From: Bacteroidota bacterium
Lineage (GTDB): Bacteria; Bacteroidota; Ignavibacteria; Kapaibacteriales; UBA2268
Direction of reading: 5' to 3'
DNA length: 64,000 nucleotides
Assembly (NCBI GenBank): GCA_004322215.1
Contig: SCSM01000040.1
Span: forward strand, 124,001-188,000
Shown here piece by piece: positions 1 to 64,000 of the stretch (position 1 is the first letter of the stretch; every line of letters begins with the position of its first letter). Position numbers and translations under genes: made by a program. The notes under the pieces are model-generated. The model had not been told where the DNA came from. It ran no database searches and saw only the letters and a list, made by a program, of their open reading frames with translations.

Positions 1-16
1 GTAATAGAGTTTATTT

Positions 17-54
17 AAAAGGTGATGGATTTAAATTAATCCATCACCTTTTTT
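17..54. terminator. Bidirectional hairpin terminator
   Basis: A 14-bp inverted repeat with core GGTGATGGAT/ATCCATCACC encloses a short A/T loop and is followed by T6 on the plus strand and T4 on the minus strand. It lies just beyond the stop of the minus-strand SUMF1 gene, so it probably ends that transcript and may also serve a gene left of the window. Confidence 0.75.
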
Positions 55-82
55 TAAATTCTCAACATTATCAATTTAAATT

Positions 83-1894
83 CTACTGGTTTCTAACCAG
101 TCTTATTCCGTCTGTACTGCTCTGAATCGAAGGAGTATCTTCCCACCCGCGCATCGAAGAACGGCATCTGATAGCACTATTATGCCATGAACCGCCACGC
201 CCAACTTTGATTGTACCAGATGAAGGACCCTTTGGATTAGTTGCTGAACCTCCACTGTAATTGTCAAGCCAGTCCCAGCAAAATTCCCATACATTTCCCA
301 ACATATCATATAATCCGAAGGAATTCGGATTCTTTTGCCCTACGGGATGAGTCAATTCATTCGAATTTCCGTCGTACCATGCAACAGATGCAAGCTGGGA
401 TTCAGATGAACCGGAATAATAATCGGAAGTTGTTCCTGCTTTGCAGGCATATTCCCATTCGGCTTCAGTAGGCAATCTCCATCCGTTTGCATTCCAGTTG
501 CAACTTACACTCGTACCATTTATCGTATAGCACTTTGTTAATCCTTCTTTTTCGGATAATTTATTGCAGAAATCAACCGCCATATACCAGGATATCCTTT
601 CAACAGGTAAATTATCCCCTTTATTATTACTTGGATTTGTTCCCATTACTGCAGTATATAAATCCTGCTGTACCTCGTAAATGCTCATATAAAAGTCTTG
701 ACTTATTGTAACTTGGTGTACAGGATGCTCGGATTTCAAGCCATCCGGCGATGAACCGGTATTGCCCATTTGAAATGAACCAGAAGGAATTAATACTGTT
801 TCGACCCAGGGTTTGATTGTATATGGCACTTCATTGCTCTTAACAGAATTAACCGTTACGGATAAATTTCCTGATACTGCTCCGGCAGGCACTGTACATA
901 CTATTTGATAATTGCTCCATGATTTGATTGCTGTTGACTGGATTGTTTTAAATGTAACTTTATTCCCGCTTTGTGTAAAGCCGAAACCTGAACCCGATAT
1001 TGTTACATCGGAGCCGATTGGAAATGATTCCGGATTTATACTTGTTATTGTTGGAACCTCAATCAAAGTGAAATTTACTTCATTGCTTCTTAGTGTATTT
1101 ATTTTAATATAAACTATGCCACTATATGCATCCACAGGCACTTTAACTTTTATTTCGGTATCGTCCCAGTTTATTATTTCATCTGCTATTACATCTTCAA
1201 AATATACTTTACCCGTTGCTTGCTCGTTACCAAATCCATTACCTGTAATCGTAATTGTATCTCCTATTTTTGCGGAGGATGGATTCAATTGTAAAATATT
1301 AGGAATCACTCTGAAATTTTTTCCATTACTCATTAATCCATTTACAATAACATAGATATTACCTGTTTGAGTTCCTTCAGGAACCTTTACGACAATTTCA
1401 GTATCATCCCAGCTTGTGTAATCTTGAGCTGCTGCTTCTGAAAAAGTTACGGAACTTCCGGCACGGATGGCTCCGAAATCGCTGCCTGTAATGGTTATTT
1501 CATCTCCTATTATTGCAGAATTAGGTCCAACGCTTTCTATAAAAGGTGACTTTGCGGGTTCTGCGGCGAACACAATGCTGTCAATATCAAATAACAGATG
1601 TTTTTTTGGCATCGAATCAGCAACATAAATTACCAGGTTCCTGATAATATTATTTATGCTCTCAAACTTCATTGAGTCAATCGTTGCAGTCGGATAAGAA
1701 GCAGTCAATATGCCTTCCTGATAAATCTTCATTATGAAATCAGTTTGACTTTTTATAATAAGGATATTATCAATATCCTGGATATTATAAGTTTTAACAC
1801 CGGAATCATTCAGATAGAATTTTATCACTGGCTCCTGTGCATAAAGTGATAATGCAAAGAAAAGCACTGATAAAATGAGTATAAGCTTGTTCAT
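83..1894 (-). CDS. Secreted IPT/TIG-repeat protein with SUMF1-like domain
   Basis: 603 aa. A Sec signal peptide (residues 1-20, ending LYAQ) is followed by about 90 unassigned residues. Three IPT/TIG immunoglobulin-like repeats follow, at about 112-195, 197-276 and 279-360, each opening with a P-x-I-x-x-x-x-P-x-S/F pattern and a ...ITGxGFG turn. The C-terminal 240 residues are a formylglycine-generating-enzyme/SUMF1-type fold (VETVLIPSGSFQMG, GWRLPTEAEWEYACKAGT, LGNVWEFCWDW, GRGGSWHNSAIRCRSSMRG, GIRLV). True FGE binds copper with two cysteines five residues apart; here only the second is kept (AIRC) and Asn occupies the first position, so sulfatase activation is unlikely and a binding or structural role is inferred. 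It lacks a T9SS tail but lies 12 bp downstream of a T9SS-tailed gene, probably in one transcript. Confidence 0.85.
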   Translation of the reverse strand: MNKLILILSVLFFALSLYAQEPVIKFYLNDSGVKTYNIQDIDNILIIKSQTDFIMKIYQEGILTASYPTATIDSMKFESINNIIRNLVIYVADSMPKKHLLFDIDSIVFAAEPAKSPFIESVGPNSAIIGDEITITGSDFGAIRAGSSVTFSEAAAQDYTSWDDTEIVVKVPEGTQTGNIYVIVNGLMSNGKNFRVIPNILQLNPSSAKIGDTITITGNGFGNEQATGKVYFEDVIADEIINWDDTEIKVKVPVDAYSGIVYIKINTLRSNEVNFTLIEVPTITSINPESFPIGSDVTISGSGFGFTQSGNKVTFKTIQSTAIKSWSNYQIVCTVPAGAVSGNLSVTVNSVKSNEVPYTIKPWVETVLIPSGSFQMGNTGSSPDGLKSEHPVHQVTISQDFYMSIYEVQQDLYTAVMGTNPSNNKGDNLPVERISWYMAVDFCNKLSEKEGLTKCYTINGTSVSCNWNANGWRLPTEAEWEYACKAGTTSDYYSGSSESQLASVAWYDGNSNELTHPVGQKNPNSFGLYDMLGNVWEFCWDWLDNYSGGSATNPKGPSSGTIKVGRGGSWHNSAIRCRSSMRGWEDTPSIQSSTDGIRLVRNQ

Positions 1895-1906
1895 ATTATC
1901 ACCTTT

Positions 1907-2365
1907 CTATTTGATTAAAATCATTTTTTTTAATTGAATTTCATTATTGAAACACACTTCGTAGTAATAAACTCCACTCTGCACCGGATTGTTGTTTTTA
2001 TCATGACTGTTCCATTGCAGGATGTTTTTACCCTCCGGGCATTGAAGGCATACTATCTTATTCACCTGATTTCCTCTGCTATCGTAAATAAAAACATCTA
2101 CATTACCTGCCGAAGCTAATTCGAATTCAATGCTTGTCTGCTTTTGAAAGGGATTTGGAAAATTGCCTTTAACATATAGATTGTCTTTGACATTATTATG
2201 CTCTTCCACGCCTGTTATATTCTCAAACTGGATTTTTTGTATATCAGTTATTGCTATTTTTTCTGATTGGCTATTCTTTAGAAAAATAACCAGTGTGTCG
2301 GTTTGAGCGAATGAATGAAAGACGAAAAAAATAAAAAAAATGTAAACAAGTAATAAAAACTTCAT
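1907..2365 (-). CDS. Small secreted protein with T9SS type A sorting domain
   Basis: 152 aa from the ATG at 2365, chosen because a GGAGG ribosome site lies just upstream; a TTG start four codons earlier would place that site inside the gene. A signal peptide (MKFLLLVYIFFIFFVFHSFAQ, ending at Ala-Gln) is followed by about 45 residues without a recognised domain. A full type A Por-secretion C-terminal domain occupies the rest: FPNPFQKQTSIEFEL, a central IYDSRGNQV strand, a WNSHDKNNNPVQSGVYYYE turn and terminal KKMILIK. The protein is almost only a sorting domain, so the mature part is short. It is the first gene of a probable two-gene unit with the IPT/SUMF1 gene. Confidence 0.85.
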   Translation of the reverse strand: MKFLLLVYIFFIFFVFHSFAQTDTLVIFLKNSQSEKIAITDIQKIQFENITGVEEHNNVKDNLYVKGNFPNPFQKQTSIEFELASAGNVDVFIYDSRGNQVNKIVCLQCPEGKNILQWNSHDKNNNPVQSGVYYYEVCFNNEIQLKKMILIK

Positions 2366-3110
2366 TATGTCCTCCAAAATTTTAAAAAAAAACTTTTTTT
2401 ATTGCGGCTTAAATAAATTCATATATTTGATGCAAATCAAAGTACATGAGATTATATATACAATGTTAAAACTTACCGGCTTAATAATAATTAATACATA
2501 AAACGTAGAGCCACACATTATTATCGGGAATAATAATGGTTTTGTTTTAATAAATGACACCCCAACGTTTATAAATGACACTTGAAATGTAAAAAGGTCT
2601 CAAAAATTTCACAGTTTATTAAAATTAATTTCTAATAATTACCCATCTATATTACACATTGATTATTTGATTTCAATTAAGAATTAAATTTTTCATTTAT
2701 AATTCGCAACTATTTTAAAAACTTTAACGTGGAAAATATGTGGAAAAGTCTTTGCTTATTTAGGAAAAGTTACTTATAATTGTAGCCCGTCAATATATAC
2801 TGGCGGGGTAAAGTTAATATTTTTAATTTATAAGTTGATTTCTCATTTGGGGGTAGCATGGGGATTAACATAATTTCTTGCAAAAGCTTAGGCAATTACC
2901 TGAGTAATGGTGAATTGTTATTATTCGACGGATAGCAGTTCCTCTCTCTTTATTAATTCATTCATTGTACAGCACTAAGGGGAAGCGTTTAATAAATTTT
3001 GAATTATGAATTTTGAATGTTGAATTAAATCAGGAAATTGAACATTTAAATTTATTGAGAATTTGAAATTGAAAATTAGAAAAACAATTGTTTTAATTTT
3101 TAGGTGCTTT
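2366..3110. other. A/T-rich intergenic region, 745 bp
   Basis: Divergent upstream region of two transcription units with no convincing gene. It holds two adjacent DnaA-box-like 9-mers on the minus strand (CGTGGAAAA at 2728-2736 and TGTGGAAAA at 2739-2747) and a small hairpin CCCGTCA/TGGCGGG at 2785-2806. Near 3000-3060 is an A/T-rich stretch of the gaattatgaattttgaat type that recurs in other gaps of this window. A 60-codon minus-strand reading frame at 2399-2581 has no ribosome site and was not called. Confidence 0.5.
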
Positions 3111-4253
3111 ATGTACAAAAGAAGATTTCTGACCACATTCATTTTAACGGCTTTAATGCTGTTTGTTTCTTGTCAGCCGGAAGAAAAGCAAAAAGAAATT
3201 GTAAAACCGGCTGTTGTCGAAAAAAAATCTGTATCATCCGAGGAATCCGCATCCTCATTCAGTGATGATGGAGAATTGAAAACCCTGATGGGTAATTGTT
3301 ATTCCAATTACTCTCTTTCACAATATTTAAGCAAAGGTGCAGAAGTCATATTCGACAGCAAAAGGAACTGCTGCGACATTGACCAGCTTATCGGCTATGC
3401 AAAAGACCCTTACCAGGTAGTAATCAAAGCAAAAGGTATTGATAATTGGTGCGTTTCAGATTTCGCTGAGAAGGGCACCCGGGTTCTGGTTGATTGCCGG
3501 AACTTCACTAATTTTGAAATCACAGCTTTCATAAACCATGCACCTAAAAACAAGAAAAGCAATGTAATTGTCTATGCTTGTGGCTGCTGCTGCGGTTCTG
3601 TGATGGATTATGTTAAATTGGGTGCAAGAATCAAAATTAACAAAGCTCACGAACCGTTCAATATTATCAATTATATCGATGCCGGTTGGAAACTTCACAA
3701 CAAAGCTTTAGTCGAAGTGGATGCTTCTGGCTTCGGCTGTCACTGGGTTGCTGAGTTTATCCGCCGTGGTGCTGATGTATTCGTAAGCAGCGGTTATTGC
3801 GGTTTCGATGTTCTTCAGTTTGCCAAAATTGCAAAAGAAACCGGAAAAGGTAAAGTCAGAATTGACGGGAAATTCTTCACTCTGAATGAAATCCAAAGAT
3901 TCCTGGAATACGATGCAACTGTCATTGTCGGAAGATATTATAAATGCGGTTTGAATGCATTCGAAGTTGCCGAATTGATAAGAAAGAATCCCTCTCATGT
4001 TGTTGTTGTAGGTGATTTTTACCAGCCCCATGAAATAGCTGAATTCATTCGTCTGGGTGCAAAAATCATATTCATTTACTGCACACAGGATAATTGCGAT
4101 ATAGAAGCTTTCCTGAACAAGACTCCTCCTCCTGCAAGAGATGTGCTCTCTCAGGATAACAAGGCGGGCAAGTCAAAAGCAATTAAGTTCAAGGATTATA
4201 AACATTCTCCTAAGAAATGCAGTAAATGTGCAAGTGTAAACGTCATTGACTGA
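3111..4253 (+). CDS. Cys-rich repeat (solenoid-like) lipoprotein
   Basis: 380 aa from ATG 3111, preceded by AGGTGCTTT exactly as in the S41 gene at 6737; the frame extends upstream to a TTG, but that would disrupt the signal. A lipobox LFVSC gives a diacylglyceryl Cys near residue 22. The body consists of about six 45-residue double units that look like a leucine-rich-repeat-type solenoid. Each has a VxVxxxG strand, an E-I-A-x-F-I helix, then G-A-x-V-x-V and a strand carrying Cys (for example ADVFVSSGYCGFDVLQFAK, AKIIFIYCTQDNCDIEAFL). About 17 Cys are present, including a CGCCCG cluster and a CSKC motif near the C-terminus. I recognise no named family. Forty-six bp upstream of another lipoprotein gene, so probably co-transcribed. 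Confidence 0.75.
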   Translation: MYKRRFLTTFILTALMLFVSCQPEEKQKEIVKPAVVEKKSVSSEESASSFSDDGELKTLMGNCYSNYSLSQYLSKGAEVIFDSKRNCCDIDQLIGYAKDPYQVVIKAKGIDNWCVSDFAEKGTRVLVDCRNFTNFEITAFINHAPKNKKSNVIVYACGCCCGSVMDYVKLGARIKINKAHEPFNIINYIDAGWKLHNKALVEVDASGFGCHWVAEFIRRGADVFVSSGYCGFDVLQFAKIAKETGKGKVRIDGKFFTLNEIQRFLEYDATVIVGRYYKCGLNAFEVAELIRKNPSHVVVVGDFYQPHEIAEFIRLGAKIIFIYCTQDNCDIEAFLNKTPPPARDVLSQDNKAGKSKAIKFKDYKHSPKKCSKCASVNVID

Positions 4254-4299
4254 AATTTAGGATTTAGGAATTTAGTTTCAAAATTAGGATGAAAATAAG

Positions 4300-5457
4300 A
4301 TGAAAATAATAAAATTTGTTTTGTTATTGCTGTCATTCGCAGCCATTGCTGTACTATCATCATGCAAGAGCAGTCCTCCTCCTTTGAATAAGGATGATAT
4401 CATGCCTTACCAGAAACGGGCGGACATTGTAATAACAAACGATGATTACCAGCGGACCAATAAGGATATTAATCAGCTTACGAAAAAGTTCGAGGGCTTC
4501 ATAAAAAATTCCAGCTTCAATACAGACGTGAAGAACCGCAGCAATGCCGATTACGAAATCCATGTGCCATACACATTCTTCAATAACTTCAAAGAGAATT
4601 TCGATGTAAACTTCAAGCCGGATATTGTCGAGGAAACCGTCTCGGATGAGGAATCTCTTACAAAGTTGTATTACTCGAATCTTGCGAAGATTGACGAGAA
4701 AACCGCAGCATTACAAGAAATGAAGGAAAGCTATGCAGTAGCCAAGGATGTGAACGACAAGATTGTGATGAAGTACGAAATTGATAAACTCTCTACTGAG
4801 GTAAACGAACTTCAGCAAAAGCGTCTCTCATTGCTCGAATCATTGAACTACTCAACCGTAAATGTCGTGTGGAAGCAGAAGATTCAGGACACAACACCAC
4901 AACCTGCAGGTCTGCCGGGGTTGCCTCCTCCTCCAAAACATATTGTTTTGAAAAACTATGGTCAGACAGAAAATTTCAAACTTGGCGAACCGGTTTCTAT
5001 TGATGTAGAAGGCCTCGACCCGGAGAAAACAAACATTATATCTAAAGTTGATATGGATGAAGACAATATAGAGATGAAAGTTACAAAGAATGACGAAAAG
5101 GAAACTGTAGTTCTCGACAAAAAATGCCAGATTGTCATTGTCGGCTTGGGACCTTTGCCTGAAATTATTCGAGGCGACGCAATCAAGCGTGAACAGATTG
5201 TAATCACTCCAATAATTGATGACGAGTGCAATATCATAGGTAATGAAATCCGTGCAGGGACAATCGAATCCGGCTGCATCGAAGGCAGGAAGAATTACTA
5301 CCGTCTTCTGAACTGCATCAGGCATAATAAACCGGTTATTGTCAGGAAGTCGAAAGTTGTAAGGATTCAACAAGCCGCACCGGCACGGAATCAACAGCGT
5401 CCTGTGTGGGAGCAAAGAGATGAAGAGAACAGCATATTTATGTTTCCGCTGGATTAA
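4300..5457 (+). CDS. DUF4349-like lipoprotein
   Basis: 385 aa. The lipobox VLSSC ends a 22-residue signal. Residues about 35-190 follow the DUF4349 layout: a YQKRADIVITNDD strand, a helix with FEGFIKNS, IHVPYTFFNNF, DIVEETVSDEESL, then a long coiled coil (DEKTAALQEMKESYAVAKD to ELQQKRLSLLESLNYSTV). The usual C-terminal membrane helix of DUF4349 proteins is absent. In its place is a Pro-rich linker (GLPGLPPPPK) and an unassigned 180-residue region with several Cys. Outer-membrane or periplasmic location is inferred from the lipobox. Follows the solenoid lipoprotein and is closed by a hairpin terminator. Confidence 0.75.
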   Translation: MKIIKFVLLLLSFAAIAVLSSCKSSPPPLNKDDIMPYQKRADIVITNDDYQRTNKDINQLTKKFEGFIKNSSFNTDVKNRSNADYEIHVPYTFFNNFKENFDVNFKPDIVEETVSDEESLTKLYYSNLAKIDEKTAALQEMKESYAVAKDVNDKIVMKYEIDKLSTEVNELQQKRLSLLESLNYSTVNVVWKQKIQDTTPQPAGLPGLPPPPKHIVLKNYGQTENFKLGEPVSIDVEGLDPEKTNIISKVDMDEDNIEMKVTKNDEKETVVLDKKCQIVIVGLGPLPEIIRGDAIKREQIVITPIIDDECNIIGNEIRAGTIESGCIEGRKNYYRLLNCIRHNKPVIVRKSKVVRIQQAAPARNQQRPVWEQRDEENSIFMFPLD

Positions 5458-5482
5458 AAAAGAAAAAAATTCGATTATTAAA

Positions 5483-5515
5483 CCCGCTCCGGTGAGAATC
5501 GAAGCGGGATTTTTA
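5483..5515 (+). terminator. Terminator with GTGAGAATC loop
   Basis: CCCGCT at 5483-5488 pairs with AGCGGG at 5503-5508 around a loop holding GGTGAGAATCG, followed by ATTTTTATT. Placed 25 bp after the DUF4349-like gene. The loop sequence recurs in hairpins after genes at 9544, 11902 and (as GTGAAAATC) 31353. Confidence 0.75.
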
Positions 5516-5623
5516 TTCTATGATTGATATTACAAATATTTCTTGCTTTTTATTAAAATTATCATTAAATTTTAATAACTAATAACTGTAAACAGTAATA
5601 AACAATAATATAAGGTGATAAAC

Positions 5624-6391
5624 ATGAAAACAAATATTTTCAAAGTATTTCACTATTACCGTGATAAAAATGAATTTATCAGGCAATTGAGCGGGGATGA
5701 TTTCAATTGGAGAATCGTTGTCAATTTCTGCGCTAATATAATTGTATTATTATTTATTTATGGTTTTGTAATGGGTATTTACCATGGATTGAATCAATCA
5801 ATATCAGCAGGAATAAAGCTCTTTTCTCTTTTCATTCTCAGTTTGTTGATTTGTTTCCCTACCTTTTATGTCATACAAATCATTATCGGTTCAAGGATTA
5901 AACTCCTAAATTTAATAGCGATAATTTTAAGCGGTGCTGTGCTTTCGAGTTGGATATTGGTTGCTTTTATTCCAATCGTGATTTTTTTCATGCTCACAGG
6001 AGATAATTACTATTTCCTGCAATTGCTTCATATAGCAATTATGGCTTTTGCGAGTTTTTTCGGAATGAAGTTAATAATAGAGGCGCTGAAGTATAATTGT
6101 GAAAATGAAAATATTTACCCCAGAACCGGTGTAACGATTTTCAGAGTTTGGATTGTAATTTTCCTTTTCGTTAGTATTCAGCTTGGATGGAATCTCAGGC
6201 CATTCATGAGCAAGCATACCGAGAAATTCCAGATTTTCCGTCAATACGAAGGAAATTTTTATACTGCGATAATGTATTCATTCGATAAAATTGTTAATCC
6301 TCAAAAAGATGAAAATAAAAAGGAAACTAATCCAAAAAATTCCGATAGTTTGAATATTGAAAAGTTGAAGTTATATGAACAGAACAGATGA
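5624..6391 (+). CDS. Five-helix integral membrane protein, unknown function
   Basis: 255 aa from ATG 5624, with AAGGTG six bases upstream; the frame also offers a GTG at 5615 inside that ribosome site. About five transmembrane helices are visible, at roughly residues 30-53, 62-88, 93-122, 132-156 and 174-196, followed by a charged, Lys-rich cytoplasmic tail. No family recognised. Its last 17 bases overlap the start of a helix-turn-helix gene, indicating translational coupling. Confidence 0.7.
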   Translation: MKTNIFKVFHYYRDKNEFIRQLSGDDFNWRIVVNFCANIIVLLFIYGFVMGIYHGLNQSISAGIKLFSLFILSLLICFPTFYVIQIIIGSRIKLLNLIAIILSGAVLSSWILVAFIPIVIFFMLTGDNYYFLQLLHIAIMAFASFFGMKLIIEALKYNCENENIYPRTGVTIFRVWIVIFLFVSIQLGWNLRPFMSKHTEKFQIFRQYEGNFYTAIMYSFDKIVNPQKDENKKETNPKNSDSLNIEKLKLYEQNR

Positions 6392-6587
6392 TATTATGAC
6401 AATAGAAGAAGTGGCTCGGTATTTAAAACTGAAGCCGCAGACTATATACACTTGGGCACAGACCGGGAAAATCCCAGCCGCCAAGCTGGGCAAGGAATGG
6501 CGTTTTAGCAAGAGAATACTCGAGCAGTGGTTCCTTGGGCATTTCGATGAGAAGTATAAAAATGGCAGGGATGAAGATAATAATTAA
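6375..6587 (+). CDS. Excisionase/MerR-type helix-turn-helix protein
   Basis: 70 aa. Nearly the whole protein is the excisionase-family DNA-binding domain: MTIEEVARYLKLKPQTIYTW, then AQTGKIPAAKLGKEWRFSK and a terminal helix ILEQWF. Such stand-alone domains are found both as phage excisionases and as small chromosomal regulators. No integrase or attachment site lies nearby, so a regulator or DNA-targeting role coupled to the upstream membrane protein is more likely. Start taken at ATG 6375; ATG 6396 is a possible shorter start. Confidence 0.85.
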   Translation: MNRTDDIMTIEEVARYLKLKPQTIYTWAQTGKIPAAKLGKEWRFSKRILEQWFLGHFDEKYKNGRDEDNN

Positions 6588-6736
6588 AGAATACAGTATA
6601 ATATGATTATTACAGCTTTTCATTTATTGCAATAATATAACCTTATATCCGATATGTGATTCATGTTTTTTGTGGTAAAGTAGAGTGTGTTATTGTAAAA
6701 AATAATATTTCAATTTTCAAATAACTCAGGTGCTTT

Positions 6737-9541
6737 ATGAAAACTTTTCTATTGTCAATATTGTTATTCTTCTTATCATTCTTTAATGGTTGTTCAAATG
6801 ATAACCAGGTTAATCAGGAAATCCAGAATCTGAGAACATTCACTAAACTTTATGGTTATGTCCGCTATTTCCATCCCAGCGATGAAGCGGCAACTCTCGA
6901 TTGGGATAGGTTTGCAATATATGGTGTTGAACAGGTCAGAAAAGCAAAAAACAAGGATGAACTGAAATCCACTCTTGAACAATTATTTTATCCGATTGCA
7001 CCGACAATGCAGATTTATAAAGAGGGTGAAAAACCGGAATCCTTAAAGATACCTTCGGATGCAACAGGTTTAAAAATTGTCGCCTGGCAACATTATGGCT
7101 ATGGTACTAACATACCGGAATTCTATAAAAACAAAAGTTTATATAAAAGCATAAGAACAAATAGAGTAAACATAAAAGATGAACAGGAAAATAGTGCTAA
7201 TATTGCTCAGATTTTGGATGCCGGTTCATTAAAAGGAAAAAAAATTATTTTGAAAGCTGATTTATTTTTAAACCTGAAAGATACAAATGCTAAAGGATAC
7301 TTATGGATTAGCGGCTATAATATTAACAAAAATAGTTACTACGAAAATATAATTATTGATACTATCCGAAAAGCCGGATTGAAAAAACATGAAATTTCAT
7401 ATAATGTTAAGACAGATGATTCAAAATTAATGTTTGGCTGTTCATTTGATGGTTCTGGAAGTTTACAAGTTGATAATATGGAAATATTAATACCAGGTGA
7501 AGCTGAACAAAAGGATATATTAATTAAAAATCCCGGTTTTGAAGAATTTGATGATAAAGATAAACCAAAATATTGGTACATTTATGAAAACGGTTTCACT
7601 ATTAAATCTTCAACTGTCAATCCTGTTTCCGGCAAATATTCACTATTGATTGAAAACAAACAAAATTATGAAAATGGACAAATTTTTGACGAGTTACCAA
7701 AAATCGGAGAAGTTATAAATAAACCTATTGGAAACGGATTATTTTGTCAGATTCCATTAGCTCTTTATACTGATAATATTGGAACACTTGGTAATAGAAA
7801 TGATTTTCCGATTTCAACTTTAAATAAATATTTATCAACTTACGATTTGGGAAATATCTATGGATTCGGAACTGCAACAAATCATATAGATGGTGAAAAA
7901 TATCGGGGTAAAGAAATAAAATTGGTAGCTGCAGTAAAAACAAAAGTCGAAGGTGAAGGTAATCAGTCTCAGCTTTGGTTACGTATAGATAAAACCGGTG
8001 AAGGCCGTGGATTCTTTAACAATATGCAGGACAGACCTATAAAATCACCCGAATGGCATGAATATGAAATTATAGGAAAGGTGGATGATGATGCAAAAAG
8101 TATTGTATTCGGTGGTATGTTGATCGGTGAAGGTAGTGTTTGGCTCGATGAGTTTAGGTTGTATTACAAAAATGAAAAAGGAGATTGGGAACCGATAGAA
8201 ATACCAAATAATAGTTTTGAAAATGGAAATATTGGAAACAAACCGGATGAATGGTCGGCTGAAAGCCCTGGGTACACTTACAAATTAACCGATGAAATTC
8301 ATTATAAAGGGAAAAAAAGTTTACAGTTAGAATTTAAGAAAACAATAAGGACAAATATAACTGATGAAAGACTTGCTGATGTTATTAAAATCTGGAATGT
8401 CTTTCAACACTTTTTCCCATATATGGATGTTGTAAACGTTGATTGGGATTCTGAATTAACTAAAACACTAACTGAGACATTATTAGATAAAACCGATATG
8501 GATTTTTATCATACACTTTGCAAAATGACTGCAAAGCTTCAGGATGGTCATATAAATGTTAGTTCCAGGGTAAGTTGGAAAAATCAGAGATTGCCTTTCA
8601 ACGCCGCATGGGTAGAAAACCAGGTTGTCATTACGTCATCAGGTGATACGAGTAAATTTAAAGTCGGTGACATCATTTTAAGTATTGACAATAAAAGTGC
8701 TGAAGATGAAATGCTGGATAAAGAACAATACATCTCTGCATCACCCCAGTGCAAGAGGTGGAAATGTTTTGCATGGGGACATTTTGGCTCCGATACTGCC
8801 GGAACAACAGCAAAAATTCAAATTAAAAGAGGGAATAAAACCATTGAAGTTTTCGAAGAGAGACATTTAGATATATGGGAGTATATTGATGACATCACAA
8901 GAGGAAGTATCGAAGATTTGGGGAATAATATCTATTATGTTCGGATGGATAGTGTTACCTTAGAAGAATTTAATTCAAGAATAAATGATTTGGCTAATGC
9001 AAAAGGAATTATTTTCGAAATGAGAGGATACCCTAAGGAAATTTCTCTTGATTTAATTTCTCATTTGATTGACAAAGAAGTAAATTCACCAAACTGGTTG
9101 GTTCCTAAAATTATTTATCCGGATAGAGAAAATCTTACCTGGGATAAATCGAATTGGCAGGTTCAGCCGGAACAACCAAAATTCAAAGGCAAAATAATTT
9201 TTTTAACAGATGGGCGGGCAATTAGCGCCGCAGAAACTTTCATGGGTATTATAGAGAATTACAAACTTGGTGAAATAATAGGAGAACCTACCGCTGGTAC
9301 AAACGGTAACATAAATTGCATTATGCTTCCCAGTGGAAATTCTGTTACTTTTACTGGTATGAAAGTGTTAAAACACGATGGGAGCCAGCATCATTTAATA
9401 GGCATAAAACCGACAATTCCTGTTAAAAGAACTATCAGTGGGATTCTGAATGGCAAAGATGAATATTTGGAAAAAGCTCTTGAAATTCTTGGTGTAGGAT
9501 TAAATATTGATTCAACTCCGATAAAATATAAAAAGAAATGA
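6737..9541 (+). CDS. S41-family peptidase lipoprotein with duplicated N-terminal module
   Basis: 934 aa. The lipobox FFNGC ends the signal peptide. A first copy of the S41-associated helical module (LYGYVRYFHPSDEAATLDWD) lies at about 35-90, followed by two carbohydrate-binding-like beta-sandwich regions (residues about 130-540). A second copy of the module (WNVFQHFFPYMDVVNVDWD) precedes the peptidase. A tricorn-like catalytic set is visible: KLQDGHINV (His), a PDZ-like FKVGDIILSIDNKS loop, LTDGRAISAAETF (Ser) and GEPTAGTNGNI. A secreted, lipid-anchored tail-specific-type protease is inferred. The ribosome site region CAGGTGCTTTATG matches that of the gene at 3111. A paralogue follows downstream. 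Confidence 0.85.
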   Translation: MKTFLLSILLFFLSFFNGCSNDNQVNQEIQNLRTFTKLYGYVRYFHPSDEAATLDWDRFAIYGVEQVRKAKNKDELKSTLEQLFYPIAPTMQIYKEGEKPESLKIPSDATGLKIVAWQHYGYGTNIPEFYKNKSLYKSIRTNRVNIKDEQENSANIAQILDAGSLKGKKIILKADLFLNLKDTNAKGYLWISGYNINKNSYYENIIIDTIRKAGLKKHEISYNVKTDDSKLMFGCSFDGSGSLQVDNMEILIPGEAEQKDILIKNPGFEEFDDKDKPKYWYIYENGFTIKSSTVNPVSGKYSLLIENKQNYENGQIFDELPKIGEVINKPIGNGLFCQIPLALYTDNIGTLGNRNDFPISTLNKYLSTYDLGNIYGFGTATNHIDGEKYRGKEIKLVAAVKTKVEGEGNQSQLWLRIDKTGEGRGFFNNMQDRPIKSPEWHEYEIIGKVDDDAKSIVFGGMLIGEGSVWLDEFRLYYKNEKGDWEPIEIPNNSFENGNIGNKPDEWSAESPGYTYKLTDEIHYKGKKSLQLEFKKTIRTNITDERLADVIKIWNVFQHFFPYMDVVNVDWDSELTKTLTETLLDKTDMDFYHTLCKMTAKLQDGHINVSSRVSWKNQRLPFNAAWVENQVVITSSGDTSKFKVGDIILSIDNKSAEDEMLDKEQYISASPQCKRWKCFAWGHFGSDTAGTTAKIQIKRGNKTIEVFEERHLDIWEYIDDITRGSIEDLGNNIYYVRMDSVTLEEFNSRINDLANAKGIIFEMRGYPKEISLDLISHLIDKEVNSPNWLVPKIIYPDRENLTWDKSNWQVQPEQPKFKGKIIFLTDGRAISAAETFMGIIENYKLGEIIGEPTAGTNGNINCIMLPSGNSVTFTGMKVLKHDGSQHHLIGIKPTIPVKRTISGILNGKDEYLEKALEILGVGLNIDSTPIKYKKK

Positions 9542-9543
9542 AA

Positions 9544-9574
9544 ACCCCACAAGTGAGAATCGCAGCGGATATTT
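9544..9574 (+). repeat. Degenerate copy of the GTGAGAATCG terminator element
   Basis: Begins 3 bp after the S41 stop. It keeps AAGTGAGAATCG and the right arm (AGCGGA, then ATTTT), but the left arm (CCCCAC) no longer pairs well. Recognisable as the same element as the hairpins at 5483 and 11902, perhaps a weak terminator. Confidence 0.5.
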
Positions 9575-9635
9575 TATTGACAATTAATATTATTAAATTT
9601 GGTTCAATCAAGACAAATCATTCTAAAGGTGTATC

Positions 9636-11879
9636 ATGAAATTGTTATTGAATTATTTTATCTGTTTTGCATTTGTGAATATTGCTTTACTAAACGGACA
9701 AACACCGGAGGTTGATTACAATTTTGATTTTGAAAAAATAAATCCAATAGATTCACTTCCTGTTGGTATTTATCCTGGTGAAGCTAATTATAAATATAAA
9801 ATTGATTCTGTGATTAAGCAACATGGCAAATATTCAATAAGTATTGAATCATTTCGAGAGAAAGTCAAATCTGACAGCAATGATTACGGTGCTTTTTCAT
9901 TTATTATACCATCGAAATTTACTGGTAAGAATATAATTTTAAAAGGATGGTTAAAAACAGAAAATGTGTCAAATTCAGCAGGATTTTGGATTGATTTAGA
10001 AAGTTCAAAAGGCCAAATTGCATTCGAAGATATGTCAAGTCAAGTTATTAATGGAACAAATGACTGGAAGCAATATTCAATTAGTTTGCCATTCTCTGAT
10101 AGTACTATCAGAATTGTATTTGGTGGTTTAATTAATGGAACAGGAAAAATATGGGTAGATAATATTGAAATACTAATAGATAGTGTTGAAATAACAAAAG
10201 CAAAAGAAAAAGAAATAATATATAAAGCAGAATTAGATTCAGAATTTATTAATGGTTCAGGAATTGAAAAGTTAAAATCAGATAAAAATACAATTGATAA
10301 TTTATATACTTTGGGATTAGTATGGGGGTATCTGAAATATTATCATCCAAGCATTGCGAAAGGAAATTTTAACTGGGATTTTGAATTATTCAGAAATATA
10401 AATCCTTTTCTTAAATGTAAAAATAAAAATGAAAGATGCAAATATATCATAGAATGGATTGATAAACTCGGTAATATTGAAACAAGTTCAAATCATATTA
10501 ATATTGATTCAGCCAGAATAAAATTTTTCCCTGATTTAGGATGGTTGAGTGATACAACTTTATTTACAAAGGAATTAGTTGATAAATTATATTTTATATA
10601 CGAGAATAGAAACCAGAGTGAACATTATTATTTCGGAATTACATCTTTTGTCGGTAATCCTATATTCAAGAATGAAAATTCATATATAAACATTCAATAT
10701 TCTGATGTTGGATTGAGAATTTTGTGTTTGTTCCGATATTGGAACATTATACAATATCTATACCCATATAAATATGCAATCGGGGAAGATTGGAAAAATG
10801 TATTGAAAGAATTCTTACCAAAATTTATTAATGCAGATGAGGAGTTAAGTTATAAACTTGCTATACTTGAATTAATCGGAAGAGTTCACGATACACACGC
10901 AAATATATGGGGAATAGATAGCACGATTTCAGAATTTAAAGGGAAACTATATTCATCTATAGAGATAAAGTTTATTGAAGATAAACCGGTAGTGACAGGA
11001 ATTTTTAATGATAGTTTAAGAAATTTAACAAATCTCGATACTGGTGATATAATCCTATCTGTTGATAATGAAAGTGTTGAATACAAAATTAAAAGAATGA
11101 TGCCATATTATCCTGCATCAAATTACACGACTCAGTTGAGAGATATTGCAAGAAATTTTTTAAGGAGCAATAAAGATAGTATAAAAATTGAATATTATAG
11201 AGATGGAAAAACATCGTTTACTTTTGTTAAACTCTATTCACCTGAACATTTTCCTATTAATTTTAGATATAAGAAAATAGACACTTGTTTTAAATTCATT
11301 ACACCGGATATCGGATATATATACCCGGGAAAAATAAAAAATGACTATTTATCAGGAATAATGGAGGCAGTTAAAAATACGAAAGGAATTATTATTGATT
11401 TGAGGTGTTATCCTTCAGAGTTTATTGTTTTTTCATTAGGAGAATATCTATTTCCAAAACCAAATGATTTTGCAAAATTTACTTGCACACAAATTAATAA
11501 TCCAGGAATGTTTATCTTTACTGAACCTGTAAGAAATGGGAAAGAAAATCCTGAATTTTATAAAGGGAAAATAGTAATTATTATTAATGAAACAACACAA
11601 AGTCAAGCTGAATATACAGCTATGGCTTTAAGAAATGCTCCAAATGCAACAGTGATTGGAAGTACAACCGCTGGAGCCGATGGAAATGTATCAGCGTTTT
11701 ATTTACCTGGTAATATTTATTCTATGATTTCAGGTATTGGTGTATATTATCCTGATGGACGAGAAACTCAAAGAGTTGGCATAGTACCTGATATTGAAGT
11801 AAAGCTAACAATAAAAGGTATCCGTGAAGGTCGGGACGAAGTTTTGGAAAAAGCTATAGAAATAATTAATAAGAATTGA
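9636..11879 (+). CDS. S41-family peptidase, secreted
   Basis: 747 aa, paralogue of the preceding gene. A type I signal peptide ends at LLNGQ near residue 22. A beta-sandwich domain at about 25-185 is followed by a first helical module (LVWGYLKYYHPSIAKGNFNW), a second module (FRYWNIIQYLYPYKYAIGED), and the peptidase: IGRVHDTHANIWG (His), a PDZ-like LDTGDIILSVDNESV, INETTQSQAEYTAM (catalytic Ser) and STTAGADGNVSAFYLP. It lacks the lipobox and one beta-sandwich of its neighbour. Likely a separate or read-through transcript, since only a degenerate terminator divides the two. A strong terminator follows. Confidence 0.85.
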   Translation: MKLLLNYFICFAFVNIALLNGQTPEVDYNFDFEKINPIDSLPVGIYPGEANYKYKIDSVIKQHGKYSISIESFREKVKSDSNDYGAFSFIIPSKFTGKNIILKGWLKTENVSNSAGFWIDLESSKGQIAFEDMSSQVINGTNDWKQYSISLPFSDSTIRIVFGGLINGTGKIWVDNIEILIDSVEITKAKEKEIIYKAELDSEFINGSGIEKLKSDKNTIDNLYTLGLVWGYLKYYHPSIAKGNFNWDFELFRNINPFLKCKNKNERCKYIIEWIDKLGNIETSSNHINIDSARIKFFPDLGWLSDTTLFTKELVDKLYFIYENRNQSEHYYFGITSFVGNPIFKNENSYINIQYSDVGLRILCLFRYWNIIQYLYPYKYAIGEDWKNVLKEFLPKFINADEELSYKLAILELIGRVHDTHANIWGIDSTISEFKGKLYSSIEIKFIEDKPVVTGIFNDSLRNLTNLDTGDIILSVDNESVEYKIKRMMPYYPASNYTTQLRDIARNFLRSNKDSIKIEYYRDGKTSFTFVKLYSPEHFPINFRYKKIDTCFKFITPDIGYIYPGKIKNDYLSGIMEAVKNTKGIIIDLRCYPSEFIVFSLGEYLFPKPNDFAKFTCTQINNPGMFIFTEPVRNGKENPEFYKGKIVIIINETTQSQAEYTAMALRNAPNATVIGSTTAGADGNVSAFYLPGNIYSMISGIGVYYPDGRETQRVGIVPDIEVKLTIKGIREGRDEVLEKAIEIINKN

Positions 11880-11901
11880 TATTTTTAGTAACTAAAACAA
11901 T

Positions 11902-11932
11902 CCGCTCCTGTGAGAATCGGAGCGGTTTTTTT
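11902..11932 (+). terminator. Strong terminator with GTGAGAATC loop
   Basis: CCGCTCC (11902-11908) pairs with GGAGCGG (11919-11925) around TGTGAGAATC, followed by T7. Best-formed member of a terminator family sharing its loop sequence. Confidence 0.85.
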
Positions 11933-12128
11933 GATTTAATCAAACTAAAAAACTTTATTATCTCCTTAGAACCTTAATAACAAACTTTATCATACACCAC
12001 AACAACCTTATTAACTTTTTTTCCCCATAAATCGTTTAATAAGCTAATAAGGTTTGTATTCTGTGGCTTTGACCGTTACTAAGGTTAATGGAATTAAATA
12101 AGGTTTTTTTTTATCAATAAATTTTCCT

Positions 12129-13073
12129 TCAAAATCTCTTTGTATAAACATGGCAATACGGAGTCTTGCCTGTCTTTTTGTAATAATCCTGGTGGTAATC
12201 CTCAGCTTTCCAGAACTTGTCTGCTTTGAGCAGTTTTGTTGCAACTTTATAACCTTTATTCTTTAAAAGAGCAATTAATTTTTCTGCTGTTTTCTTCTCT
12301 GTATCGTTTTTATAAAACACGACAGACAAGTATTGCTCTCCTATATCCGGTCCCTGTCCGTTTGCTTGTGTCGGGTCATGGATTTCGAAAAAGTATTTGG
12401 CAACATTTTCGTAAGAAATTTCTTCAGGATTGAATATCACTTCTGCGGTTTCATAATGACCTGTTCTGCTGGTGCAAACTTCTTCGTAGGTCGGATTAGA
12501 AGTATTTCCGCCCATATATCCTACTCTCACTGACTTGACGCCTTTCAATTGCCGGTATTCATATTCCACACCCCAAAAACATCCACCGGCAAAGTAACCT
12601 GTGTCCAGATTGTTATTTTCTGCAGGCATGAAATTCATTGAAATGGAATTGACGCAATACCTCGTATCTTTCGAGGTAAATCCTTCGCCATAGAAAACAT
12701 GACCCAAATGAGCACCGCACTTTGCACATTCGATTTCAGTCCTGATGCCGTCCGGGTCAGGTAATTTCTTTACTGTGCTGGGAATTGCATCATCGAAACT
12801 GGGCCATCCGCAATGCGAGTCGAATTTATCGCCGGATTTAAAGAGAACTGCACCGCATCTTTTGCATGTATATGTACCATCGGCATGTTCATTCACATAC
12901 TTGCCCGTGAATGGCATTTCTGTTCCTTTATCTATAATGACTCTCTTTTCTTCGGGAGTCAAATTATTATATTCCATTTTTTTCTCCTCCGGCATTGCTG
13001 CAATTAATACAAAGAATAATGTTAAAAACAGGAATTCAGGTATTAACATTTTCAATAATTTATTTATTTCCAT
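12129..13073 (-). CDS. msrBA: Membrane-anchored MsrB-MsrA fusion methionine sulfoxide reductase
   Basis: 314 aa from ATG 13073 (a GTG lies three codons upstream). An N-terminal hydrophobic segment (LIPEFLFLTLFFVLIAAM) suggests export or anchoring. MsrB comes first (about 38-160), with two zinc CxxC pairs (CKRCG, CAKCG), GWPSF and the catalytic Cys in RYCVNSISM. MsrA follows (about 170-310), with TGYFAGGCFWGVE (catalytic Cys), GYMGG and EDYHQDYY. The fusion reduces both R and S epimers of methionine sulfoxide in proteins, presumably in the envelope. The order MsrB-MsrA is reversed from the PilB-type MsrA-MsrB proteins of Neisseria. Confidence 0.95.
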   Translation of the reverse strand: MEINKLLKMLIPEFLFLTLFFVLIAAMPEEKKMEYNNLTPEEKRVIIDKGTEMPFTGKYVNEHADGTYTCKRCGAVLFKSGDKFDSHCGWPSFDDAIPSTVKKLPDPDGIRTEIECAKCGAHLGHVFYGEGFTSKDTRYCVNSISMNFMPAENNNLDTGYFAGGCFWGVEYEYRQLKGVKSVRVGYMGGNTSNPTYEEVCTSRTGHYETAEVIFNPEEISYENVAKYFFEIHDPTQANGQGPDIGEQYLSVVFYKNDTEKKTAEKLIALLKNKGYKVATKLLKADKFWKAEDYHQDYYKKTGKTPYCHVYTKRF

Positions 13074-13194
13074 TATAATCACTTTCGAACATTCAACACA
13101 ATAACATCGAAATCCGATATTTTTAGTTGACTCTAAATAATGAAAATTATTTTTTAAAGAGAATAAATAAAATTAGGGTATAAGGTTGTTATTA

Positions 13195-14130
13195 TTACTT
13201 CAAATTCCTGTCGAAATAATCTATAACTGCAGCAAAGTATTTGTGTCCGCCGTATTTCACAATACTGTAATGGTCTGCTCCTTTGACTTCATATAATTTC
13301 TTGTCGGGCGATTTTATGTTTCTAAATACTCTTTTACTTTGACTGTTCGGAATGTTCCTGTCCTTTTCTGCGTATACAACCATTACAGGATTGTGTATAA
13401 GATATGCTGACTTTTCGGGCTGTACGCTGTCAACCCAGAACCGGGCAATTCTTTCGGAACGCTTCAGTGCTTCGTTCGGAATGTAATTGATTCTCAGTCC
13501 CGACACATTGTACCAGTAATGGTCAACAGTTTCTTTCAGAGATGCAAAAGGACTTTCCACAACACTGCATTTGATTCGGTTGTCCTGTGCCATTGCCTGG
13601 ATTCCAATCGCCGCACCGAGTGAGCAGCCGTAAATTCCGAACGGTGGGGAATAGGGATATTTCTTGATTACATCACTAATTATTTTCGAGACATCATGCT
13701 TTTCATAATAACCGAAAGTGCAGTTCACACCTCCGCTCTCTCCGTGTGCCCGGGAATCGAAGGGTATGCAGTTGTATCCGTGATGCGACAGGGAATCCGC
13801 CATTAGCAAAAGCGATTCTTTGCTTGTTGCTATTCCATGCATCATAATTATTGTTCCTTTTGGCTTAGAAGTTTGTGCATGAATGAACCAGCCCCTGAGA
13901 GTTATTCCTTTATCAACTGTCAAAACGAAATTTTCATATTTCAGGTAATAATTCGATGGCTTTTCATGCTTATAAAACAGCTTGACTATTTTGTTGTGAG
14001 TCAGCCGCACCGGACGAATTGATGAATATGGAAGGAAATAATTGATTATTGCTAATACCGTAATTGTAAGAGTAACTGCTAATACACTTAGTGTAATTAT
14101 AGAAATTTTTATGGCTTTGGCTTTTGTCAT
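13195..14130 (-). CDS. Alpha/beta hydrolase, membrane-anchored
   Basis: 311 aa. One N-terminal transmembrane segment (ISIITLSVLAVTLTITVLAI) is followed by a serine-hydrolase fold. Visible landmarks are the oxyanion region MMHGIATSKES, nucleophile elbow GIYGCSLGAA (GxSxG), acid region VVYAEKDRNIP and His in VKGADHYSIV. It resembles the YqkD/BAAT-like family of anchored hydrolases; the substrate cannot be inferred. Lies 121 bp from msrBA on the same strand. Confidence 0.85.
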   Translation of the reverse strand: MTKAKAIKISIITLSVLAVTLTITVLAIINYFLPYSSIRPVRLTHNKIVKLFYKHEKPSNYYLKYENFVLTVDKGITLRGWFIHAQTSKPKGTIIMMHGIATSKESLLLMADSLSHHGYNCIPFDSRAHGESGGVNCTFGYYEKHDVSKIISDVIKKYPYSPPFGIYGCSLGAAIGIQAMAQDNRIKCSVVESPFASLKETVDHYWYNVSGLRINYIPNEALKRSERIARFWVDSVQPEKSAYLIHNPVMVVYAEKDRNIPNSQSKRVFRNIKSPDKKLYEVKGADHYSIVKYGGHKYFAAVIDYFDRNLK

Positions 14131-14492
14131 ATTAATATAATATTTTATTATAGTTATGAATACGGAATTTAAATTTTATTGTTACTGCAAACTGATACAT
14201 GGCAAAAAAATACTAAAAATATTATAGAGAAAATTTAGTTTTGACTAAACAACACGAATTATACAGATAAATTATTCTTCTTTTAAATAATAATAGAATA
14301 TAATTCAATACTCATTGAATTTATATATAATTACATTAAATTTATTAATAATTATTAATTCGATAATTAATGAATTTAAAATTGAAAAGCTAACCATTTA
14401 TATATAATTTTGTGTCGAAGCAAATTGATAATGTCAATTTTTATTTTAATGTTTATAGATAGTTATTTTAATAATATATATGAAGTTTTTAA
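14131..14492. other. A/T-rich divergent intergenic region
   Basis: 362 bp between the hydrolase and the cytochrome operon. It contains no gene. A candidate Bacteroidota-type promoter for the operon is listed separately; otherwise only A/T-rich sequence is seen. Confidence 0.5.
14382..14412 (+). promoter_or_regulatory. Candidate promoter of the cytochrome operon
   Basis: TTG at 14382-14384, a 20-bp spacer, and TAATTTTG at 14405-14412 fit the Bacteroidota -33/-7 pattern (TTG...TAnnTTTG). It would start transcription about 75 bp before the GTG start codon. In such A/T-rich DNA a chance match is possible. Confidence 0.4.
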
Positions 14493-15662
14493 GTGAAGGA
14501 TAAATCTCACATTATTACTATTTTCTCATTAGTAATAATTTTTGTTATTATCGGATTTATTGTTGATTGGTTTTTACACCCGGAAAGTTTTGATAAGTAC
14601 GGACACTACAGATGGAATGCGGTAAACGAGATTCTCTCGCAGAAGGTCGTTAACCAAAATATCAAAACATGTGCAAAATGTCACGATAATATTTATCAGT
14701 TGCATCAGAAAGATGCTCACTACAATGTTCCATGCGTTGATTGCCACGGTGCCGGCAATTTGCATGTAACCTTCCACCAGGGTGGTAAGGATTCTGCAAA
14801 AATCACTAAAGCCCAGGCAGTCATCGGGAAAAAATACACTCTCGAAGGATGCTTGTTTTGCCACAGGAAATTGAAATCAAGACCTTCCGATTTCCCGCAA
14901 ATCAACCAGGAAGAACATTACAAGTTTCTTAATGTGAAATCATTAAGCACTAAATGTATTGAATGTCATAGTCCGCATGAGCCGATTTTCCTTTTGACTG
15001 ATGTCAAGGAGTCCAGATTGCATCCTATTGTTTACAAATGCACCGACTGCCACGATAAAAAACCTGTCAGGGATTTCAACGAAGTGCCGGACCATCCGAA
15101 AATCTTCGAGTGCAAGGATTGCCATTCGGACATAGTTAAGTCATTTGATGAAAGACCTCATCACAAATATGTAGAGTGCCGCACCTGCCACCTGTTTCAC
15201 AAGGAAAACGAGACAGTCGGCAGAATGTATAAAAACGGTAATGCCAAGTTTTGCCTGCTCTGCCACGAGAAGAAGGATTTCAAGAGTGACAAGTATCCCC
15301 CTAAGATTGAATGGCCCTCGCATCTTGGCAATCTGAAATTCCTTGTGAATGTTGACCAGAGGATTTGCCTCGATTGCCATTCCAATCAGATTCATAAAAT
15401 GAATTTGAAAGCAAATTCCAATCCGCATCCGAATAACTGGAAATTTGAACATAAAAAGTATGTAAATGCAAAATCTGATGTAAAGCAGGTTTATGCCTGC
15501 GGTTTTTGCCATACTAAAAACGATTGTTATAACTGCCACCAGGTTGAAATACCGCATAGTGAAGATTTTATCCAGGGAGGGCATAAGGATGTCGTTGCAA
15601 AAAAAGGTAAACAGGTGTGTGCTAAATGCCATAATCAGGATTTTTGTGCTCAATGCCATTAA
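14493..15662 (+). CDS. 13-haem c-type cytochrome, membrane-anchored
   Basis: 389 aa from a GTG start; the nearby ATG at 14480 is out of frame and stops quickly. An N-terminal helix (IITIFSLVIIFVIIGFIVDW) anchors or exports the protein. Thirteen CxxCH haem-attachment motifs follow in order (CAKCH, CVDCH, CLFCH, CIECH, CTDCH, CKDCH, CRTCH, CLLCH, CLDCH, CGFCH, CYNCH, CAKCH, CAQCH), the last being the final residues of the protein. It should act as a periplasmic electron conduit with the FeS and NrfD-type subunits encoded next. I recognise no catalytic cytochrome family such as NrfA. Operon of three genes with 47 bp and -1 bp spacing. Confidence 0.9.
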   Translation: MKDKSHIITIFSLVIIFVIIGFIVDWFLHPESFDKYGHYRWNAVNEILSQKVVNQNIKTCAKCHDNIYQLHQKDAHYNVPCVDCHGAGNLHVTFHQGGKDSAKITKAQAVIGKKYTLEGCLFCHRKLKSRPSDFPQINQEEHYKFLNVKSLSTKCIECHSPHEPIFLLTDVKESRLHPIVYKCTDCHDKKPVRDFNEVPDHPKIFECKDCHSDIVKSFDERPHHKYVECRTCHLFHKENETVGRMYKNGNAKFCLLCHEKKDFKSDKYPPKIEWPSHLGNLKFLVNVDQRICLDCHSNQIHKMNLKANSNPHPNNWKFEHKKYVNAKSDVKQVYACGFCHTKNDCYNCHQVEIPHSEDFIQGGHKDVVAKKGKQVCAKCHNQDFCAQCH

Positions 15663-15709
15663 CCTGATTATTCGATTGTCATATATCATTATATTATGTC
15701 GAGGTAAAT

Positions 15710-16471
15710 ATGAATATTGAAAATATAGATAGACGCAGGTTTTTACAGCTTGGATTATTGAGTTCCTCAGGTGTGTTAGTCGGTTCATTGTATGCTTTCA
15801 GCAACCGCGAAGTCAAAAAAGAATTTAAAACCTACGACGACCTTCGCCATTACGATTGGGGTTATGTCGTTGACACTACCCGGTGCATTGGCTGCGGTTC
15901 ATGTGTCAGGGCTTGCAAAATAGAAAACAATGTTCCGGACACTTTTTTCCGTACATGGGTTGAACGTTACGAAATAAACAAGAACGATGTTGTCAGGGTT
16001 GATTCACCGAATGGTGCATTGGAAAGTTTTCAGAATAATAATTTTGAAAAAGATGTGGAGAAAGCATTTTTCGTACCCAAGCTGTGCAACCATTGCATTA
16101 ACTCTGCATGCACCCAGGTTTGCCCGGTCGGTGCATCATTCCATTCACCCGACGGAGTTGTTCTGATTGACAAAGAACATTGCGTCGGATGCGGTTATTG
16201 TGTCCAGGCATGCCCTTACGGATGCAGGTATATAGACCCTGTAAAAGGCACTGCTGATAAATGCACATTATGTTACCACAGAATTCAGCACGGCGAGGCA
16301 CCAGCTTGTGTCAATGCCTGCCCACGGAATGCGAGGATTTTCGGCAATCTTAAAGATCCGAAAAGCAAGATTCGTAAGATTCTTCATCAAAGACGCTACG
16401 GTTTGTTGAAACCCGATTTGGGAACAAATCCCAAGTGCTATTACATTGGTTTGGACAGGGAGGTAAAATAA
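15710..16471 (+). CDS. Tat-type four-cluster ferredoxin subunit (HybA/NrfC-like)
   Basis: 253 aa. An RRRFLQLGLLSSSG twin-arginine-type signal indicates export of the folded protein. Four 4Fe-4S Cys clusters are visible: CIGCGSCVRAC, CNHCINSACTQVC, CVGCGYCVQACPYGC and CTLCYHRIQHGEAPACVNAC. This is the layout of electron-transfer subunits of the DmsB/HybA/NrfC family. It should pass electrons between the NrfD-type membrane subunit and the 13-haem cytochrome. Its stop codon overlaps the next start by one base (TAATG). Confidence 0.92.
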   Translation: MNIENIDRRRFLQLGLLSSSGVLVGSLYAFSNREVKKEFKTYDDLRHYDWGYVVDTTRCIGCGSCVRACKIENNVPDTFFRTWVERYEINKNDVVRVDSPNGALESFQNNNFEKDVEKAFFVPKLCNHCINSACTQVCPVGASFHSPDGVVLIDKEHCVGCGYCVQACPYGCRYIDPVKGTADKCTLCYHRIQHGEAPACVNACPRNARIFGNLKDPKSKIRKILHQRRYGLLKPDLGTNPKCYYIGLDREVK

Positions 16472-17637
16472 TGGAATCTTTTAATGGCTTTGTATTCCCG
16501 AATGAATTGCACATCACATGGACAGTGATGATTGTTCTATATCCATACATTACTGGTATGGTTGCAGGTGCTTTCATCGTTTCATCATTCTACCACGTAT
16601 TCGGAATGGAAAAACTCAAGCCGATAGCTAAATATGCTTTGGTTTCTTCGTTTGCTTTTTTGTGTTTCGCCACAGTGCCACTGCTGAATCACCTCGGTCG
16701 TCCGACAAGAGCATTCAACATATTGCTTACTCCGAATTTCAATTCTGCAATGAGCGGCTTCGGATTCGTTTACATGACCTACATGGTCATTGTCGTGCTG
16801 GAGATTTGGTTCAGCTATCGCGAAGAATTTATAAAACGGTATCATCAATCCGATGGTATAGTAAAATTTATATACTCGATTATTATATTAAGAAATACAA
16901 ATGTAAATGAGAACACCCATAAATATGATAAAAAAATGATTGTGTTTTTAGGTGGATTGGGAATTCCGATTGCCTGCATATTGCACGGTTATGTCGGTTT
17001 TCTGTTCGGTTCGATTAAAGCAAATTTATGGTGGTCAACTCCACTTATGTTTATCATTTTCATTTTTTCTGCAATTGTTTCGGGATTAGCTGTACTGATT
17101 TTCCTGTACCTTTTCGTTCACTGGAGAAGAAAACTTAAAATCAACCAGGACTCCATTGATTTGATGTCGAAGTGGCTCTGGGGATTTATGATTATTGCCG
17201 TTACGCTCGAGCTAATGGAAATTCTTTCCATCTCTTACGAACGTACAGAAAAATGGGCTATTCTTCAGCATCTGATTAACGGAAAATTAAAAGTTTCTTA
17301 TCTCTATTTACAAATCGGATTGTTTTCAATTGGTCCTTTTATTTTATTGTCAATTACAACTTTGTATAAGCGATTAAACGTTAATTTCAGGAACTTTCTA
17401 ATCTGGCTTTCTTCCGGAATGTTATTGCTCCAGGTGCTGTTCATGCGTTGGAATGTCGTAATCGGCGGACAGTTGGTCTCAAAGAGTATGCGAGGTTTCA
17501 CTGAATATTTCCCCGGATTTATGGACAGGGAAGGATTGATTGTTTCATTCCTTTTAATTTTAACTCCATTTATTTTATTGAGAGCTTTCGATAAGCTATT
17601 TCCTTTCTTCGATAAGGAACAGGCATTGAATAAATAG
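16471..17637 (+). CDS. NrfD/PsrC-family quinone-interacting membrane subunit
   Basis: 388 aa from ATG 16471, with GGAGG about ten bases upstream and the TAATG coupling to the ferredoxin gene; an upstream frame extension was discarded. About nine to ten transmembrane helices are seen. Family features include an early helix pair separated by HLGRPTRAFNILLTPNFNSA, the typical NrfD segment near the quinone site, and GIPIACILHGYVGFLFGSIK. NrfD-type proteins exchange electrons between menaquinone and the periplasmic FeS subunit. No molybdopterin or nitrite reductase catalytic subunit is encoded in the unit. Confidence 0.9.
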   Translation: MESFNGFVFPNELHITWTVMIVLYPYITGMVAGAFIVSSFYHVFGMEKLKPIAKYALVSSFAFLCFATVPLLNHLGRPTRAFNILLTPNFNSAMSGFGFVYMTYMVIVVLEIWFSYREEFIKRYHQSDGIVKFIYSIIILRNTNVNENTHKYDKKMIVFLGGLGIPIACILHGYVGFLFGSIKANLWWSTPLMFIIFIFSAIVSGLAVLIFLYLFVHWRRKLKINQDSIDLMSKWLWGFMIIAVTLELMEILSISYERTEKWAILQHLINGKLKVSYLYLQIGLFSIGPFILLSITTLYKRLNVNFRNFLIWLSSGMLLLQVLFMRWNVVIGGQLVSKSMRGFTEYFPGFMDREGLIVSFLLILTPFILLRAFDKLFPFFDKEQALNK

Positions 17638-17749
17638 CAATTTAATCCTGAATATTTAAGATTTTTTTCACAAAATAATCTTTTGATTCCTTTATCAAAA
17701 ATACTATTTTACAACATTCTATTTTCAATTTTTTATAGAGGAAAATATA

Positions 17750-18268
17750 ATGGGAAGAAAAGCTGTTGAAATTTTAAATCTGGATGTTAAGAAGCTTATC
17801 GAAATGTTAAATGCCGCATTGAGCGAAGAATGGCTCGCATATTACCAATACTGGATTGGCGCCCGTCTGATGGAAGGACCGATGAGAGCGGAGGTCGAAC
17901 CCGAATTACTCCTGCACGCTACACAGGAATTTAATCACGCAGTGCTTGTTGTTGACAGAATTATTCAGCTTGGTGGTACACCTGTGCTGAATCCTGCCGA
18001 ATGGACAAAACTCGCCAGGTGCGATTACGATGCCCCAACTGACCCGTATATCGAAACTATACTCGGGCAGAATCTGAAGGGTGAACGCTGTGCAATACAA
18101 AGATATAAGGAAATTGCTGATTTTACCAATGGCATAGACCACTCAACATATCAGATTTCCATTACTATTCTGAATGAAGAACTTGAGCATGAGGAGGACA
18201 TCGAGGGCTGGTTAAGAGACATAAACCGGATGAAAGAAGATTTTAAATTGATGATGGGAAAGACATAA
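17750..18268 (+). CDS. Dps-like/bacterioferritin-type protein (DPSL, thioferritin-like)
   Basis: 172 aa, RBS GAGG eight bases before ATG. A ferritin-like four-helix bundle with bacterioferritin-type iron ligands: SEEWLAYYQYW (Glu, helix A), ATQEFNHA (Glu, His, helix B), LKGERCAIQRY (Glu, helix C) and NEELEHEEDI (Glu, His, helix D). Two Cys (LARCDYD and GERCAI) sit where the paired cysteines of DPS-like thioferritins lie. The expected role is iron oxidation and storage with peroxide consumption. It follows the haem-rich operon by 112 bp and has its own hairpin downstream. Confidence 0.85.
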   Translation: MGRKAVEILNLDVKKLIEMLNAALSEEWLAYYQYWIGARLMEGPMRAEVEPELLLHATQEFNHAVLVVDRIIQLGGTPVLNPAEWTKLARCDYDAPTDPYIETILGQNLKGERCAIQRYKEIADFTNGIDHSTYQISITILNEELEHEEDIEGWLRDINRMKEDFKLMMGKT

Positions 18269-18285
18269 CAATTTCAAATAAAGTA

Positions 18286-18307
18286 ACTCCAGGTATCAAC
18301 CTGGAGT
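18286..18307 (+). terminator. Hairpin after the Dps-like gene
   Basis: A perfect 9-bp stem ACTCCAGGT/ACCTGGAGT with an ATCA loop. No clean T run follows (GAAAATTATTTATT), so it may act as a weak terminator or mRNA-stabilising hairpin between convergent genes. Confidence 0.6.
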
Positions 18308-18378
18308 GAAAATTATTTATTATCTCCACTACATTGAAGCGTAGTGTTAATCTAAGTTTCCATCCCTTAATACTAATA

Positions 18379-21057
18379 TTATTTTATCACATCCATGCTG
18401 ATAATCCTGTATGTGTTCCCATAATTAAGCCGGCAAAAATACTTTCCGCTTCTCATATTAGTCGCATCGAGTGTAACCCGATGATAACCCTGTGTGTAAA
18501 TCCCGTCTGTAATTGTCTGCATTTCATTACCGAGTACATCATAGATTTTCATTGTTATATGCGAATCAGAAGCCAGTGAAAATCCAATCGATGTCATTTC
18601 AGAAAACGGATTCGGAAAATTTTGTTCAAGCAGGAATTCATCATTATTATCTGCGACGTCATCCGGGTCATCTGCAATAATTATTTTGTTTCCTTCCTTG
18701 CTAATCTGAATTCCACTAAGGTAAAACAATTCATACTGGCTTGCTGTAACTGTTCCCGATTGCAAAGTATTCCCGGTTGAAAGCTCTTTGTTAGCCCATT
18801 TAAAAACCTTGCCTTCGCTGTGAACAAGATTCTGCAATCTGCGGGGAGTAATATCAACAAATGTTGTCGAAACAGGAGCTGCGCTGTGAAGTGAGATATT
18901 AATTTCCCAGCGGTTCCACCTGTCAACTATCGAATTATTGTCCCATCTGAGGAACCTGTTGATTCCCCCTCTTAAATCACCGTCAGAAGTCGTCCCGTTG
19001 CCCGGCTCATCATTCAGCATGCAATTTGAAAATGCCGGATAGCTTTGATTGGACGAAAACCGGTATATCCAGTCGAGGTATTCATCCTCTGATTGCCACT
19101 CCGGGAAAACTGTCCAGGGAAATTCACCGTTTATGTGGTCGCCCTGAACCCAATAAATCATTCCACCAAGATGGCGGCTGATATTCATGTCCTCAAAGAA
19201 AGGAGGCATCTGTCCCCATAAAATATGCTCGTCGTTCTTACGTACAAATGCAAGCATAATCGGTAAATCTTCTCTAACATGACTGAATGCGTATTTTCCG
19301 GCATCTATCCGTTCACTAACCGGTATATTTTCTACGCTTGGTATTATCTTTTCATATCCCCATAATGGAAAATGTCTTTGGTTTGGGTCGTAATTGAGAT
19401 TCACTCCCGGAACCTGCGTTTCTCCGGCAGTAAATATTTCCGGATGTCTCATGCCGAAAGCCCATTGGGCAACTCCACCCATCGAACCACCTTTCATGTA
19501 TATTCGATTTGTGTCAATTTTGAAATTGCTTCGGTGCAAAATCCAATCGAGCATGAATTCAATCCTGCGTTCAGTATAATTGACTACTGCACCCTGGATA
19601 GGTGAGTATCGTGTTCCATAATAACAATTGTATCCATACCACATCGTATGTCCGAACTCATTGGATTTGACTTTAGGGTCATAATCATCAGGAGCAAACA
19701 CAAACCTTCCGGGTTCAGGCACGCTGTGCCCGCTTCCGAAATAACTATCTCCGTAATAATGGAATAATGTTATTAAAGGATAACTCTGCAGTATGTCCCA
19801 CACTTCGGGTGTTGTAACCCGAAAGATATAAGGCACACTGCTTTGATTATTATACCCATAATCGGAATATTTCCCTGTCGGGTCGAATTTACCTAACCAC
19901 ACGATATAGATGTTCCTGTTACCCGAGGCAGTGTCATTTTGGAATTCCCTGTATTGCAGTACAGGACTTATCTGCGATGCTGTTTCAATTATCGGACCTG
20001 CCATATTTGTACTGTCGAATGTAAGGTTTTCATTTCCCCTCGACACACTCGTTACGGCATAGTAAAAATTTCCGGAGGATTCATCGGTATATACGTACAA
20101 TCCGGAACTGTCTGGCAATGGACCCGAACTGAATGGAGTGGATAACCTTCCGTTATTTTCTGCGAGCTGCGGAAAATTTGCAGAACCCTGTGACACTTCA
20201 GCCAATAATGCTGCATAACCGAAATTCTCCACGGTTATCCTGTCAGAATGTCGGTAGATTCTATATTTAATTTCTGCACTGTCACCCTCGATTTCCTTCC
20301 AGGTAACAAATGTTTGTCCATCCTTATATTGGGCTTGTACATTGGTTGCCTGCTGCGGATAAGTGCCAATCCCTTCATATTTTATTTCAAGATAAGGACG
20401 TGTTTTTATATTCGGATTGCTGCTGGAACGTGCGATTGCATCTGCTCCGAGTGTTACCCTTCCGTCAAGTAATAAACCATTGTTAGGGTAATCTCCCTTA
20501 ACCCATCCTTTAACTGTTGTAATCACATTCCATTCAACCCAAAAATTTTCCGCTCCCATTCCGTAGGATGTCGGATGAGAAAATACAGCGTCAACCGGGA
20601 CTGAACTTAGCGATGAAAAAATATCTCCGCCTGAAATCCAGGGCACTCCGTCTTTCCTTTGAGTAACTGTTGCCTGCGATTCATCCCACATTCCCAGGTT
20701 TTCCGGGTCCTCGATTCTGTATAGATTCATCATGTAACCGGAAACACCAGAATCAACAGTACCGTAAGCAACCTCGAAATAAATTCTTAGTTTTGCAGCA
20801 GAAATAAATGTATTTTTTTGAATGGCAGATAAATCAAAATAAATCAAAGTGCATTTATTATCATCTGAACGAATCCCTAAATATTCACTGTTTTCGTTAG
20901 CTCCGTTTGTGATTATGCAATCGTGTGTGACTCCGGTGAAATTGTCACCTGTGTTTTCTCCCCAGCGATAAGTTATGTAGGGCATTGCTGCATTCGTAAA
21001 ATTATACATTAACACACTTAGCAGCAGGCACCGGATAAGATAATTAAATTTTTTCAT
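18379..21057 (-). CDS. T9SS-secreted esterase-like protein with DNRLRE domain
   Basis: 892 aa. Signal peptide of about 23 residues. Residues about 28-225 form a DNRLRE-like beta domain (YFDLSAI...AKLRIYFE, VEWNVITTVKGWVKGDYPNN, RPYLEIKY). A fibronectin-like stretch at about 230-360 is followed by an alpha/beta-hydrolase-like region with the elbow MKGGSMGGVAQWAFGMRHPE (GxSxG), similar to PHB-depolymerase/feruloyl-esterase folds. A type A T9SS sorting domain closes the protein (NFPNPFSEMTSIGFSL ... IYDVLGNEM ... MRSGKYFCRL ... SMDVIK). A cell-surface or released esterase acting on a polymer is inferred; the substrate is unknown. Confidence 0.85.
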   Translation of the reverse strand: MKKFNYLIRCLLLSVLMYNFTNAAMPYITYRWGENTGDNFTGVTHDCIITNGANENSEYLGIRSDDNKCTLIYFDLSAIQKNTFISAAKLRIYFEVAYGTVDSGVSGYMMNLYRIEDPENLGMWDESQATVTQRKDGVPWISGGDIFSSLSSVPVDAVFSHPTSYGMGAENFWVEWNVITTVKGWVKGDYPNNGLLLDGRVTLGADAIARSSSNPNIKTRPYLEIKYEGIGTYPQQATNVQAQYKDGQTFVTWKEIEGDSAEIKYRIYRHSDRITVENFGYAALLAEVSQGSANFPQLAENNGRLSTPFSSGPLPDSSGLYVYTDESSGNFYYAVTSVSRGNENLTFDSTNMAGPIIETASQISPVLQYREFQNDTASGNRNIYIVWLGKFDPTGKYSDYGYNNQSSVPYIFRVTTPEVWDILQSYPLITLFHYYGDSYFGSGHSVPEPGRFVFAPDDYDPKVKSNEFGHTMWYGYNCYYGTRYSPIQGAVVNYTERRIEFMLDWILHRSNFKIDTNRIYMKGGSMGGVAQWAFGMRHPEIFTAGETQVPGVNLNYDPNQRHFPLWGYEKIIPSVENIPVSERIDAGKYAFSHVREDLPIMLAFVRKNDEHILWGQMPPFFEDMNISRHLGGMIYWVQGDHINGEFPWTVFPEWQSEDEYLDWIYRFSSNQSYPAFSNCMLNDEPGNGTTSDGDLRGGINRFLRWDNNSIVDRWNRWEINISLHSAAPVSTTFVDITPRRLQNLVHSEGKVFKWANKELSTGNTLQSGTVTASQYELFYLSGIQISKEGNKIIIADDPDDVADNNDEFLLEQNFPNPFSEMTSIGFSLASDSHITMKIYDVLGNEMQTITDGIYTQGYHRVTLDATNMRSGKYFCRLNYGNTYRIISMDVIK

Positions 21058-21193
21058 TGATGACTCCCTTTGAAATTTATATTAATTTAATTCGAGTCCT
21101 TATTGTTGATTTTTATATGATAACACGTCATTAAATTAAGTTATGTATATGAAAGAAACAAATAAATATTATGAAATAAGAAATGGGAAATAT

Positions 21194-21220
21194 GAAATTA
21201 TCATGCTGAATATGGTTCAG
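21194..21220. repeat. REP-like ATCATG-CTGAA-GGTTCAG repeat, copy 1
   Basis: ATTATCATGCTGAATATGG followed by TTCAG. A copy at 42317-42343 differs at only a few positions. Its half-palindromic TGAA...TTCA character resembles REP families mobilised by RAYT proteins. Confidence 0.5.
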
Positions 21221-21250
21221 AATTCATAATTGTTAATTTTACTTTTTAAG

Positions 21251-21304
21251 TCCCTCTCCGCTCTAAGAGGGATTTAGGGTGAGCTTCAACGTAAATCCCG
21301 ATTA
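21251..21304. repeat. Dispersed CCCTCTC...GTAAATCCCGATT repeat, copy 1
   Basis: Contains CCCTCTCCG, AGAGGGATTTAGGGTGAG and AACGTAAATCCCGATT. The reverse complement of 55332-55403 contains matching blocks in the same order. Confidence 0.55.
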
Positions 21305-21444
21305 ATTGTGTTTGTGAGGTTTGATAATTTGTGCATTGATAATTCATTAAAAATAGAAAATTCTTTATCAGTGATAATTCTAAATGAATTTCAATATTTA
21401 ATCCTTCCTTTCGTTTCATATAAAAAAATTATAAGGAATTTTTT

Positions 21445-21639
21445 ATGAGTGATACTATAAACCAAGAATACATCGTTGATGAATCCGGAACAAGAAAAAA
21501 AGTGATTCTCAATTACGATTATTATCTCCGTATGATTGAACTCATTGAAGACCTCCAGGATTCAAAACTAATATCTATGACAAAAGGCGAACTCGAAATC
21601 CCTTTGGATGAATACTTAAGGAACAGGGAACTTGTATAA
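21445..21639 (+). CDS. Antitoxin of a RelBE/ParDE-like pair
   Basis: 64 aa. A small acidic protein (YIVDESGTRKKVILNYDYYL, MIELIEDLQDSKLI) resembling short antitoxins encoded just upstream of RelE/ParE toxins. Its last codons overlap the TTG start of a RelE-like reading frame. The antitoxin is intact although its toxin carries a stop codon. Confidence 0.7.
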   Translation: MSDTINQEYIVDESGTRKKVILNYDYYLRMIELIEDLQDSKLISMTKGELEIPLDEYLRNRELV

Positions 21640-21886
21640 TATAAATTTAAAGAACAGTGCCCAAAAAGATTAAGATAGAATAAACGAACCGGATTTCAGC
21701 AGAATTATCAATTCAATAAAACTTCTTTCTCAAAATCCAAGAAACATAAATGTCAAAAAGCTTGTTTCAAAAGAAAACGAATATCGCCTGAGAGTTGGTA
21801 ATTACAGAGTATTATTTTTTATCGAAGAAAACATTAAAGAAATCAAAGTATCGAGAGTTCTTCACAGACAGGAAGCTTATAAATAA
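21632..21886 (+). pseudogene. RelE/ParE-family toxin with one internal TAA
   Basis: Read from TTG 21632, one frame runs 84 codons and is interrupted only by TAA at 21671-21673 (codon 14). It begins MYNINLKNSAQKD, then stop, then DRINEPDFSRIINSIKLL, and ends with the RelE core YRLRVGNYRVLFFIEE and SRVLHRQEAYK. RelE relatives usually have Leu where the stop lies (K-D-L), so one TTA-to-TAA change would explain it. Everything else, including the arginine-rich core, is kept, so inactivation appears recent. RelE-type toxins cleave mRNA at the ribosome. Confidence 0.8.
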
Positions 21887-22165
21887 TTAAAATTCATTAA
21901 CTACTTTTATCATCATTACTGGCTCTAAATTTGAAACAATTTTTATGAATACTACTGATTTGCATAAATAAGTGAAAATCAGTTGTATTAGTGTCATCTG
22001 TGTTCCATTATTTTATCATTATCCTCAATTCGACATAATTCTCTGAACATCTACAGTCTAAATAATGGCATTAAATTTGTAACCTTTTACTATATAAATG
22101 AAAAATTAATAATCAAACGTTTCGTAATTTAAAATGAAAATAAGGAGGAAGTCCATCACCTTTTG

Positions 22166-25100
22166 ATGAGCGAAGAGCAAAAAGAACATATTGAGCCAAA
22201 ACCAAAAGAAGAGAGGAAAAAGAGAACTCTCCTCTCGGGATTCCTGCGGACTTTCCTCAAAGTCTCCTTAATAGCTATTGGTGTGCTTTTCATTCTCTCC
22301 CTCAGCTTCATCGGTCTGTCTCAGACAGAAGGATTCCGCAGATGGCTATCAGGATATCTTCTCGAGCTTGTCAACAATGAACTCGAAGGAAAATTGGAAT
22401 TTACAGATGTCATTCTTAATCCTTTCAAAGGAGGTCTTGAAGTAAAAAACGTTTGTCTCACAGCCGCAGGAGATACTGTCGTATTTTGCAAAGACGTCGT
22501 TGTTAATTTCAATATTCGCCCACTTTTCATGAAAAAAGCAAAAATCAATTATATTTATCTCGAATCGCCGAACATAAAGCTTATCAGAAATCAAAAAGAC
22601 AGCAGCTGGAACTTCGGGCATATTGCAAAGCCAAGTTCGGACACAACAACTACAACGCCGGATTGGCTCGTCGAAGTCAGCCGGTTGATAATTAATAATG
22701 CAAAACTCAAAGTATATGACGAAACCCAGGTACATCAGAAAACCGGCAATGTGGATTATGGAAATTTGAATCTCGAAAACTTCAATCTTAAGCTTAGCTG
22801 TTTATTGAAATTGAGTGAGCCATCTTATGCAGCAAAAATCGAATCAATGAAATTCAGGGACAGGAACTCGGGTTTTGCCGTAAAAAATATGTTCCTCGAT
22901 GCAGTTGCTGATACATCTAAACTCGAAATCAAAGTACTGAATCTTTATACCGGTAATAACAGCTTATCAATGTCAGCAAAGCTCGACAAAATCAATGTTT
23001 TCAGCGATAAGACAAAACCTGATTTCAATAATTCTCCTTTGTCATTGAAACTGAAGGCAGACCCGGTTAATATGGATGAACTCATTAAACTTGTTCCTAT
23101 TCCTGTCAAACTTGCCAAAGATTATGCTCTCGACCTCGAATCAAACGGTTCACTGAATAATCTGAATATTAAAAAGCTGAATCTCGAATTCAATAATTCC
23201 TCATTAAATATCACAGGTCGGCTGAAATACCTCACTGAACCGGACAAATTCGATTATCTGGTTAAAATTGATGAAACAAATGTTGATTATAATGATTTAT
23301 TAAACCGGCTTCCTTTCATTGACCCGCTAACAGTTCCCGACTTCGGTTTGTTGTCTCTGAATAATACCGAAATTCACGGGAAAAAAGATTCTATTTCGAT
23401 TAATATCGATGCCGCCGCAAGTTTCGGAAAAGTTTCGGGAATCGGTGGAATTGGCTTCAGAAGTGGGCTTACTTACAGCGGCAAATTGACAACAGAAAAT
23501 TTCAATCTCTCAAACATTTTGCATAATCCTGATTTCACAAGCTCGTTAAATTCTACAATTGATTTTGCTGGGTCAGGAGTTGATTTTAAAAATATGTCAC
23601 TTCGGCTTGGAATTAATTCTTCCAATTCCCGGTTGATGAATTATTACTATAAAGATTTGAATCTCTCTGCACGGATTGACGGCAGAGCCACAATATACCT
23701 CGATACTCTAAACTTTAGTTTAAACAACAAACTTATTATTGATTCTACTACTCCCGGATATGAAGACAATGCAAAAATCTCCCTTTCGGGAAGGTTAAAT
23801 CTATTTGACTTCAATAAACCGGTTTACGCTCTGAATCTCAGTATCAACGGATTAAACACTGCATCTCTGTCGAAAAACTCTTATGCACCGGAATACATAT
23901 CGGGTGAAATATCAGTTATCGGCGAGGGATTCGACCCGGATTCGCTTAATACGATTTTGAATGCAAATATTACTGACTGCGCTTTCCGCGACCGTGCATT
24001 GAATCCGTTTACGCTGAATATTAATGCCAACAGGAACGGAGCTGCCAGAGCTTTATTCGTAAAATCCGACTTCCTTAACATCTCGCTTTCAGGCAGCTAT
24101 ACATACAAAAATTTATTCGATGTGGGTGCTGTTCAGGGATTAACCATTGCCGATTTTGTCTTGTCGAAAGTCAATATAATGAAACAGGACAATTTTCAAA
24201 AAGAAAACCAGGGAATAACGGTTCCAAAGATTAATTCATTTGAACCGATGAATCTTAAGTTCCATACTGACGTCAAAGACCTTTCGCTTCTTGCTGTATT
24301 TCTTAAGGATATGAAGCTCCACTCGATTACCGGAATTGATTTATCCTGGGATTGTAAAAATAATATCAGCAGGTTATCTTTAGATTCAATCAGTGTAAAA
24401 GAATTTGAAATTGATGCTCCCCAACTTGAAATATCATCGCGTCCTGTTCTTTTCATTGGTAATATTGATATGACCATTAAGGATTCAATCCCTTCAATAA
24501 CTAATATTAATCTCAGTTCGGTTGCAAGCAATGACATTCTTCTAAATGATATTATATTAAATAAACCGTATGCTTCATTCGATTACTCAGGTAATAAGAC
24601 TGACTTTACTATATCTTCCGATATAAACAACATCATAAAAGTTTACAACAAAGGAAAAATTCAATTTGCCGAAAACGGCTTTGAAGTTGGAATAGACAGC
24701 ACGAGATATGCTTTCCACGATTCTGTCGTATGGTCATCGCCGTTTCCGATTGATTTACTTATCGACAGCAAAGGAATAGACATTAAATCTTTTAATCTCA
24801 AACGCGCTGATGCCGAATCAATAGGTCTTTCCGGTCTTTATTCTGAAAAATCTAATGATTTGTTCCTCTACATTAATAATTTCAACCTGGCTGACATAAG
24901 TTTGTTTCTGCCAACAGAGATTTGGAAACAAATCTCTTCCATAAAAGGAAATATTGATTCGTTAAATATTAATTTCCGGGGAAAATTGGAAAATCCGGAT
25001 TTGACAATGAAATTGAATACGTCGAATATTGATTACGGCAATACTTATATCGGAGACCTCACAGGATTGCTCCATCACAGCGATTCCTTAGTTACAGGCA

Positions 25101-26758
25101 ATCTTGAAATTATCAATAGTTTAAATTCGGAGCCAAAAAAATTATTATCTGTTGATATTAATTCTCTGCCTTTGAATCTTGCTGCCGGTCCGGTTAAGAA
25201 CCGTATTCACAAGAAAATGGAATTTGATATTATAGTAAAATCAAACGATTTGCCAATCGAGCTTGCTTCTCCTTTTGTTCCGGCTCTCGACTCGCTAAAA
25301 GGAAATGCCGATGCTTCACTTAAAATAAGTGGATTGGCTCCCGATGGCATCAATATCACCGGAGACGTTCAATACAAAAATGCTTCGTTTATTGTTAAAG
25401 CAACAAATGTCGCTTATTATTCAAGAGGTAAAATCGAACTCGAGCCGAATCTTGTAAACCTGAAAAATATTGAGCTTTACAATCTTCCCGAAGATATGAG
25501 AAACGGGAAGGCAGTTATTACAGGAGAAGTCGAACTCATAAATTTCGAACCCGGCGATTTGAACATTCGGATAAATTCACCCGGCATCAAAGTGCTGAAT
25601 CAGTCATCAGTTAAATCAATGCCGAATCTGTACGGCGATTTCATTATTTCTACAGGACCCGAACCGTTAACGTTTTTCGGCAATCTTGAAGAACCGAATC
25701 TCCAGGGCGATGTTAATGTATTGAGAGCTAATCTGATTATGCCGAATACGACAAATACACAAATCAGAAAATCTTCTTTCCGTTATGAAGAAAAAAATAA
25801 TTATATTAAAATCACCGCACTGATGGACAGCCTAAAACAAGCTGTTGCTCAATCAAATGAAATAAGTTATAATAAAACCGAAACCAAAAAAGACATTGCC
25901 GATTTGATTGACTATGACCTTAACATAAGAATTATAGGGAGTTTCATAGTTAAAATGGACATGGGTTTCATGCAAACCTTATTCGCTGAGATTGGCGTCA
26001 AAGACCCCTCACAGCCACTGCGCTACGTTATGAAACGTGGCAGCACTGAACCTAATTTCTATGGCGATATAATAGTCAAAGACGGCTCGACATTGAAATT
26101 TTACAAGCAATTCAGTACCAGTGGAAATATATCTTTCCCCACAGGTAACATGACAAATCCCGGATTAGACCTTGTCGCCGAATACAAAGGCACAACGACT
26201 GTTTCCAACGAGCCGCGCGATTACAAAGTCTTACTTTATGTTACCGGCACAAAGGAAAAGCCGCATCTTCGTTTCAGTTATGTCATTAACGACAAGGAAG
26301 CAGCCGGCGATACATCAAAAATTCGCGAAGATGCCATATTAATGCTTATTTGGGGTAAGACTAAGGAAGAACTAACCGGTAATTTCTCTTCGAGTTTTCT
26401 CAATGTTGATGTTGGCAGCTCAGCTTCTGCTGCTGCTTCTTCATTCCTGACAGAAGCGCTTCAGGGAACCGGTATCATTCAATCGGCTGACATTGAATTC
26501 GGTAAAGGTTCATGGGAACAGGCAACTCTAAAATTCAGCGGTCAGTTTGCCGGCAGCAAATGGAAAGTTGGCGGTAATGTAGGCGACTTTGCCAACAACT
26601 ATGAATTCAGCATAGAGTACCCGCTTCCTTTTGTCCTCGATTCTGTTTGGTTGAATAACATTGTCCTTCAATTAACCCGGTCATTCAATACAACTAACCT
26701 AACTACAAGAAACCAAAAAGAATTTGAGTTAAAAATTAAATTCGGCGGCAGCAAGTAA
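22166..26758 (+). CDS. tamB: TamB-family translocation and assembly protein
   Basis: 1530 aa from ATG 22166. An N-terminal signal anchor (FLKVSLIAIGVLFILSLSFI) is followed by an AsmA/TamB-type start (LVNNELEGKLEFTDVILNPF). A very long run of beta-rich repeats follows, typical of a hydrophobic-groove lipid-transfer or assembly bridge. The C-terminal 350 residues are the TamB domain (DUF490), for example GDVNVLRANLIMPN, FYGDIIVKDGSTLKFYKQF, FPTGNMTNPGLDLVAEYKG and DAILMLIWGKTKEEL. The family spans from the inner to the outer membrane and moves phospholipid or helps outer-membrane proteins fold. No TamA/BamA partner is nearby. Length is near that of other Bacteroidota members. Confidence 0.9.
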   Translation: MSEEQKEHIEPKPKEERKKRTLLSGFLRTFLKVSLIAIGVLFILSLSFIGLSQTEGFRRWLSGYLLELVNNELEGKLEFTDVILNPFKGGLEVKNVCLTAAGDTVVFCKDVVVNFNIRPLFMKKAKINYIYLESPNIKLIRNQKDSSWNFGHIAKPSSDTTTTTPDWLVEVSRLIINNAKLKVYDETQVHQKTGNVDYGNLNLENFNLKLSCLLKLSEPSYAAKIESMKFRDRNSGFAVKNMFLDAVADTSKLEIKVLNLYTGNNSLSMSAKLDKINVFSDKTKPDFNNSPLSLKLKADPVNMDELIKLVPIPVKLAKDYALDLESNGSLNNLNIKKLNLEFNNSSLNITGRLKYLTEPDKFDYLVKIDETNVDYNDLLNRLPFIDPLTVPDFGLLSLNNTEIHGKKDSISINIDAAASFGKVSGIGGIGFRSGLTYSGKLTTENFNLSNILHNPDFTSSLNSTIDFAGSGVDFKNMSLRLGINSSNSRLMNYYYKDLNLSARIDGRATIYLDTLNFSLNNKLIIDSTTPGYEDNAKISLSGRLNLFDFNKPVYALNLSINGLNTASLSKNSYAPEYISGEISVIGEGFDPDSLNTILNANITDCAFRDRALNPFTLNINANRNGAARALFVKSDFLNISLSGSYTYKNLFDVGAVQGLTIADFVLSKVNIMKQDNFQKENQGITVPKINSFEPMNLKFHTDVKDLSLLAVFLKDMKLHSITGIDLSWDCKNNISRLSLDSISVKEFEIDAPQLEISSRPVLFIGNIDMTIKDSIPSITNINLSSVASNDILLNDIILNKPYASFDYSGNKTDFTISSDINNIIKVYNKGKIQFAENGFEVGIDSTRYAFHDSVVWSSPFPIDLLIDSKGIDIKSFNLKRADAESIGLSGLYSEKSNDLFLYINNFNLADISLFLPTEIWKQISSIKGNIDSLNINFRGKLENPDLTMKLNTSNIDYGNTYIGDLTGLLHHSDSLVTGNLEIINSLNSEPKKLLSVDINSLPLNLAAGPVKNRIHKKMEFDIIVKSNDLPIELASPFVPALDSLKGNADASLKISGLAPDGINITGDVQYKNASFIVKATNVAYYSRGKIELEPNLVNLKNIELYNLPEDMRNGKAVITGEVELINFEPGDLNIRINSPGIKVLNQSSVKSMPNLYGDFIISTGPEPLTFFGNLEEPNLQGDVNVLRANLIMPNTTNTQIRKSSFRYEEKNNYIKITALMDSLKQAVAQSNEISYNKTETKKDIADLIDYDLNIRIIGSFIVKMDMGFMQTLFAEIGVKDPSQPLRYVMKRGSTEPNFYGDIIVKDGSTLKFYKQFSTSGNISFPTGNMTNPGLDLVAEYKGTTTVSNEPRDYKVLLYVTGTKEKPHLRFSYVINDKEAAGDTSKIREDAILMLIWGKTKEELTGNFSSSFLNVDVGSSASAAASSFLTEALQGTGIIQSADIEFGKGSWEQATLKFSGQFAGSKWKVGGNVGDFANNYEFSIEYPLPFVLDSVWLNNIVLQLTRSFNTTNLTTRNQKEFELKIKFGGSK

Positions 26759-26999
26759 TTAATATTATTCAATTTATAATTGTAATTTAATATTAATCAT
26801 ATAATTAGTACAATTTAAGCTGTTTCATACAATAAAATCAAAGAATTAATTAAAATCAAAACACAGACCATGTAAAAAATATTAGTTGCAATTAAAATAT
26901 TTTTTTGTTAATTTAAATAATATATTACTTAATCCGTATTATGTTCCATTAAAATTGTACAATTAACTATTTTCATTACATTTCTTATGGGGTGTGTTT

Positions 27000-29900
27000 A
27001 TGAGTAAGTTTTTAGTTTCTATAAAGACAAACCTATTTTGTCTTGCCGTGTTTCTTTCCCTGTTCGGATTAGGGCTGAATGTTCAGGCACAATCCTGGTC
27101 ACAGGAAGCGACTCAAGGCGGATTTATCATTAAGAAAGTCGTAAGCGATACTACTGTCTGCACAGGACAGCCGTTCAGCTATACTATATATTATACTATT
27201 CCCGCGGGTGCCACTAATGTTACAATTATTGACAACCTTGCTCCGGGTGGTATGTTCCTGAGTGCATCTTACAACAATGCATGCGGAACTCCTACAGTCG
27301 TTACTCCTACATTAAATCAAATGGGAGGAACATATTCTTTGTTCTGGGCTTCTGTGCCAAACGGATGCACCGGTTCTTTTACAATCACTGAAGCATTCCC
27401 GAACGGCACTACCTGTCCGGGAACTGTATTGAGAAATAATGTATGTATTCAGGGTACATTGAACAATAAATTATATGAATTCTGTACCGATTATGTAAAC
27501 ATTACTGCAATGGCTGTTAATCCCTGGCATATTAACAAATATCCTATCGGGGTTGCCTGGCAGGGCGGGAATTGTCCTTATGCTTCGGCAAGCGATACCA
27601 TTACATACCAAATTTGTGTTTACAAAGATGTTGGCACAACCTGCCAGCTCAATTTGGTTAACGGCATTGTCAGAGACACTTTACCAGCAGGTGCTATTCT
27701 TGTCAGCTCAACCTGCGGTGCTTCACAAACAGGAAATGTAATTACATGGAATGTCGGCAACCTCAGTGCCAATCAGATGTATAATACCGCATGCTGCCAG
27801 TTCAAAGTTTACTACCCGAGCAATCTTTTCCCGACTGGTACACCCCTGCTGAACCAGGCATGGCTGTCAGGCCTTTTGGGTACTGCTCAACCAACCTGCG
27901 GCAGCTTCAATTTTGCAAGCAATCAAACATGTGTACAAGTTGGTTCATTTACAAAGGGTACATTATATAAATGGGTTTATACAAACCGACAGCCCGGTTG
28001 TGCAGGTCAGTATGTTATTTATGTATGCAACAACGGAACAACAAATCTTTCCGTTAATGTCTTGGATACTCTTCCGGTTCAGCTCACCGGTTACAGTCTC
28101 GGTCCGCAATGGAACCTGACCGGTTCTCTAAGCGGCGATACCGTTTCAGTTACTGGTACTTTATCTCCGGGGCAATGCGGTTATGTGTATATTAATTTCA
28201 CTATACCTGCAAATGCTACTATTGGCTCAACAATTACAAATTGCGCCTGGTTGACAAATGCAGCAGGAGGACCACCACAGCAGGCATGTGCTTCCTTCGT
28301 TGTGGATGCTCCGGCTCCGACACCTTGCTTGTGGAAGGAAGTGTGTAACAAGCAATCAAGCTATACACCGGGTTCGACATTCCGTTACAGGTTAAGAATT
28401 CAAAACATCGGCGGAATGCCTCTGACAAATGTAACTTTAACCGACCAGCTCGACCCGAATCTCGAGTATGTCGGCAATCCTTCTTATTATATTGACAATA
28501 ACTGGAATACTCCATGCACAACCACTCCTGCAAATCCATGGAGCGGTGTCATCGGGTTATCTTATAACTCAGGAACAAATATTATTACTGCTACTATCGA
28601 TACTGTACCTTCTGTTTGCCAGAATATATTCTACTCGAATTGCGGTATGTATGGTACGGCAGGTGTTCCATTCTACTTTATCGAGTTCGACGTCAAGGTC
28701 CGCGATTCTTCGGCTCTCGGCAACGTTCCGAATAACTTTAAGTTAAGCGGTGGTTCTCTCGGCACTGCCTCATACTTATCCAACACGGATTATGTACTGA
28801 TTGTCGGTGTAATCGGCTTCTCCCTCGATAAGGGAGTCAAAAAGCCAAGCGACCCGAATTACGGAACTTCGGTTTCTACAACTACCGGCTCTACCGTTGA
28901 TTATAAATTGAAAATGAATTCTTCGGGTACGGCACAGCTCAGGTTTGTAACTTTCGCAGATTTACTGCCGAGAGATGCAAATCCCGCAGACAATAAAATA
29001 TTGCAATTGTGCGGTCCGAGGGGAAGCTCAGGAAACTTCGATGTCGCATATAATGCGTTCATAAATTCAAGTCCTGCTATTACTCAATGGAAAAATCCAT
29101 ATAATGCCGGCTTGGCTTCTGTAAATAGTTTGTTCCCGACCGGCTCTCCGGGCAATGCATTCACAATCGGCTGCGGTACCGGCGGTTCATGGTCAACAGC
29201 ATGGGCATCATCGGATAAAAACCTCGGTGCTCATTTCGGACCAACAGCAATTGGCGTTACCGGTGCAACTGTGGAATTTTCCGCAAATGTTTTGTCGGGT
29301 TCTGCTCCTGCAACAGGAAATATTTGCAACACATTCGCTGCAAGCGGCTGGACAAAGCATCTGATTCAAAGCAATATCGTAACTTATACTCTTGCGGGAC
29401 AATCGGAATCGAATCCTGTTTGCGTTGCAATAGATACGGTACCGACTCAGCAGCATTGCATTGACAGTGTAAAAATATCTGTTAAATGTATTGGGAAAGA
29501 CCCTGCTACCGGTGCAGATGTTTTCTCGATTCTAATAAATGCAACAAGCTGCTATCCTGCTACCTTGATGCTCAATTCACCCGATGGTTCATTCTCACCG
29601 GCAACATTCAGCTTGTCGTCGAGTCCATGGACTATCAATCCGACATTCACTCATACATCGGCTAATAATCCAATTAAGATATACTATACACTATTGTGTA
29701 ATGGAGTTGTATGCCGTGACAGTATGATGTTGGATCTGCCTCCATGCGACCACGAGATTCCTGAAGAATGTTGTGCCAAATTCATCCATAAGATTGAACA
29801 GCCGCACATTGTCTGGACAAGCACAGGCGGAGTGGCATTGGGTGTGGGTATGACCGCAGGTCCTGCTCCGATTAAGAAATTCTCAGCCACTATCGTATCT

Positions 29901-31325
29901 GCACAGCTACGTAGACAAGGCGGACCATGGCAGAGAATATTCGGTGATATTTTGAACGGCAATCTCATTGTAGCTCCTGCTCCCGGACCTCAGCTTCTGA
30001 CCATTTACAGTCGCGAAGCAGTTTGGGGCGAAGGCCAGTGCATTGACTGGACTAAGGGTGCAAATCTTGTATTGAAAATGCTCTTCCCACCTGTCGGCGG
30101 ATTCTGGTGGAAAGATTCTCTCATGTTTGCAATCCGTTATAGCTTTACCGATTGCAATTGCTTAACCTGCGATACCGTTGTTTATTATACTATCGTTCGT
30201 AAATGGAAACACATTCCATGGGATGATACAAATATTCATATTATCAGGGGTTCGGCTAACGGTGAAAAAGGCGAGCAAATCCAGAGCGAACAGCCGCCTC
30301 AAACAAGCTTGCTGATGGATGATGCCAACAACGGAACTCTTTGGGTAATCAGTCCCGATGACCCGGATAATGATGTTACAATTACCGGCGTGGAGGTAAA
30401 TTCAGCACAGGTACTATTATCCGAAATCAAAAACGGTGCTAATAGCGGATACGTTGAAGGCACTGTCGGATTCGTCGAATCAAATATAAAGAAAGGCGAC
30501 AATGTTCCGATAGCACTGAAATTCAACAATTCCGGTTCTAATATGCAATTCATGGTTACCGTACGTTTTGCTTATAAGATTCAGGGATTCGATGAAGTTC
30601 TTTACACAGAACCGTTACAATTCAAAGCAAGGGTTCCGGGTGCTGCATCGGATAAAATGGATATTGACAATGATACCAAGCCGGCGAATGTTGCATCTTA
30701 TGCTTTATATATCAGCAACTCAAACGGGTATAACGAAGGAATATCTTCAATCAGCATAAAGCCGCTCGGCAATCACAAGATTCTTGCAGTCGGACCTCCG
30801 TTCTCCGATAACGGCAGAACATATCTTGTTCCGCAGGTTCTCGAAGACGGTTCCTATGTTATTAGCGTTCCGAGCCAGGCAGTGTCAGGACTCGATGCGT
30901 CGAAAACTGCAAAGCCGATTTATCTCACTCTTTCGGGTGTAGATGAATCGAATGCCGACATCGAATACATAACATTCGATAATAACAATCAGCAGATTTC
31001 GCAGGGAACTTTGACTCTCTCGAATCCGATTTCTGCAGTGAGTGACGGTGGAATCATCATAGGTTCAGTATTGAATCCCGTTTCACCGAATCCTGCAAAG
31101 AATTTCATAACGATTTCATTCGCATTGAATGAATCGGCAAATGCAAAACTCAGCATTGTCGATTTGAAAGGTAACGAAGTTCTTAAAGTGCTGGATAATG
31201 CAAATCTTGAACTGGGTTCATACATACGGGGAGTGGACATCAGCGGTCTGACTTCCGGTGCTTACTTCATCGTCTTGCGTACACAAAACGGTGTAGTATC
31301 AAAATCCCTTTCGATAGTAAGATAA
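27000..31325 (+). CDS. Giant T9SS surface protein with DUF11-like repeats
   Basis: 1441 aa from ATG 27000 (a GTG two codons upstream is less likely). The signal peptide ends at NVQAQ. Several DUF11-type adhesin-like beta repeats follow (for example NGIVRDTLPAGAILVSSTCG with VITWNVGNLSAN, and LTNVTLTDQLDPNLEYVG). There are many Cys, unusual for a surface protein, suggesting disulfides. A middle Cys/Trp-rich segment precedes a type A T9SS tail (NPVSPNPAKNFITISFALN ... VDLKGNEVLKVL ... SGAYFIVLRTQNGVVSKSL). Likely a surface adhesin or structural protein. A strong terminator follows. Confidence 0.85.
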   Translation: MSKFLVSIKTNLFCLAVFLSLFGLGLNVQAQSWSQEATQGGFIIKKVVSDTTVCTGQPFSYTIYYTIPAGATNVTIIDNLAPGGMFLSASYNNACGTPTVVTPTLNQMGGTYSLFWASVPNGCTGSFTITEAFPNGTTCPGTVLRNNVCIQGTLNNKLYEFCTDYVNITAMAVNPWHINKYPIGVAWQGGNCPYASASDTITYQICVYKDVGTTCQLNLVNGIVRDTLPAGAILVSSTCGASQTGNVITWNVGNLSANQMYNTACCQFKVYYPSNLFPTGTPLLNQAWLSGLLGTAQPTCGSFNFASNQTCVQVGSFTKGTLYKWVYTNRQPGCAGQYVIYVCNNGTTNLSVNVLDTLPVQLTGYSLGPQWNLTGSLSGDTVSVTGTLSPGQCGYVYINFTIPANATIGSTITNCAWLTNAAGGPPQQACASFVVDAPAPTPCLWKEVCNKQSSYTPGSTFRYRLRIQNIGGMPLTNVTLTDQLDPNLEYVGNPSYYIDNNWNTPCTTTPANPWSGVIGLSYNSGTNIITATIDTVPSVCQNIFYSNCGMYGTAGVPFYFIEFDVKVRDSSALGNVPNNFKLSGGSLGTASYLSNTDYVLIVGVIGFSLDKGVKKPSDPNYGTSVSTTTGSTVDYKLKMNSSGTAQLRFVTFADLLPRDANPADNKILQLCGPRGSSGNFDVAYNAFINSSPAITQWKNPYNAGLASVNSLFPTGSPGNAFTIGCGTGGSWSTAWASSDKNLGAHFGPTAIGVTGATVEFSANVLSGSAPATGNICNTFAASGWTKHLIQSNIVTYTLAGQSESNPVCVAIDTVPTQQHCIDSVKISVKCIGKDPATGADVFSILINATSCYPATLMLNSPDGSFSPATFSLSSSPWTINPTFTHTSANNPIKIYYTLLCNGVVCRDSMMLDLPPCDHEIPEECCAKFIHKIEQPHIVWTSTGGVALGVGMTAGPAPIKKFSATIVSAQLRRQGGPWQRIFGDILNGNLIVAPAPGPQLLTIYSREAVWGEGQCIDWTKGANLVLKMLFPPVGGFWWKDSLMFAIRYSFTDCNCLTCDTVVYYTIVRKWKHIPWDDTNIHIIRGSANGEKGEQIQSEQPPQTSLLMDDANNGTLWVISPDDPDNDVTITGVEVNSAQVLLSEIKNGANSGYVEGTVGFVESNIKKGDNVPIALKFNNSGSNMQFMVTVRFAYKIQGFDEVLYTEPLQFKARVPGAASDKMDIDNDTKPANVASYALYISNSNGYNEGISSISIKPLGNHKILAVGPPFSDNGRTYLVPQVLEDGSYVISVPSQAVSGLDASKTAKPIYLTLSGVDESNADIEYITFDNNNQQISQGTLTLSNPISAVSDGGIIIGSVLNPVSPNPAKNFITISFALNESANAKLSIVDLKGNEVLKVLDNANLELGSYIRGVDISGLTSGAYFIVLRTQNGVVSKSLSIVR

Positions 31326-31352
31326 TTATCTGAAGAGATAGTATAAAATAGA

Positions 31353-31389
31353 AACCGTCCCGATGTGAAAATCGGGGCGGTTTTTTTTT
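31353..31389 (+). terminator. Strong terminator with GTGAAAATC loop
   Basis: AACCGTCCCGAT pairs with ATCGGGGCGGTT (one G-U) around GTGAAA, followed by nine T. Same family as the hairpins at 5483 and 11902. Confidence 0.9.
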
Positions 31390-31484
31390 GGAAAATTATA
31401 AAATTGAGAATGAATTATACTTACTGTTATTAATCATAATTTATAATTATATTCGTATCTGTAACTTTATAATATTAATTCTTT

Positions 31485-31808
31485 ATGGTTGACGAAAAAA
31501 TAAATAGAATCATCGAAGAACTAATCGGGGAATTGAAATCGAAATATTCCGATTTCAGGGGAATCTATTTATTCGGCTTACACGCACGCGGCGAAGCAAA
31601 CGAGGATTCCGACATTGACCTTGCAATAATTTTCGACAGGGAAATAGACTGGAGATTTAAGGATGCAGTTCGTGATATTATCATTGAGAAGGAAATTGAA
31701 TACAGTGTTATTATTGATTCACATATCTTTAATTCTAATGATATAATCAAACCAAAAGAGTTAATAATTGATGAGATAAATACAAAAGGCATTTTATATG
31801 GATGCTGA
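31485..31808 (+). CDS. MNT-type minimal nucleotidyltransferase (antitoxin-like)
   Basis: 107 aa. Nucleotidyltransferase fold with IYLFGLHARGEANEDSDIDL and a later DSHIF strand. The family motif is GSxARGxxxxxSDIDL; here Leu replaces Ser after Gly while both metal-binding Asp (DID) are kept. In MNT/HEPN pairs such proteins neutralise the HEPN RNase, in studied cases by adding AMP. The gene overlaps its HEPN partner by 11 bp. Confidence 0.85.
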   Translation: MVDEKINRIIEELIGELKSKYSDFRGIYLFGLHARGEANEDSDIDLAIIFDREIDWRFKDAVRDIIIEKEIEYSVIIDSHIFNSNDIIKPKELIIDEINTKGILYGC

Positions 31809-32193
31809 ACAAAGAAAGATTATAGTTAACCGAAGAATTGAGAAATCCAAATAAACTATTGATGAAGCAAAACTTGCATTTGAACATAATCAATACAGAA
31901 GTACATTAAACAGAATTTATTATGCAAACTTCTATATTGTATCAGCTCTTGCAGCAAAACATAATTTTGCTACATCTAAACACCAGCAATTAATGGGATG
32001 GTTTAATAAGGAATTTGTTAATCCTGGAAAAGTAAATCATAAATTATGGGACATTTATTCGCAATCTTATAAAAACCGACAGGAAAGCGACTATCTTGAT
32101 TTTGTTGAATATTCAAAAGAAGAAATAGAACAAAGCTATTCCGGTATGCTTTAATTTGTCAAAGAAATTGAAAAATTAATAAAAGATGATTAA
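31798..32193 (+). pseudogene. HEPN-domain (UPF0332-like) toxin with two in-frame TAA codons
   Basis: Starting at ATG 31798, one continuous frame reads MDAEQRKIIVNRRIEKSK, TAA (31852-31854), then TIDEAKLAFEHNQYRSTLNR, IYYANFYIVSALAAKHNFAT, ... SYKNRQESDYLDFVEY ... SGML, TAA (32152-32154), then FVKEIEKLIKDD and the final stop. The RxYYAxFY and RQESDY signatures of UPF0332-type HEPN proteins are intact. Neither stop is accompanied by a frame change. The second could be the natural end; the first removes almost the entire domain. Confidence 0.8.
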
Positions 32194-32354
32194 AATACTT
32201 AATAATGCTATTGATAATTCACGGATTACTCTCTGTTTTATCGCCTTATTGTAAAATTATATTTAGATTGAATTTTAAATAAATCAACTTAAATAAATTA
32301 AAAATAAATCAACAAATCCAATTGTTAATTTTGAATTGTTAATTATTAATTATT

Positions 32355-32531
32355 CTAATACACTCTCAGCTTCTTGTCGGCTATGTTCTTCAGCTTAAGC
32401 TGGGATTCCATGCTATGATAATGCCTCATCCAGTTCACCTCGAACACCCTGTCAGGATGGCTGTGGTTGTGGATTAGCTGCCTGTACAACCTTATTTTAA
32501 GGTTCATGTATGTTGATATATATTTATTCAT
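32355..32531 (-). CDS. Small hypothetical protein
   Basis: 58 aa from ATG 32531, with AAAGAG upstream. Sequence is basic and His-rich (LYRQLIHNHSHPDRVFEV, WMRHYHSMESQLKLK). Codon third positions are richer in G/C than the surrounding intergenic DNA, which favours a real gene. A longer frame adds 13 N-terminal residues without a better ribosome site. Family unknown. Confidence 0.5.
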   Translation of the reverse strand: MNKYISTYMNLKIRLYRQLIHNHSHPDRVFEVNWMRHYHSMESQLKLKNIADKKLRVY

Positions 32532-32730
32532 ATTTTTCTCTTTTGTTAACACTCTTTCTATAATAGACACAAAAAACCGAAAAAGGTTTCAACTTTTTTT
32601 AAATTTTTTTTTATTTGAACTAATCCTCTTAAAAATAATGAATAAATTTTGAGACCTTTTTACTCTTCATGTGTCATTACAATATATTCTGAACAAATTA
32701 TTAAAAAGTTTATTCATAAGGAGTGTCGTT

Positions 32731-34731
32731 ATGAAGAAAATAATACTTTTTTTATTGTTAACCTTAACTCAAATTTCCTTTTCCCAATGGGAACCCTGTA
32801 ATAATGGATTTGACACTGAATACATTAATTGTTTTGCCAAAAGAGATAATGTTATTTATGTAGGAACCGGTGGTGGAGTCTTTTTATCTACGGATAACGG
32901 TAATAACTGGATTGAAAAGAATAATGGATTGACTGATACAAATGTTAACATACGTTCTTTAGGAATAATAGACAATACTATTTTTGCAGGCACTGAATAT
33001 GATGGTACCTTTATTTCCTCAAATAATGGAAGTACCTGGAATCATAATTATATATGTTCTAAAAATACTTTAGTAAGTTCATTTGCAAAAATTGGTAATA
33101 ATATTTTAGCTGGAACCTTGGGAGAAGGAATCTTTTTATCTACTGATTATGGTTATAGCTGGACCCAGAATTATAATGGTTTAACAAGTTATAATGTATT
33201 TACATTCGCCATAAAAGGTAATAATATATTTGCTGCAACTGAAGGAGGAATCTTTTTATCTACAGATTATGGTAACACTTGGATCGAAAAAAATAATGGA
33301 TTAAATTATGTATATATTGAATCTTTAATTATAATAGGTAATAATATTTTTGCTGGAACTTATGGAGGTGTCTATTTATCTACAGATGACGGTAATACTT
33401 GGATCGAAAAAAATAATGGATTAAGCAGTTTTCATGTCTATTCATTTGCTTCAAATAATAATTATATTTTTATAGTTACAGAATATGATGGAATATATTT
33501 ATCAACTGATGAAGGCAATAATTGGACTCAAAAAAATAATAGTTTAACAAACCATGCTGTATATTCATTAGCTTCAATCGGCAATAATATTTTTGCAGGT
33601 ACCTCCAATGGAGTATATTTATCCTCAGATAACGGTGATACCTGGATTCAAAAGAATAATGGATTAATTAAAACTTATGTAAATTCATTAGCCATAATTA
33701 GCAATATAATACTTGCGGGTTCTGAAGCAGGAGGAATATATATATCAACAGATAATGGGGATAACTGGATTGAAAAAAATAATTTTTTAAAATATATTGC
33801 TGTATATACATTAACCATATTCGGTAATAATATTTTTGCAGGTACCTCTGAAGGAGTTTCTTTATCAACAGATAAAGGCAATAATTGGATTACAAAAAAT
33901 AATGGTTTATCAAATTATCATGTATATTCATTAGCCAAAGGTGGAAATATTATTTTTGCAGGTACTAATAACGGAGTTATTTTATCAACAGATGATGGCA
34001 AAACTTGGTTTGGAAATAAAAATGAATTAACTTACAAATCTGTATCTTCAATAACAACCGTCAATAATAATATATTCGCAGGAGCTTGGGGATGGGGAAT
34101 CTTTTTATCTACAGATAATGGTGTTAGCTGGATTCAAAAGAATAATGGATTAAATTTTAAAGATGTGTACTCATTAGCTGTAAACGGTAATAATATTTTT
34201 GCTGGCACTTATGGAGGATTCTATATATCATCTGATTATGGCAATAATTGGATTGAAAAGTTTAATTCATGGGTAGAGACTTTGATAATAATTGGTAATA
34301 ATATCTTTGCCGGAACTTATGGTGGAGTCAACTTATCTACAGATAACGGCTATAGTTGGCTTACAAAAAATAATGGATTATATCAAAGTGAAATTCTTTC
34401 ATTCGCAATAAGCGGTAATAATATTTTTGCAGGTACCGGAAGAGGTGTCTTCCGTGCTAAACTCTCAGATTTAGGTATTACTGATGTGAAAGAAGAATCA
34501 TCACAATATAATTCACTTCAAATATTTCCCAATCCCTCCTCCGATTTCATTTTAATAAAATCTGATGATGAAGCAATCAATCAAAAAATAAAAATAAATG
34601 ACATACTCGGAAACACAGTATGGCAGGGCATAATGAATGGGGAATCAATGCGGATTGATGTTACCGCTTTTCCCGGTGGAGTGTATTATGTGAATGTGGG
34701 CGGTGTAGTTGAAATGTTTGTTAGGAATTAA
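32731..34731 (+). CDS. T9SS-secreted beta-propeller-like protein, 13 repeats
   Basis: 666 aa from ATG 32731 with AAGGAG just upstream. A 20-residue signal peptide ends ISFSQ. Thirteen complete tandem repeats of about 40 residues plus a half repeat follow. Each reads approximately GNNIFAGTxxGVYLSTDNG, then N-x-W-I-x-K-N-N-G-L and a variable VYSLA strand. The STDNGxxW motif is that of BNR/Asp-box and Ycf48-type propeller blades, so one or two beta-propellers are expected. A type A T9SS tail closes it (IFPNPSSDFILIKSDDEAIN ... FPGGVYYVNVGG ... MFVRN). Very Asn-rich. A short paralogue follows whose tail is nearly identical in DNA. Confidence 0.9.
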   Translation: MKKIILFLLLTLTQISFSQWEPCNNGFDTEYINCFAKRDNVIYVGTGGGVFLSTDNGNNWIEKNNGLTDTNVNIRSLGIIDNTIFAGTEYDGTFISSNNGSTWNHNYICSKNTLVSSFAKIGNNILAGTLGEGIFLSTDYGYSWTQNYNGLTSYNVFTFAIKGNNIFAATEGGIFLSTDYGNTWIEKNNGLNYVYIESLIIIGNNIFAGTYGGVYLSTDDGNTWIEKNNGLSSFHVYSFASNNNYIFIVTEYDGIYLSTDEGNNWTQKNNSLTNHAVYSLASIGNNIFAGTSNGVYLSSDNGDTWIQKNNGLIKTYVNSLAIISNIILAGSEAGGIYISTDNGDNWIEKNNFLKYIAVYTLTIFGNNIFAGTSEGVSLSTDKGNNWITKNNGLSNYHVYSLAKGGNIIFAGTNNGVILSTDDGKTWFGNKNELTYKSVSSITTVNNNIFAGAWGWGIFLSTDNGVSWIQKNNGLNFKDVYSLAVNGNNIFAGTYGGFYISSDYGNNWIEKFNSWVETLIIIGNNIFAGTYGGVNLSTDNGYSWLTKNNGLYQSEILSFAISGNNIFAGTGRGVFRAKLSDLGITDVKEESSQYNSLQIFPNPSSDFILIKSDDEAINQKIKINDILGNTVWQGIMNGESMRIDVTAFPGGVYYVNVGGVVEMFVRN

Positions 34732-34787
34732 TTATTATTAAAATTGAAAATTCATTTTTATTAAAATTTTGAATTATTAATTGTGAA

Positions 34788-34820
34788 TTGTTAATTATTC
34801 CTGTAACTTTTATATATTTG
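34788..34820 (+). promoter_or_regulatory. Candidate Bacteroidota-type promoter
   Basis: TTG at 34788-34790 and TATATTTG at 34813-34820 with a 22-bp spacer fit TTG...TAnnTTTG. It would place the transcript start about 30 bp before the short propeller paralogue. Confidence 0.4.
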
Positions 34821-34856
34821 AAATATTCGTAAAAATAAATAAATAGGAGAATAAAT

Positions 34857-35645
34857 ATGAAAAAGTTAGTTCTGATATTATTCTTTGTTATTATACAAAC
34901 TAGCTTTGCCCAGTGGGAACTTTGTAATAATGGATTACAAGGTAATGAAATTTCATACTCTAATGTCGAAGGCAATATAACTTATACAGATAAGACCGGG
35001 GGTGAAATTATAACAACAGACAATGGAGATTACTGGTTTACGAAAAATATTAGAATATCAAATTTGCGTGTTCTCTCATTAGCAATGAATGGAAATAATA
35101 TTTTTACCGGCACAGAATATGAGCAGGTATTCCTATCTTCTAACAATGGAGTTGAGTGGAAATATATGGGATTGAAAAACTCTACCGCAATTGCATTTAT
35201 GATAATAATAGGAAATAATATTTTTTTAGGTGGTCAAGGAGTTTATTTATCCACTGACAATGGAAATAACTGGACTGAAAAAAATTCAGGATTAATATAT
35301 CTATGTGAACCAAGTTTAATAATAAATGGTGATTATATTTATGCCGGAACTAATAATGGAAGGGTATTCAGAGCAAAACTGAGCGACCTTGGGATTACTG
35401 ATGTAAAAGATACTTACCGAAGAACTGAATATACAATCTATCCCAATCCCTCCTCCGATTTCATTTTAATAAAATCTGATGATGAAGCAATCAATCAAAA
35501 AATAAAAATAAACGACATACTCGGAAACACAGTATGGCAGGGCATTATGAATGGGGAATCAATGCGGATTGATATATCAACATTTCCCGGTGGAGTGTAT
35601 TATGTGTATGTAAATGGCATTACAAAAATGTTTGTGAAGAATTGA
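34857..35645 (+). CDS. Short T9SS propeller-repeat paralogue
   Basis: 262 aa. Signal peptide ending TSFAQ. Only about four to five blade-like repeats remain (ITTDNGDYWF, LSSNNGVEW, LSTDNGNNWTEKNSGL), followed by the linker RVFRAKLSDLGITDVKD and a T9SS tail. The linker and tail match the preceding gene, with a stretch of about 140 bp in the tail nearly base-for-base identical. This points to duplication with repeat loss or to gene conversion. RBS: TAGGAG ten bases upstream. Confidence 0.85.
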   Translation: MKKLVLILFFVIIQTSFAQWELCNNGLQGNEISYSNVEGNITYTDKTGGEIITTDNGDYWFTKNIRISNLRVLSLAMNGNNIFTGTEYEQVFLSSNNGVEWKYMGLKNSTAIAFMIIIGNNIFLGGQGVYLSTDNGNNWTEKNSGLIYLCEPSLIINGDYIYAGTNNGRVFRAKLSDLGITDVKDTYRRTEYTIYPNPSSDFILIKSDDEAINQKIKINDILGNTVWQGIMNGESMRIDISTFPGGVYYVYVNGITKMFVKN

Positions 35646-35657
35646 TAAAAGAAAAAA

Positions 35658-35846
35658 TTATCTTATTGGTGGTATTCCTAAATCTTTGCAAATCTTAATA
35701 CAGAGATTATTACTTATTTCAACATGACGGGGAACTGAACTTCTTCTATTTTGTTCAGGATTAAACCACCAGGAATGTCTGCTGCCTTCTCTTAATTGAT
35801 AGCAACCATACGAATTAAGATATTTCAGTAATTCATTTCGTTTCAT
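35658..35846 (-). CDS. hicA: HicA mRNA interferase toxin
   Basis: 62 aa. A complete HicA dsRBD-like fold with the catalytic His: NSYGCYQLREGSRHSWW, NPEQNRRSSVPRHVEI and a C-terminal KICKDLGIPP. HicA cleaves mRNA. The start overlaps the hicB stop by four bases (ATGA). Unlike the other toxin genes between 21 and 40 kb, this one is intact. Confidence 0.92.
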   Translation of the reverse strand: MKRNELLKYLNSYGCYQLREGSRHSWWFNPEQNRRSSVPRHVEISNNLCIKICKDLGIPPIR

Positions 35847-36055
35847 ACAAGGATTTTCTCTTCCCTGAAATGGCTTCCTGCGGCTGATATAGCATCATTT
35901 TTATTAAATTCTATTGCCTCTGAAAGAGTGATCCTTAAGGTATCAATTAATTCTTCAAAAGTGTTTTCCTGACAGTTTACACCGGGAACTTCCTGAATCC
36001 ATCCAATCCAGCAATTGCCTTCATCTTTAATTACAGCAGTATATGTGTTGTTCAT
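35843..36055 (-). CDS. hicB: HicB antitoxin
   Basis: 70 aa. Partial RNase-H-like HicB fold: MNNTYTAVIKDEGNCWIGWI, then EVPGVNCQENTFEELIDTL and LSEAIEF. It is encoded upstream of hicA, the less common order for this pair. No separate C-terminal DNA-binding domain is evident, so autoregulation may depend on a partner. Confidence 0.9.
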   Translation of the reverse strand: MNNTYTAVIKDEGNCWIGWIQEVPGVNCQENTFEELIDTLRITLSEAIEFNKNDAISAAGSHFREEKILV

Positions 36056-36164
36056 TTCAGAACCTTATAAATAATTTAACAATTATATATAACGTTATAA
36101 ATAAATATTGATTGCTTTTCAAATTAATTACTTTTTATGATTTAAACAATTATTACATAACAAG

Positions 36165-36293
36165 TTCCTCGGAAAAGCAGTCTGGCGTGGAATTATTGAA
36201 ATCGAAACGATGCAGATTGATATATCATCATTTCCCGGTGGTGTGTATTATTCAAGGATTGGAAATGAAACGAAAATGTTCGTGAGGAATTAA
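36165..36293 (+). pseudogene. Orphan T9SS sorting-domain remnant
   Basis: A 42-codon frame ending in TAA reads FLGKAVWRGIIEIETMQIDI, then SSFPGGVYYSRIGNETKMFV and RN. It matches the tails of the two propeller genes (GNTVWQGIMNGESMRIDIST, FPGGVYY, MFVKN) but has no start codon or upstream domain. A leftover of a third paralogue. Confidence 0.8.
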
Positions 36294-36649
36294 TTGAATA
36301 TAATAAATAATTACACCTAATATTTATGTAATAATTTGTTCATCATTTCGACATACCTAATTGAATTGTATTGATATATACTTCTTGAATGAGGAACAGA
36401 AAATCAAATAGATTGTTCGATTACGATTATTCCAATGAAGGTCTGTATTATGTTACTTTATGTACTAAAGAAAGAATTGAATGGTTTGGAAAAATTAATA
36501 ATTACAAAATCTTGCTGGATGATTATGGTGTTATTGTAAAAAATTTTTGGGAAGACATACCCAAACATTATAATAATGTATTAATTGATGAATATGTTAT
36601 TATACCAAATCATATTCACGGAATAATTATCATCAACAAAAACAATGTA

Positions 36650-36672
36650 GGGACAGAACATTGTTCTGTCCC
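36650..36672. repeat. REP palindrome, copy 1 (inside RAYT)
   Basis: Perfect 11-bp arms GGGACAGAACA and TGTTCTGTCCC around one T. Confidence 0.9.
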
Positions 36673-36700
36673 AAATAACCATAATAACCATCAAAAGGCA

Positions 36701-36723
36701 AGGACAGAAAAATGTTCTATCCC
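36701..36723. repeat. REP palindrome, copy 2 (inside RAYT, degenerate)
   Basis: AGGACAGAAAAATGTTCTAT followed by CCC; four positions differ from copy 1. Confidence 0.85.
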
Positions 36724-36953
36724 TACAAAAAAAACATACATTATGGTTTATTATCAAAAATTATAAAATCTTACAAAGAGGCATGTGTTAAATACGTAAG
36801 ACAAAAATTTAATGATTATGAATTTGGTTGGCAACGTTCATTTTATGACCATATTATCAGAAATGAAAAATCATTACAAAACATTAGGGATTACATTAAC
36901 GATAATCCAATTAAATGGGAATTGGATGAATATAACCGTGTAATAAAATTGTA

Positions 36954-36975
36954 GGGACAGAACATTGTTCTGTCC
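36954..36975. repeat. REP palindrome, copy 3 (at the RAYT stop)
   Basis: Same arms as copy 1, with the last C replaced by A. The stop codon's G is the first base of the repeat. Confidence 0.9.
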
Positions 36976-37004
36976 AAAACTACAAAATTAATAATGAATG
37001 GATC

Positions 37005-37027
37005 GGGACAGAACATTGTTCTGTCCC
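37005..37027. repeat. REP palindrome, copy 4 (upstream of mnmG)
   Basis: Perfect copy ending 28 bp before the mnmG ATG, so it lies in the probable mnmG leader and could form a hairpin there. Confidence 0.9.
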
Positions 37028-37055
37028 TACAGGAAAAAATAAATTGTTAAATACA

Positions 37056-38918
37056 ATGTACAACAATTTCGACATAATCGTAATCGGCGGGGGACACGCA
37101 GGCATCGAAGCATCCTGGGTTTCTGCAAACATGGGCTGCAATACTGCTCTCGTTACTATGTCGCTGCATACACTCGGTAGGCCTTCGTGCAATCCTTCAA
37201 TAGGCGGTACTGCAAAAGGTCATCTTGTCAAAGAAATTGATGCATTGGGTGGGGCAATGGGAATGTTGACCGATAAAGCCGGGATTCATTTCAAGATGCT
37301 GAACAAATCCAAAGGTCCGGCTGTCTGGTCTCCTCGTGCACAGATTGACAAAGACCTCTATCCTCAATATGCTCTTCAGCTTTTAAGCAGAACAAAGAAC
37401 CTTACATTAATTACTGAAACAGTTGATGAAATTCTTGTCGAAAAAGGAAAAGTTAAAGGTATCAGAACAGGTAACAATGAAATTATTAATGCAAAAGCTG
37501 TTGTGTTTTGTTCTGGTACATTTCTGAATGGCTTAATGTGGACAGGAATGAAATCCACACAGGGCGGCAGATTTGGAGAGAAACCTGCTCTCAATGTTTC
37601 GGACAGATTGCTCGAACACGGTTTCGAATCAGGACGCCTGAAAACCGGCACTCCTCCCCGTGTTCTGGACAGCACTATTGATTATTCAAAAACTCAAATT
37701 GCTCCCGGTGATGAAGAACCACAGCCATTTTCATTCAGGACATACGAAGTGAAAAACAGAATCATCTGCCACGCAACAAGCACCAATGCGGAGACTAACG
37801 ACATATTGAGAACGGGATTCGACCGCTCTCCTATGTTCACCGGCTTAATCAAAGGCACCGGACCCCGCTACTGTCCTTCGATTGAAGACAAGGTTGCACG
37901 CTTTGCCGATAGGGATTCACATAAAATACTACTCGAGCCGGAGGGATTGAATACAAATTCTGTTTATGTCAACGGCTTTTCATCATCGCTTCCCGAAGAT
38001 GTGCAGGAAAGGGCTTTGAGAACAATACCTGGTTTGGAGAAAAGCAAAATAATCCGCTATGCTTATGCAGTTGAATATGATTTCTTCTATCCTTATCAAC
38101 TCAAATTCACTCTCGAAACAAAACCTGTCGAAGGGCTTTACTTCGCCGGGCAAATCAACGGCACATCAGGATACGAAGAAGCCGCCGCTCAGGGTTTGGT
38201 TGCCGGAATTAATGCTGCGCTGAAAATCAAAGGTGATGGTGAATTTACTCTTAAGCGTTCAGAAGCATATATTGGAGTTCTCATTGACGACCTGGTTAAC
38301 AAAAGCACTGATGAGCCATACCGTATTTTCACATCTCTTGCCGAATACCGCCTTTTGCTCAGGCAGGACAACGCCAGCCAGCGGCTTATGAAATATGGTC
38401 ATCAGTACGGATTGATTCCAAATAGTGTTTTTGAAAAATCTCTTGCTGAAGAAGAAAACATTAGAAAGGCATACAATTATACACAAAATATAAAATTAAA
38501 GCCAGAAGAAATAAACGATTATCTGGATTCTGTAGATGAGACGCAAGTCATTGAAACAACTGATATTTACACCTTAACAAAGAGAAGTAATATTTCTCTG
38601 AAGCAAATAATTTTGCGTGTGAATGAACTGCCTCCCGAATTAATTAAAATTGCAAAAAGCGATTATCTTTTGAATCAGCTTCAGACTGAAATCAAGTACG
38701 AGGGATACATCAAACGCCAGAACAAAGAAATCGAATATTTCCTCGAAAATGAAAATAAACGAATACCTGATTCATTCGATTATACTAAGGTAAATTCTCT
38801 TTCAAAGGAAGCAATCGAAAAACTTAACAAAATCCACCCCGGCTCACTGGGACAAGCATCCCGCATATCCGGTATCTCCGCATCAGATGTTTCGATATTA
38901 GCTTTGTATCTTAAGTGA
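37056..38918 (+). CDS. mnmG: tRNA U34 5-carboxymethylaminomethyl modification enzyme MnmG
   Basis: 620 aa from ATG 37056, the usual family length. An FAD-binding Rossmann motif ([14 protein letters not shown]) opens the protein. The family signatures [10 protein letters not shown] and [12 protein letters not shown] follow, then the helical C-terminal MnmE/tRNA-binding region ending [20 protein letters not shown]. With MnmE it modifies the wobble uridine of several tRNAs. mnmE is not in the window. This gene (old name gidA) often lies near the replication origin, which agrees with the parS sites 2-4 kb downstream. Confidence 0.97.
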
Positions 38919-38976
38919 CCAATAAATTTTATACAGAATTAATTAAAAAGGATTAATTTTGCAATTGAGGTTTAAA

Positions 38977-39303
38977 ATGTATTCTGATTCAGATATAAAT
39001 AAAATTAAGGAATTAATAATTCATAATATTCCGATTGTAACAGATGTGATTCTTTTTGGAAGTTATGCTAATGGTACTGATAACGAAAAAAGTGATGTGG
39101 ATATTTTGATTTTAATGGATAAAGAAATTGATTGGAGAGATAGACACAGGTTTTTAAATAAAATTTATAGAGAATCTACCATATATGGATTTCATATTGA
39201 CTACTTGTTGAAAACAAAGGACAATTTTGAAAATGACCTCAACTTACCAACTCTGTCACGAGTCATTGCTCGTGAAGGGAGAGTTATATGGAAAAAAAAT
39301 TAG
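38977..39303 (+). CDS. MNT-type minimal nucleotidyltransferase (antitoxin-like), second copy
   Basis: 108 aa from ATG 38977, chosen for the TTGAGG six bases upstream. The signature ILFGSYANGTDNEKSDVDIL keeps Gly-Ser and both metal Asp, and is closer to consensus than the copy at 31485. IDWRDRHRFLNKI and FHIDYLL follow. It overlaps the HEPN partner by 16 bp. Confidence 0.87.
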   Translation: MYSDSDINKIKELIIHNIPIVTDVILFGSYANGTDNEKSDVDILILMDKEIDWRDRHRFLNKIYRESTIYGFHIDYLLKTKDNFENDLNLPTLSRVIAREGRVIWKKN

Positions 39304-39676
39304 AAGATACTCTTATTAAATGGAGGATAAAAACAGATAATGATATTAATAATGCAAAAAAATTCTAAAATCTGATGAACCTATAACTGACTCAATATGT
39401 TTCCATTCGCAACAGGCAGCTGAAAAATTTTTGAAATTATATCTGGTTTATAAAGGTATTGAACCGGAGAAAACCCATAATATTTCAGACCTGCTTTATA
39501 AGTGCAAACTGTTATCTGAAGAATTTTAATTTTTAAATGATATTGAATATCTGACAGAATATGCTGTGTCAATGAGGTATCCAGATGATTTCTATATACC
39601 ATCAATTGAAGAAGCAGAACAATCATTAAAAGATGCAATTAAGGTAAGAGATTTTATTTTGGTACGAATAATATAA
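39288..39676 (+). pseudogene. HEPN-domain toxin with frameshift and in-frame TAA
   Basis: ATG 39288 begins MEKKLEDTLIKWRIKTDND. At seven A (39356-39362) the frame must shift by -1 to continue as ILKSDEPITDSICFHSQQAA, EKFLKLYLVYKGIEPEKTHN, ISDLLYKCKLLSEEF. TAA at 39527-39529 interrupts, then FLNDIEYLTEYAVSMRYPDD continues to a stop at 39674-39676. The HSQQAAEKFLKxYL and RYPDD signatures are those of HEPN proteins paired with MNT. The A-AAA-AAA run is in register for -1 slippage, but the TAA would still block the product. Confidence 0.8.
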
Positions 39677-39683
39677 TTTAATA

Positions 39684-40499
39684 TCACATTTTCTTCACCT
39701 GTTCCAACTCTACCTTCCCGAGCATTGCCGCTACTTCAGAAAAACTACTCCAATAAGAACCGATTATCTTCTTAGTCCTCGAAAGTACAAACATATCAAT
39801 AACTGCATTTCCAATCCCTGCCGGACTGCTCCTGCTTGTATCGAAATAATTTGTAATTATTCTTTCACCATACTTTTGTACGAGAAAATCTTTGTCTTTA
39901 ATCGAATCTGTAGCAAGGTAGAACCGGGCATCATTATCTTCCTTTATAATTACGTCTATTTTCTTTTCAAAAAGTTCGGTTGGGGAGTAATGACTCGATT
40001 CTTTATTATCTTGCTTTCGAATGTGAATTCCATAAGTTTGATTCCCACACCTTGAAGATAACTCATTTATTTCATACATCAACTTTGGAACCGGTATGAA
40101 TAAATCTGAATCAAATTCGCAATCGTAAAAGTCACTACTGTATGAAGTTATGAATATTTTATTATATTTTTTTATTGAATCCGGCTTTATTTTTTCCATC
40201 TTAAGTTTATTAAAAATAAATACCTTATCAAATTTTATCCTTAAGACGTTTTTTATCATATTCATATACCAGCCATATCGCATTGTATAAGGAAGGTTAT
40301 AAAAACCGAAAGTCGGTTCATAAATTTCTATATCATTGAAAGATGGAATATTAAATAAATCAGAGAAATTTGCATTCAAGCCATTATCCTTCACCCATAC
40401 GATTTTGATTCTTGTATTCAAATCTCTCGCTAAAGCCACAGCTGAGTTCATGGCTCTCATCCTGTTGGCTAATCCGAAGAATGGCTTGAAAGTAATCAA
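39684..40499 (-). CDS. Fucosyltransferase-like glycosyltransferase
   Basis: 271 aa. An N-terminal KPFFGLANRMRAMNSAVALA segment and a central YGIHIRKQDNK (HxRxxD-like donor-binding motif) resemble the alpha-1,2/alpha-1,6-fucosyltransferase superfamily. FYLATDS and MFVLSRTKKIIGSYWSSFSE match its C-terminal donor-site pattern. No signal peptide, so cytoplasmic; a role in surface-polysaccharide synthesis is inferred. Sits 2 bp downstream of a membrane-protein gene on the same strand. Confidence 0.65.
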   Translation of the reverse strand: MITFKPFFGLANRMRAMNSAVALARDLNTRIKIVWVKDNGLNANFSDLFNIPSFNDIEIYEPTFGFYNLPYTMRYGWYMNMIKNVLRIKFDKVFIFNKLKMEKIKPDSIKKYNKIFITSYSSDFYDCEFDSDLFIPVPKLMYEINELSSRCGNQTYGIHIRKQDNKESSHYSPTELFEKKIDVIIKEDNDARFYLATDSIKDKDFLVQKYGERIITNYFDTSRSSPAGIGNAVIDMFVLSRTKKIIGSYWSSFSEVAAMLGKVELEQVKKM

Positions 40500-40501
40500 T
40501 T

Positions 40502-40879
40502 TTAAACTTGCTCCGGCTTGGATCTCATTCTCAATTTATCATGATTGAACCAGCTAATCAGAAACAGTATTCCAATCAGGAAAAGCGGACCTGAAATCAG
40601 CATTATCCAGGAGAACCTGCCAAAGCCAACCATAATAATATAATAGATACCGATTCCAATGTAAGCAATTCCGCCAATCCATTCCCATTTCCATGAAAGG
40701 ATTAAAACCACAATTATCAATAAAGTCGGAATCAAATGCATAATCAATCCGGTCATAGTTTGCATAAATCCGTGGTGCCCGGTGAATACATCGAATGCAA
40801 ACATGCTGATAAATCCTGCGAACAGAATACTCAGGATTCTCGGTAACCAAAGTAAGAGTGTCTTATAAGTTTTGTTCAT
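40502..40879 (-). CDS. Four-helix membrane protein, unknown
   Basis: 125 aa. Four hydrophobic helices (ILSILFAGFISMFAF, LIPTLLIIVVLILSW, IAYIGIGIYYIIMVGFG, MLISGPLFLIGILFLISW) with short loops and a basic C-terminus. Resembles widespread small hypothetical proteins of Bacteroidota; function not known. Two bp upstream of the glycosyltransferase gene, so probably one transcript. Confidence 0.75.
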   Translation of the reverse strand: MNKTYKTLLLWLPRILSILFAGFISMFAFDVFTGHHGFMQTMTGLIMHLIPTLLIIVVLILSWKWEWIGGIAYIGIGIYYIIMVGFGRFSWIMLISGPLFLIGILFLISWFNHDKLRMRSKPEQV

Positions 40880-41093
40880 AATTATATCTTATTTAAATTC
40901 TGAAAATATTATTACAAAATTAATTAAAATAATAGTCCTAAAAAATCTTACTCAACAACATATCCTCACTTAATTTAAAAAAACGGCAATAATTTGTAAC
41001 ACTTTGAAATTTAATGAATTAACACACAATACAACTTTAGAAAATTTGTAACACGTTATAAATCAATGTATTACGCCAATTTTTCTCGTCTAA

Positions 41094-41109
41094 AGTTTCA
41101 CGTGAAACA
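41094..41109. promoter_or_regulatory. parS-like ParB binding site 1
   Basis: AGTTTCACGTGAAACA matches the parS consensus TGTTNCACGTGAAACA at all but the first base and has the perfect palindromic core GTTTCACGTGAAAC. Confidence 0.8.
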
Positions 41110-41271
41110 TTTAAAAGTAATAAAACAAGAAGAGAATACTGATTCAACGAATGAAACAAAATATCATTCGAAATGCTTTTAGTTAAATCTCAAAGTTTCA
41201 TTTCACTCCCAATTCCCCAATTCAAATTTTCAATTTTCAATTTTTAATCATCAATTAAAAATAATAAGGAA

Positions 41272-41287
41272 TGTTCCACGTGAAACA
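41272..41287. promoter_or_regulatory. parS ParB binding site 2
   Basis: TGTTCCACGTGAAACA matches the bacterial chromosomal parS consensus at every position. It lies 178 bp from site 1 and 41 bp before the next gene. Confidence 0.9.
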
Positions 41288-41328
41288 TTAATAAAATTTT
41301 TGATGCTGTTTAATAAGACAATAAACCT

Positions 41329-42264
41329 ATGAATGATGTTAATATTTTAATTTTGGGTGCTTCCGGGAGAATTGCTACTTCTTTAATCAAATTCTTCCGT
41401 CTCGAAACCAGCCACAGATTAATCCTGCTTTCAAACTTTACCGAAAAACTTCCACATTATGAGGGCTATACTTATTATAAAGTAAATTCACTCGACTTTA
41501 AAGAAATTAAAAATATTTGTTTTAAAGAAAGACCTGAGGTTATTATCAATGCTGCCGGCTACACAGACGTTGATAAATGCGAATCCGAGAGGAATACTGC
41601 CTGGGATTTAAATGTTACTCTCGCTGAAAACCTTGCGAGTATTTCCAGGGTTATTGATTCCCATTTGATATCCTTCTCCTCGGACTATGTTTTCGACGGA
41701 TTAAAAGGTCCATATACCGAAGATGACAAACAAAATCCAATAAACTTCTATGGCAGGACAAAACACGGAATGGAAAATGCCTGCCTTTATAATCTTAATA
41801 CGAGTACAGTCATTCGTACTAACTGCATTTATGCAAGTGAGGCAAAAGGTAAGACTGACTTTATCCGTTGGGTGCTATACAAACTTGAACAGGGTTATGG
41901 TGTGGAAATTGTTGAGGGGCAATTCTGTAATCCTACCTATACTGAAGATATTGCAGTTGTGGTAAATAAAGTAATTACAAAGAAAAGATACGGAATTTAT
42001 CATGCCGGTGGTCCCGATTGGCTCAGCAGGTACGAAATTGCAGTTACAACTGCAAAAGTTTTTTCGTTAGATGAGACTTTGATTAAACCGATTCGCCTTA
42101 ATCAGCTTAATCAATCTGCTCGAAGACCCAATAAAGGTGGATTGGTTAATCTGAAAGCAGTTACTGACCTCGGAGTGAAATTCACCCCTTTGGAAAGTGG
42201 GTTGATGACTTTAAAGCAATCAATGAGAGATAGCAGATTTACTTTTGTTTTAAAAGGAAACTGA
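41329..42264 (+). CDS. RmlD-like extended SDR sugar-nucleotide reductase
   Basis: 311 aa. NAD(P)-binding motif NILILGASGRIATSL, then INAAGYTDVDKCESERNTAW, FSSDYVFDGLKGPYTEDD and the active-site YGRTK (YxxxK). This is the pattern of dTDP-4-dehydrorhamnose reductases and related SDR enzymes. NPTYTEDIA and GIYHAGG match the RmlD C-terminal part. The other dTDP-rhamnose genes are not adjacent, so the exact substrate is uncertain. Confidence 0.85.
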   Translation: MNDVNILILGASGRIATSLIKFFRLETSHRLILLSNFTEKLPHYEGYTYYKVNSLDFKEIKNICFKERPEVIINAAGYTDVDKCESERNTAWDLNVTLAENLASISRVIDSHLISFSSDYVFDGLKGPYTEDDKQNPINFYGRTKHGMENACLYNLNTSTVIRTNCIYASEAKGKTDFIRWVLYKLEQGYGVEIVEGQFCNPTYTEDIAVVVNKVITKKRYGIYHAGGPDWLSRYEIAVTTAKVFSLDETLIKPIRLNQLNQSARRPNKGGLVNLKAVTDLGVKFTPLESGLMTLKQSMRDSRFTFVLKGN

Positions 42265-42316
42265 ATCAATTAATAATTCAAAATTAAAAAATTGGAAATT
42301 GGAATTGGGATGTAGA

Positions 42317-42343
42317 AGAATTATCATGATGAACTTGGTTCAG
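42317..42343. repeat. REP-like ATCATG-GAA-GGTTCAG repeat, copy 2
   Basis: AATTATCATGATGAACTTGG followed by TTCAG; matches the copy at 21194-21220 with a few substitutions. Confidence 0.5.
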
Positions 42344-42401
42344 CAACTAAAAAAAAGAATACTGACTATAATTGAAATTCAATAAATAATAAGAGGGAAT
42401 T

Positions 42402-43097
42402 ATGGGGAAGTCAAATTTTAAGGGGTTTACTCAGGAAGTTAGAAAATTTTACCAGGAATTGGAAAAGAACAACAATAAGGATTGGTTCCAGCAAAATAAA
42501 TTGAGATTCGAGGAAATCGTCAGGGAACCGGCAAAAGAATTTGTCTATGAAATGGGCTTGAGATTTGCAAGAATTGGATTGCCGTATTATGCTGACCCGA
42601 AGAAATCATTGTTCAGAATTAACAGGGATATTAGATTCAGTGCAAATAAAGACCCGTATAAAACTAATTTCGGTGTACTTTTCCCTTATAAATTCATAAA
42701 CCAGTCAGCTAAAGCAGTTGAAGTACCCGGACTGTATTTCCATATTGATGCAAAGGAGACTTTTATTGCAGGCGGCTTGCACATGCCATCGGGTGAAAAG
42801 CTAAAGGAACTGAGAGAGTTAATTGCAGGTGATTGGAAAGAGCTTTTCAAAATAGTAAATAACAAGAAATTTAAAGAGGAATTTCCCATAATTTTCGAAG
42901 ATGATAAATTGAAAAATATGCCGAGGGGATATGAACCGGAACATCCGGCTGGAGAATGGCTGAAGATGAAGGGTTACACTGTTGGATGCAATATTGAATT
43001 TAAAGAAGTATATGGTCCCAAACTAGCAGATTTATTAGAGAAAAAGGGGAAAGTAATTGCACCATTCCTTGAGTTTTTAGGTTTAGCAGGTAAGTGA
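42402..43097 (+). CDS. DUF2461 family protein
   Basis: 231 aa. Family landmarks: FTQEVRKFYQELEKNNNKDW with FQQNK, SLFRINRDIRFSANKDPYKT, a glycine-rich YFHIDAKETFIAGGLHMPSG and RGYEPEHPAGEWLKMKGYT. Cytoplasmic; DUF2461 has no established activity. Probably a single-gene transcript; RBS AGAGGG before ATG. Confidence 0.93.
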   Translation: MGKSNFKGFTQEVRKFYQELEKNNNKDWFQQNKLRFEEIVREPAKEFVYEMGLRFARIGLPYYADPKKSLFRINRDIRFSANKDPYKTNFGVLFPYKFINQSAKAVEVPGLYFHIDAKETFIAGGLHMPSGEKLKELRELIAGDWKELFKIVNNKKFKEEFPIIFEDDKLKNMPRGYEPEHPAGEWLKMKGYTVGCNIEFKEVYGPKLADLLEKKGKVIAPFLEFLGLAGK

Positions 43098-43210
43098 TTA
43101 CCAATTAATAATGACTATTTAATATTGTAATGAAATATAAGCAAATTAATTGCTATTGGGATTAATATATTATTGGTTAATTTTGTATTAGAGAAGGAAT
43201 ATACCCCTTA

Positions 43211-43255
43211 ACCTCCGGATTCAGCCCTTCGACTAAATTCAGAGTGACAGGGCAG
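43211..43255. repeat. REP-like CCTCCGG-CCCTTCGACTAAA-TTCAGAGTGACAGG element
   Basis: CCCTTCGACTAAATTCAGAG followed by TGACAGG resembles a dispersed palindromic repeat common in Bacteroidota genomes. Only one copy was seen here. Confidence 0.45.
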
Positions 43256-43300
43256 TTTCTTTGAGAAAATGGGAATTATATTTATAACATTATAATTAAT

Positions 43301-44293
43301 ATGCATAATATATCTGAGAAAAGGGCGAAAGAAATAATTCAGAACTGCAAAGGGAAGCAGATTGCAGTTATCGGCGATGTGATGCTCGACAGGTTTTTCT
43401 GGGGAAATGTTTCGAGAATATCTCCTGAGGCACCTGTCCCTGTTGTTGATATAGAAAATGAAACTTACCATTTAGGTGGTGCAGCCAATGTTGCAAATAA
43501 TTTGAAATCGCTGGGTGCTGTAGCAATCCTTTGCGGAGTTATCGGAAATGATAATTCCGGAAAGAATTTTGTCGAAATTGCAAATAACAGTGGTATAAGT
43601 ACACTTGGTTTGTACGAAGACAGTAAGCGCCCGACTACTGTTAAAACAAGGATAATAGGCAACAATCAGCATATTGCCAGGTTAGACAGGGAAACCAGGG
43701 AACAATTGCCTTCTGAAGGTGAGAAATTTATTCTCGATACTTTGAAATCAAGGAGAGAACTCGCAGGTATAATATTTGAGGATTATAATAAAGGAACAAT
43801 TTCAGAAAATCTTGTTACAAGAATAATTGAATTTGCTAAAAAGAAAAATATTCCAATGTTTGTGGACCCGAAGTTCGATAATTTTTTCACTTATAAGAAT
43901 GTAACTGTATTCAAACCGAACAGGAAAGAAGCACAGCAGGCACTCGGTTTCACACTGAAGAATGATGACGACATAAAGAATGCCGGAAAAATGATTATCG
44001 AGCGGCTTAAATGTGACAATGTTTTGTTGACACTTGGTAAGGACGGAATGATGCTTTTTGAAAAAGAAGGGGAAATATATTCAGTCCCGACCAGGGCAAG
44101 ACGGGTAGCTGACGTATCAGGTGCCGGTGACACTGCTATTGCTACATTAGCTGCTTCGGTTGCCGGTGGTGCAACCATTCCTGAATCATCTTCACTTGCT
44201 AATTACGCTGCCGGTGTGGTTTGCGAAGAACCGGGTATCGTTTCGATAACAGTAAATAACCTGATTAATTCGATTGTTGTTAATAATAAATAA
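43301..44293 (+). CDS. hldA: D-glycero-beta-D-manno-heptose-7-phosphate kinase (HldA/RfaE1 type)
   Basis: 330 aa PfkB-family sugar kinase. IAVIGDVMLDRFFWGNVSRI, SPEAPVPVV, GGAANVANNLKSLG and the anion-hole/catalytic GAGDTAIATLAA are diagnostic of the heptose kinase half of HldE. It makes heptose 1,7-bisphosphate for LPS inner core. The adenylyltransferase half is a separate gene 8 bp downstream, an arrangement common in this phylum. Confidence 0.93.
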   Translation: MHNISEKRAKEIIQNCKGKQIAVIGDVMLDRFFWGNVSRISPEAPVPVVDIENETYHLGGAANVANNLKSLGAVAILCGVIGNDNSGKNFVEIANNSGISTLGLYEDSKRPTTVKTRIIGNNQHIARLDRETREQLPSEGEKFILDTLKSRRELAGIIFEDYNKGTISENLVTRIIEFAKKKNIPMFVDPKFDNFFTYKNVTVFKPNRKEAQQALGFTLKNDDDIKNAGKMIIERLKCDNVLLTLGKDGMMLFEKEGEIYSVPTRARRVADVSGAGDTAIATLAASVAGGATIPESSSLANYAAGVVCEEPGIVSITVNNLINSIVVNNK

Positions 44294-44301
44294 GATAAAA
44301 A

Positions 44302-44766
44302 ATGTTCATTAAAAGAACTGATATAAAATCAATAGCTAATAAATTTAGAATTGAAGGTAAAAAAATTGTATTTACCAATGGTTGTTTTGATATAATTCAT
44401 AGTGGACATATAACATATCTGAGTAAAGCAAAAGAGCTGGGTGATGTCCTGATTGTCGGATTGAATTCGGATGATTCGGTAACAAGATTAAAAGGACCAG
44501 GAAGACCGGTGAATAATGAAAATGACAGGGTATTGGTTTTGGATTCACTCAGGTTTGTTGATTATGTGGTTTTATTCAATGAAGACACTCCTTATAATTT
44601 AATCAAAGAGATTATACCTGACGTTTTGGTGAAAGGGGGAGATTACACAATTAATACAATTGTTGGTGCTGATTTCGTTTCCCAAAAAGGAGGAAAAGTT
44701 ATTTCAATTCCATTAGTCGAAGGAAAATCAACTTCCGGATTATTGGAAAAAATCCGTCACCTATAA
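44302..44766 (+). CDS. hldC: D-glycero-beta-D-manno-heptose 1-phosphate adenylyltransferase
   Basis: 154 aa. Nucleotidylyltransferase with [18 protein letters not shown] (HxGH), [31 protein letters not shown] and [10 protein letters not shown]. It forms ADP-heptose from heptose 1-phosphate, following the kinase encoded immediately upstream. Length fits the stand-alone form. Confidence 0.93.
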
Positions 44767-45005
44767 AAATTAATGCCAAACAACTCTAAATTTCCTCAGG
44801 TGGAAAACTTTTTATAATTTAAAATAATCAAATTTGAAAATTCGTTCAGAGCGATTTATGTGGATATTTTCATATATTTGTAAATATTGATGTAAATGTA
44901 CCTTTAATAAAAAAAAATTGAATATAAACGATTTATGAAGCCAAAATTTTATGAAATATAATTAATTTTTATTAATCATTTATTCATTTCCCATTAATAT
45001 TTGAA

Positions 45006-47057
45006 ATGAGAAGAAATTTATTATTCATTTTGATTGTTTTGTATTTTTTATTTAAAGCCGATTTATCTGAAGGTAAAAAATTTCAATTTACAGATTTAAT
45101 TTATAACTATAAACTATCTCATAACTTTGGGGATTTAAATTCTATCCAGTATTTGGAAGATGTATACAATTACGATGTACTGCATTATGAAATTCACTTT
45201 GACTTAACTGATACATTAAATAAGATAATCACAGCAAATATTATTTTTACCTGTATACCTACTATAAATAATTTCACCGAATTTATTTTTGACTTAGATA
45301 ATATTAACAGCGGGAGTTTGCATATTGATTCTGTTTTTTACAAAGGAAAAATCTATTCGAATTATAAATTGAATTTGATAAATGAGGTTGAATGGGACTC
45401 CAGCCGTGTCAGATGCCGCCTTCCTGAAGCATTGACTGAATCAGATACATTCAAAGCGAATGTTTATTATCAAGGAATGCCTTTCAATGATTTTACCAAT
45501 TGGCCCTTTGGGGGATTAGCTTTTCACAAACATAACGGAACAAGCATTGTTGAAACGATGTCAGAGCCGGAGTCTGCACATTTCTGGCTTGCCTGCAAGG
45601 ATGTTCCGAATGACAAAGCTAAAGCAGATATATACATTACGACATGGTCATTGCAACTTGCTGCAAGCAATGGATTGCTTCAAAGCAAAACCGATATTCC
45701 CGGAAATAAAACAATTCACTGGTGGAAGGTGAATAATCCTATTACAACATACCTGATTGCAATTTCTGTAACCGATTACACACTGTTGAGCCAGTCCTAC
45801 ACTTCGTTGGACGGAACAAAGACAATGCCGGTAAGTAACTATGTATTTCCGGAAAAAGAAGCAGAAGCAGAAAATGATTTTGCAAAAGTTCCGGAAATGA
45901 TAAAGCAAATGGCATTGAAATTTGGTGAATATCCATTTATTAATGAAAAGTATGGAAATGCAATGGTTACTTATCCCGGGATGGAGCACCAGACAATATC
46001 GGCTATGGGTTCTGACTATATTAACGGAACAGGGAGCTCAGAGGATTGGCTTGTATTCCACGAGCTAGCACATCACTGGCTCGGTGACCAGGTAGGATGT
46101 GCAACATGGAATGACACATGGTTAAATGAGGGTGGTGCTACGTTTATGGAATCACTTTGGGAAGAGTATAAAGATGGTGAACGAGCATACACAAGTCATA
46201 TAATGGATTTCAGGGATACAGCACTGGGGCATCCAGAGCCGCTTTGGGAGTATTCTCCACCTTTCGGAATTTATGTTTACTACAAAGGTGCATGGGTATA
46301 TCACATGCTTAGATACTTCATTGGGGATTCCCTGTTTTTCGGAAGCATGAAAAAATACCTGAATGAGTCTCCATACAGCTATGGCTCTGCAACAACAGAG
46401 CAGTTCTTTGATTATATGCAGGAAGTTAGCGGTATAAATCTTGAGAAATTCAAAGAGCAGTGGGTGTTGAAAGGAGGTTTCCCTGAATATGGATTTGCAT
46501 ATAAAGTTGACAATCAGCAGGACAGTTCTGTTATTAAAATACAGGTAAAACAGATGCAGGAACCGGGCACTAATAATTCCACATTCAAAATGCCGATTCC
46601 TGTTCTGCTCAATTTTCAGGATGGAAGCGATACATTGATTACTCTCGATGATTCTCTGCAATACCAGGTTTTCAATTTTAATTTTGAAAAGAAAATTCAG
46701 GAAATACAGTCACTCGATAATTTTAATAATAAAGAAAAAATTCTATGCACCAAATCATTTATCCAGTATAATGATGCTGAAGAAAAGCTTGAAGATGACA
46801 TGGAACAAATATCAATCAGTCCTAATCCATGCGTGAATGATGCTGTCATCAATTTCAGTAATAAATATCCTAATAGCTTCGGGTTTGTTTTGTACAATAT
46901 ACTTGGAGAAATAATATCAGAAAAAATTCCAATGAATTATGAGCCGGGCAAACATGGTGTGAGAATGGACTTGAGGAATGTTGCGAGCGGACCTCATTTT
47001 CTTACGATAATAGGAAATGGAAAAAGAATGAATAAGAGAGTAATGATTGTGAAATAG
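45006..47057 (+). CDS. T9SS-secreted M1-family metallopeptidase
   Basis: 683 aa. The N-terminus MRRNLLFILIVLYFLFKADL is a signal sequence. M1 beta domain, then catalytic domain with zinc site HELAHHW and the third ligand 18 residues on (NEGGATF), and a GMEHQ substrate-binding motif replacing GAMEN. A type A T9SS tail (ISPNPCVNDAVINFSN ... YNILGEIISEKI ... MNKRVMIVK) directs it to the surface or outside. An extracellular aminopeptidase is inferred. Confidence 0.92.
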   Translation: MRRNLLFILIVLYFLFKADLSEGKKFQFTDLIYNYKLSHNFGDLNSIQYLEDVYNYDVLHYEIHFDLTDTLNKIITANIIFTCIPTINNFTEFIFDLDNINSGSLHIDSVFYKGKIYSNYKLNLINEVEWDSSRVRCRLPEALTESDTFKANVYYQGMPFNDFTNWPFGGLAFHKHNGTSIVETMSEPESAHFWLACKDVPNDKAKADIYITTWSLQLAASNGLLQSKTDIPGNKTIHWWKVNNPITTYLIAISVTDYTLLSQSYTSLDGTKTMPVSNYVFPEKEAEAENDFAKVPEMIKQMALKFGEYPFINEKYGNAMVTYPGMEHQTISAMGSDYINGTGSSEDWLVFHELAHHWLGDQVGCATWNDTWLNEGGATFMESLWEEYKDGERAYTSHIMDFRDTALGHPEPLWEYSPPFGIYVYYKGAWVYHMLRYFIGDSLFFGSMKKYLNESPYSYGSATTEQFFDYMQEVSGINLEKFKEQWVLKGGFPEYGFAYKVDNQQDSSVIKIQVKQMQEPGTNNSTFKMPIPVLLNFQDGSDTLITLDDSLQYQVFNFNFEKKIQEIQSLDNFNNKEKILCTKSFIQYNDAEEKLEDDMEQISISPNPCVNDAVINFSNKYPNSFGFVLYNILGEIISEKIPMNYEPGKHGVRMDLRNVASGPHFLTIIGNGKRMNKRVMIVK

Positions 47058-47252
47058 GATGCACATATAATTCATTAAATATCTTGTTTACAACTTTTTC
47101 ACTTACTCCAGGTATTCTAACGCTTTTCCTAATATTTCAGGTTTGATTTCAGCCATAAGTATAAAATATTAATTTCATTAAACGAATATTATTTACATAT
47201 TACTTTTTTTAATCACTTTAATAAATAAAATTTTCTTTAATTTTTCAAAATT

Positions 47253-47999
47253 TTACAACAATCCGCTCAAGCTATTCAGTCCCACCGGCTCGATTGAAAG
47301 GAACGGCTCTGCATAGCGGCATCCTACCAGAGTGCCGAAGTAAATTGCACGGGCTTCCAGTTCCTCGAGAAATTCAGGTCTTGAGAGGCGTGTAACCGGT
47401 CCGTCCGGATTTGAAATACCCGGTACATATACCTGTGAAGTATATGCCTGAATAGCTTTCATCTTTGTTTTGAATGTATCGCTTATATCAATAATCAAAT
47501 CGGGCTTCCTGTGAAATGCATAAGCTTGCTGGTAGCTTAGCAATTTTCTTGTGCGAAATGGTTCCTGATTTTTTCCATTATCTTTTGTTTCAATTCTGAG
47601 CAAACCGGATTTGAACATTGCGCTTCTCATAATCCTGTGGACTGCTTCGTGGTCGGGATGACGCTCGTATTCAGGGTTCATAACAACAATTTTAGGTCTG
47701 TATTTCCTAATAATGAAAATTGCTTTGTTTACACTATCATCATCAGCTTTCAGGAAACCATCGGGTAAACCGAGGTTGATTCTTTCGCGGACACCGAGTA
47801 TATGTGCTGCTTTCTGAGATTCCTTCAATCTGGTTTCACCTGACCCGCGAGTGCCAAGCTCACCAGAAGTGAAGTCAACAATTACGACATTTTTTTTCTC
47901 TTTAGTGAGTTTGGAGATTGTTCCTCCTGCACCAAGCTCTACGTCATCGGGATGAGCGCCGACAAACAAAGCGTCAATTTCTGTATCTGTTTTTTTCAA
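47253..47999 (-). CDS. bshB1: Bacillithiol biosynthesis deacetylase BshB1-type
   Basis: 248 aa PIG-L/LmbE fold. Zinc motif VGAHPDDVELGAGGTI, TSGELGTRGSGETR, MNPEYERHPDHEAVHRI and RKPDLIIDISDTFK match the Bacteroidota/Firmicutes BshB1 group. It deacetylates GlcNAc-malate in bacillithiol synthesis, suggesting this organism uses bacillithiol as a thiol buffer. Three bp downstream of rpiB on the same strand. Confidence 0.92.
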   Translation of the reverse strand: MKKTDTEIDALFVGAHPDDVELGAGGTISKLTKEKKNVVIVDFTSGELGTRGSGETRLKESQKAAHILGVRERINLGLPDGFLKADDDSVNKAIFIIRKYRPKIVVMNPEYERHPDHEAVHRIMRSAMFKSGLLRIETKDNGKNQEPFRTRKLLSYQQAYAFHRKPDLIIDISDTFKTKMKAIQAYTSQVYVPGISNPDGPVTRLSRPEFLEELEARAIYFGTLVGCRYAEPFLSIEPVGLNSLSGLL

Positions 48000-48002
48000 T
48001 TA

Positions 48003-48443
48003 TTATCTTCCTGTTAGTAGATGAATTTTTTCGACACGGCTTTTATGCCTGCCTCCTTCAAATTCAGTATTAAGAAATGTTGTAATGATTTCTTTGGCAA
48101 GTTCGAGAGAAATAAGCCGTGCACCAAAAGTCAGTACATTTGCATTATTGTGCAGGCGAGCAAGTCGAGCCATTTCGACCGTAACGCAATCGGCAGCACG
48201 AATACCTTTCATTTTATTTGCCGTAATGCTGACTCCGATACCTGTGCCGCAAATAAGAATCGCATATCTTACGATATTGTTTAGAACGGCTTCTGTTGCG
48301 GGATAAGCGTAATCGGGGTAATCGCAGCTCGCATCGCTGTCAGTTCCGAAGTCTATTACGTTATGTCCATGGCTTTTCAGCCATTCAATCAGTTCTTTCT
48401 TGTAATCAAATCCAGCGTGGTCTGCGGCAATAGCTAATTTCAT
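48003..48443 (-). CDS. rpiB: Ribose 5-phosphate isomerase B
   Basis: 146 aa. LacAB/RpiB fold with IAADHAGFDYKKEL, DYPDYAYP, ILICGTGIGVSITANK (catalytic Cys), RAADCVTVEMARLARLHNNA and a terminal RVEKI. Interconverts ribose 5-phosphate and ribulose 5-phosphate. First gene of a probable rpiB-bshB1 unit. Confidence 0.95.
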   Translation of the reverse strand: MKLAIAADHAGFDYKKELIEWLKSHGHNVIDFGTDSDASCDYPDYAYPATEAVLNNIVRYAILICGTGIGVSITANKMKGIRAADCVTVEMARLARLHNNANVLTFGARLISLELAKEIITTFLNTEFEGGRHKSRVEKIHLLTGR

Positions 48444-48777
48444 TCATCACTCCCCAAAATAATAATAAAATCATTTCTTATAATGATTTAAAATAATACT
48501 AAAATTTTATCAATTAGTTTTCCACAATTTATCTAATAATTGTATCATATCGTTTTCAAATAATGTTTATTTTTAGTTGTATTTGTTAAATAACAATTAG
48601 TTTACAACTATATATTAATTAATGCTGTTGAGAAGTATGTGGTTTTCCAAATAATATCAATTTAAAATTTCTTCGATAACTATATAAAATTAAATCAGTT
48701 GAAAAATCTATATCCAAGTTATCAACAAATTAACATATATTATAATATTAAAGAATAAATTAAATAATATTATACTA
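48444..48777. other. Very A/T-rich intergenic region with DnaA-box-like 9-mers
   Basis: 334 bp, very A/T-rich, between serS and rpiB. It holds TTTTCCACA (48518-48526) and TTATCAACA (48719-48727), each one mismatch from the DnaA box TTATCCACA, and a run of nearly pure A/T at 48730-48777. It could be an origin-like or regulatory region, but the box count is low. Confidence 0.3.
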
Positions 48778-50034
48778 TTATATTATACTAAAATTTAAAA
48801 AAGATTTTAGAACATCAGGAATAATAATATTACCATTTTCATCGATGTTATTTTCCAGTAATGAAATCATGAGACGTGGAGTAGCAACACCACTACCGTT
48901 GAGAGTGTGAACGAACTCCGGCTTAGAATTAGGAGAAGGTTTATATTTTATACCAGCCCTCCTTGCCTGGAAACTTTCGAAGTTCGAGCAACTCGAAACT
49001 TCGAGCCATTTTTCATCGGCAGGAGACCATACTTCAATGTCATAAGTTTTTGCCGAAGAGAAGCTTGTGTCACCTGTGCAGAGTAACAGGACCCTATATG
49101 GAATATTCAATTGCTGCAAAACTTCTTCGACATCGTTTACGAGTGATTCGAGTTCGCCGTAAGATTTTTCCGGCTCTACAAATTTTACTAACTCTACTTT
49201 GTTGAACTGATGAACTCTTTGCAAGCCACGGGTTTCTTTGCCGTAGCTTCCTGCTTCACGACGAAAGCATGGAGAAAAGCCGCAAAACTTTGTTGGGAGC
49301 TGTTCTACACCGAGTATTTCATTTGCATAATAATTTGTAAGAGGTACCTCTGCAGTTGGTATAAGATAAAGTTCTTCTTTTTCGACAAGGTACATGTCTT
49401 CGGCAAGCTTTGGTATTTGTCCTGTGCCATGCATTGAATTTGCATTAACAATGAAAGGAGAATAAACTTCTGTGTATCCATGCTTGTTGACATGGAAATC
49501 GAGCATAAAATTGATTATAGCACGTTCGAGAGCTGCACCTTTACCTGTGTAGAAATAAAAGCCGGAACCACTGACTTTAGCTCCCCTTTCGAAATCAATC
49601 AATCCGAACTCTTTGGCAATTTCAACATGGTCTTTCTTTACTTTTTGCTTTTTTTGTTCTCCCCAGGAACGAACAACCACATTGTCTTCTGCAGTTCTTC
49701 CAACAGGAACGCTTTCGTGGGCAATGTTAGGAACGAATAGAACAAGCTCATCAAGTATTTCTTCGATTGAGCGAAGCTCGTCATCGAGTGATTTGATTTT
49801 ATCGGATACATCTTTCATAGCAGCGATTTTTTCTTCGGCATCAATCTTTTCTTTTTTCAACTTTGCGATTTCGGCTGATACAGTATTGCGAAGGTTTTTG
49901 AGCTTATCCACTTCGCCGATTATGAAACGGCGTTTCTCATCGAGCGTTAATATTTCATCAATGTTCGTTTTTTCGTTCTTATTGATTATGTTCTGCCTTA
50001 CTTGAGCGGCATTTTCACGTATTAATTTCAGCAT
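48778..50034 (-). CDS. serS: Seryl-tRNA synthetase
   Basis: 418 aa, family length. An N-terminal antiparallel coiled coil (about 30-110) is followed by the class II core: motif 2 CFRREAGSYGKETRGLQRVHQF region, the serine-binding TAEVPLTN, and motif 3 GSGVATPRLMISLLEN. Charges tRNA-Ser (and tRNA-Sec where present). Stop codon lies within A/T-rich DNA. Confidence 0.97.
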   Translation of the reverse strand: MLKLIRENAAQVRQNIINKNEKTNIDEILTLDEKRRFIIGEVDKLKNLRNTVSAEIAKLKKEKIDAEEKIAAMKDVSDKIKSLDDELRSIEEILDELVLFVPNIAHESVPVGRTAEDNVVVRSWGEQKKQKVKKDHVEIAKEFGLIDFERGAKVSGSGFYFYTGKGAALERAIINFMLDFHVNKHGYTEVYSPFIVNANSMHGTGQIPKLAEDMYLVEKEELYLIPTAEVPLTNYYANEILGVEQLPTKFCGFSPCFRREAGSYGKETRGLQRVHQFNKVELVKFVEPEKSYGELESLVNDVEEVLQQLNIPYRVLLLCTGDTSFSSAKTYDIEVWSPADEKWLEVSSCSNFESFQARRAGIKYKPSPNSKPEFVHTLNGSGVATPRLMISLLENNIDENGNIIIPDVLKSFLNFSII

Positions 50035-50175
50035 ATAAAACTTTCTTTAAGATAAATAAATCTTACAAAATTAGGGAAATAATGTGAAAGGACATATATA
50101 CAAGCACAATATGATAAGATATGAAAAGTAAATTAGAAGCGTCATATCCAATAGTATTTATTAAATTAATTTTTT

Positions 50176-50943
50176 ATGACAAAGCAACCGGTATATTTCT
50201 TCGGGCATGGCAGCCCGATGATTGGAATAGAAGAAAATTCGTTTACTCATATACTTATTGAAATCGGAAAATCATTTATAGAAAATCCGAAAGCTATAAT
50301 GATGATATCTGCCCACTGGCTGACACGAGGGACATTTGCAGCAACAACACCGAATCCGGAGACAATCCATGATTTCGGAGGTTTTCCCGAAGAATTATAC
50401 CGAATAAAGTATCCTGCTCCCGGTTCTCCTGAATTTGCGAGAGAAGTCATAAATCTTGTTCCTGATATTCTTGAAAATGATAAGAGGGGATTAGACCACG
50501 GCTGCTGGACAATACTTAATCATATTTTTCCGAATGCGGACATTCCGGTCTTTCAGTTGAGCATTGATTATTATAAGCCGATGCAGTATCATTTCGATTT
50601 GGCGAAAAAACTGAAACCGATGCGTGGGAAAGGTTTGTTGATTATCGGAAGCGGAAACATTGTGCATAACCTGAACCAGTGGTTCAATCGAAATAATGAC
50701 AATCCATACAGTTGGGCATTGGAATTTGATGAATGGGTTAAGGGAAAAATAATTGGAAGGGACTTCCAATCATTGATAGATTATGAGAAACAGGGTGATG
50801 CTGCCCGGATGTCGGTTCCAACAGTTGACCATTTTGTGCCATTGATTTATTGCCTGGGTCTTGCCGATGAATCGGATGGAATCGAATTCGTTTATGAAGG
50901 AGTGGAATCCTCGCTGAGCATGAGGAGCTTGAGGATTGGATAA
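50176..50943 (+). CDS. ygiD: DODA-type extradiol dioxygenase family protein (YgiD-like)
   Basis: 255 aa. VYFFGHGSPMIGIEENSF, MMISAHWLTRG, LDHGCWTILNHIFPNADIPV and VDHFVPLIYCLG place it in the LigB/YgiD family, with His ligands for a metal in HGSP, SAHW and DHG. Relatives cleave catechol rings such as DOPA; the natural bacterial substrate is not settled. No operon partner. Confidence 0.9.
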   Translation: MTKQPVYFFGHGSPMIGIEENSFTHILIEIGKSFIENPKAIMMISAHWLTRGTFAATTPNPETIHDFGGFPEELYRIKYPAPGSPEFAREVINLVPDILENDKRGLDHGCWTILNHIFPNADIPVFQLSIDYYKPMQYHFDLAKKLKPMRGKGLLIIGSGNIVHNLNQWFNRNNDNPYSWALEFDEWVKGKIIGRDFQSLIDYEKQGDAARMSVPTVDHFVPLIYCLGLADESDGIEFVYEGVESSLSMRSLRIG

Positions 50944-51080
50944 AATTAAATAACAAATATTACCAAAAATAATCTTGTTTATTACATAAATTCACCTTAA
51001 ATTAACCAACCATTTGATAGAGTATAAATTTTATTTATATAAATATATTTTTTTTATTATTAAAATACTCTGGAGGAATT

Positions 51081-52745
51081 ATGAAACACAATTCATTAAA
51101 TTCTGTTATAATAATTCTATGCTGTTTAATTTTTTATTCTTTCTCTCTATTAGCAAAAGAATTTTACGTTTCACCAACAGGAAGCAATTCAACCGGGAAC
51201 GGAAATATCGGGACTCCGTGGCAAACTATTGCATTTGCAATTGATAGTGTATATCCGGGTGATATATTATACCTTAGGGAAGGTACATATAATGAACAGT
51301 TGGTTTCTGTGAGAAACGGTACGTCTGATGCCTATATAACAATATCATCGTATAATAATGAAGTTGCCGATATAGACGGTAGTGGTGGGGTATTTAATAA
51401 TGGAATAATAATAGACCATTCTTATTTAAAGCTTGTAGGGTTTACAGTCAGCACCTGGAATCATACTGCAATATGGCTTAGAGATTGTCAATTTGTTGAA
51501 TTACTTAAACTGAAAATAACAGATGTCAGAGGGGGGATTGACCTTACTGGTACAATTCATGATTTTGTTATTGACAGCTGTATTATTTACGATTATTATG
51601 GTGGCGCAGGTGGACATGGATTTGATGCGACTCCAGGAGAAACTGAAAGCATATACAACGGCTTGATTAAAAACTGCAAAGCGTATATAACGACAGGAGC
51701 TTTCGATAATTGCGACGGATTTGCACTTGGACACGATGGAGTTTCAAATATACAATTTTATAACTGCGAGACATTCGGTGTGGGAGACGGTTTTGATATA
51801 AGCGGAAGTAAAATAATTTTAGACAGGTGTTCGGCTCACGGTTGTACTTACGGCGGAGGATATAAACTTTGGAGAGACAGTATAACTGTAATTAACAGTA
51901 TAGGATATGATAACAGAACAAATCTTGAACTGGACTTTGACGGGAGTACAAATAAAGGTGTAAAAGCTCGTTTGATTAATTGTACTTTTTGGGGAGCCGG
52001 AAATTCTAATATTGCTATTGAGGAGGCAACACTCGGGAGTAAACTTGAAATGTTCAATTGTATTCTATCGGGTTCAAATAATACCGGCTTAACATTTGAT
52101 AACAGCATTAGTGTCAGTTGTTATACAGGTGATAATAACATCTTCCATGGGTATAATCCAGCCAGAGTTGTTTCCACAAGCGGACCTGATTTTTCATTAA
52201 CACAAATCCAAAATGGTGAATGGACAACCTTATCAGGACAAGATGCCCACTCACAGGTTGTATTTGATGCGAGTGCACTGTTTACAGATACACTTTTAAC
52301 CAATCCAAATCTTCATTTGAAAGAAGGGGCATTGGCTATAAATAACGGAACAAATTTACCGGATGCACCATTATTTGATTTTGACAATTGTCCTCGTAAC
52401 ATAAGTCAGATTGACATAGGAGCCCATGAATTCGGTGCGTGCGTTCCTTCAGGGATTTCTGATGATGATTTAGAAAATAGAAATTCAAATCAATTAAGCC
52501 AGAATTTTCCGAATCCTTTCAACCAAATTACAAGCATCAAATTCAGAATCTCGGGTACCAACCGTGTAATACTGAAAATCTATGATGTGTTGGGACGAGA
52601 GATAATGACTCTAATGAATAAAGAGTTGAATGACGGATACTATGAGGCAGAGTTCGATGCGACAGGGCTACAAGGCGATGTGTATTTCTACAGTCTGCAG
52701 GCAGGTTGTTTCACTGATACAAAAAAGTTGCTTTTGGTCAGATAA
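51081..52745 (+). CDS. T9SS-secreted right-handed beta-helix protein
   Basis: 554 aa, RBS GGAGG before ATG. Signal peptide through SLLAK. KEFYVSPTGSNSTGNGNIGT and DSVYPGDILYLREGTYNEQL form the typical start of DUF1565/pectate-lyase-like parallel beta-helix proteins. Repeating beta-helix coils follow to about residue 400 (LKLVGFTVSTWNHTAIWLRD, IQFYNCETFGVGDGFDISGS). A type A T9SS tail ends it (NFPNPFNQITSIKFRISGTN ... DVLGREIMTL ... TKKLLLVR). Likely a surface polysaccharide lyase or binding protein. Confidence 0.88.
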   Translation: MKHNSLNSVIIILCCLIFYSFSLLAKEFYVSPTGSNSTGNGNIGTPWQTIAFAIDSVYPGDILYLREGTYNEQLVSVRNGTSDAYITISSYNNEVADIDGSGGVFNNGIIIDHSYLKLVGFTVSTWNHTAIWLRDCQFVELLKLKITDVRGGIDLTGTIHDFVIDSCIIYDYYGGAGGHGFDATPGETESIYNGLIKNCKAYITTGAFDNCDGFALGHDGVSNIQFYNCETFGVGDGFDISGSKIILDRCSAHGCTYGGGYKLWRDSITVINSIGYDNRTNLELDFDGSTNKGVKARLINCTFWGAGNSNIAIEEATLGSKLEMFNCILSGSNNTGLTFDNSISVSCYTGDNNIFHGYNPARVVSTSGPDFSLTQIQNGEWTTLSGQDAHSQVVFDASALFTDTLLTNPNLHLKEGALAINNGTNLPDAPLFDFDNCPRNISQIDIGAHEFGACVPSGISDDDLENRNSNQLSQNFPNPFNQITSIKFRISGTNRVILKIYDVLGREIMTLMNKELNDGYYEAEFDATGLQGDVYFYSLQAGCFTDTKKLLLVR

Positions 52746-52952
52746 ATGGGTTAATAGAAGAATCATTTATAGAGATTTCTAATCTCTTATTGATTATGAA
52801 AAACTGAGAATACTGCCAGAATGTCTGTATAATTTAATGAATTAAATCTGATATTCAACAGCTACGCAATTGGTGGAGGATTAAAGAGTAAAAAAAAATC
52901 AGACATATTTATTTAAACTTTGATAAATTGTAAAAAATAAATATAGATTGTT

Positions 52953-54284
52953 ATGAAATTTTACTTTTTGATTGTTATTTTTTGTATTGCACTGACAACA
53001 TCAATTCAGGCACAAAATCACAAATACGATTTATGGAAAAAACCGTCTTTTTTTCGAGGATTTAATTTATTGCCTATCGCTACACACACAATAGAAGATT
53101 ACCGGGATTTGAAAGCTACTGGCGCTAATCTCGCCCAGCTTGGGATTGACGGGTTCGATTCTGTTGACACTCCTTATGAGGTGAATGCCGGTGCAATCGA
53201 TGCAACTGACAGGATGGTCAGGTTTTGTGATTCTGCAGGCTTATATTATACTATTACTGTTCGCAGCGGTCCCGGAAGGCGTGATGTTTATTGGGAATCA
53301 GAAGGAGGTGCTCCGAAATCAACTATCTGGAAAAATAAACAGGAACAAAATAAATATGCTCAAATGCTGAGAGAAATTGTCAGCAGGTATAAAGATGACA
53401 CTTTGTTTGTAGGAATTGGGACGATGGTGGAGCCGAATCCATTGTTTGACCAACTCAACATCAATGCTCAAATGCTGAGAACTGCCCTTGAAAAGGAGGC
53501 GATTGACTTCAAAGCAATCAATCAATTGTTTATTGATGAAGTTAGAAAAGCAGATGCATTTATTCCGATTATTGTTCAAAATTACCAATTTTCATGCCCG
53601 GAGTTTTTTTCAATCACGGATACTTATACGGATGAGTATTTAGTTTATGAATTTCACAGCTACCGCCCATGGAATTACGCAAATAATAAAACTCCGAATA
53701 CTGTGATTTATCCAGGGGAATTCATAAGTTTTAATGATTTGACAAATATATATTTCGATAAAAGTGTTTTGAAGAAAAATGTATTCAAATATGTCGATTC
53801 GGTTCAGAAGGCGACAGGTAAGCCATTTTTTCTCGGAGAATTCGGAATTTTATTTGAACAGGGTGGAGGTCCACTTTATCTAAAAGATATGAATGAAATA
53901 TGCATCGAAGAGGGTTGGCATTTTGCATTATGGCTTTTCAGAGGCGGCGGAGGTGAAGGGGGCTGGGATTACGAATTGAAAAGCCCGGAGTACTGGCAAA
54001 CTGTACTGAATATGTTTAAGTATTCGGATGTCGATGACCCCAGAGATGATGGCGGTGAAGACGTAATCTTATATCCAAATCCTGCGAATGATTTTATTTA
54101 TTTAAAATTAAATGATAATTTCAGATGCGATAAAATTGAAATTTATTCGATTTCGGGAGAGAAAATCAAAACAATTAATTCTGAGATTAGGGAAATGCAA
54201 AATATATATGTTGGGGATTTGATGTCTGGCATTTACTTTGTTAGGTATTGTACAAATAATAAACTATTTTCAATAACAAGATAA
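52953..54284 (+). CDS. T9SS-secreted GH5-like glycoside hydrolase
   Basis: 443 aa. Signal peptide ending SIQAQ. A (beta/alpha)8 cellulase-like fold: FFRGFNLLPIATHTIEDY, GTMVEPNPLFDQ (presumed acid/base Glu), LVYEFHSYRPW and PFFLGEFGILFEQGGG (nucleophile Glu). A short T9SS tail follows (ILYPNPANDFIYLKL ... IYSISGEKIKTI ... SGIYFVRYC). Acts on an unknown beta-glycan outside the cell. The next gene begins 3 bp after its stop. Confidence 0.83.
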   Translation: MKFYFLIVIFCIALTTSIQAQNHKYDLWKKPSFFRGFNLLPIATHTIEDYRDLKATGANLAQLGIDGFDSVDTPYEVNAGAIDATDRMVRFCDSAGLYYTITVRSGPGRRDVYWESEGGAPKSTIWKNKQEQNKYAQMLREIVSRYKDDTLFVGIGTMVEPNPLFDQLNINAQMLRTALEKEAIDFKAINQLFIDEVRKADAFIPIIVQNYQFSCPEFFSITDTYTDEYLVYEFHSYRPWNYANNKTPNTVIYPGEFISFNDLTNIYFDKSVLKKNVFKYVDSVQKATGKPFFLGEFGILFEQGGGPLYLKDMNEICIEEGWHFALWLFRGGGGEGGWDYELKSPEYWQTVLNMFKYSDVDDPRDDGGEDVILYPNPANDFIYLKLNDNFRCDKIEIYSISGEKIKTINSEIREMQNIYVGDLMSGIYFVRYCTNNKLFSITR

Positions 54285-54287
54285 TAT

Positions 54288-54689
54288 ATGGACAGCAGTG
54301 GAATATATAATTCTTCAATCCGGAGGTTTACGGATGAAGGAGTGGATGTGATTTTGAAATCGGCAGAAAAGCTGATAGAACCGGAAACAATAGAGGAAAT
54401 CACGTTGCTGAGGGCGCAGCCCTTCAGTGCTGAGAATTTTTTGGAAACAAAAGAAAGCATACTAAGCGGAAACATTGATTTTGATAATACCGATTACACA
54501 AGCACGAGCGACATTCTCCTTTTTTACCAGGTGAAGACATCGGAAGGAAAATATTATGCGATTGCCCATCGCGACCCTTTCGAACTATACTTCAATGAAG
54601 CCATAATCTGGTACAATCAGCTCACCGGAAAAATCGAGGGGAAAAATGGAAATCAGGTGTTATACACAAGAAATAATAAACATGAATGA
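54288..54689 (+). CDS. Hypothetical protein
   Basis: 133 aa, no signal peptide. FTDEGVDVILKSAEKLIEPE and YYAIAHRDPFELYFNEAIIW are visible, with mixed alpha/beta character. No family recognised. Starts 3 bp after the GH5-like gene, suggesting co-transcription, but the predicted cytoplasmic location makes a shared function uncertain. Confidence 0.7.
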   Translation: MDSSGIYNSSIRRFTDEGVDVILKSAEKLIEPETIEEITLLRAQPFSAENFLETKESILSGNIDFDNTDYTSTSDILLFYQVKTSEGKYYAIAHRDPFELYFNEAIIWYNQLTGKIEGKNGNQVLYTRNNKHE

Positions 54690-54702
54690 AATAAAAAAAA
54701 GT

Positions 54703-54732
54703 TTTGGAAATTAGAAAATTTGTTTATCTTTG
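54703..54732 (+). promoter_or_regulatory. Bacteroidota-type promoter of the RRM gene
   Basis: TTTG at 54703-54706, an 18-bp spacer and TATCTTTG at 54725-54732 match TTTG-N17-23-TAnnTTTG exactly. Transcription would begin near 54739, giving a leader of about 135 nt. Confidence 0.75.
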
Positions 54733-54874
54733 TAGCGGTAACTGGATTATAGACTATTAAATTTATTGGACTTGCCAAAATTGATATTTTACAACCCATC
54801 AAATTTATTAGAATGATTCATCACTGATGACGTAATTCGGTGTTTTTTTTATTTTTTTTCATATTGGAGTAATT

Positions 54875-55207
54875 ATGAATATTTATGTTGGCAACCTACC
54901 TGCAAGTGCCACAGAAGACAGTCTCAAGGACATGTTCACCGAATTCGGTGAAGTACATTCGGTAAAGGTAATCATGGACAGGGACACAGGAGCATCCCGG
55001 GGATTCGGATTTGTCGAGATGAGCGAGAACGCAGCCCGTAATGCGATGACCAGCTTAAACGGGAAGGAAATCGAAGGCAAAGAATTAATCGTAAACGAAG
55101 CGCGCCAGAAGAAGAGAGGTTACGGCGGCGGCGGAGACCGCAGAGACAGTCGCGGCGGCGGCGGTTACGGTGGCGGCGGAAACCGCAGGTCCGGCGGGAA
55201 TTATTAA
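54875..55207 (+). CDS. Glycine-rich RRM RNA-binding protein
   Basis: 110 aa. One RRM (residues 1-76) with RNP2 IYVGNL and RNP1 RGFGFVEM, then a basic Arg/Gly-rich tail (KKRGYGGGGDRRDSRGGGGY). This type is found in cyanobacteria and Bacteroidota and binds RNA, often under cold or stress conditions. Own promoter, long leader and strong terminator make it a single-gene unit. G/C content of the tail is far above its surroundings because of Gly/Arg codons. Confidence 0.93.
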   Translation: MNIYVGNLPASATEDSLKDMFTEFGEVHSVKVIMDRDTGASRGFGFVEMSENAARNAMTSLNGKEIEGKELIVNEARQKKRGYGGGGDRRDSRGGGGYGGGGNRRSGGNY

Positions 55208-55257
55208 TAGGTTTTCTATTATTTAGCAAGCAAACAATAAGCGTATTATATTTATTT

Positions 55258-55304
55258 GAACAACCTGCGGGAATAGCCCCTGCGGGTTGTTCTTCGTGTT
55301 TTTT
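55258..55304 (+). terminator. Terminator of the RRM gene
   Basis: GAACAACCTGCGGG pairs with CCTGCGGGTTGTTC (two G-U pairs) around a short loop, followed by a run of six T. Confidence 0.88.
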
Positions 55305-55569
55305 AGCTGATTTTCGCGGATTTTTATTTAATTCCCTCACCCTCCCGAAGAATCGGGATTTACGTTTCACTCCAATGAATCCCTCTCCCAGAGGGCGAGG
55401 GGAGTTATACACCTACTATTGCCCTTCCTCGAGGAAGGGAATTTTTTTAATGGTATAATTTGATTGGCAAGGGGAAGCAAAGCTAGTGGTGTTGGGGGAA
55501 GGGGAAATACAAATAAATTAAATATGAATACGTGAATTGAATGTATTTAAAATTATTTGAAGGAAAAAA
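55305..55569. other. Intergenic sequence with dispersed repeat
   Basis: Holds the second copy of the CCCTCTC repeat and A/T-rich DNA; no gene seen. Confidence 0.5.
55332..55403. repeat. Dispersed CCCTCTC...AAATCCCGATT repeat, copy 2 (inverted)
   Basis: TTCCCTCACCCTCCCGAAGA, ATCGGGATTTACGTTTCACT and CCCTCTCCCAGAGGGCGAGG. Its reverse complement shares ordered blocks with 21251-21304. It is itself partly palindromic. Confidence 0.55.
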
Positions 55570-55854
55570 ATGGAAAAATCAAACAAAAAACACTTAGTGG
55601 CTTTAATAGAAGTAATATTATTAATATTTGGAATATCATTTGAAAAATTAATCGAGTTATATAATGAAAATCAAAATGATAATAATGAAACTGTATTAGT
55701 AATAACTAAAGATGGTCATACTGAAACTAACAATAATTATCCATCACCATTTTCAAATACAGGAAATGCAGTAACATCACCAACTGGTACGAATGGAACA
55801 TCTGGAGTTGAAAATAACGATATCTTTCCGTATGGAATTATTGGGACAGAATAA
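55570..55854 (+). CDS. Small single-helix membrane protein, unknown
   Basis: 94 aa with GAAGGA upstream. One transmembrane segment (LVALIEVILLIFGISF) near the N-terminus is followed by a Asn/Thr/Gly-rich, low-complexity tail (NNNYPSPFSNTGNAVTSPTG). Convergent with the split specificity gene, whose stop is 8 bp away. It is outside the inserted element. No family recognised. Confidence 0.55.
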   Translation: MEKSNKKHLVALIEVILLIFGISFEKLIELYNENQNDNNETVLVITKDGHTETNNNYPSPFSNTGNAVTSPTGTNGTSGVENNDIFPYGIIGTE

Positions 55855-55861
55855 GCATAAA

Positions 55862-56569
55862 TTAAAGATTTGAGGAATAGGGCAAAGACTTAATATAATT
55901 TTCCATAAAAACCCAATCCGGATCACCATTATCATCAATTGGTAATTTTATTATACTGTCATTCATTCTATCTTTATGCCATTTACGACCATAATTATAT
56001 CTATATTTCTCTTTTTTAATTAATGTAATAATAAACATTGCAGTATATTTATTCAATTCAAATATAGGATATAATATATTTACATCATCAAGTGCAAAAT
56101 ATGATTTAACTTGATAGAAAGCTTCAGCAACACTTCCATTATAATTAACTGTTATTGTATTACCTAAATGATTTGGTTCAATATCAATATAATCATATAC
56201 TCCATTATTATTATCAATTGGTCGGATACATGGAATATTACCTTTTATCATATCACTATTTACAATTCTTTTACCTTTTTGTATCTTAAATAATTTATCA
56301 TATCTGAAATATTTCCAATTATTTGTATCTAATTCATAAGTGTTTGTTATTAAACTTTTTTTAACAGGTGATTTTATATTTTGAATAGAAATATCTTTAA
56401 AATTTACAGGCATTTCTTTAGGGAGCAGAATATCCTTTAAAGTCCTATTAGCTGCTCTGCCGTAATTATATTTATATTTATTGGCTTCAATGCAAAATGC
56501 ATAAAATATAAATTCTATAACATCCATTTTACGCTTAGGTAAAAGATAATAAATATCTCTGCCACTATA
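55862..56569 (-). pseudogene. HsdS-type specificity subunit, 3' fragment
   Basis: 235 codons plus stop of a type I-like specificity (S) protein, cut off at its 5' side by the inserted element. It carries the end of the first target-recognition domain (SGRDIYYLLPKRKMDVIEFI, YNYGRAANRTLKDILLP) and a complete second one (WKYFRYDKLFKIQKGKRIVN, NYNGSVAEAFYQVKSYFALD, YRYNYGRKWHKDRMNDSIIK LPIDDNGDPDW region). Its frame continues exactly into the 5' fragment at 58179 once the element and one target duplication are removed, giving a 318-aa protein. Confidence 0.88.
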
Positions 56570-56577
56570 ATATTCTT
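56570..56577. repeat. Target-site duplication, left (ATATTCTT)
   Basis: ATATTCTT abuts the left terminal inverted repeat; an identical 8-mer abuts the right one at 58179-58186. Confidence 0.88.
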
Positions 56578-56603
56578 CGCACATATATAGGGTTAGACAT
56601 AGC
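56578..56603 (+). repeat. Left terminal inverted repeat
   Basis: CGCACA followed by TATATAGGGTTAGACATAGC. A third, internal copy in the same orientation starts at 56991. Confidence 0.9.
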
Positions 56604-56619
56604 ACTCCTCTAAAAATAT

Positions 56620-56752
56620 ATTACCTCCTAAATTTATTTTTCCAACATAATTATTTCGTATATTAGAAATATAATTAAATGATATATGGTTAAACATTAT
56701 TTGAAGTAGTATATAAACATATATCAGATTATTAATAAATAAAGGAGGTAAT
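56620..56752 (+). promoter_or_regulatory. Leader of mini-protein A with sequestered ribosome site
   Basis: ATTACCTCCT (56620-56629) is perfectly complementary to AGGAGGTAAT (56743-56752), which contains the Shine-Dalgarno site of the following gene. Between them is a hairpin GATATATG/CATATATC (56681-56688 and 56718-56725), preceded by AATATAATTAAATGAT, a block also present in the next module. If transcription begins upstream of 56620, the ribosome site would be masked. Confidence 0.55.
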
Positions 56753-56917
56753 ATGCCTTCCAAACAACAACTCGTACCTGTGTGTTTTAATGATGCTTGC
56801 ACATTAGCACCGGAACCAGTTGCTATTGCAGTATGGTGCATTGGTCTAAGTGTTTTGGCACTTGAAGCTATTGACTGGTATAAGTCAAGAAAGAAGCGAA
56901 GAAAAAAGAGAAGATAA
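56753..56917 (+). CDS. Mini-protein A: Cys-containing single-TM peptide with basic tail
   Basis: 54 aa with an ideal AGGAGG ribosome site four bases before ATG. The N-terminal part has CFNDAC; one transmembrane helix follows (PVAIAVWCIGLSVLALEAI), then WYKSRKKRRKKRR, strongly basic and presumably cytoplasmic. Followed by its own perfect hairpin terminator. No family recognised. It parallels mini-protein B in layout (N-terminal Cys pair, Pro-Val turn, helix with internal Cys). Such peptides can be membrane-active toxins, signals or lysis factors; nothing here decides between them. Confidence 0.65.
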   Translation: MPSKQQLVPVCFNDACTLAPEPVAIAVWCIGLSVLALEAIDWYKSRKKRRKKRR

Positions 56918-56931
56918 TTCTTTTCATTTTT

Positions 56932-56975
56932 CTGGGGAGATAAGTTTACGACTGTCTCCCCAGCTTCATTTTTAT
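56932..56975 (+). terminator. Terminator of module A
   Basis: Perfect 9-bp stem CTGGGGAGA/TCTCCCCAG (56932-56940, 56955-56963) with a T-rich tail. Confidence 0.85.
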
Positions 56976-56990
56976 ACCAATATTTACAAT

Positions 56991-57016
56991 CGCACATATA
57001 TAGAGTTAGACAAGAT
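56991..57016 (+). repeat. Internal copy of the terminal repeat
   Basis: CGCACATATATAGAGTTAGACA then AGAT agrees with the left terminal repeat over the first 22 bases except one G-to-A. It marks the start of the second module. Confidence 0.85.
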
Positions 57017-57048
57017 ATAATTTCCGTAAATTTGTAATATAATTAAAT

Positions 57049-57093
57049 GATGTCTGTTTGAATCCCATTTCAAGATAAAAACAAACAGACATC
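57049..57093 (+). promoter_or_regulatory. Leader hairpin of mini-protein B
   Basis: A perfect 12-bp stem GATGTCTGTTTG/CAAACAGACATC with a 21-nt loop, ending 27 bases before the ATG. It occupies the same place as the hairpin in module A after the shared AATATAATTAAATGAT block, with different stem bases. Confidence 0.75.
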
Positions 57094-57120
57094 ACTTGTT
57101 CCACCAATTCAGGAGATGTT

Positions 57121-57246
57121 ATGAATAACTGTAAATCGCAGTTATGCTTCTTCTCTATTTGCGTGTCTCCCGTACCGCAAATAGTAGTTAATGGTTTTTG
57201 TATAGTAGCTAGTGCATGGCTAATATACAAAATGTATAATCCATAA
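57121..57246 (+). CDS. Mini-protein B: Cys-rich single-TM peptide
   Basis: 41 aa, ribosome site AGGAGA five bases upstream. N-terminal MNNCKSQLCFFSICVSPVP with three Cys, then a hydrophobic helix QIVVNGFCIVASAWLIY and short tail KMYNP. Followed by a perfect 11-bp terminator. Position, leader and design match mini-protein A, though sequence identity is low. Family unknown. Confidence 0.65.
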   Translation: MNNCKSQLCFFSICVSPVPQIVVNGFCIVASAWLIYKMYNP

Positions 57247-57278
57247 AGGAAAAGAAAATTTATTTTTTTTCTTTCTGG

Positions 57279-57314
57279 AAAGTGGCAAGGTGCTACATCT
57301 TGCCACTTTTTTTT
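57279..57314 (+). terminator. Terminator of module B
   Basis: Perfect 11-bp stem AAAGTGGCAAG/CTTGCCACTTT around nine bases, followed by T-rich DNA. Confidence 0.92.
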
Positions 57315-57402
57315 ATCTAAATATTTACTATTATAATTTGACATAGTTTTATTATGTTTGTGATTATTAAGTATTCTTATTCACAATAAAGAAAATACCT
57401 TT

Positions 57403-57741
57403 ATGATAATAGACCTTAAGTGTGTCCAAGAAATCCTTCTAACTGCTGAAAAACACAATTTAGAAGGTGTAAAAAATTTTGATAGAACAATACTCAAAGA
57501 ACACATTGAATATCTAATTATTAACGGTTATATTACTCGTAGTGAGAATCCACTATCAAAATCCGACTGCATCTTAAGTATCGGAGATTTAACTAAAGAT
57601 AAAGGTCAAAATTTTATTACATTATTTAGAGATGATGATGACTTTACTGATGAAATAGTCAAAGAACTCAAAGAACGTAATACCGATTCCTTAGAAGTTG
57701 CTTATGAAATAGCATTTAATCGGAAGTCTGCACCGAAATAG
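57403..57741 (+). CDS. DUF2513-like small protein (element cargo)
   Basis: 112 aa. A winged-helix-like pattern (LKCVQEILLTAEKHN, TILKEHIEYLIINGYITRSE) followed by DCILSIGDLTKDKGQNFITL and FRDDDDF resembles the DUF2513/YjcQ family, often found on phages and mobile elements. A weak repeat-like sequence (TATAATTTGACATAG near 57335) precedes it. Its 3' end overlaps the convergent gene by 26 bp. Confidence 0.6.
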   Translation: MIIDLKCVQEILLTAEKHNLEGVKNFDRTILKEHIEYLIINGYITRSENPLSKSDCILSIGDLTKDKGQNFITLFRDDDDFTDEIVKELKERNTDSLEVAYEIAFNRKSAPK

Positions 57742-58054
57742 TTTTTTTCTTTTTTTTAATTTCTTCATCCAAGTATTTCATACTATAGCATACACTCATG
57801 TTCTGATGGTATATACCTAAATCGAAATCATATTTCAAATCCCGAAAGAGACAAAACAAATCAAATATAGTCATCTTGTTATCCAATAAAATTTGTGCCG
57901 CTTCTTGTGTAAAATAGATGCCATCTAATTCGGGTATTATTTTACTATAAAGCCAATGCCTGACTATACCAACTATCCCAATTGTTTCTCTACTTTTTTT
58001 TATTTCTATATTCTGGTTCTTATTTTTTTCTATTGGGAATTGTTCATCTGCCAT
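57716..58054 (-). CDS. Hypothetical protein (element cargo)
   Basis: 112 aa from ATG 58054, with GAGGTG eight bases upstream. Mostly helical, charged ends (NKNQNIEIKKSRETIGIVGI, DEEIKKKKKTISVQTSD). No signal, no recognised domain. It lies at the right end of the element; its start overlaps the tail of a read-through frame from the truncated specificity gene. Confidence 0.6.
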   Translation of the reverse strand: MADEQFPIEKNKNQNIEIKKSRETIGIVGIVRHWLYSKIIPELDGIYFTQEAAQILLDNKMTIFDLFCLFRDLKYDFDLGIYHQNMSVCYSMKYLDEEIKKKKKTISVQTSD

Positions 58055-58152
58055 AATGACACCTCAAAATATTATCAGACAAACATAAAAATTGATAATC
58101 TGCGGAAGCAGCGCCATAGCGGGTTTTCAGATTTATAGGATTTTTAGGGGTT

Positions 58153-58178
58153 GCTATGTCTAACCCTATATAAGTGAG
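58153..58178 (-). repeat. Right terminal inverted repeat
   Basis: On the minus strand CTCACT followed by TATATAGGGTTAGACATAGC, two mismatches from the left repeat. Confidence 0.9.
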
Positions 58179-58427
58179 ATATTCTTTATCTTGATAAAAT
58201 GAAGATAGTACTGAACCACTTACTGCAACTGAAATAGTATTTGCAGGATTAGGGATTATTTCATCAATTTTTTTAACATAAGCAGAAATACCATTATATT
58301 TACTAGTTCTTGATACAAATCTAATATTATCAGGCGTATTTTCATCACATTCCTCAATATTAATTAATTCCAGATTTGTTCCATAAACTGGAATAAATAA
58401 CTCATTTAATGGAATAAGATTTTTCAT
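58179..58427 (-). pseudogene. HsdS-type specificity subunit, 5' fragment
   Basis: 83 codons of the first target-recognition domain (MKNLIPLNELFIPVYGTNLE ... TSKYNGISAYVKKIDEIIPN ... ISVAVSGSVLSSFYQDKEY). Beyond 58179 the frame runs into the element and stops at 58044, so a truncated 127-aa product is possible. The ATG overlaps the methyltransferase stop (TAATG), indicating coupling. The 8-mer ATATTCTT at 58179-58186 is the right target duplication. Confidence 0.88.
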
Positions 58428-60256
58428 TATTTTAAAAATAATTCTTTAAATAGAACATATTCTTTAACGCTTCTTATAAAATCGTCCTTTTTCAATTTCG
58501 TATAATCAGTTTCCATATAAGCTTCAGCACACCATTCATCTTTTTCATTAACGTACTTTTTTATTGAAAGACCCATAATTTCTTTTTGATTAATATACGC
58601 AGATAAAAAATTAGATTTTATTCCATCCCATTTTTTTCTTACATCAATTCTTCCTTTTTGTTTACGTTTCTCAAAACCATCATCTTTTAAATACCCGAAC
58701 CATGTTTCAATATTATTATGTTTCCTATTGGCTTCCCAAATCATAATACAGGTTGGAACTGATGAGGCTGGATTAAATAATTCATCAGGCATAGAAATCA
58801 CACTTCTTAATCTATGATTTTCTAATAATCTCTTTTTAATTGCAATTAAATCATTTTCTTTTCCAATTGCGCAACTCATTTGTACAATTGCTATAACTAT
58901 TCCTTTATTTTTTGATACAATTCTTAATCCATGTTCTAAGAATTCTAGTTGCCCAACATTGCCTACATCATATGGAGGATTTAAAAATACAATATTAGGA
59001 TTATGAAATCTAATAATTTTATTTTCTAAATTAAAACAATCACCTCTATAAATATTTGATTTACCATCACCTCTAAATATCATATTAGAACAAGCATATG
59101 TGAACATGTCTGGTCTTCTTTCTACACCAATTAATTGTTGCGTTTTAATTTTTTTTCTTTTATCGCTATCATTTCTAGCGATTGAAATCATTTTTTTCAT
59201 TGCAGCTATAAGAAATCCCCCTGTACCGCAACATGGGTCATAAACAGTATCGTCAACATTAATATTCGCTAAATCACAAAAAAATTCTGTTATATGAAAT
59301 GGTGTAATAACTAATCCTTGTTTTTGTGAACTACCCGCATACCTTATAAATTCAGTATAAAATTTTCCTAATACATCTAAACCTGCTTCATCCATTTTAA
59401 TTAAGGGATAAATGTTTTTATAGATATAATTAATAAATTCTTTTATAACTTCAATTGTCAATAATTCTTGTTTATTACGCTTAATTTTATTTTGTTTAAA
59501 TAATGGCTCATTTATAATTTTTTGAAATTCACCAAGCATTGATTCTTTACTTTTAACTTTATTTTTATTTAGAACTCTTTTTAATGCCTCCATTAATCCC
59601 TTTGCCAATTCAGAACTTTTTTCATAAGTGAAATAACTTTTTTTAAATGTGTTATCTAATAAACTTAATAATACAGCACTGACAATAGTACATCTACTAT
59701 TTTCAGTAATAGAATATGAATGAAATTCTTCATTTAAAAAAACAGCCTTTTGAATAATATCAATATTTTTTAAACTATCTAAAAATGTTTCATTATTAAA
59801 TAATTTTAAATAATCATTTATAAGTAACAATTTATTAATATTTTTATCATTATATTTATTATCACCTTGTTGCCAATGAAATGTTGATACTCTCAATTCT
59901 TTATCATTTTGGCCACTTACTGCTATACCTAATATTTCATATTCCTTACATAAAATACTAGAATAATGTAAAACACCATCTACAGCATAATCCTTAGGTT
60001 TGTCATGATTCTTACTCTCATGTTTAGAAATTTCAGATTTGCATTCTATTAATATTAAATAGTTTGAATTTTGTGCAGGAAATGATATAATAAATTCTGG
60101 TTTACCCATTCCCTTTCCTGATTTAGATGCATTTTGTAATAATTCTATAATTCTTTTATTAGAAGATTTTTGTTCTTCTAATTTTATTATATTAAAAAGA
60201 GGATCAATTTTAAAGTGATTTCTTACTATATCTTCAGTTATTCTTTCATTTGCCAT
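58427..60256 (-). CDS. BcgI-like fused restriction nuclease/N6-adenine methyltransferase
   Basis: 609 aa. An N-terminal nuclease-like domain shows GKPEFIISFP and YLILIECKSEI (PD-(D/E)XK pattern, near residues 54 and 71-73), followed by YAVDGVLHYSSILC. A helical segment leads to a gamma-class N6-adenine methyltransferase with motif I DPCCGTGGFLIAAM and motif IV NPPYDV. Fusion of both activities in one chain, with a separate specificity protein coupled downstream, is the layout of BcgI-type (type IIB) enzymes; no separate HsdR is present. With its specificity partner broken, target recognition may be lost or altered. Confidence 0.85.
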   Translation of the reverse strand: MANERITEDIVRNHFKIDPLFNIIKLEEQKSSNKRIIELLQNASKSGKGMGKPEFIISFPAQNSNYLILIECKSEISKHESKNHDKPKDYAVDGVLHYSSILCKEYEILGIAVSGQNDKELRVSTFHWQQGDNKYNDKNINKLLLINDYLKLFNNETFLDSLKNIDIIQKAVFLNEEFHSYSITENSRCTIVSAVLLSLLDNTFKKSYFTYEKSSELAKGLMEALKRVLNKNKVKSKESMLGEFQKIINEPLFKQNKIKRNKQELLTIEVIKEFINYIYKNIYPLIKMDEAGLDVLGKFYTEFIRYAGSSQKQGLVITPFHITEFFCDLANINVDDTVYDPCCGTGGFLIAAMKKMISIARNDSDKRKKIKTQQLIGVERRPDMFTYACSNMIFRGDGKSNIYRGDCFNLENKIIRFHNPNIVFLNPPYDVGNVGQLEFLEHGLRIVSKNKGIVIAIVQMSCAIGKENDLIAIKKRLLENHRLRSVISMPDELFNPASSVPTCIMIWEANRKHNNIETWFGYLKDDGFEKRKQKGRIDVRKKWDGIKSNFLSAYINQKEIMGLSIKKYVNEKDEWCAEAYMETDYTKLKKDDFIRSVKEYVLFKELFLK

Positions 60257-60483
60257 ATATACTCCAAAATCTAGAATTGTTTTACGAGTTCAAAAATATT
60301 AAATAAATTGGAATTAAACAGAAATATATAACATACCTAATATATATAAGTATTTACAAATTATTTTTTTTTATGGAAATATTTTTTTTTATTAATTAAT
60401 TTCTCCCTCAACATTTGCATACTCCCGCAATGTTAAATATTTTTGAATAAAATTCTTTCACCCTAATTCTAAAGGACAAAAAA

Positions 60484-61515
60484 ATGGCAGAGAAAAAACA
60501 TTATCTGAATCCGAAAAGGATTGTCGAACACATAGATATTAAGAGATATAATTCTATTCCGCTCGTTGACGCAATGGGTAAGATGGCTTTCCAGGCGAGG
60601 AACCTGAACCGCGCCGCACAGATTTACGTGAAGATGCTGAGCGAAAGCAAATGCACTGTGTTCCTGACTCTTGCCGGCTCGCTGTTCAGTGCCGGATTGA
60701 AGAACGTGGTGGTGGATATGCTCCGCTCGAACATGGTGGATGCCATCGTTTCCACAGGTGCTGTAATGATTGACCAGGACTTTCTCGAAGCACTGGGTTA
60801 CAAGCATTATATGGGGACTCAATGGGTGGACGACAACGAGCTTCGCAATCTGATGATAGACAGGATTTACGATACATACATTGACGAGGAAGACCTGCGT
60901 TGCTGCGATATGACAGTGGCAGAGATTGCAAATTCTCTGGAGCCGCGTCCCTGGAGTTCGCGTGAGTTCATACGTGAGATGGGTAAATGGCTTGTGTTGA
61001 ACAGGAAAGGGAAGGACTCTGTGATTCGCACTGCATACGAAAAGGGAGTGCCGATTTTTGTTCCGGCATTTTCGGACTGCTCTGCAGGATTCGGATTTAT
61101 TCATCACCAGTATAATGCAAAGGGCGGAACGGTTTCGATTGATTCGGCAAAGGATTTCCTCGAGCTCACCAAAATAAAAATCAAATCGAAGCAAAGCGGA
61201 CTATTCATGGTTGGCGGCGGCGTGCCTAAGAACTTCACACAGGATGTAGTGGTTGCATGCGATGTGCTGGGTGTGGAGAAGGACATGCATAAATATGCGA
61301 TTCAGATTACGGTTGCAGACGAGAGGGACGGCGGATTGTCGGGTTCCACACTGAAGGAAGCAAGTTCCTGGGGTAAAGTTGAAACCACTTACGAGCAGAT
61401 GGTTTTCAGTGAAGCAACGATTGCACTGCCATTGGTTGCATCTTACGCATGGCACAGCAAAGTGTGGAAGAAGAGAAAAGAGATGAGGTATAATGATTTT
61501 CTGGATGGAAAATAA
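60484..61515 (+). CDS. Deoxyhypusine synthase family protein
   Basis: 343 aa. NAD-dependent fold with CTVFLTLAGSLFSAGLKNVV, DAIVSTGAVMIDQDF, VPIFVPAFSDCSAGFGF and LKEASSWGKVETTYEQMVFS, where the Lys aligns with the catalytic Lys of deoxyhypusine synthase. Bacteria lack the eIF5A substrate; bacterial members act on polyamines (homospermidine synthase-like), so an aminobutyl transfer between polyamines is the best inference. Codon usage is G/C-richer than the neighbours. AAAGGA ribosome site. Confidence 0.88.
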   Translation: MAEKKHYLNPKRIVEHIDIKRYNSIPLVDAMGKMAFQARNLNRAAQIYVKMLSESKCTVFLTLAGSLFSAGLKNVVVDMLRSNMVDAIVSTGAVMIDQDFLEALGYKHYMGTQWVDDNELRNLMIDRIYDTYIDEEDLRCCDMTVAEIANSLEPRPWSSREFIREMGKWLVLNRKGKDSVIRTAYEKGVPIFVPAFSDCSAGFGFIHHQYNAKGGTVSIDSAKDFLELTKIKIKSKQSGLFMVGGGVPKNFTQDVVVACDVLGVEKDMHKYAIQITVADERDGGLSGSTLKEASSWGKVETTYEQMVFSEATIALPLVASYAWHSKVWKKRKEMRYNDFLDGK

Positions 61516-61670
61516 TTATAAGTGTTGAGTGTTAAGTTTTGAGTGTTGGATAGGAAGTAGGAAGAAAGACATTATGAAGTAGGTTTGGAATACAGAGGAA
61601 TTAATTTACCTTAAAAAGAAATAATTAATAGATATTTCTATCGTCTTACAATTAAATTGGAAAAAATTAT

Positions 61671-61907
61671 ATGCAAACAGTTAAAATAAATACGGTAATA
61701 AATTCGGATAGCCTGAGACTTGCAAATCTAGGTTTTCTAAAAGGTAAAATGGTTGAAGTTACTATTAAACCGATTGAGAAGAACAGTGATTTACCAGGAA
61801 AGAATCATCTATTGAGAGGATATCTGAAAAATTATGCTGAAAAAAAACTAAAAGTGAAAGAAAAAGACGCATGGACATCCTCGGTTAAGGATAAATATGA
61901 TAATTGA
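61671..61907 (+). CDS. VapB-like antitoxin
   Basis: 78 aa. NTVINSDSLRLANLGFLKGK and VEVTIKPIEKN recall the AbrB/DUF104-like N-terminal DNA-binding part of antitoxins paired with PIN toxins. The C-terminal half is charged and probably wraps the toxin. Overlaps the toxin start by 11 bp. Confidence 0.75.
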   Translation: MQTVKINTVINSDSLRLANLGFLKGKMVEVTIKPIEKNSDLPGKNHLLRGYLKNYAEKKLKVKEKDAWTSSVKDKYDN

Positions 61908-62268
61908 TGCGAATGTTTTTCTCAGGTATATTCTTGATGACTCTGTAAAGCAATCTCCTATCGCTGCCAACATCATTGATAATAATGAAATCCACTTGCC
62001 GAATGAAGTATTAGCTGAAATAGTTTATGTATTAGAGAAAGTATATAAAGTACCAAGAAAAACAATAAAGAAAATATTTTTTGACTTTCTTGATAAATAT
62101 AAAATTATCGTACCAAATCCCGAATTAATCAAACAAACATTGAATAAATATTCAACGACCAAACTTGATTTTATTGATTGTATTCTTTTCGGATATAGTA
62201 TAGTTGAAAAGGAGAAAATAATTACATTCGATAAAGAGCTTTTAAAGGAACTTGAGAAAAACATATAG
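61897..62268 (+). CDS. PIN-domain toxin (VapC-like RNase)
   Basis: 123 aa. PIN acidic residues are visible in MIIDANVFLRY (Asp4), LPNEVLAEIVYVLEK (Glu), KLDFIDCILFGYS (Asp) and IITFDKELL (Asp). Intact, unlike the RelE and HEPN toxins at 21-40 kb. Likely cleaves tRNA or rRNA when free of its antitoxin. Confidence 0.9.
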   Translation: MIIDANVFLRYILDDSVKQSPIAANIIDNNEIHLPNEVLAEIVYVLEKVYKVPRKTIKKIFFDFLDKYKIIVPNPELIKQTLNKYSTTKLDFIDCILFGYSIVEKEKIITFDKELLKELEKNI

Positions 62269-62413
62269 ATTTTTAAATTATAAAAATCCTTCTTTTAAAA
62301 TAAATTAATCATAACTAACAATTATATTCGTCATACCTTTTTCAAAATAAGGAATAGGATTTTTATCTTATGAATTTTTCATTTCAATATTTAAAAAATT
62401 AAGGAGAATTATT

Positions 62414-63364
62414 ATGTCAGATAAAAAAATAATAGCAGTCGTTGGTGCCACAGGAGCCCAGGGCGGCGGATTGGCACGTGCAATACTTAACGACAAGAAC
62501 AGCGGTTTTGATGTCAGGGCAATCACAAGAAAAGTTGATTCCGATAAAGCATTATCACTAAAAATCATGGGAGCTGAAGTTGTTTATGCAGACTTAGACA
62601 ACCAGGAATCCCTGAACAAGGCATTCGAAGGAGCATACGGAGCATTCTGCGTAACTAATTTCTGGGAACATTTCTCACCAGAAAAAGAATATACACAGGC
62701 AGGCAACCAGGCAAGAGCGGCTAAGCATGCAGGAGTAAAGCACGTGATTTGGTCAACGTTAGAAGATACCCGCGAGTGGCTGCCAATCAGCGACGAAAGA
62801 ATGCCTGTGCTGATGGGCAAGTATAATGTCCCGCACTTCGATGCAAAGGGTGAAGCTAACAAATTATTCACAGAGTTCGGATTGCCTGCGACAATATTGA
62901 ATACTTCATTTTATTGGGACAATTTTATCTATTTCGGATTGGGTCCGAAAAGAGGTGAGGACGGTAAACTTGCATTTACCTTCCCAATAGGTAAAGCAAA
63001 ACTGCCGGGCATTGCCGCTGAGGATATTGGAAAATGTGCTTACGGTATTTTCAAAAAAGGAAACGATTTTATCGGAAAGACAGTGGGAATAGCAGGAGGA
63101 CATCCGACAGGAGAAGAGATGGCATCGGCAATGACAGATGTATTGGGGCAGGAAATCCGTTATAATGATGTTCCACCTGAAGTTTACCGCACGTTCGGTT
63201 TTCCCGGAGCAGACGAAATGGGAAACATGTTCCAGTTCAAACGGGACTTCAATAAGCAATACTGTGATGCCCGCAATCTTGATTTCACACGTTCCATAAA
63301 TCCGGAATTGCAGGATTTCAATACATGGCTTAACAAAAACAAGAGCCTCATACCTGTAGAATAA
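62414..63364 (+). CDS. NmrA-family NAD(P)-binding protein
   Basis: 316 aa, RBS AAGGAG. Atypical SDR with KIIAVVGATGAQGGGLARAI, DVRAITRKVDSDKALSLKIM and GAFCVTNFWEHFSPEKEYTQ. The catalytic YxxxK of SDR enzymes is not evident, as expected for NmrA/HSCARG-like redox sensors. Cytoplasmic. A strong terminator follows, so a single-gene unit. Confidence 0.9.
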   Translation: MSDKKIIAVVGATGAQGGGLARAILNDKNSGFDVRAITRKVDSDKALSLKIMGAEVVYADLDNQESLNKAFEGAYGAFCVTNFWEHFSPEKEYTQAGNQARAAKHAGVKHVIWSTLEDTREWLPISDERMPVLMGKYNVPHFDAKGEANKLFTEFGLPATILNTSFYWDNFIYFGLGPKRGEDGKLAFTFPIGKAKLPGIAAEDIGKCAYGIFKKGNDFIGKTVGIAGGHPTGEEMASAMTDVLGQEIRYNDVPPEVYRTFGFPGADEMGNMFQFKRDFNKQYCDARNLDFTRSINPELQDFNTWLNKNKSLIPVE

Positions 63365-63389
63365 TACAAAGATGAAAAGTGATAATTAC

Positions 63390-63423
63390 AACAGCAGGAT
63401 TCATTCCTGCTGTTTGTTTTTTA
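63390..63423 (+). terminator. Terminator of the NmrA-family gene
   Basis: Perfect 9-bp stem ACAGCAGGA/TCCTGCTGT with loop TTCAT and a T-rich tail. Confidence 0.88.
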
Positions 63424-63510
63424 TACCTGAAAAGATATTGGAATGTTGATGTGAAAATAATTAATTTGCATTATTAACAATATGTCAACAAAGGTTAGGA
63501 AAAGTGTAAT

Positions 63511-64000
63511 ATGAAAAACATATTAATGATTCTCGTTTTATTATTTTGTTTTAGTATAACAAAATCTCATGCAGAACTCGTTCTGCAGGAAAAATACATC
63601 GAAGTAATCGGAAGTTCGGAGATGGAGGTAGTACCTGATGAAATAAGGCTAATCATCGGGATTGAAGAGTACTGGAAAGAAGAATTTGAAAAGGAAAAGG
63701 AATTTAAAGATTTCAGAACCAAAGTTCCACTGAATGAAATTGAAACCAACCTGATGAACGATTTGAATAAAATCGGAATAACAAAGGAACAGATAATCGT
63801 TAAAGAGGTAGGCAACTTCTGGCGTTACATGGGTAAAGATTTTATGTTCAGCAAGCAATTTGAATTAGTACTTCATGATTTTAAGAAAGTAGATGAAATA
63901 ACGAAGGAAGTAAAATCAAAGGGCATTGATTATATGAAAATCGGCGAGCTCAAGAATAAAAAATTAACTGATTACAGAAAGCAGGTTAAAATAGAAGCAT
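63511..64000 (+). CDS. SIMPL/DUF541-domain protein, cut by window end
   Basis: First 163 codons only. A signal peptide (ILMILVLLFCFSITKSHA) is followed by YIEVIGSSEMEVVPDEIRLI, the typical start of SIMPL (DUF541) periplasmic proteins, and ITKEQIIVKEVGNFWRYMGK. A second strand pair FEVLH-like region (KQFELVLHDFKKVDEITKEV) agrees. Periplasmic or outer-membrane location inferred; function of the family is unclear. Confidence 0.8.
   Translation, partial: MKNILMILVLLFCFSITKSHAELVLQEKYIEVIGSSEMEVVPDEIRLIIGIEEYWKEEFEKEKEFKDFRTKVPLNEIETNLMNDLNKIGITKEQIIVKEVGNFWRYMGKDFMFSKQFELVLHDFKKVDEITKEVKSKGIDYMKIGELKNKKLTDYRKQVKIEA

Follow-up and report, generated by a model that had tools for sequence, protein, structure and literature searches.

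A split RAYT gene upstream of mnmG

The window, the whole stretch of 64,000 nucleotides (nt) analysed here, comes from an uncultivated bacterium and carries a RAYT transposase gene in two pieces that are read on the plus strand in different frames. The N-terminal part (36389–36766) contains the NHIH (HUH) motif and matches the N part of model NF047646 (E 1.2e-5, 25.2 bits, cut-off 80); its frame stays open through a first pair of palindromes, REPIN 1, and stops at 36766 after 125 amino acids (aa). The C-terminal part (36712–36954) holds WQ and the Y motif YINDNP, and matches both NF047646 (E 1.6e-9, below cut-off) and Y1_Tnp (E 1.1e-4, 22.7 bits, cut-off 23). The split of the gene keeps these scores under the curated cut-offs; both halves match RAYT models, which supports the RAYT-like identity given to the gene in an earlier note on this DNA.

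Downstream lies mnmG (37056–38918, plus strand; GIDA, E 1.2e-157), with a likely ATG at 37056, a TTG start at 37044 in the list of open reading frames (ORFs), and 94–95% identity with the genes of congeners over the first 100 residues searched. Upstream of the RAYT gene, a HicA-like gene (PF07927) at 35658–36055 is overlapped by a HicB-like minus-strand ORF, with a model match for HicA only, and positions 36170–36295 appear by eye to be the decayed end of a secretion-tail protein, resembling the end of the ORF at 34857–35645.

A stretch of 378 base pairs (bp) that takes in part of the RAYT gene and the sequence directly behind it holds four GTAG-tagged copies of a 23-bp palindrome, GGGACAGAACA-T-TGTTCTGTCCC. 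The palindrome's arms, GGGACAGAACA and TGTTCTGTCCC, are as the earlier note gave them: the arm occurs eight times in the window with at most one mismatch, against 0.54 expected, no shuffle reached eight, and seven of the eight occurrences fall within 36650–37027. That note had counted four perfect copies in 380 bp, two inside the ORF, one on its stop and one in the mnmG leader. The number and placement stand, but two copies are imperfect. The first, perfect and within the ORF (36650–36672, plus strand), was found by both arm search and genome palindrome search; the second, also within the ORF (36701–36723, minus strand), has three mismatches, and the third, on the RAYT stop (36954–36976, plus strand), has one, both coming from the genome palindrome search. 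The fourth (37005–37027, plus strand; both searches) is again perfect and ends in the mnmG leader, 28 bp 5′ of the likely ATG.

Together the copies make two inverted pairs, each exactly 80 nt long when measured tag to tag (GTAG of the leading REP, CTAC of the trailing one). REPIN-like pair 1 (REPIN 1; 36647–36726, plus strand) sits within the RAYT loop. REPIN-like pair 2 (REPIN 2; 36951–37030, plus strand) spans the RAYT stop and the mnmG leader, ending 25 bp before the likely ATG, and its GTAG supplies the TAG stop of the RAYT C-terminal half (36952–36954). An arm search of the window found no REP 5′ of the gene.

The break in the reading frame

The earlier note held that the internal copies keep the frame. 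The ORF is indeed open through both of them, but the frame of the gene is not kept, the two halves being read in different frames. REPIN 1 is 80 nt long, that is, 3n+2; when it is removed, the joined flanks give a single open frame of 161 codons, and the frame change across it is exactly the amount that 80 nt would produce. Judged from the sequence, insertion of REPIN 1 alone can explain the break, with the proviso that a third of arbitrary insert lengths would give this frame shift.

A single-base indel explains the break equally well. Directly 3′ of REPIN 1, a sequence read of the strand shows a run of eight A (36727–36734, plus strand), a possible site of slippage or indel. The pair could thus have entered with the frame open, as the embedded REPs are read in most relatives (a count limited by design to readable genes), and the gene could have died later through a one-base change in the run. 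An 80-nt insert cannot by itself be in frame, so that extra bases must have come or gone as well, and we regard this history as rather unlikely.

The same run lends itself to a further reading, in which the gene is still used and −1 slippage, ribosomal or transcriptional, rejoins the halves, the insert making it a low-output RAYT. In the zero frame the context is ACA AAA AAA ACA, which places A AAA AAA in the right phase, and a −1 shift leads into the C-terminal frame. Against this, no other member shows a similar arrangement, A runs are common in this AT-rich genome, and the genome's second RAYT is plainly broken; slippage seems to us improbable, more so than a late indel. That second gene (L048; G000 C33:131497–131793) has an internal TGA, and its loop contains a decayed palindrome of another type, in frame (VGVQNFES), with six further similar places in the genome.

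A REP family dispersed through the genus

The earlier note had proposed a genome-wide count of the palindrome, with restriction to this site as the result that would speak against its reading. Allowing up to three mismatches, a search of this genome gave 18 distinct places (control 0), four at the locus and 14 elsewhere, which supports a dispersed REP. Of the 13 among those 14 for which loci were available, 11 are clear of any ORF of at least 100 aa, one sits in an ORF extension that exists only with GTG or TTG starts, and one touches the stop codon of an ORF as well as an antisense ORF. With the centre base free and up to three mismatches, three congeners (G001, G002 and G003) have 21, 5 and 27 places, the genome G020 has one and the Patescibacteria genome of locus L131 has two, whereas the remaining 13 of the 18 genomes in this search lack it (control 0 in every genome). 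Restriction to this site is contradicted by these counts, and a palindrome unique to this genome is likewise ruled out by its presence in all three congeners, once in G020 and twice in the L131 genome. In a phylum sample of 345 genomes, from whose list the congeners are absent, one genome has the exact palindrome. The REP family is genus-wide.

Twenty congener copies with no or one mismatch were read with approximately 1 kb on each side (for two of them, 0.2–0.3 kb on one side). None has a partner within 120 nt, making all 20 singlets rather than pairs; none has a nearby stretch that matches the RAYT C half, and the N half matches through the palindrome alone. Five of the 20 lie within an ORF of at least 100 aa, counting any start. 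Neither the homologue search nor the reading of these 20 copies met a RAYT with this palindrome in the three congeners, where the RAYTs found bear other palindromes or none. Because a cognate RAYT was not met in the congeners, this one locus and the tree described below are what ties the RAYT to the REP. The 1.5 kb upstream of mnmG holds no RAYT in any of the three, and G001 keeps the same hicAB pair there. Either the RAYT arrived at this place in the present lineage or the others lost it; since the REP family is genus-wide, loss, or an earlier RAYT copy elsewhere, fits as well as arrival.

These data also bear on an account in which the palindromes act as operators or terminators for mnmG, or form hairpins that have nothing to do with the RAYT. 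One copy does end 28 bp before the likely start of mnmG, but the 14 further places in the genome, the GTAG tags and inverted pairing, and the lack of either palindrome arm within 3.3 kb around mnmG in the three congeners leave this account very improbable.

REPs in the loop of related transposases

We surveyed 109 loci, from many phyla by title: 29 of 30 homologue-search loci, the window's own being excluded, and the best 80 of 565 matches. A frame with HUH and W motifs could be read in 97 of the 109, and dropping the 12 unreadable loci favours in-frame inserts. Palindromes were required to have an arm with at least nine matches and at most one mismatch, a loop of at most 6 and at least three G or C. 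By this measure the loop, from the HUH strand to the next helix, contains 116 palindromes in 15,996 nt, in 75 of the 97 genes, and the coding sequence outside it contains 13, in 12 genes and 43,731 nt. The share of 75 in 97 may be too high, as the best 80 were ranked against L027, which itself has loop REPs, and the other homologue query is also REP-bearing; both figures include a probable duplicate (L051 and L094, apparently one contig), which was removed for the codon comparison and the tree. Codon-shuffled loops gave a mean of 3.6 palindromes and a maximum of 7, against the 116 observed, and together with the window shuffles they rule out chance palindromes.

The comparison with RAYT genes lacking inserts, which the earlier note had suggested, gives 22 of the 97 readable genes without a loop palindrome by the measure used. 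Thirty other Y1 transposase genes (NF047646 matches given as loci, mostly with other motifs) have three palindromes in 13.2 kb, none resembling a GTAG REP, which rules out palindromes as a general trait of Y1 transposases. The homologue searches behind the 109 loci gave no close homologue whose loop is empty.

Many of the loop palindromes carry the tag: 66 of the 116 have a 5′ GT[AG]G tag and 59 a 3′ tag, with 27 having both and 18 neither. The 66 5′ tags are read in frame 0 (V-G) in 54 cases and in frame 1 in 12, and never in frame 2, where GTAG would read as a stop. Relatives' loop REPs differ in sequence from the palindrome of this locus. A locus's own loop palindrome recurs in its flanks at 34 of the 75 loci, against 199 of 7200 trials on the flanks of other loci. 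The loops of L047, L155, L161 and L159 are long runs of short peptide repeats, of approximately 50–150 aa, possibly grown from REP-derived codons.

The predicted structure of a relative's protein, L044, agrees with a loop at this site. The model (pLDDT 85.4) is unstructured at residues 80–109 (block means 60, 57 and 73), between a strand at 72–79 and a helix at 110–129, and it is there that the REP is encoded. Its fold matches the ISDra2 and IS608 transposases and the REP-bound TnpAREP 4er8 (E 8.7e-8, 7.1e-7 and 3.8e-7, respectively), and a profile of the relatives also matches 4er8 (E 7.2e-9). The proposal that the inserts occupy a loop region thus gains from both sides, the site holding REPs in 75 of the 97 readable relatives and being unstructured in the model.

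Conservation of the embedded repeat as DNA

Codon use was compared in 46 pairs, drawn from 25 loci, with at least seven of nine residues identical in the embedded unit. Within the unit, identical residues have identical codons in 93% of cases, compared with 48% for the core of the same proteins; for glycine the counts are 48 of 50 against 99 of 313, and for proline 43 of 49 against 37 of 190. The unit exceeds the core in all 46 pairs, which share loci and are hence non-independent. At the level of sequence, then, DNA conservation is stronger in the embedded repeat than codon conservation is in the core, although such a signal could come from recent insertion or repeated re-insertion as well as from selection on DNA.

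A quick tree of 97 rows, all from this survey and with the loop excluded, has 47 of 94 inner branches below 80 and 8 starred. Foot type (GGGAC/GAGAC or GGGGC) could be labelled in 48 rows, leaving 49 of the 97 without a label, and changes four times, against a minimum of 7 and a mean of 9.2 in 100 shuffles; on these sequences the REP foot type is seen to follow the RAYT tree. The reading frame of the tag, available for 55 rows, changes seven times (shuffles: minimum 9, mean 11.1), and insertions or shifts therefore occurred more than once. The window's RAYT pairs with the Patescibacteria row L131 (support 87), inside a 13-row group (support 93) that contains eight of the ten rows labelled GGGAC/GAGAC, the window's gene included.

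Palindromes found at the RAYT locus alone

The genome-wide copies of a RAYT's own palindrome were counted for 20 RAYT loci, with up to two mismatches (three for the window's gene) and with many of the assemblies being drafts. At ten of these loci, in nine genomes, every copy found is at the RAYT locus, and nine of the ten have a copy in the gene. All copies lie in the gene in G008 (three of three), G039 C62 (three of three), G454 (one of one) and G457 (one of one), and in the RAYT ORF in G456 (two of two). Elsewhere they also lie close by: G020 has two in the gene, one just after it and one at approximately 1.8 kb; G039 C91 one in the gene and one just before; G455 one in the gene and two within approximately 1.6 kb; and G461 one in the gene and two within 50 bp of the gene ends. 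In G033 three copies lie just after a RAYT gene that has an internal stop.

The other loci have copies beyond them: the window's RAYT (18), the same genome's second RAYT at C33 (7), G001 (14), G003 (11), G458 (8), G460 (14), G463 (7), G465 (7) and G459, whose 7 copies, all within 5 kb of one contig, were counted as beyond the locus. So does G464 (L113, an uncultured Actinobacillus sp. metagenome-assembled genome), whose RAYT holds a copy; its 65 places of a GGGGCGAAA-type palindrome are the highest number in one set of 20 genomes. Left out of the locus count were G462, whose own palindrome misfits the pattern, and eight genomes of that set with other palindromes (0 matches). Palindrome families also occur with no such copy in the RAYT genes read in the same genome, as in G028 (two families of 17 and 9 copies, the one homologue-search match there, L042, bearing a third palindrome type), G002 (7 and 5 copies of two palindromes) and G007 (4 copies).

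The embedded REP could accordingly be a kept part of the RAYT gene, as a seed copy or a self-regulatory hairpin, rather than a passive insertion. Codon identity in the unit, the ten loci with all found copies at the RAYT locus and a foot type that follows the tree are what such a part would lead one to expect. The same DNA signal can come from recent or repeated insertion, though, and 22 of the 97 genes lack a palindrome; several genomes hold REP families for which no embedded copy was found (G002 and G028, and the three congeners for the window's palindrome), the frame varies among lineages with at least seven changes on the tree, and at this locus the insert breaks the gene. As a seed, the embedded REP would be kept at the DNA level, travel with the gene between phyla and be able to found the REP family of a new host; in a variant, the enzyme could through it act on the gene that encodes it or on the mRNA of that gene. 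We hold these two possibilities, taken jointly, to be rather unlikely, given the REP families without an embedded copy. Were it correct, the window's out-of-frame pair would be a failed or self-limiting case.

Interpretation

The reading that we favour, as the probable one, is a RAYT of the subclass 2.4 kind with its own REP family, targeted by its own element and split by an out-of-frame 80-nt pair. By analogy with what is known of the family's chemistry, its HUH/Y1 nuclease would recognize a GTAG-tagged hairpin in single-stranded DNA, cut it and rejoin the ends. REP copies would tend to settle in the linker that joins the HUH and Y halves, presumably because the REP family has the RAYT gene as its hub and extra residues are tolerated in the linker. 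Pair 1 would in this copy have entered out of frame, splitting the gene and leaving a truncated product of 125 aa; only −1 slippage on the A run behind the insert would allow a full-length protein, and the function of this RAYT has probably been lost or reduced. As the dispersed copies read in congeners are singlets, the 80-nt pair is at most a candidate for a mobile unit.

On this reading, the locus adds a further member, in damaged form, to a group already described. What is puzzling about the group is why one transposase subclass keeps its own recognition palindrome within its reading frame, in most members and across many phyla. An account by passive insertion must meet the conservation at the DNA level, a palindrome type that follows the transposase tree, and the half of the counted loci whose palindrome is found at the locus alone. 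An embedded copy that served as a seed would account for the origin of REP families once a RAYT has been transferred horizontally.

Comparison with known systems

Conservation at the DNA level and locus-only palindromes were not met in the passages of the literature consulted, and may be known. Among short palindromes within protein genes, the Rickettsia palindromic elements are alike in their setting, but RPE-4 and RPE-6 belong to a CGTC class, with no adjoining transposase and in unrelated target genes (PMC3733652). The REPINs of Bertels and Rainey (2011) likewise consist of two inverted REPs and a spacer beside a RAYT (PMC3116915); here, pairs are seen at this locus only, the 20 congener copies being singlets.

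The GTAG-class REPs of Di Nocera et al. (2013) share with the present family the GTAG tag, inverted dimers and intragenic copies, and there, too, the tag provides a TAG stop (PMC3733652). That article describes intragenic REPs in repair and other genes and REPs that flank RAYTs; in the sections consulted, no RAYT gene is named as the target.

The closest likeness is to TnpAREP subclass 2.4 (Bertels group 4), for which Quentin et al. (2018) describe in-frame REP insertions within tnpAREP as a hallmark (PMC6006769); insertion without disruption of the frame is an observation there, and no criterion for the subclass. The motifs NHIH, WQ and Y-I-x-x-N-P are shared: NHIH in the N part fits NH[IFV]H, WQ lies in the C part, and YINDNP is one position off YIxNNP, a position at which relatives also vary. 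W, Q, H and R are present where that article places GTAG recognition, with D instead of E. Both have a variable insertion after the HUH strand, which in the alignment lies between beta 3 and helix C, where the L044 model is unstructured, and the REP insert at 36647–36726 falls between the HuH and Y motifs, as in the subclass. GT[AG]G-tagged REPs flank and enter the gene in subclass 2.4, and this RAYT has copies inside it, in its 3′ flank and at the 14 places elsewhere in the genome; the copies in congeners correspond to what that article calls the ‘double foot’ type. In-frame REPs in subclass 2.4 RAYTs were thus already published in 2018, and the departure at this locus is the split frame: the published insertions are said to leave the frame intact, whereas at this locus an inverted pair has been inserted and the gene is in two pieces.
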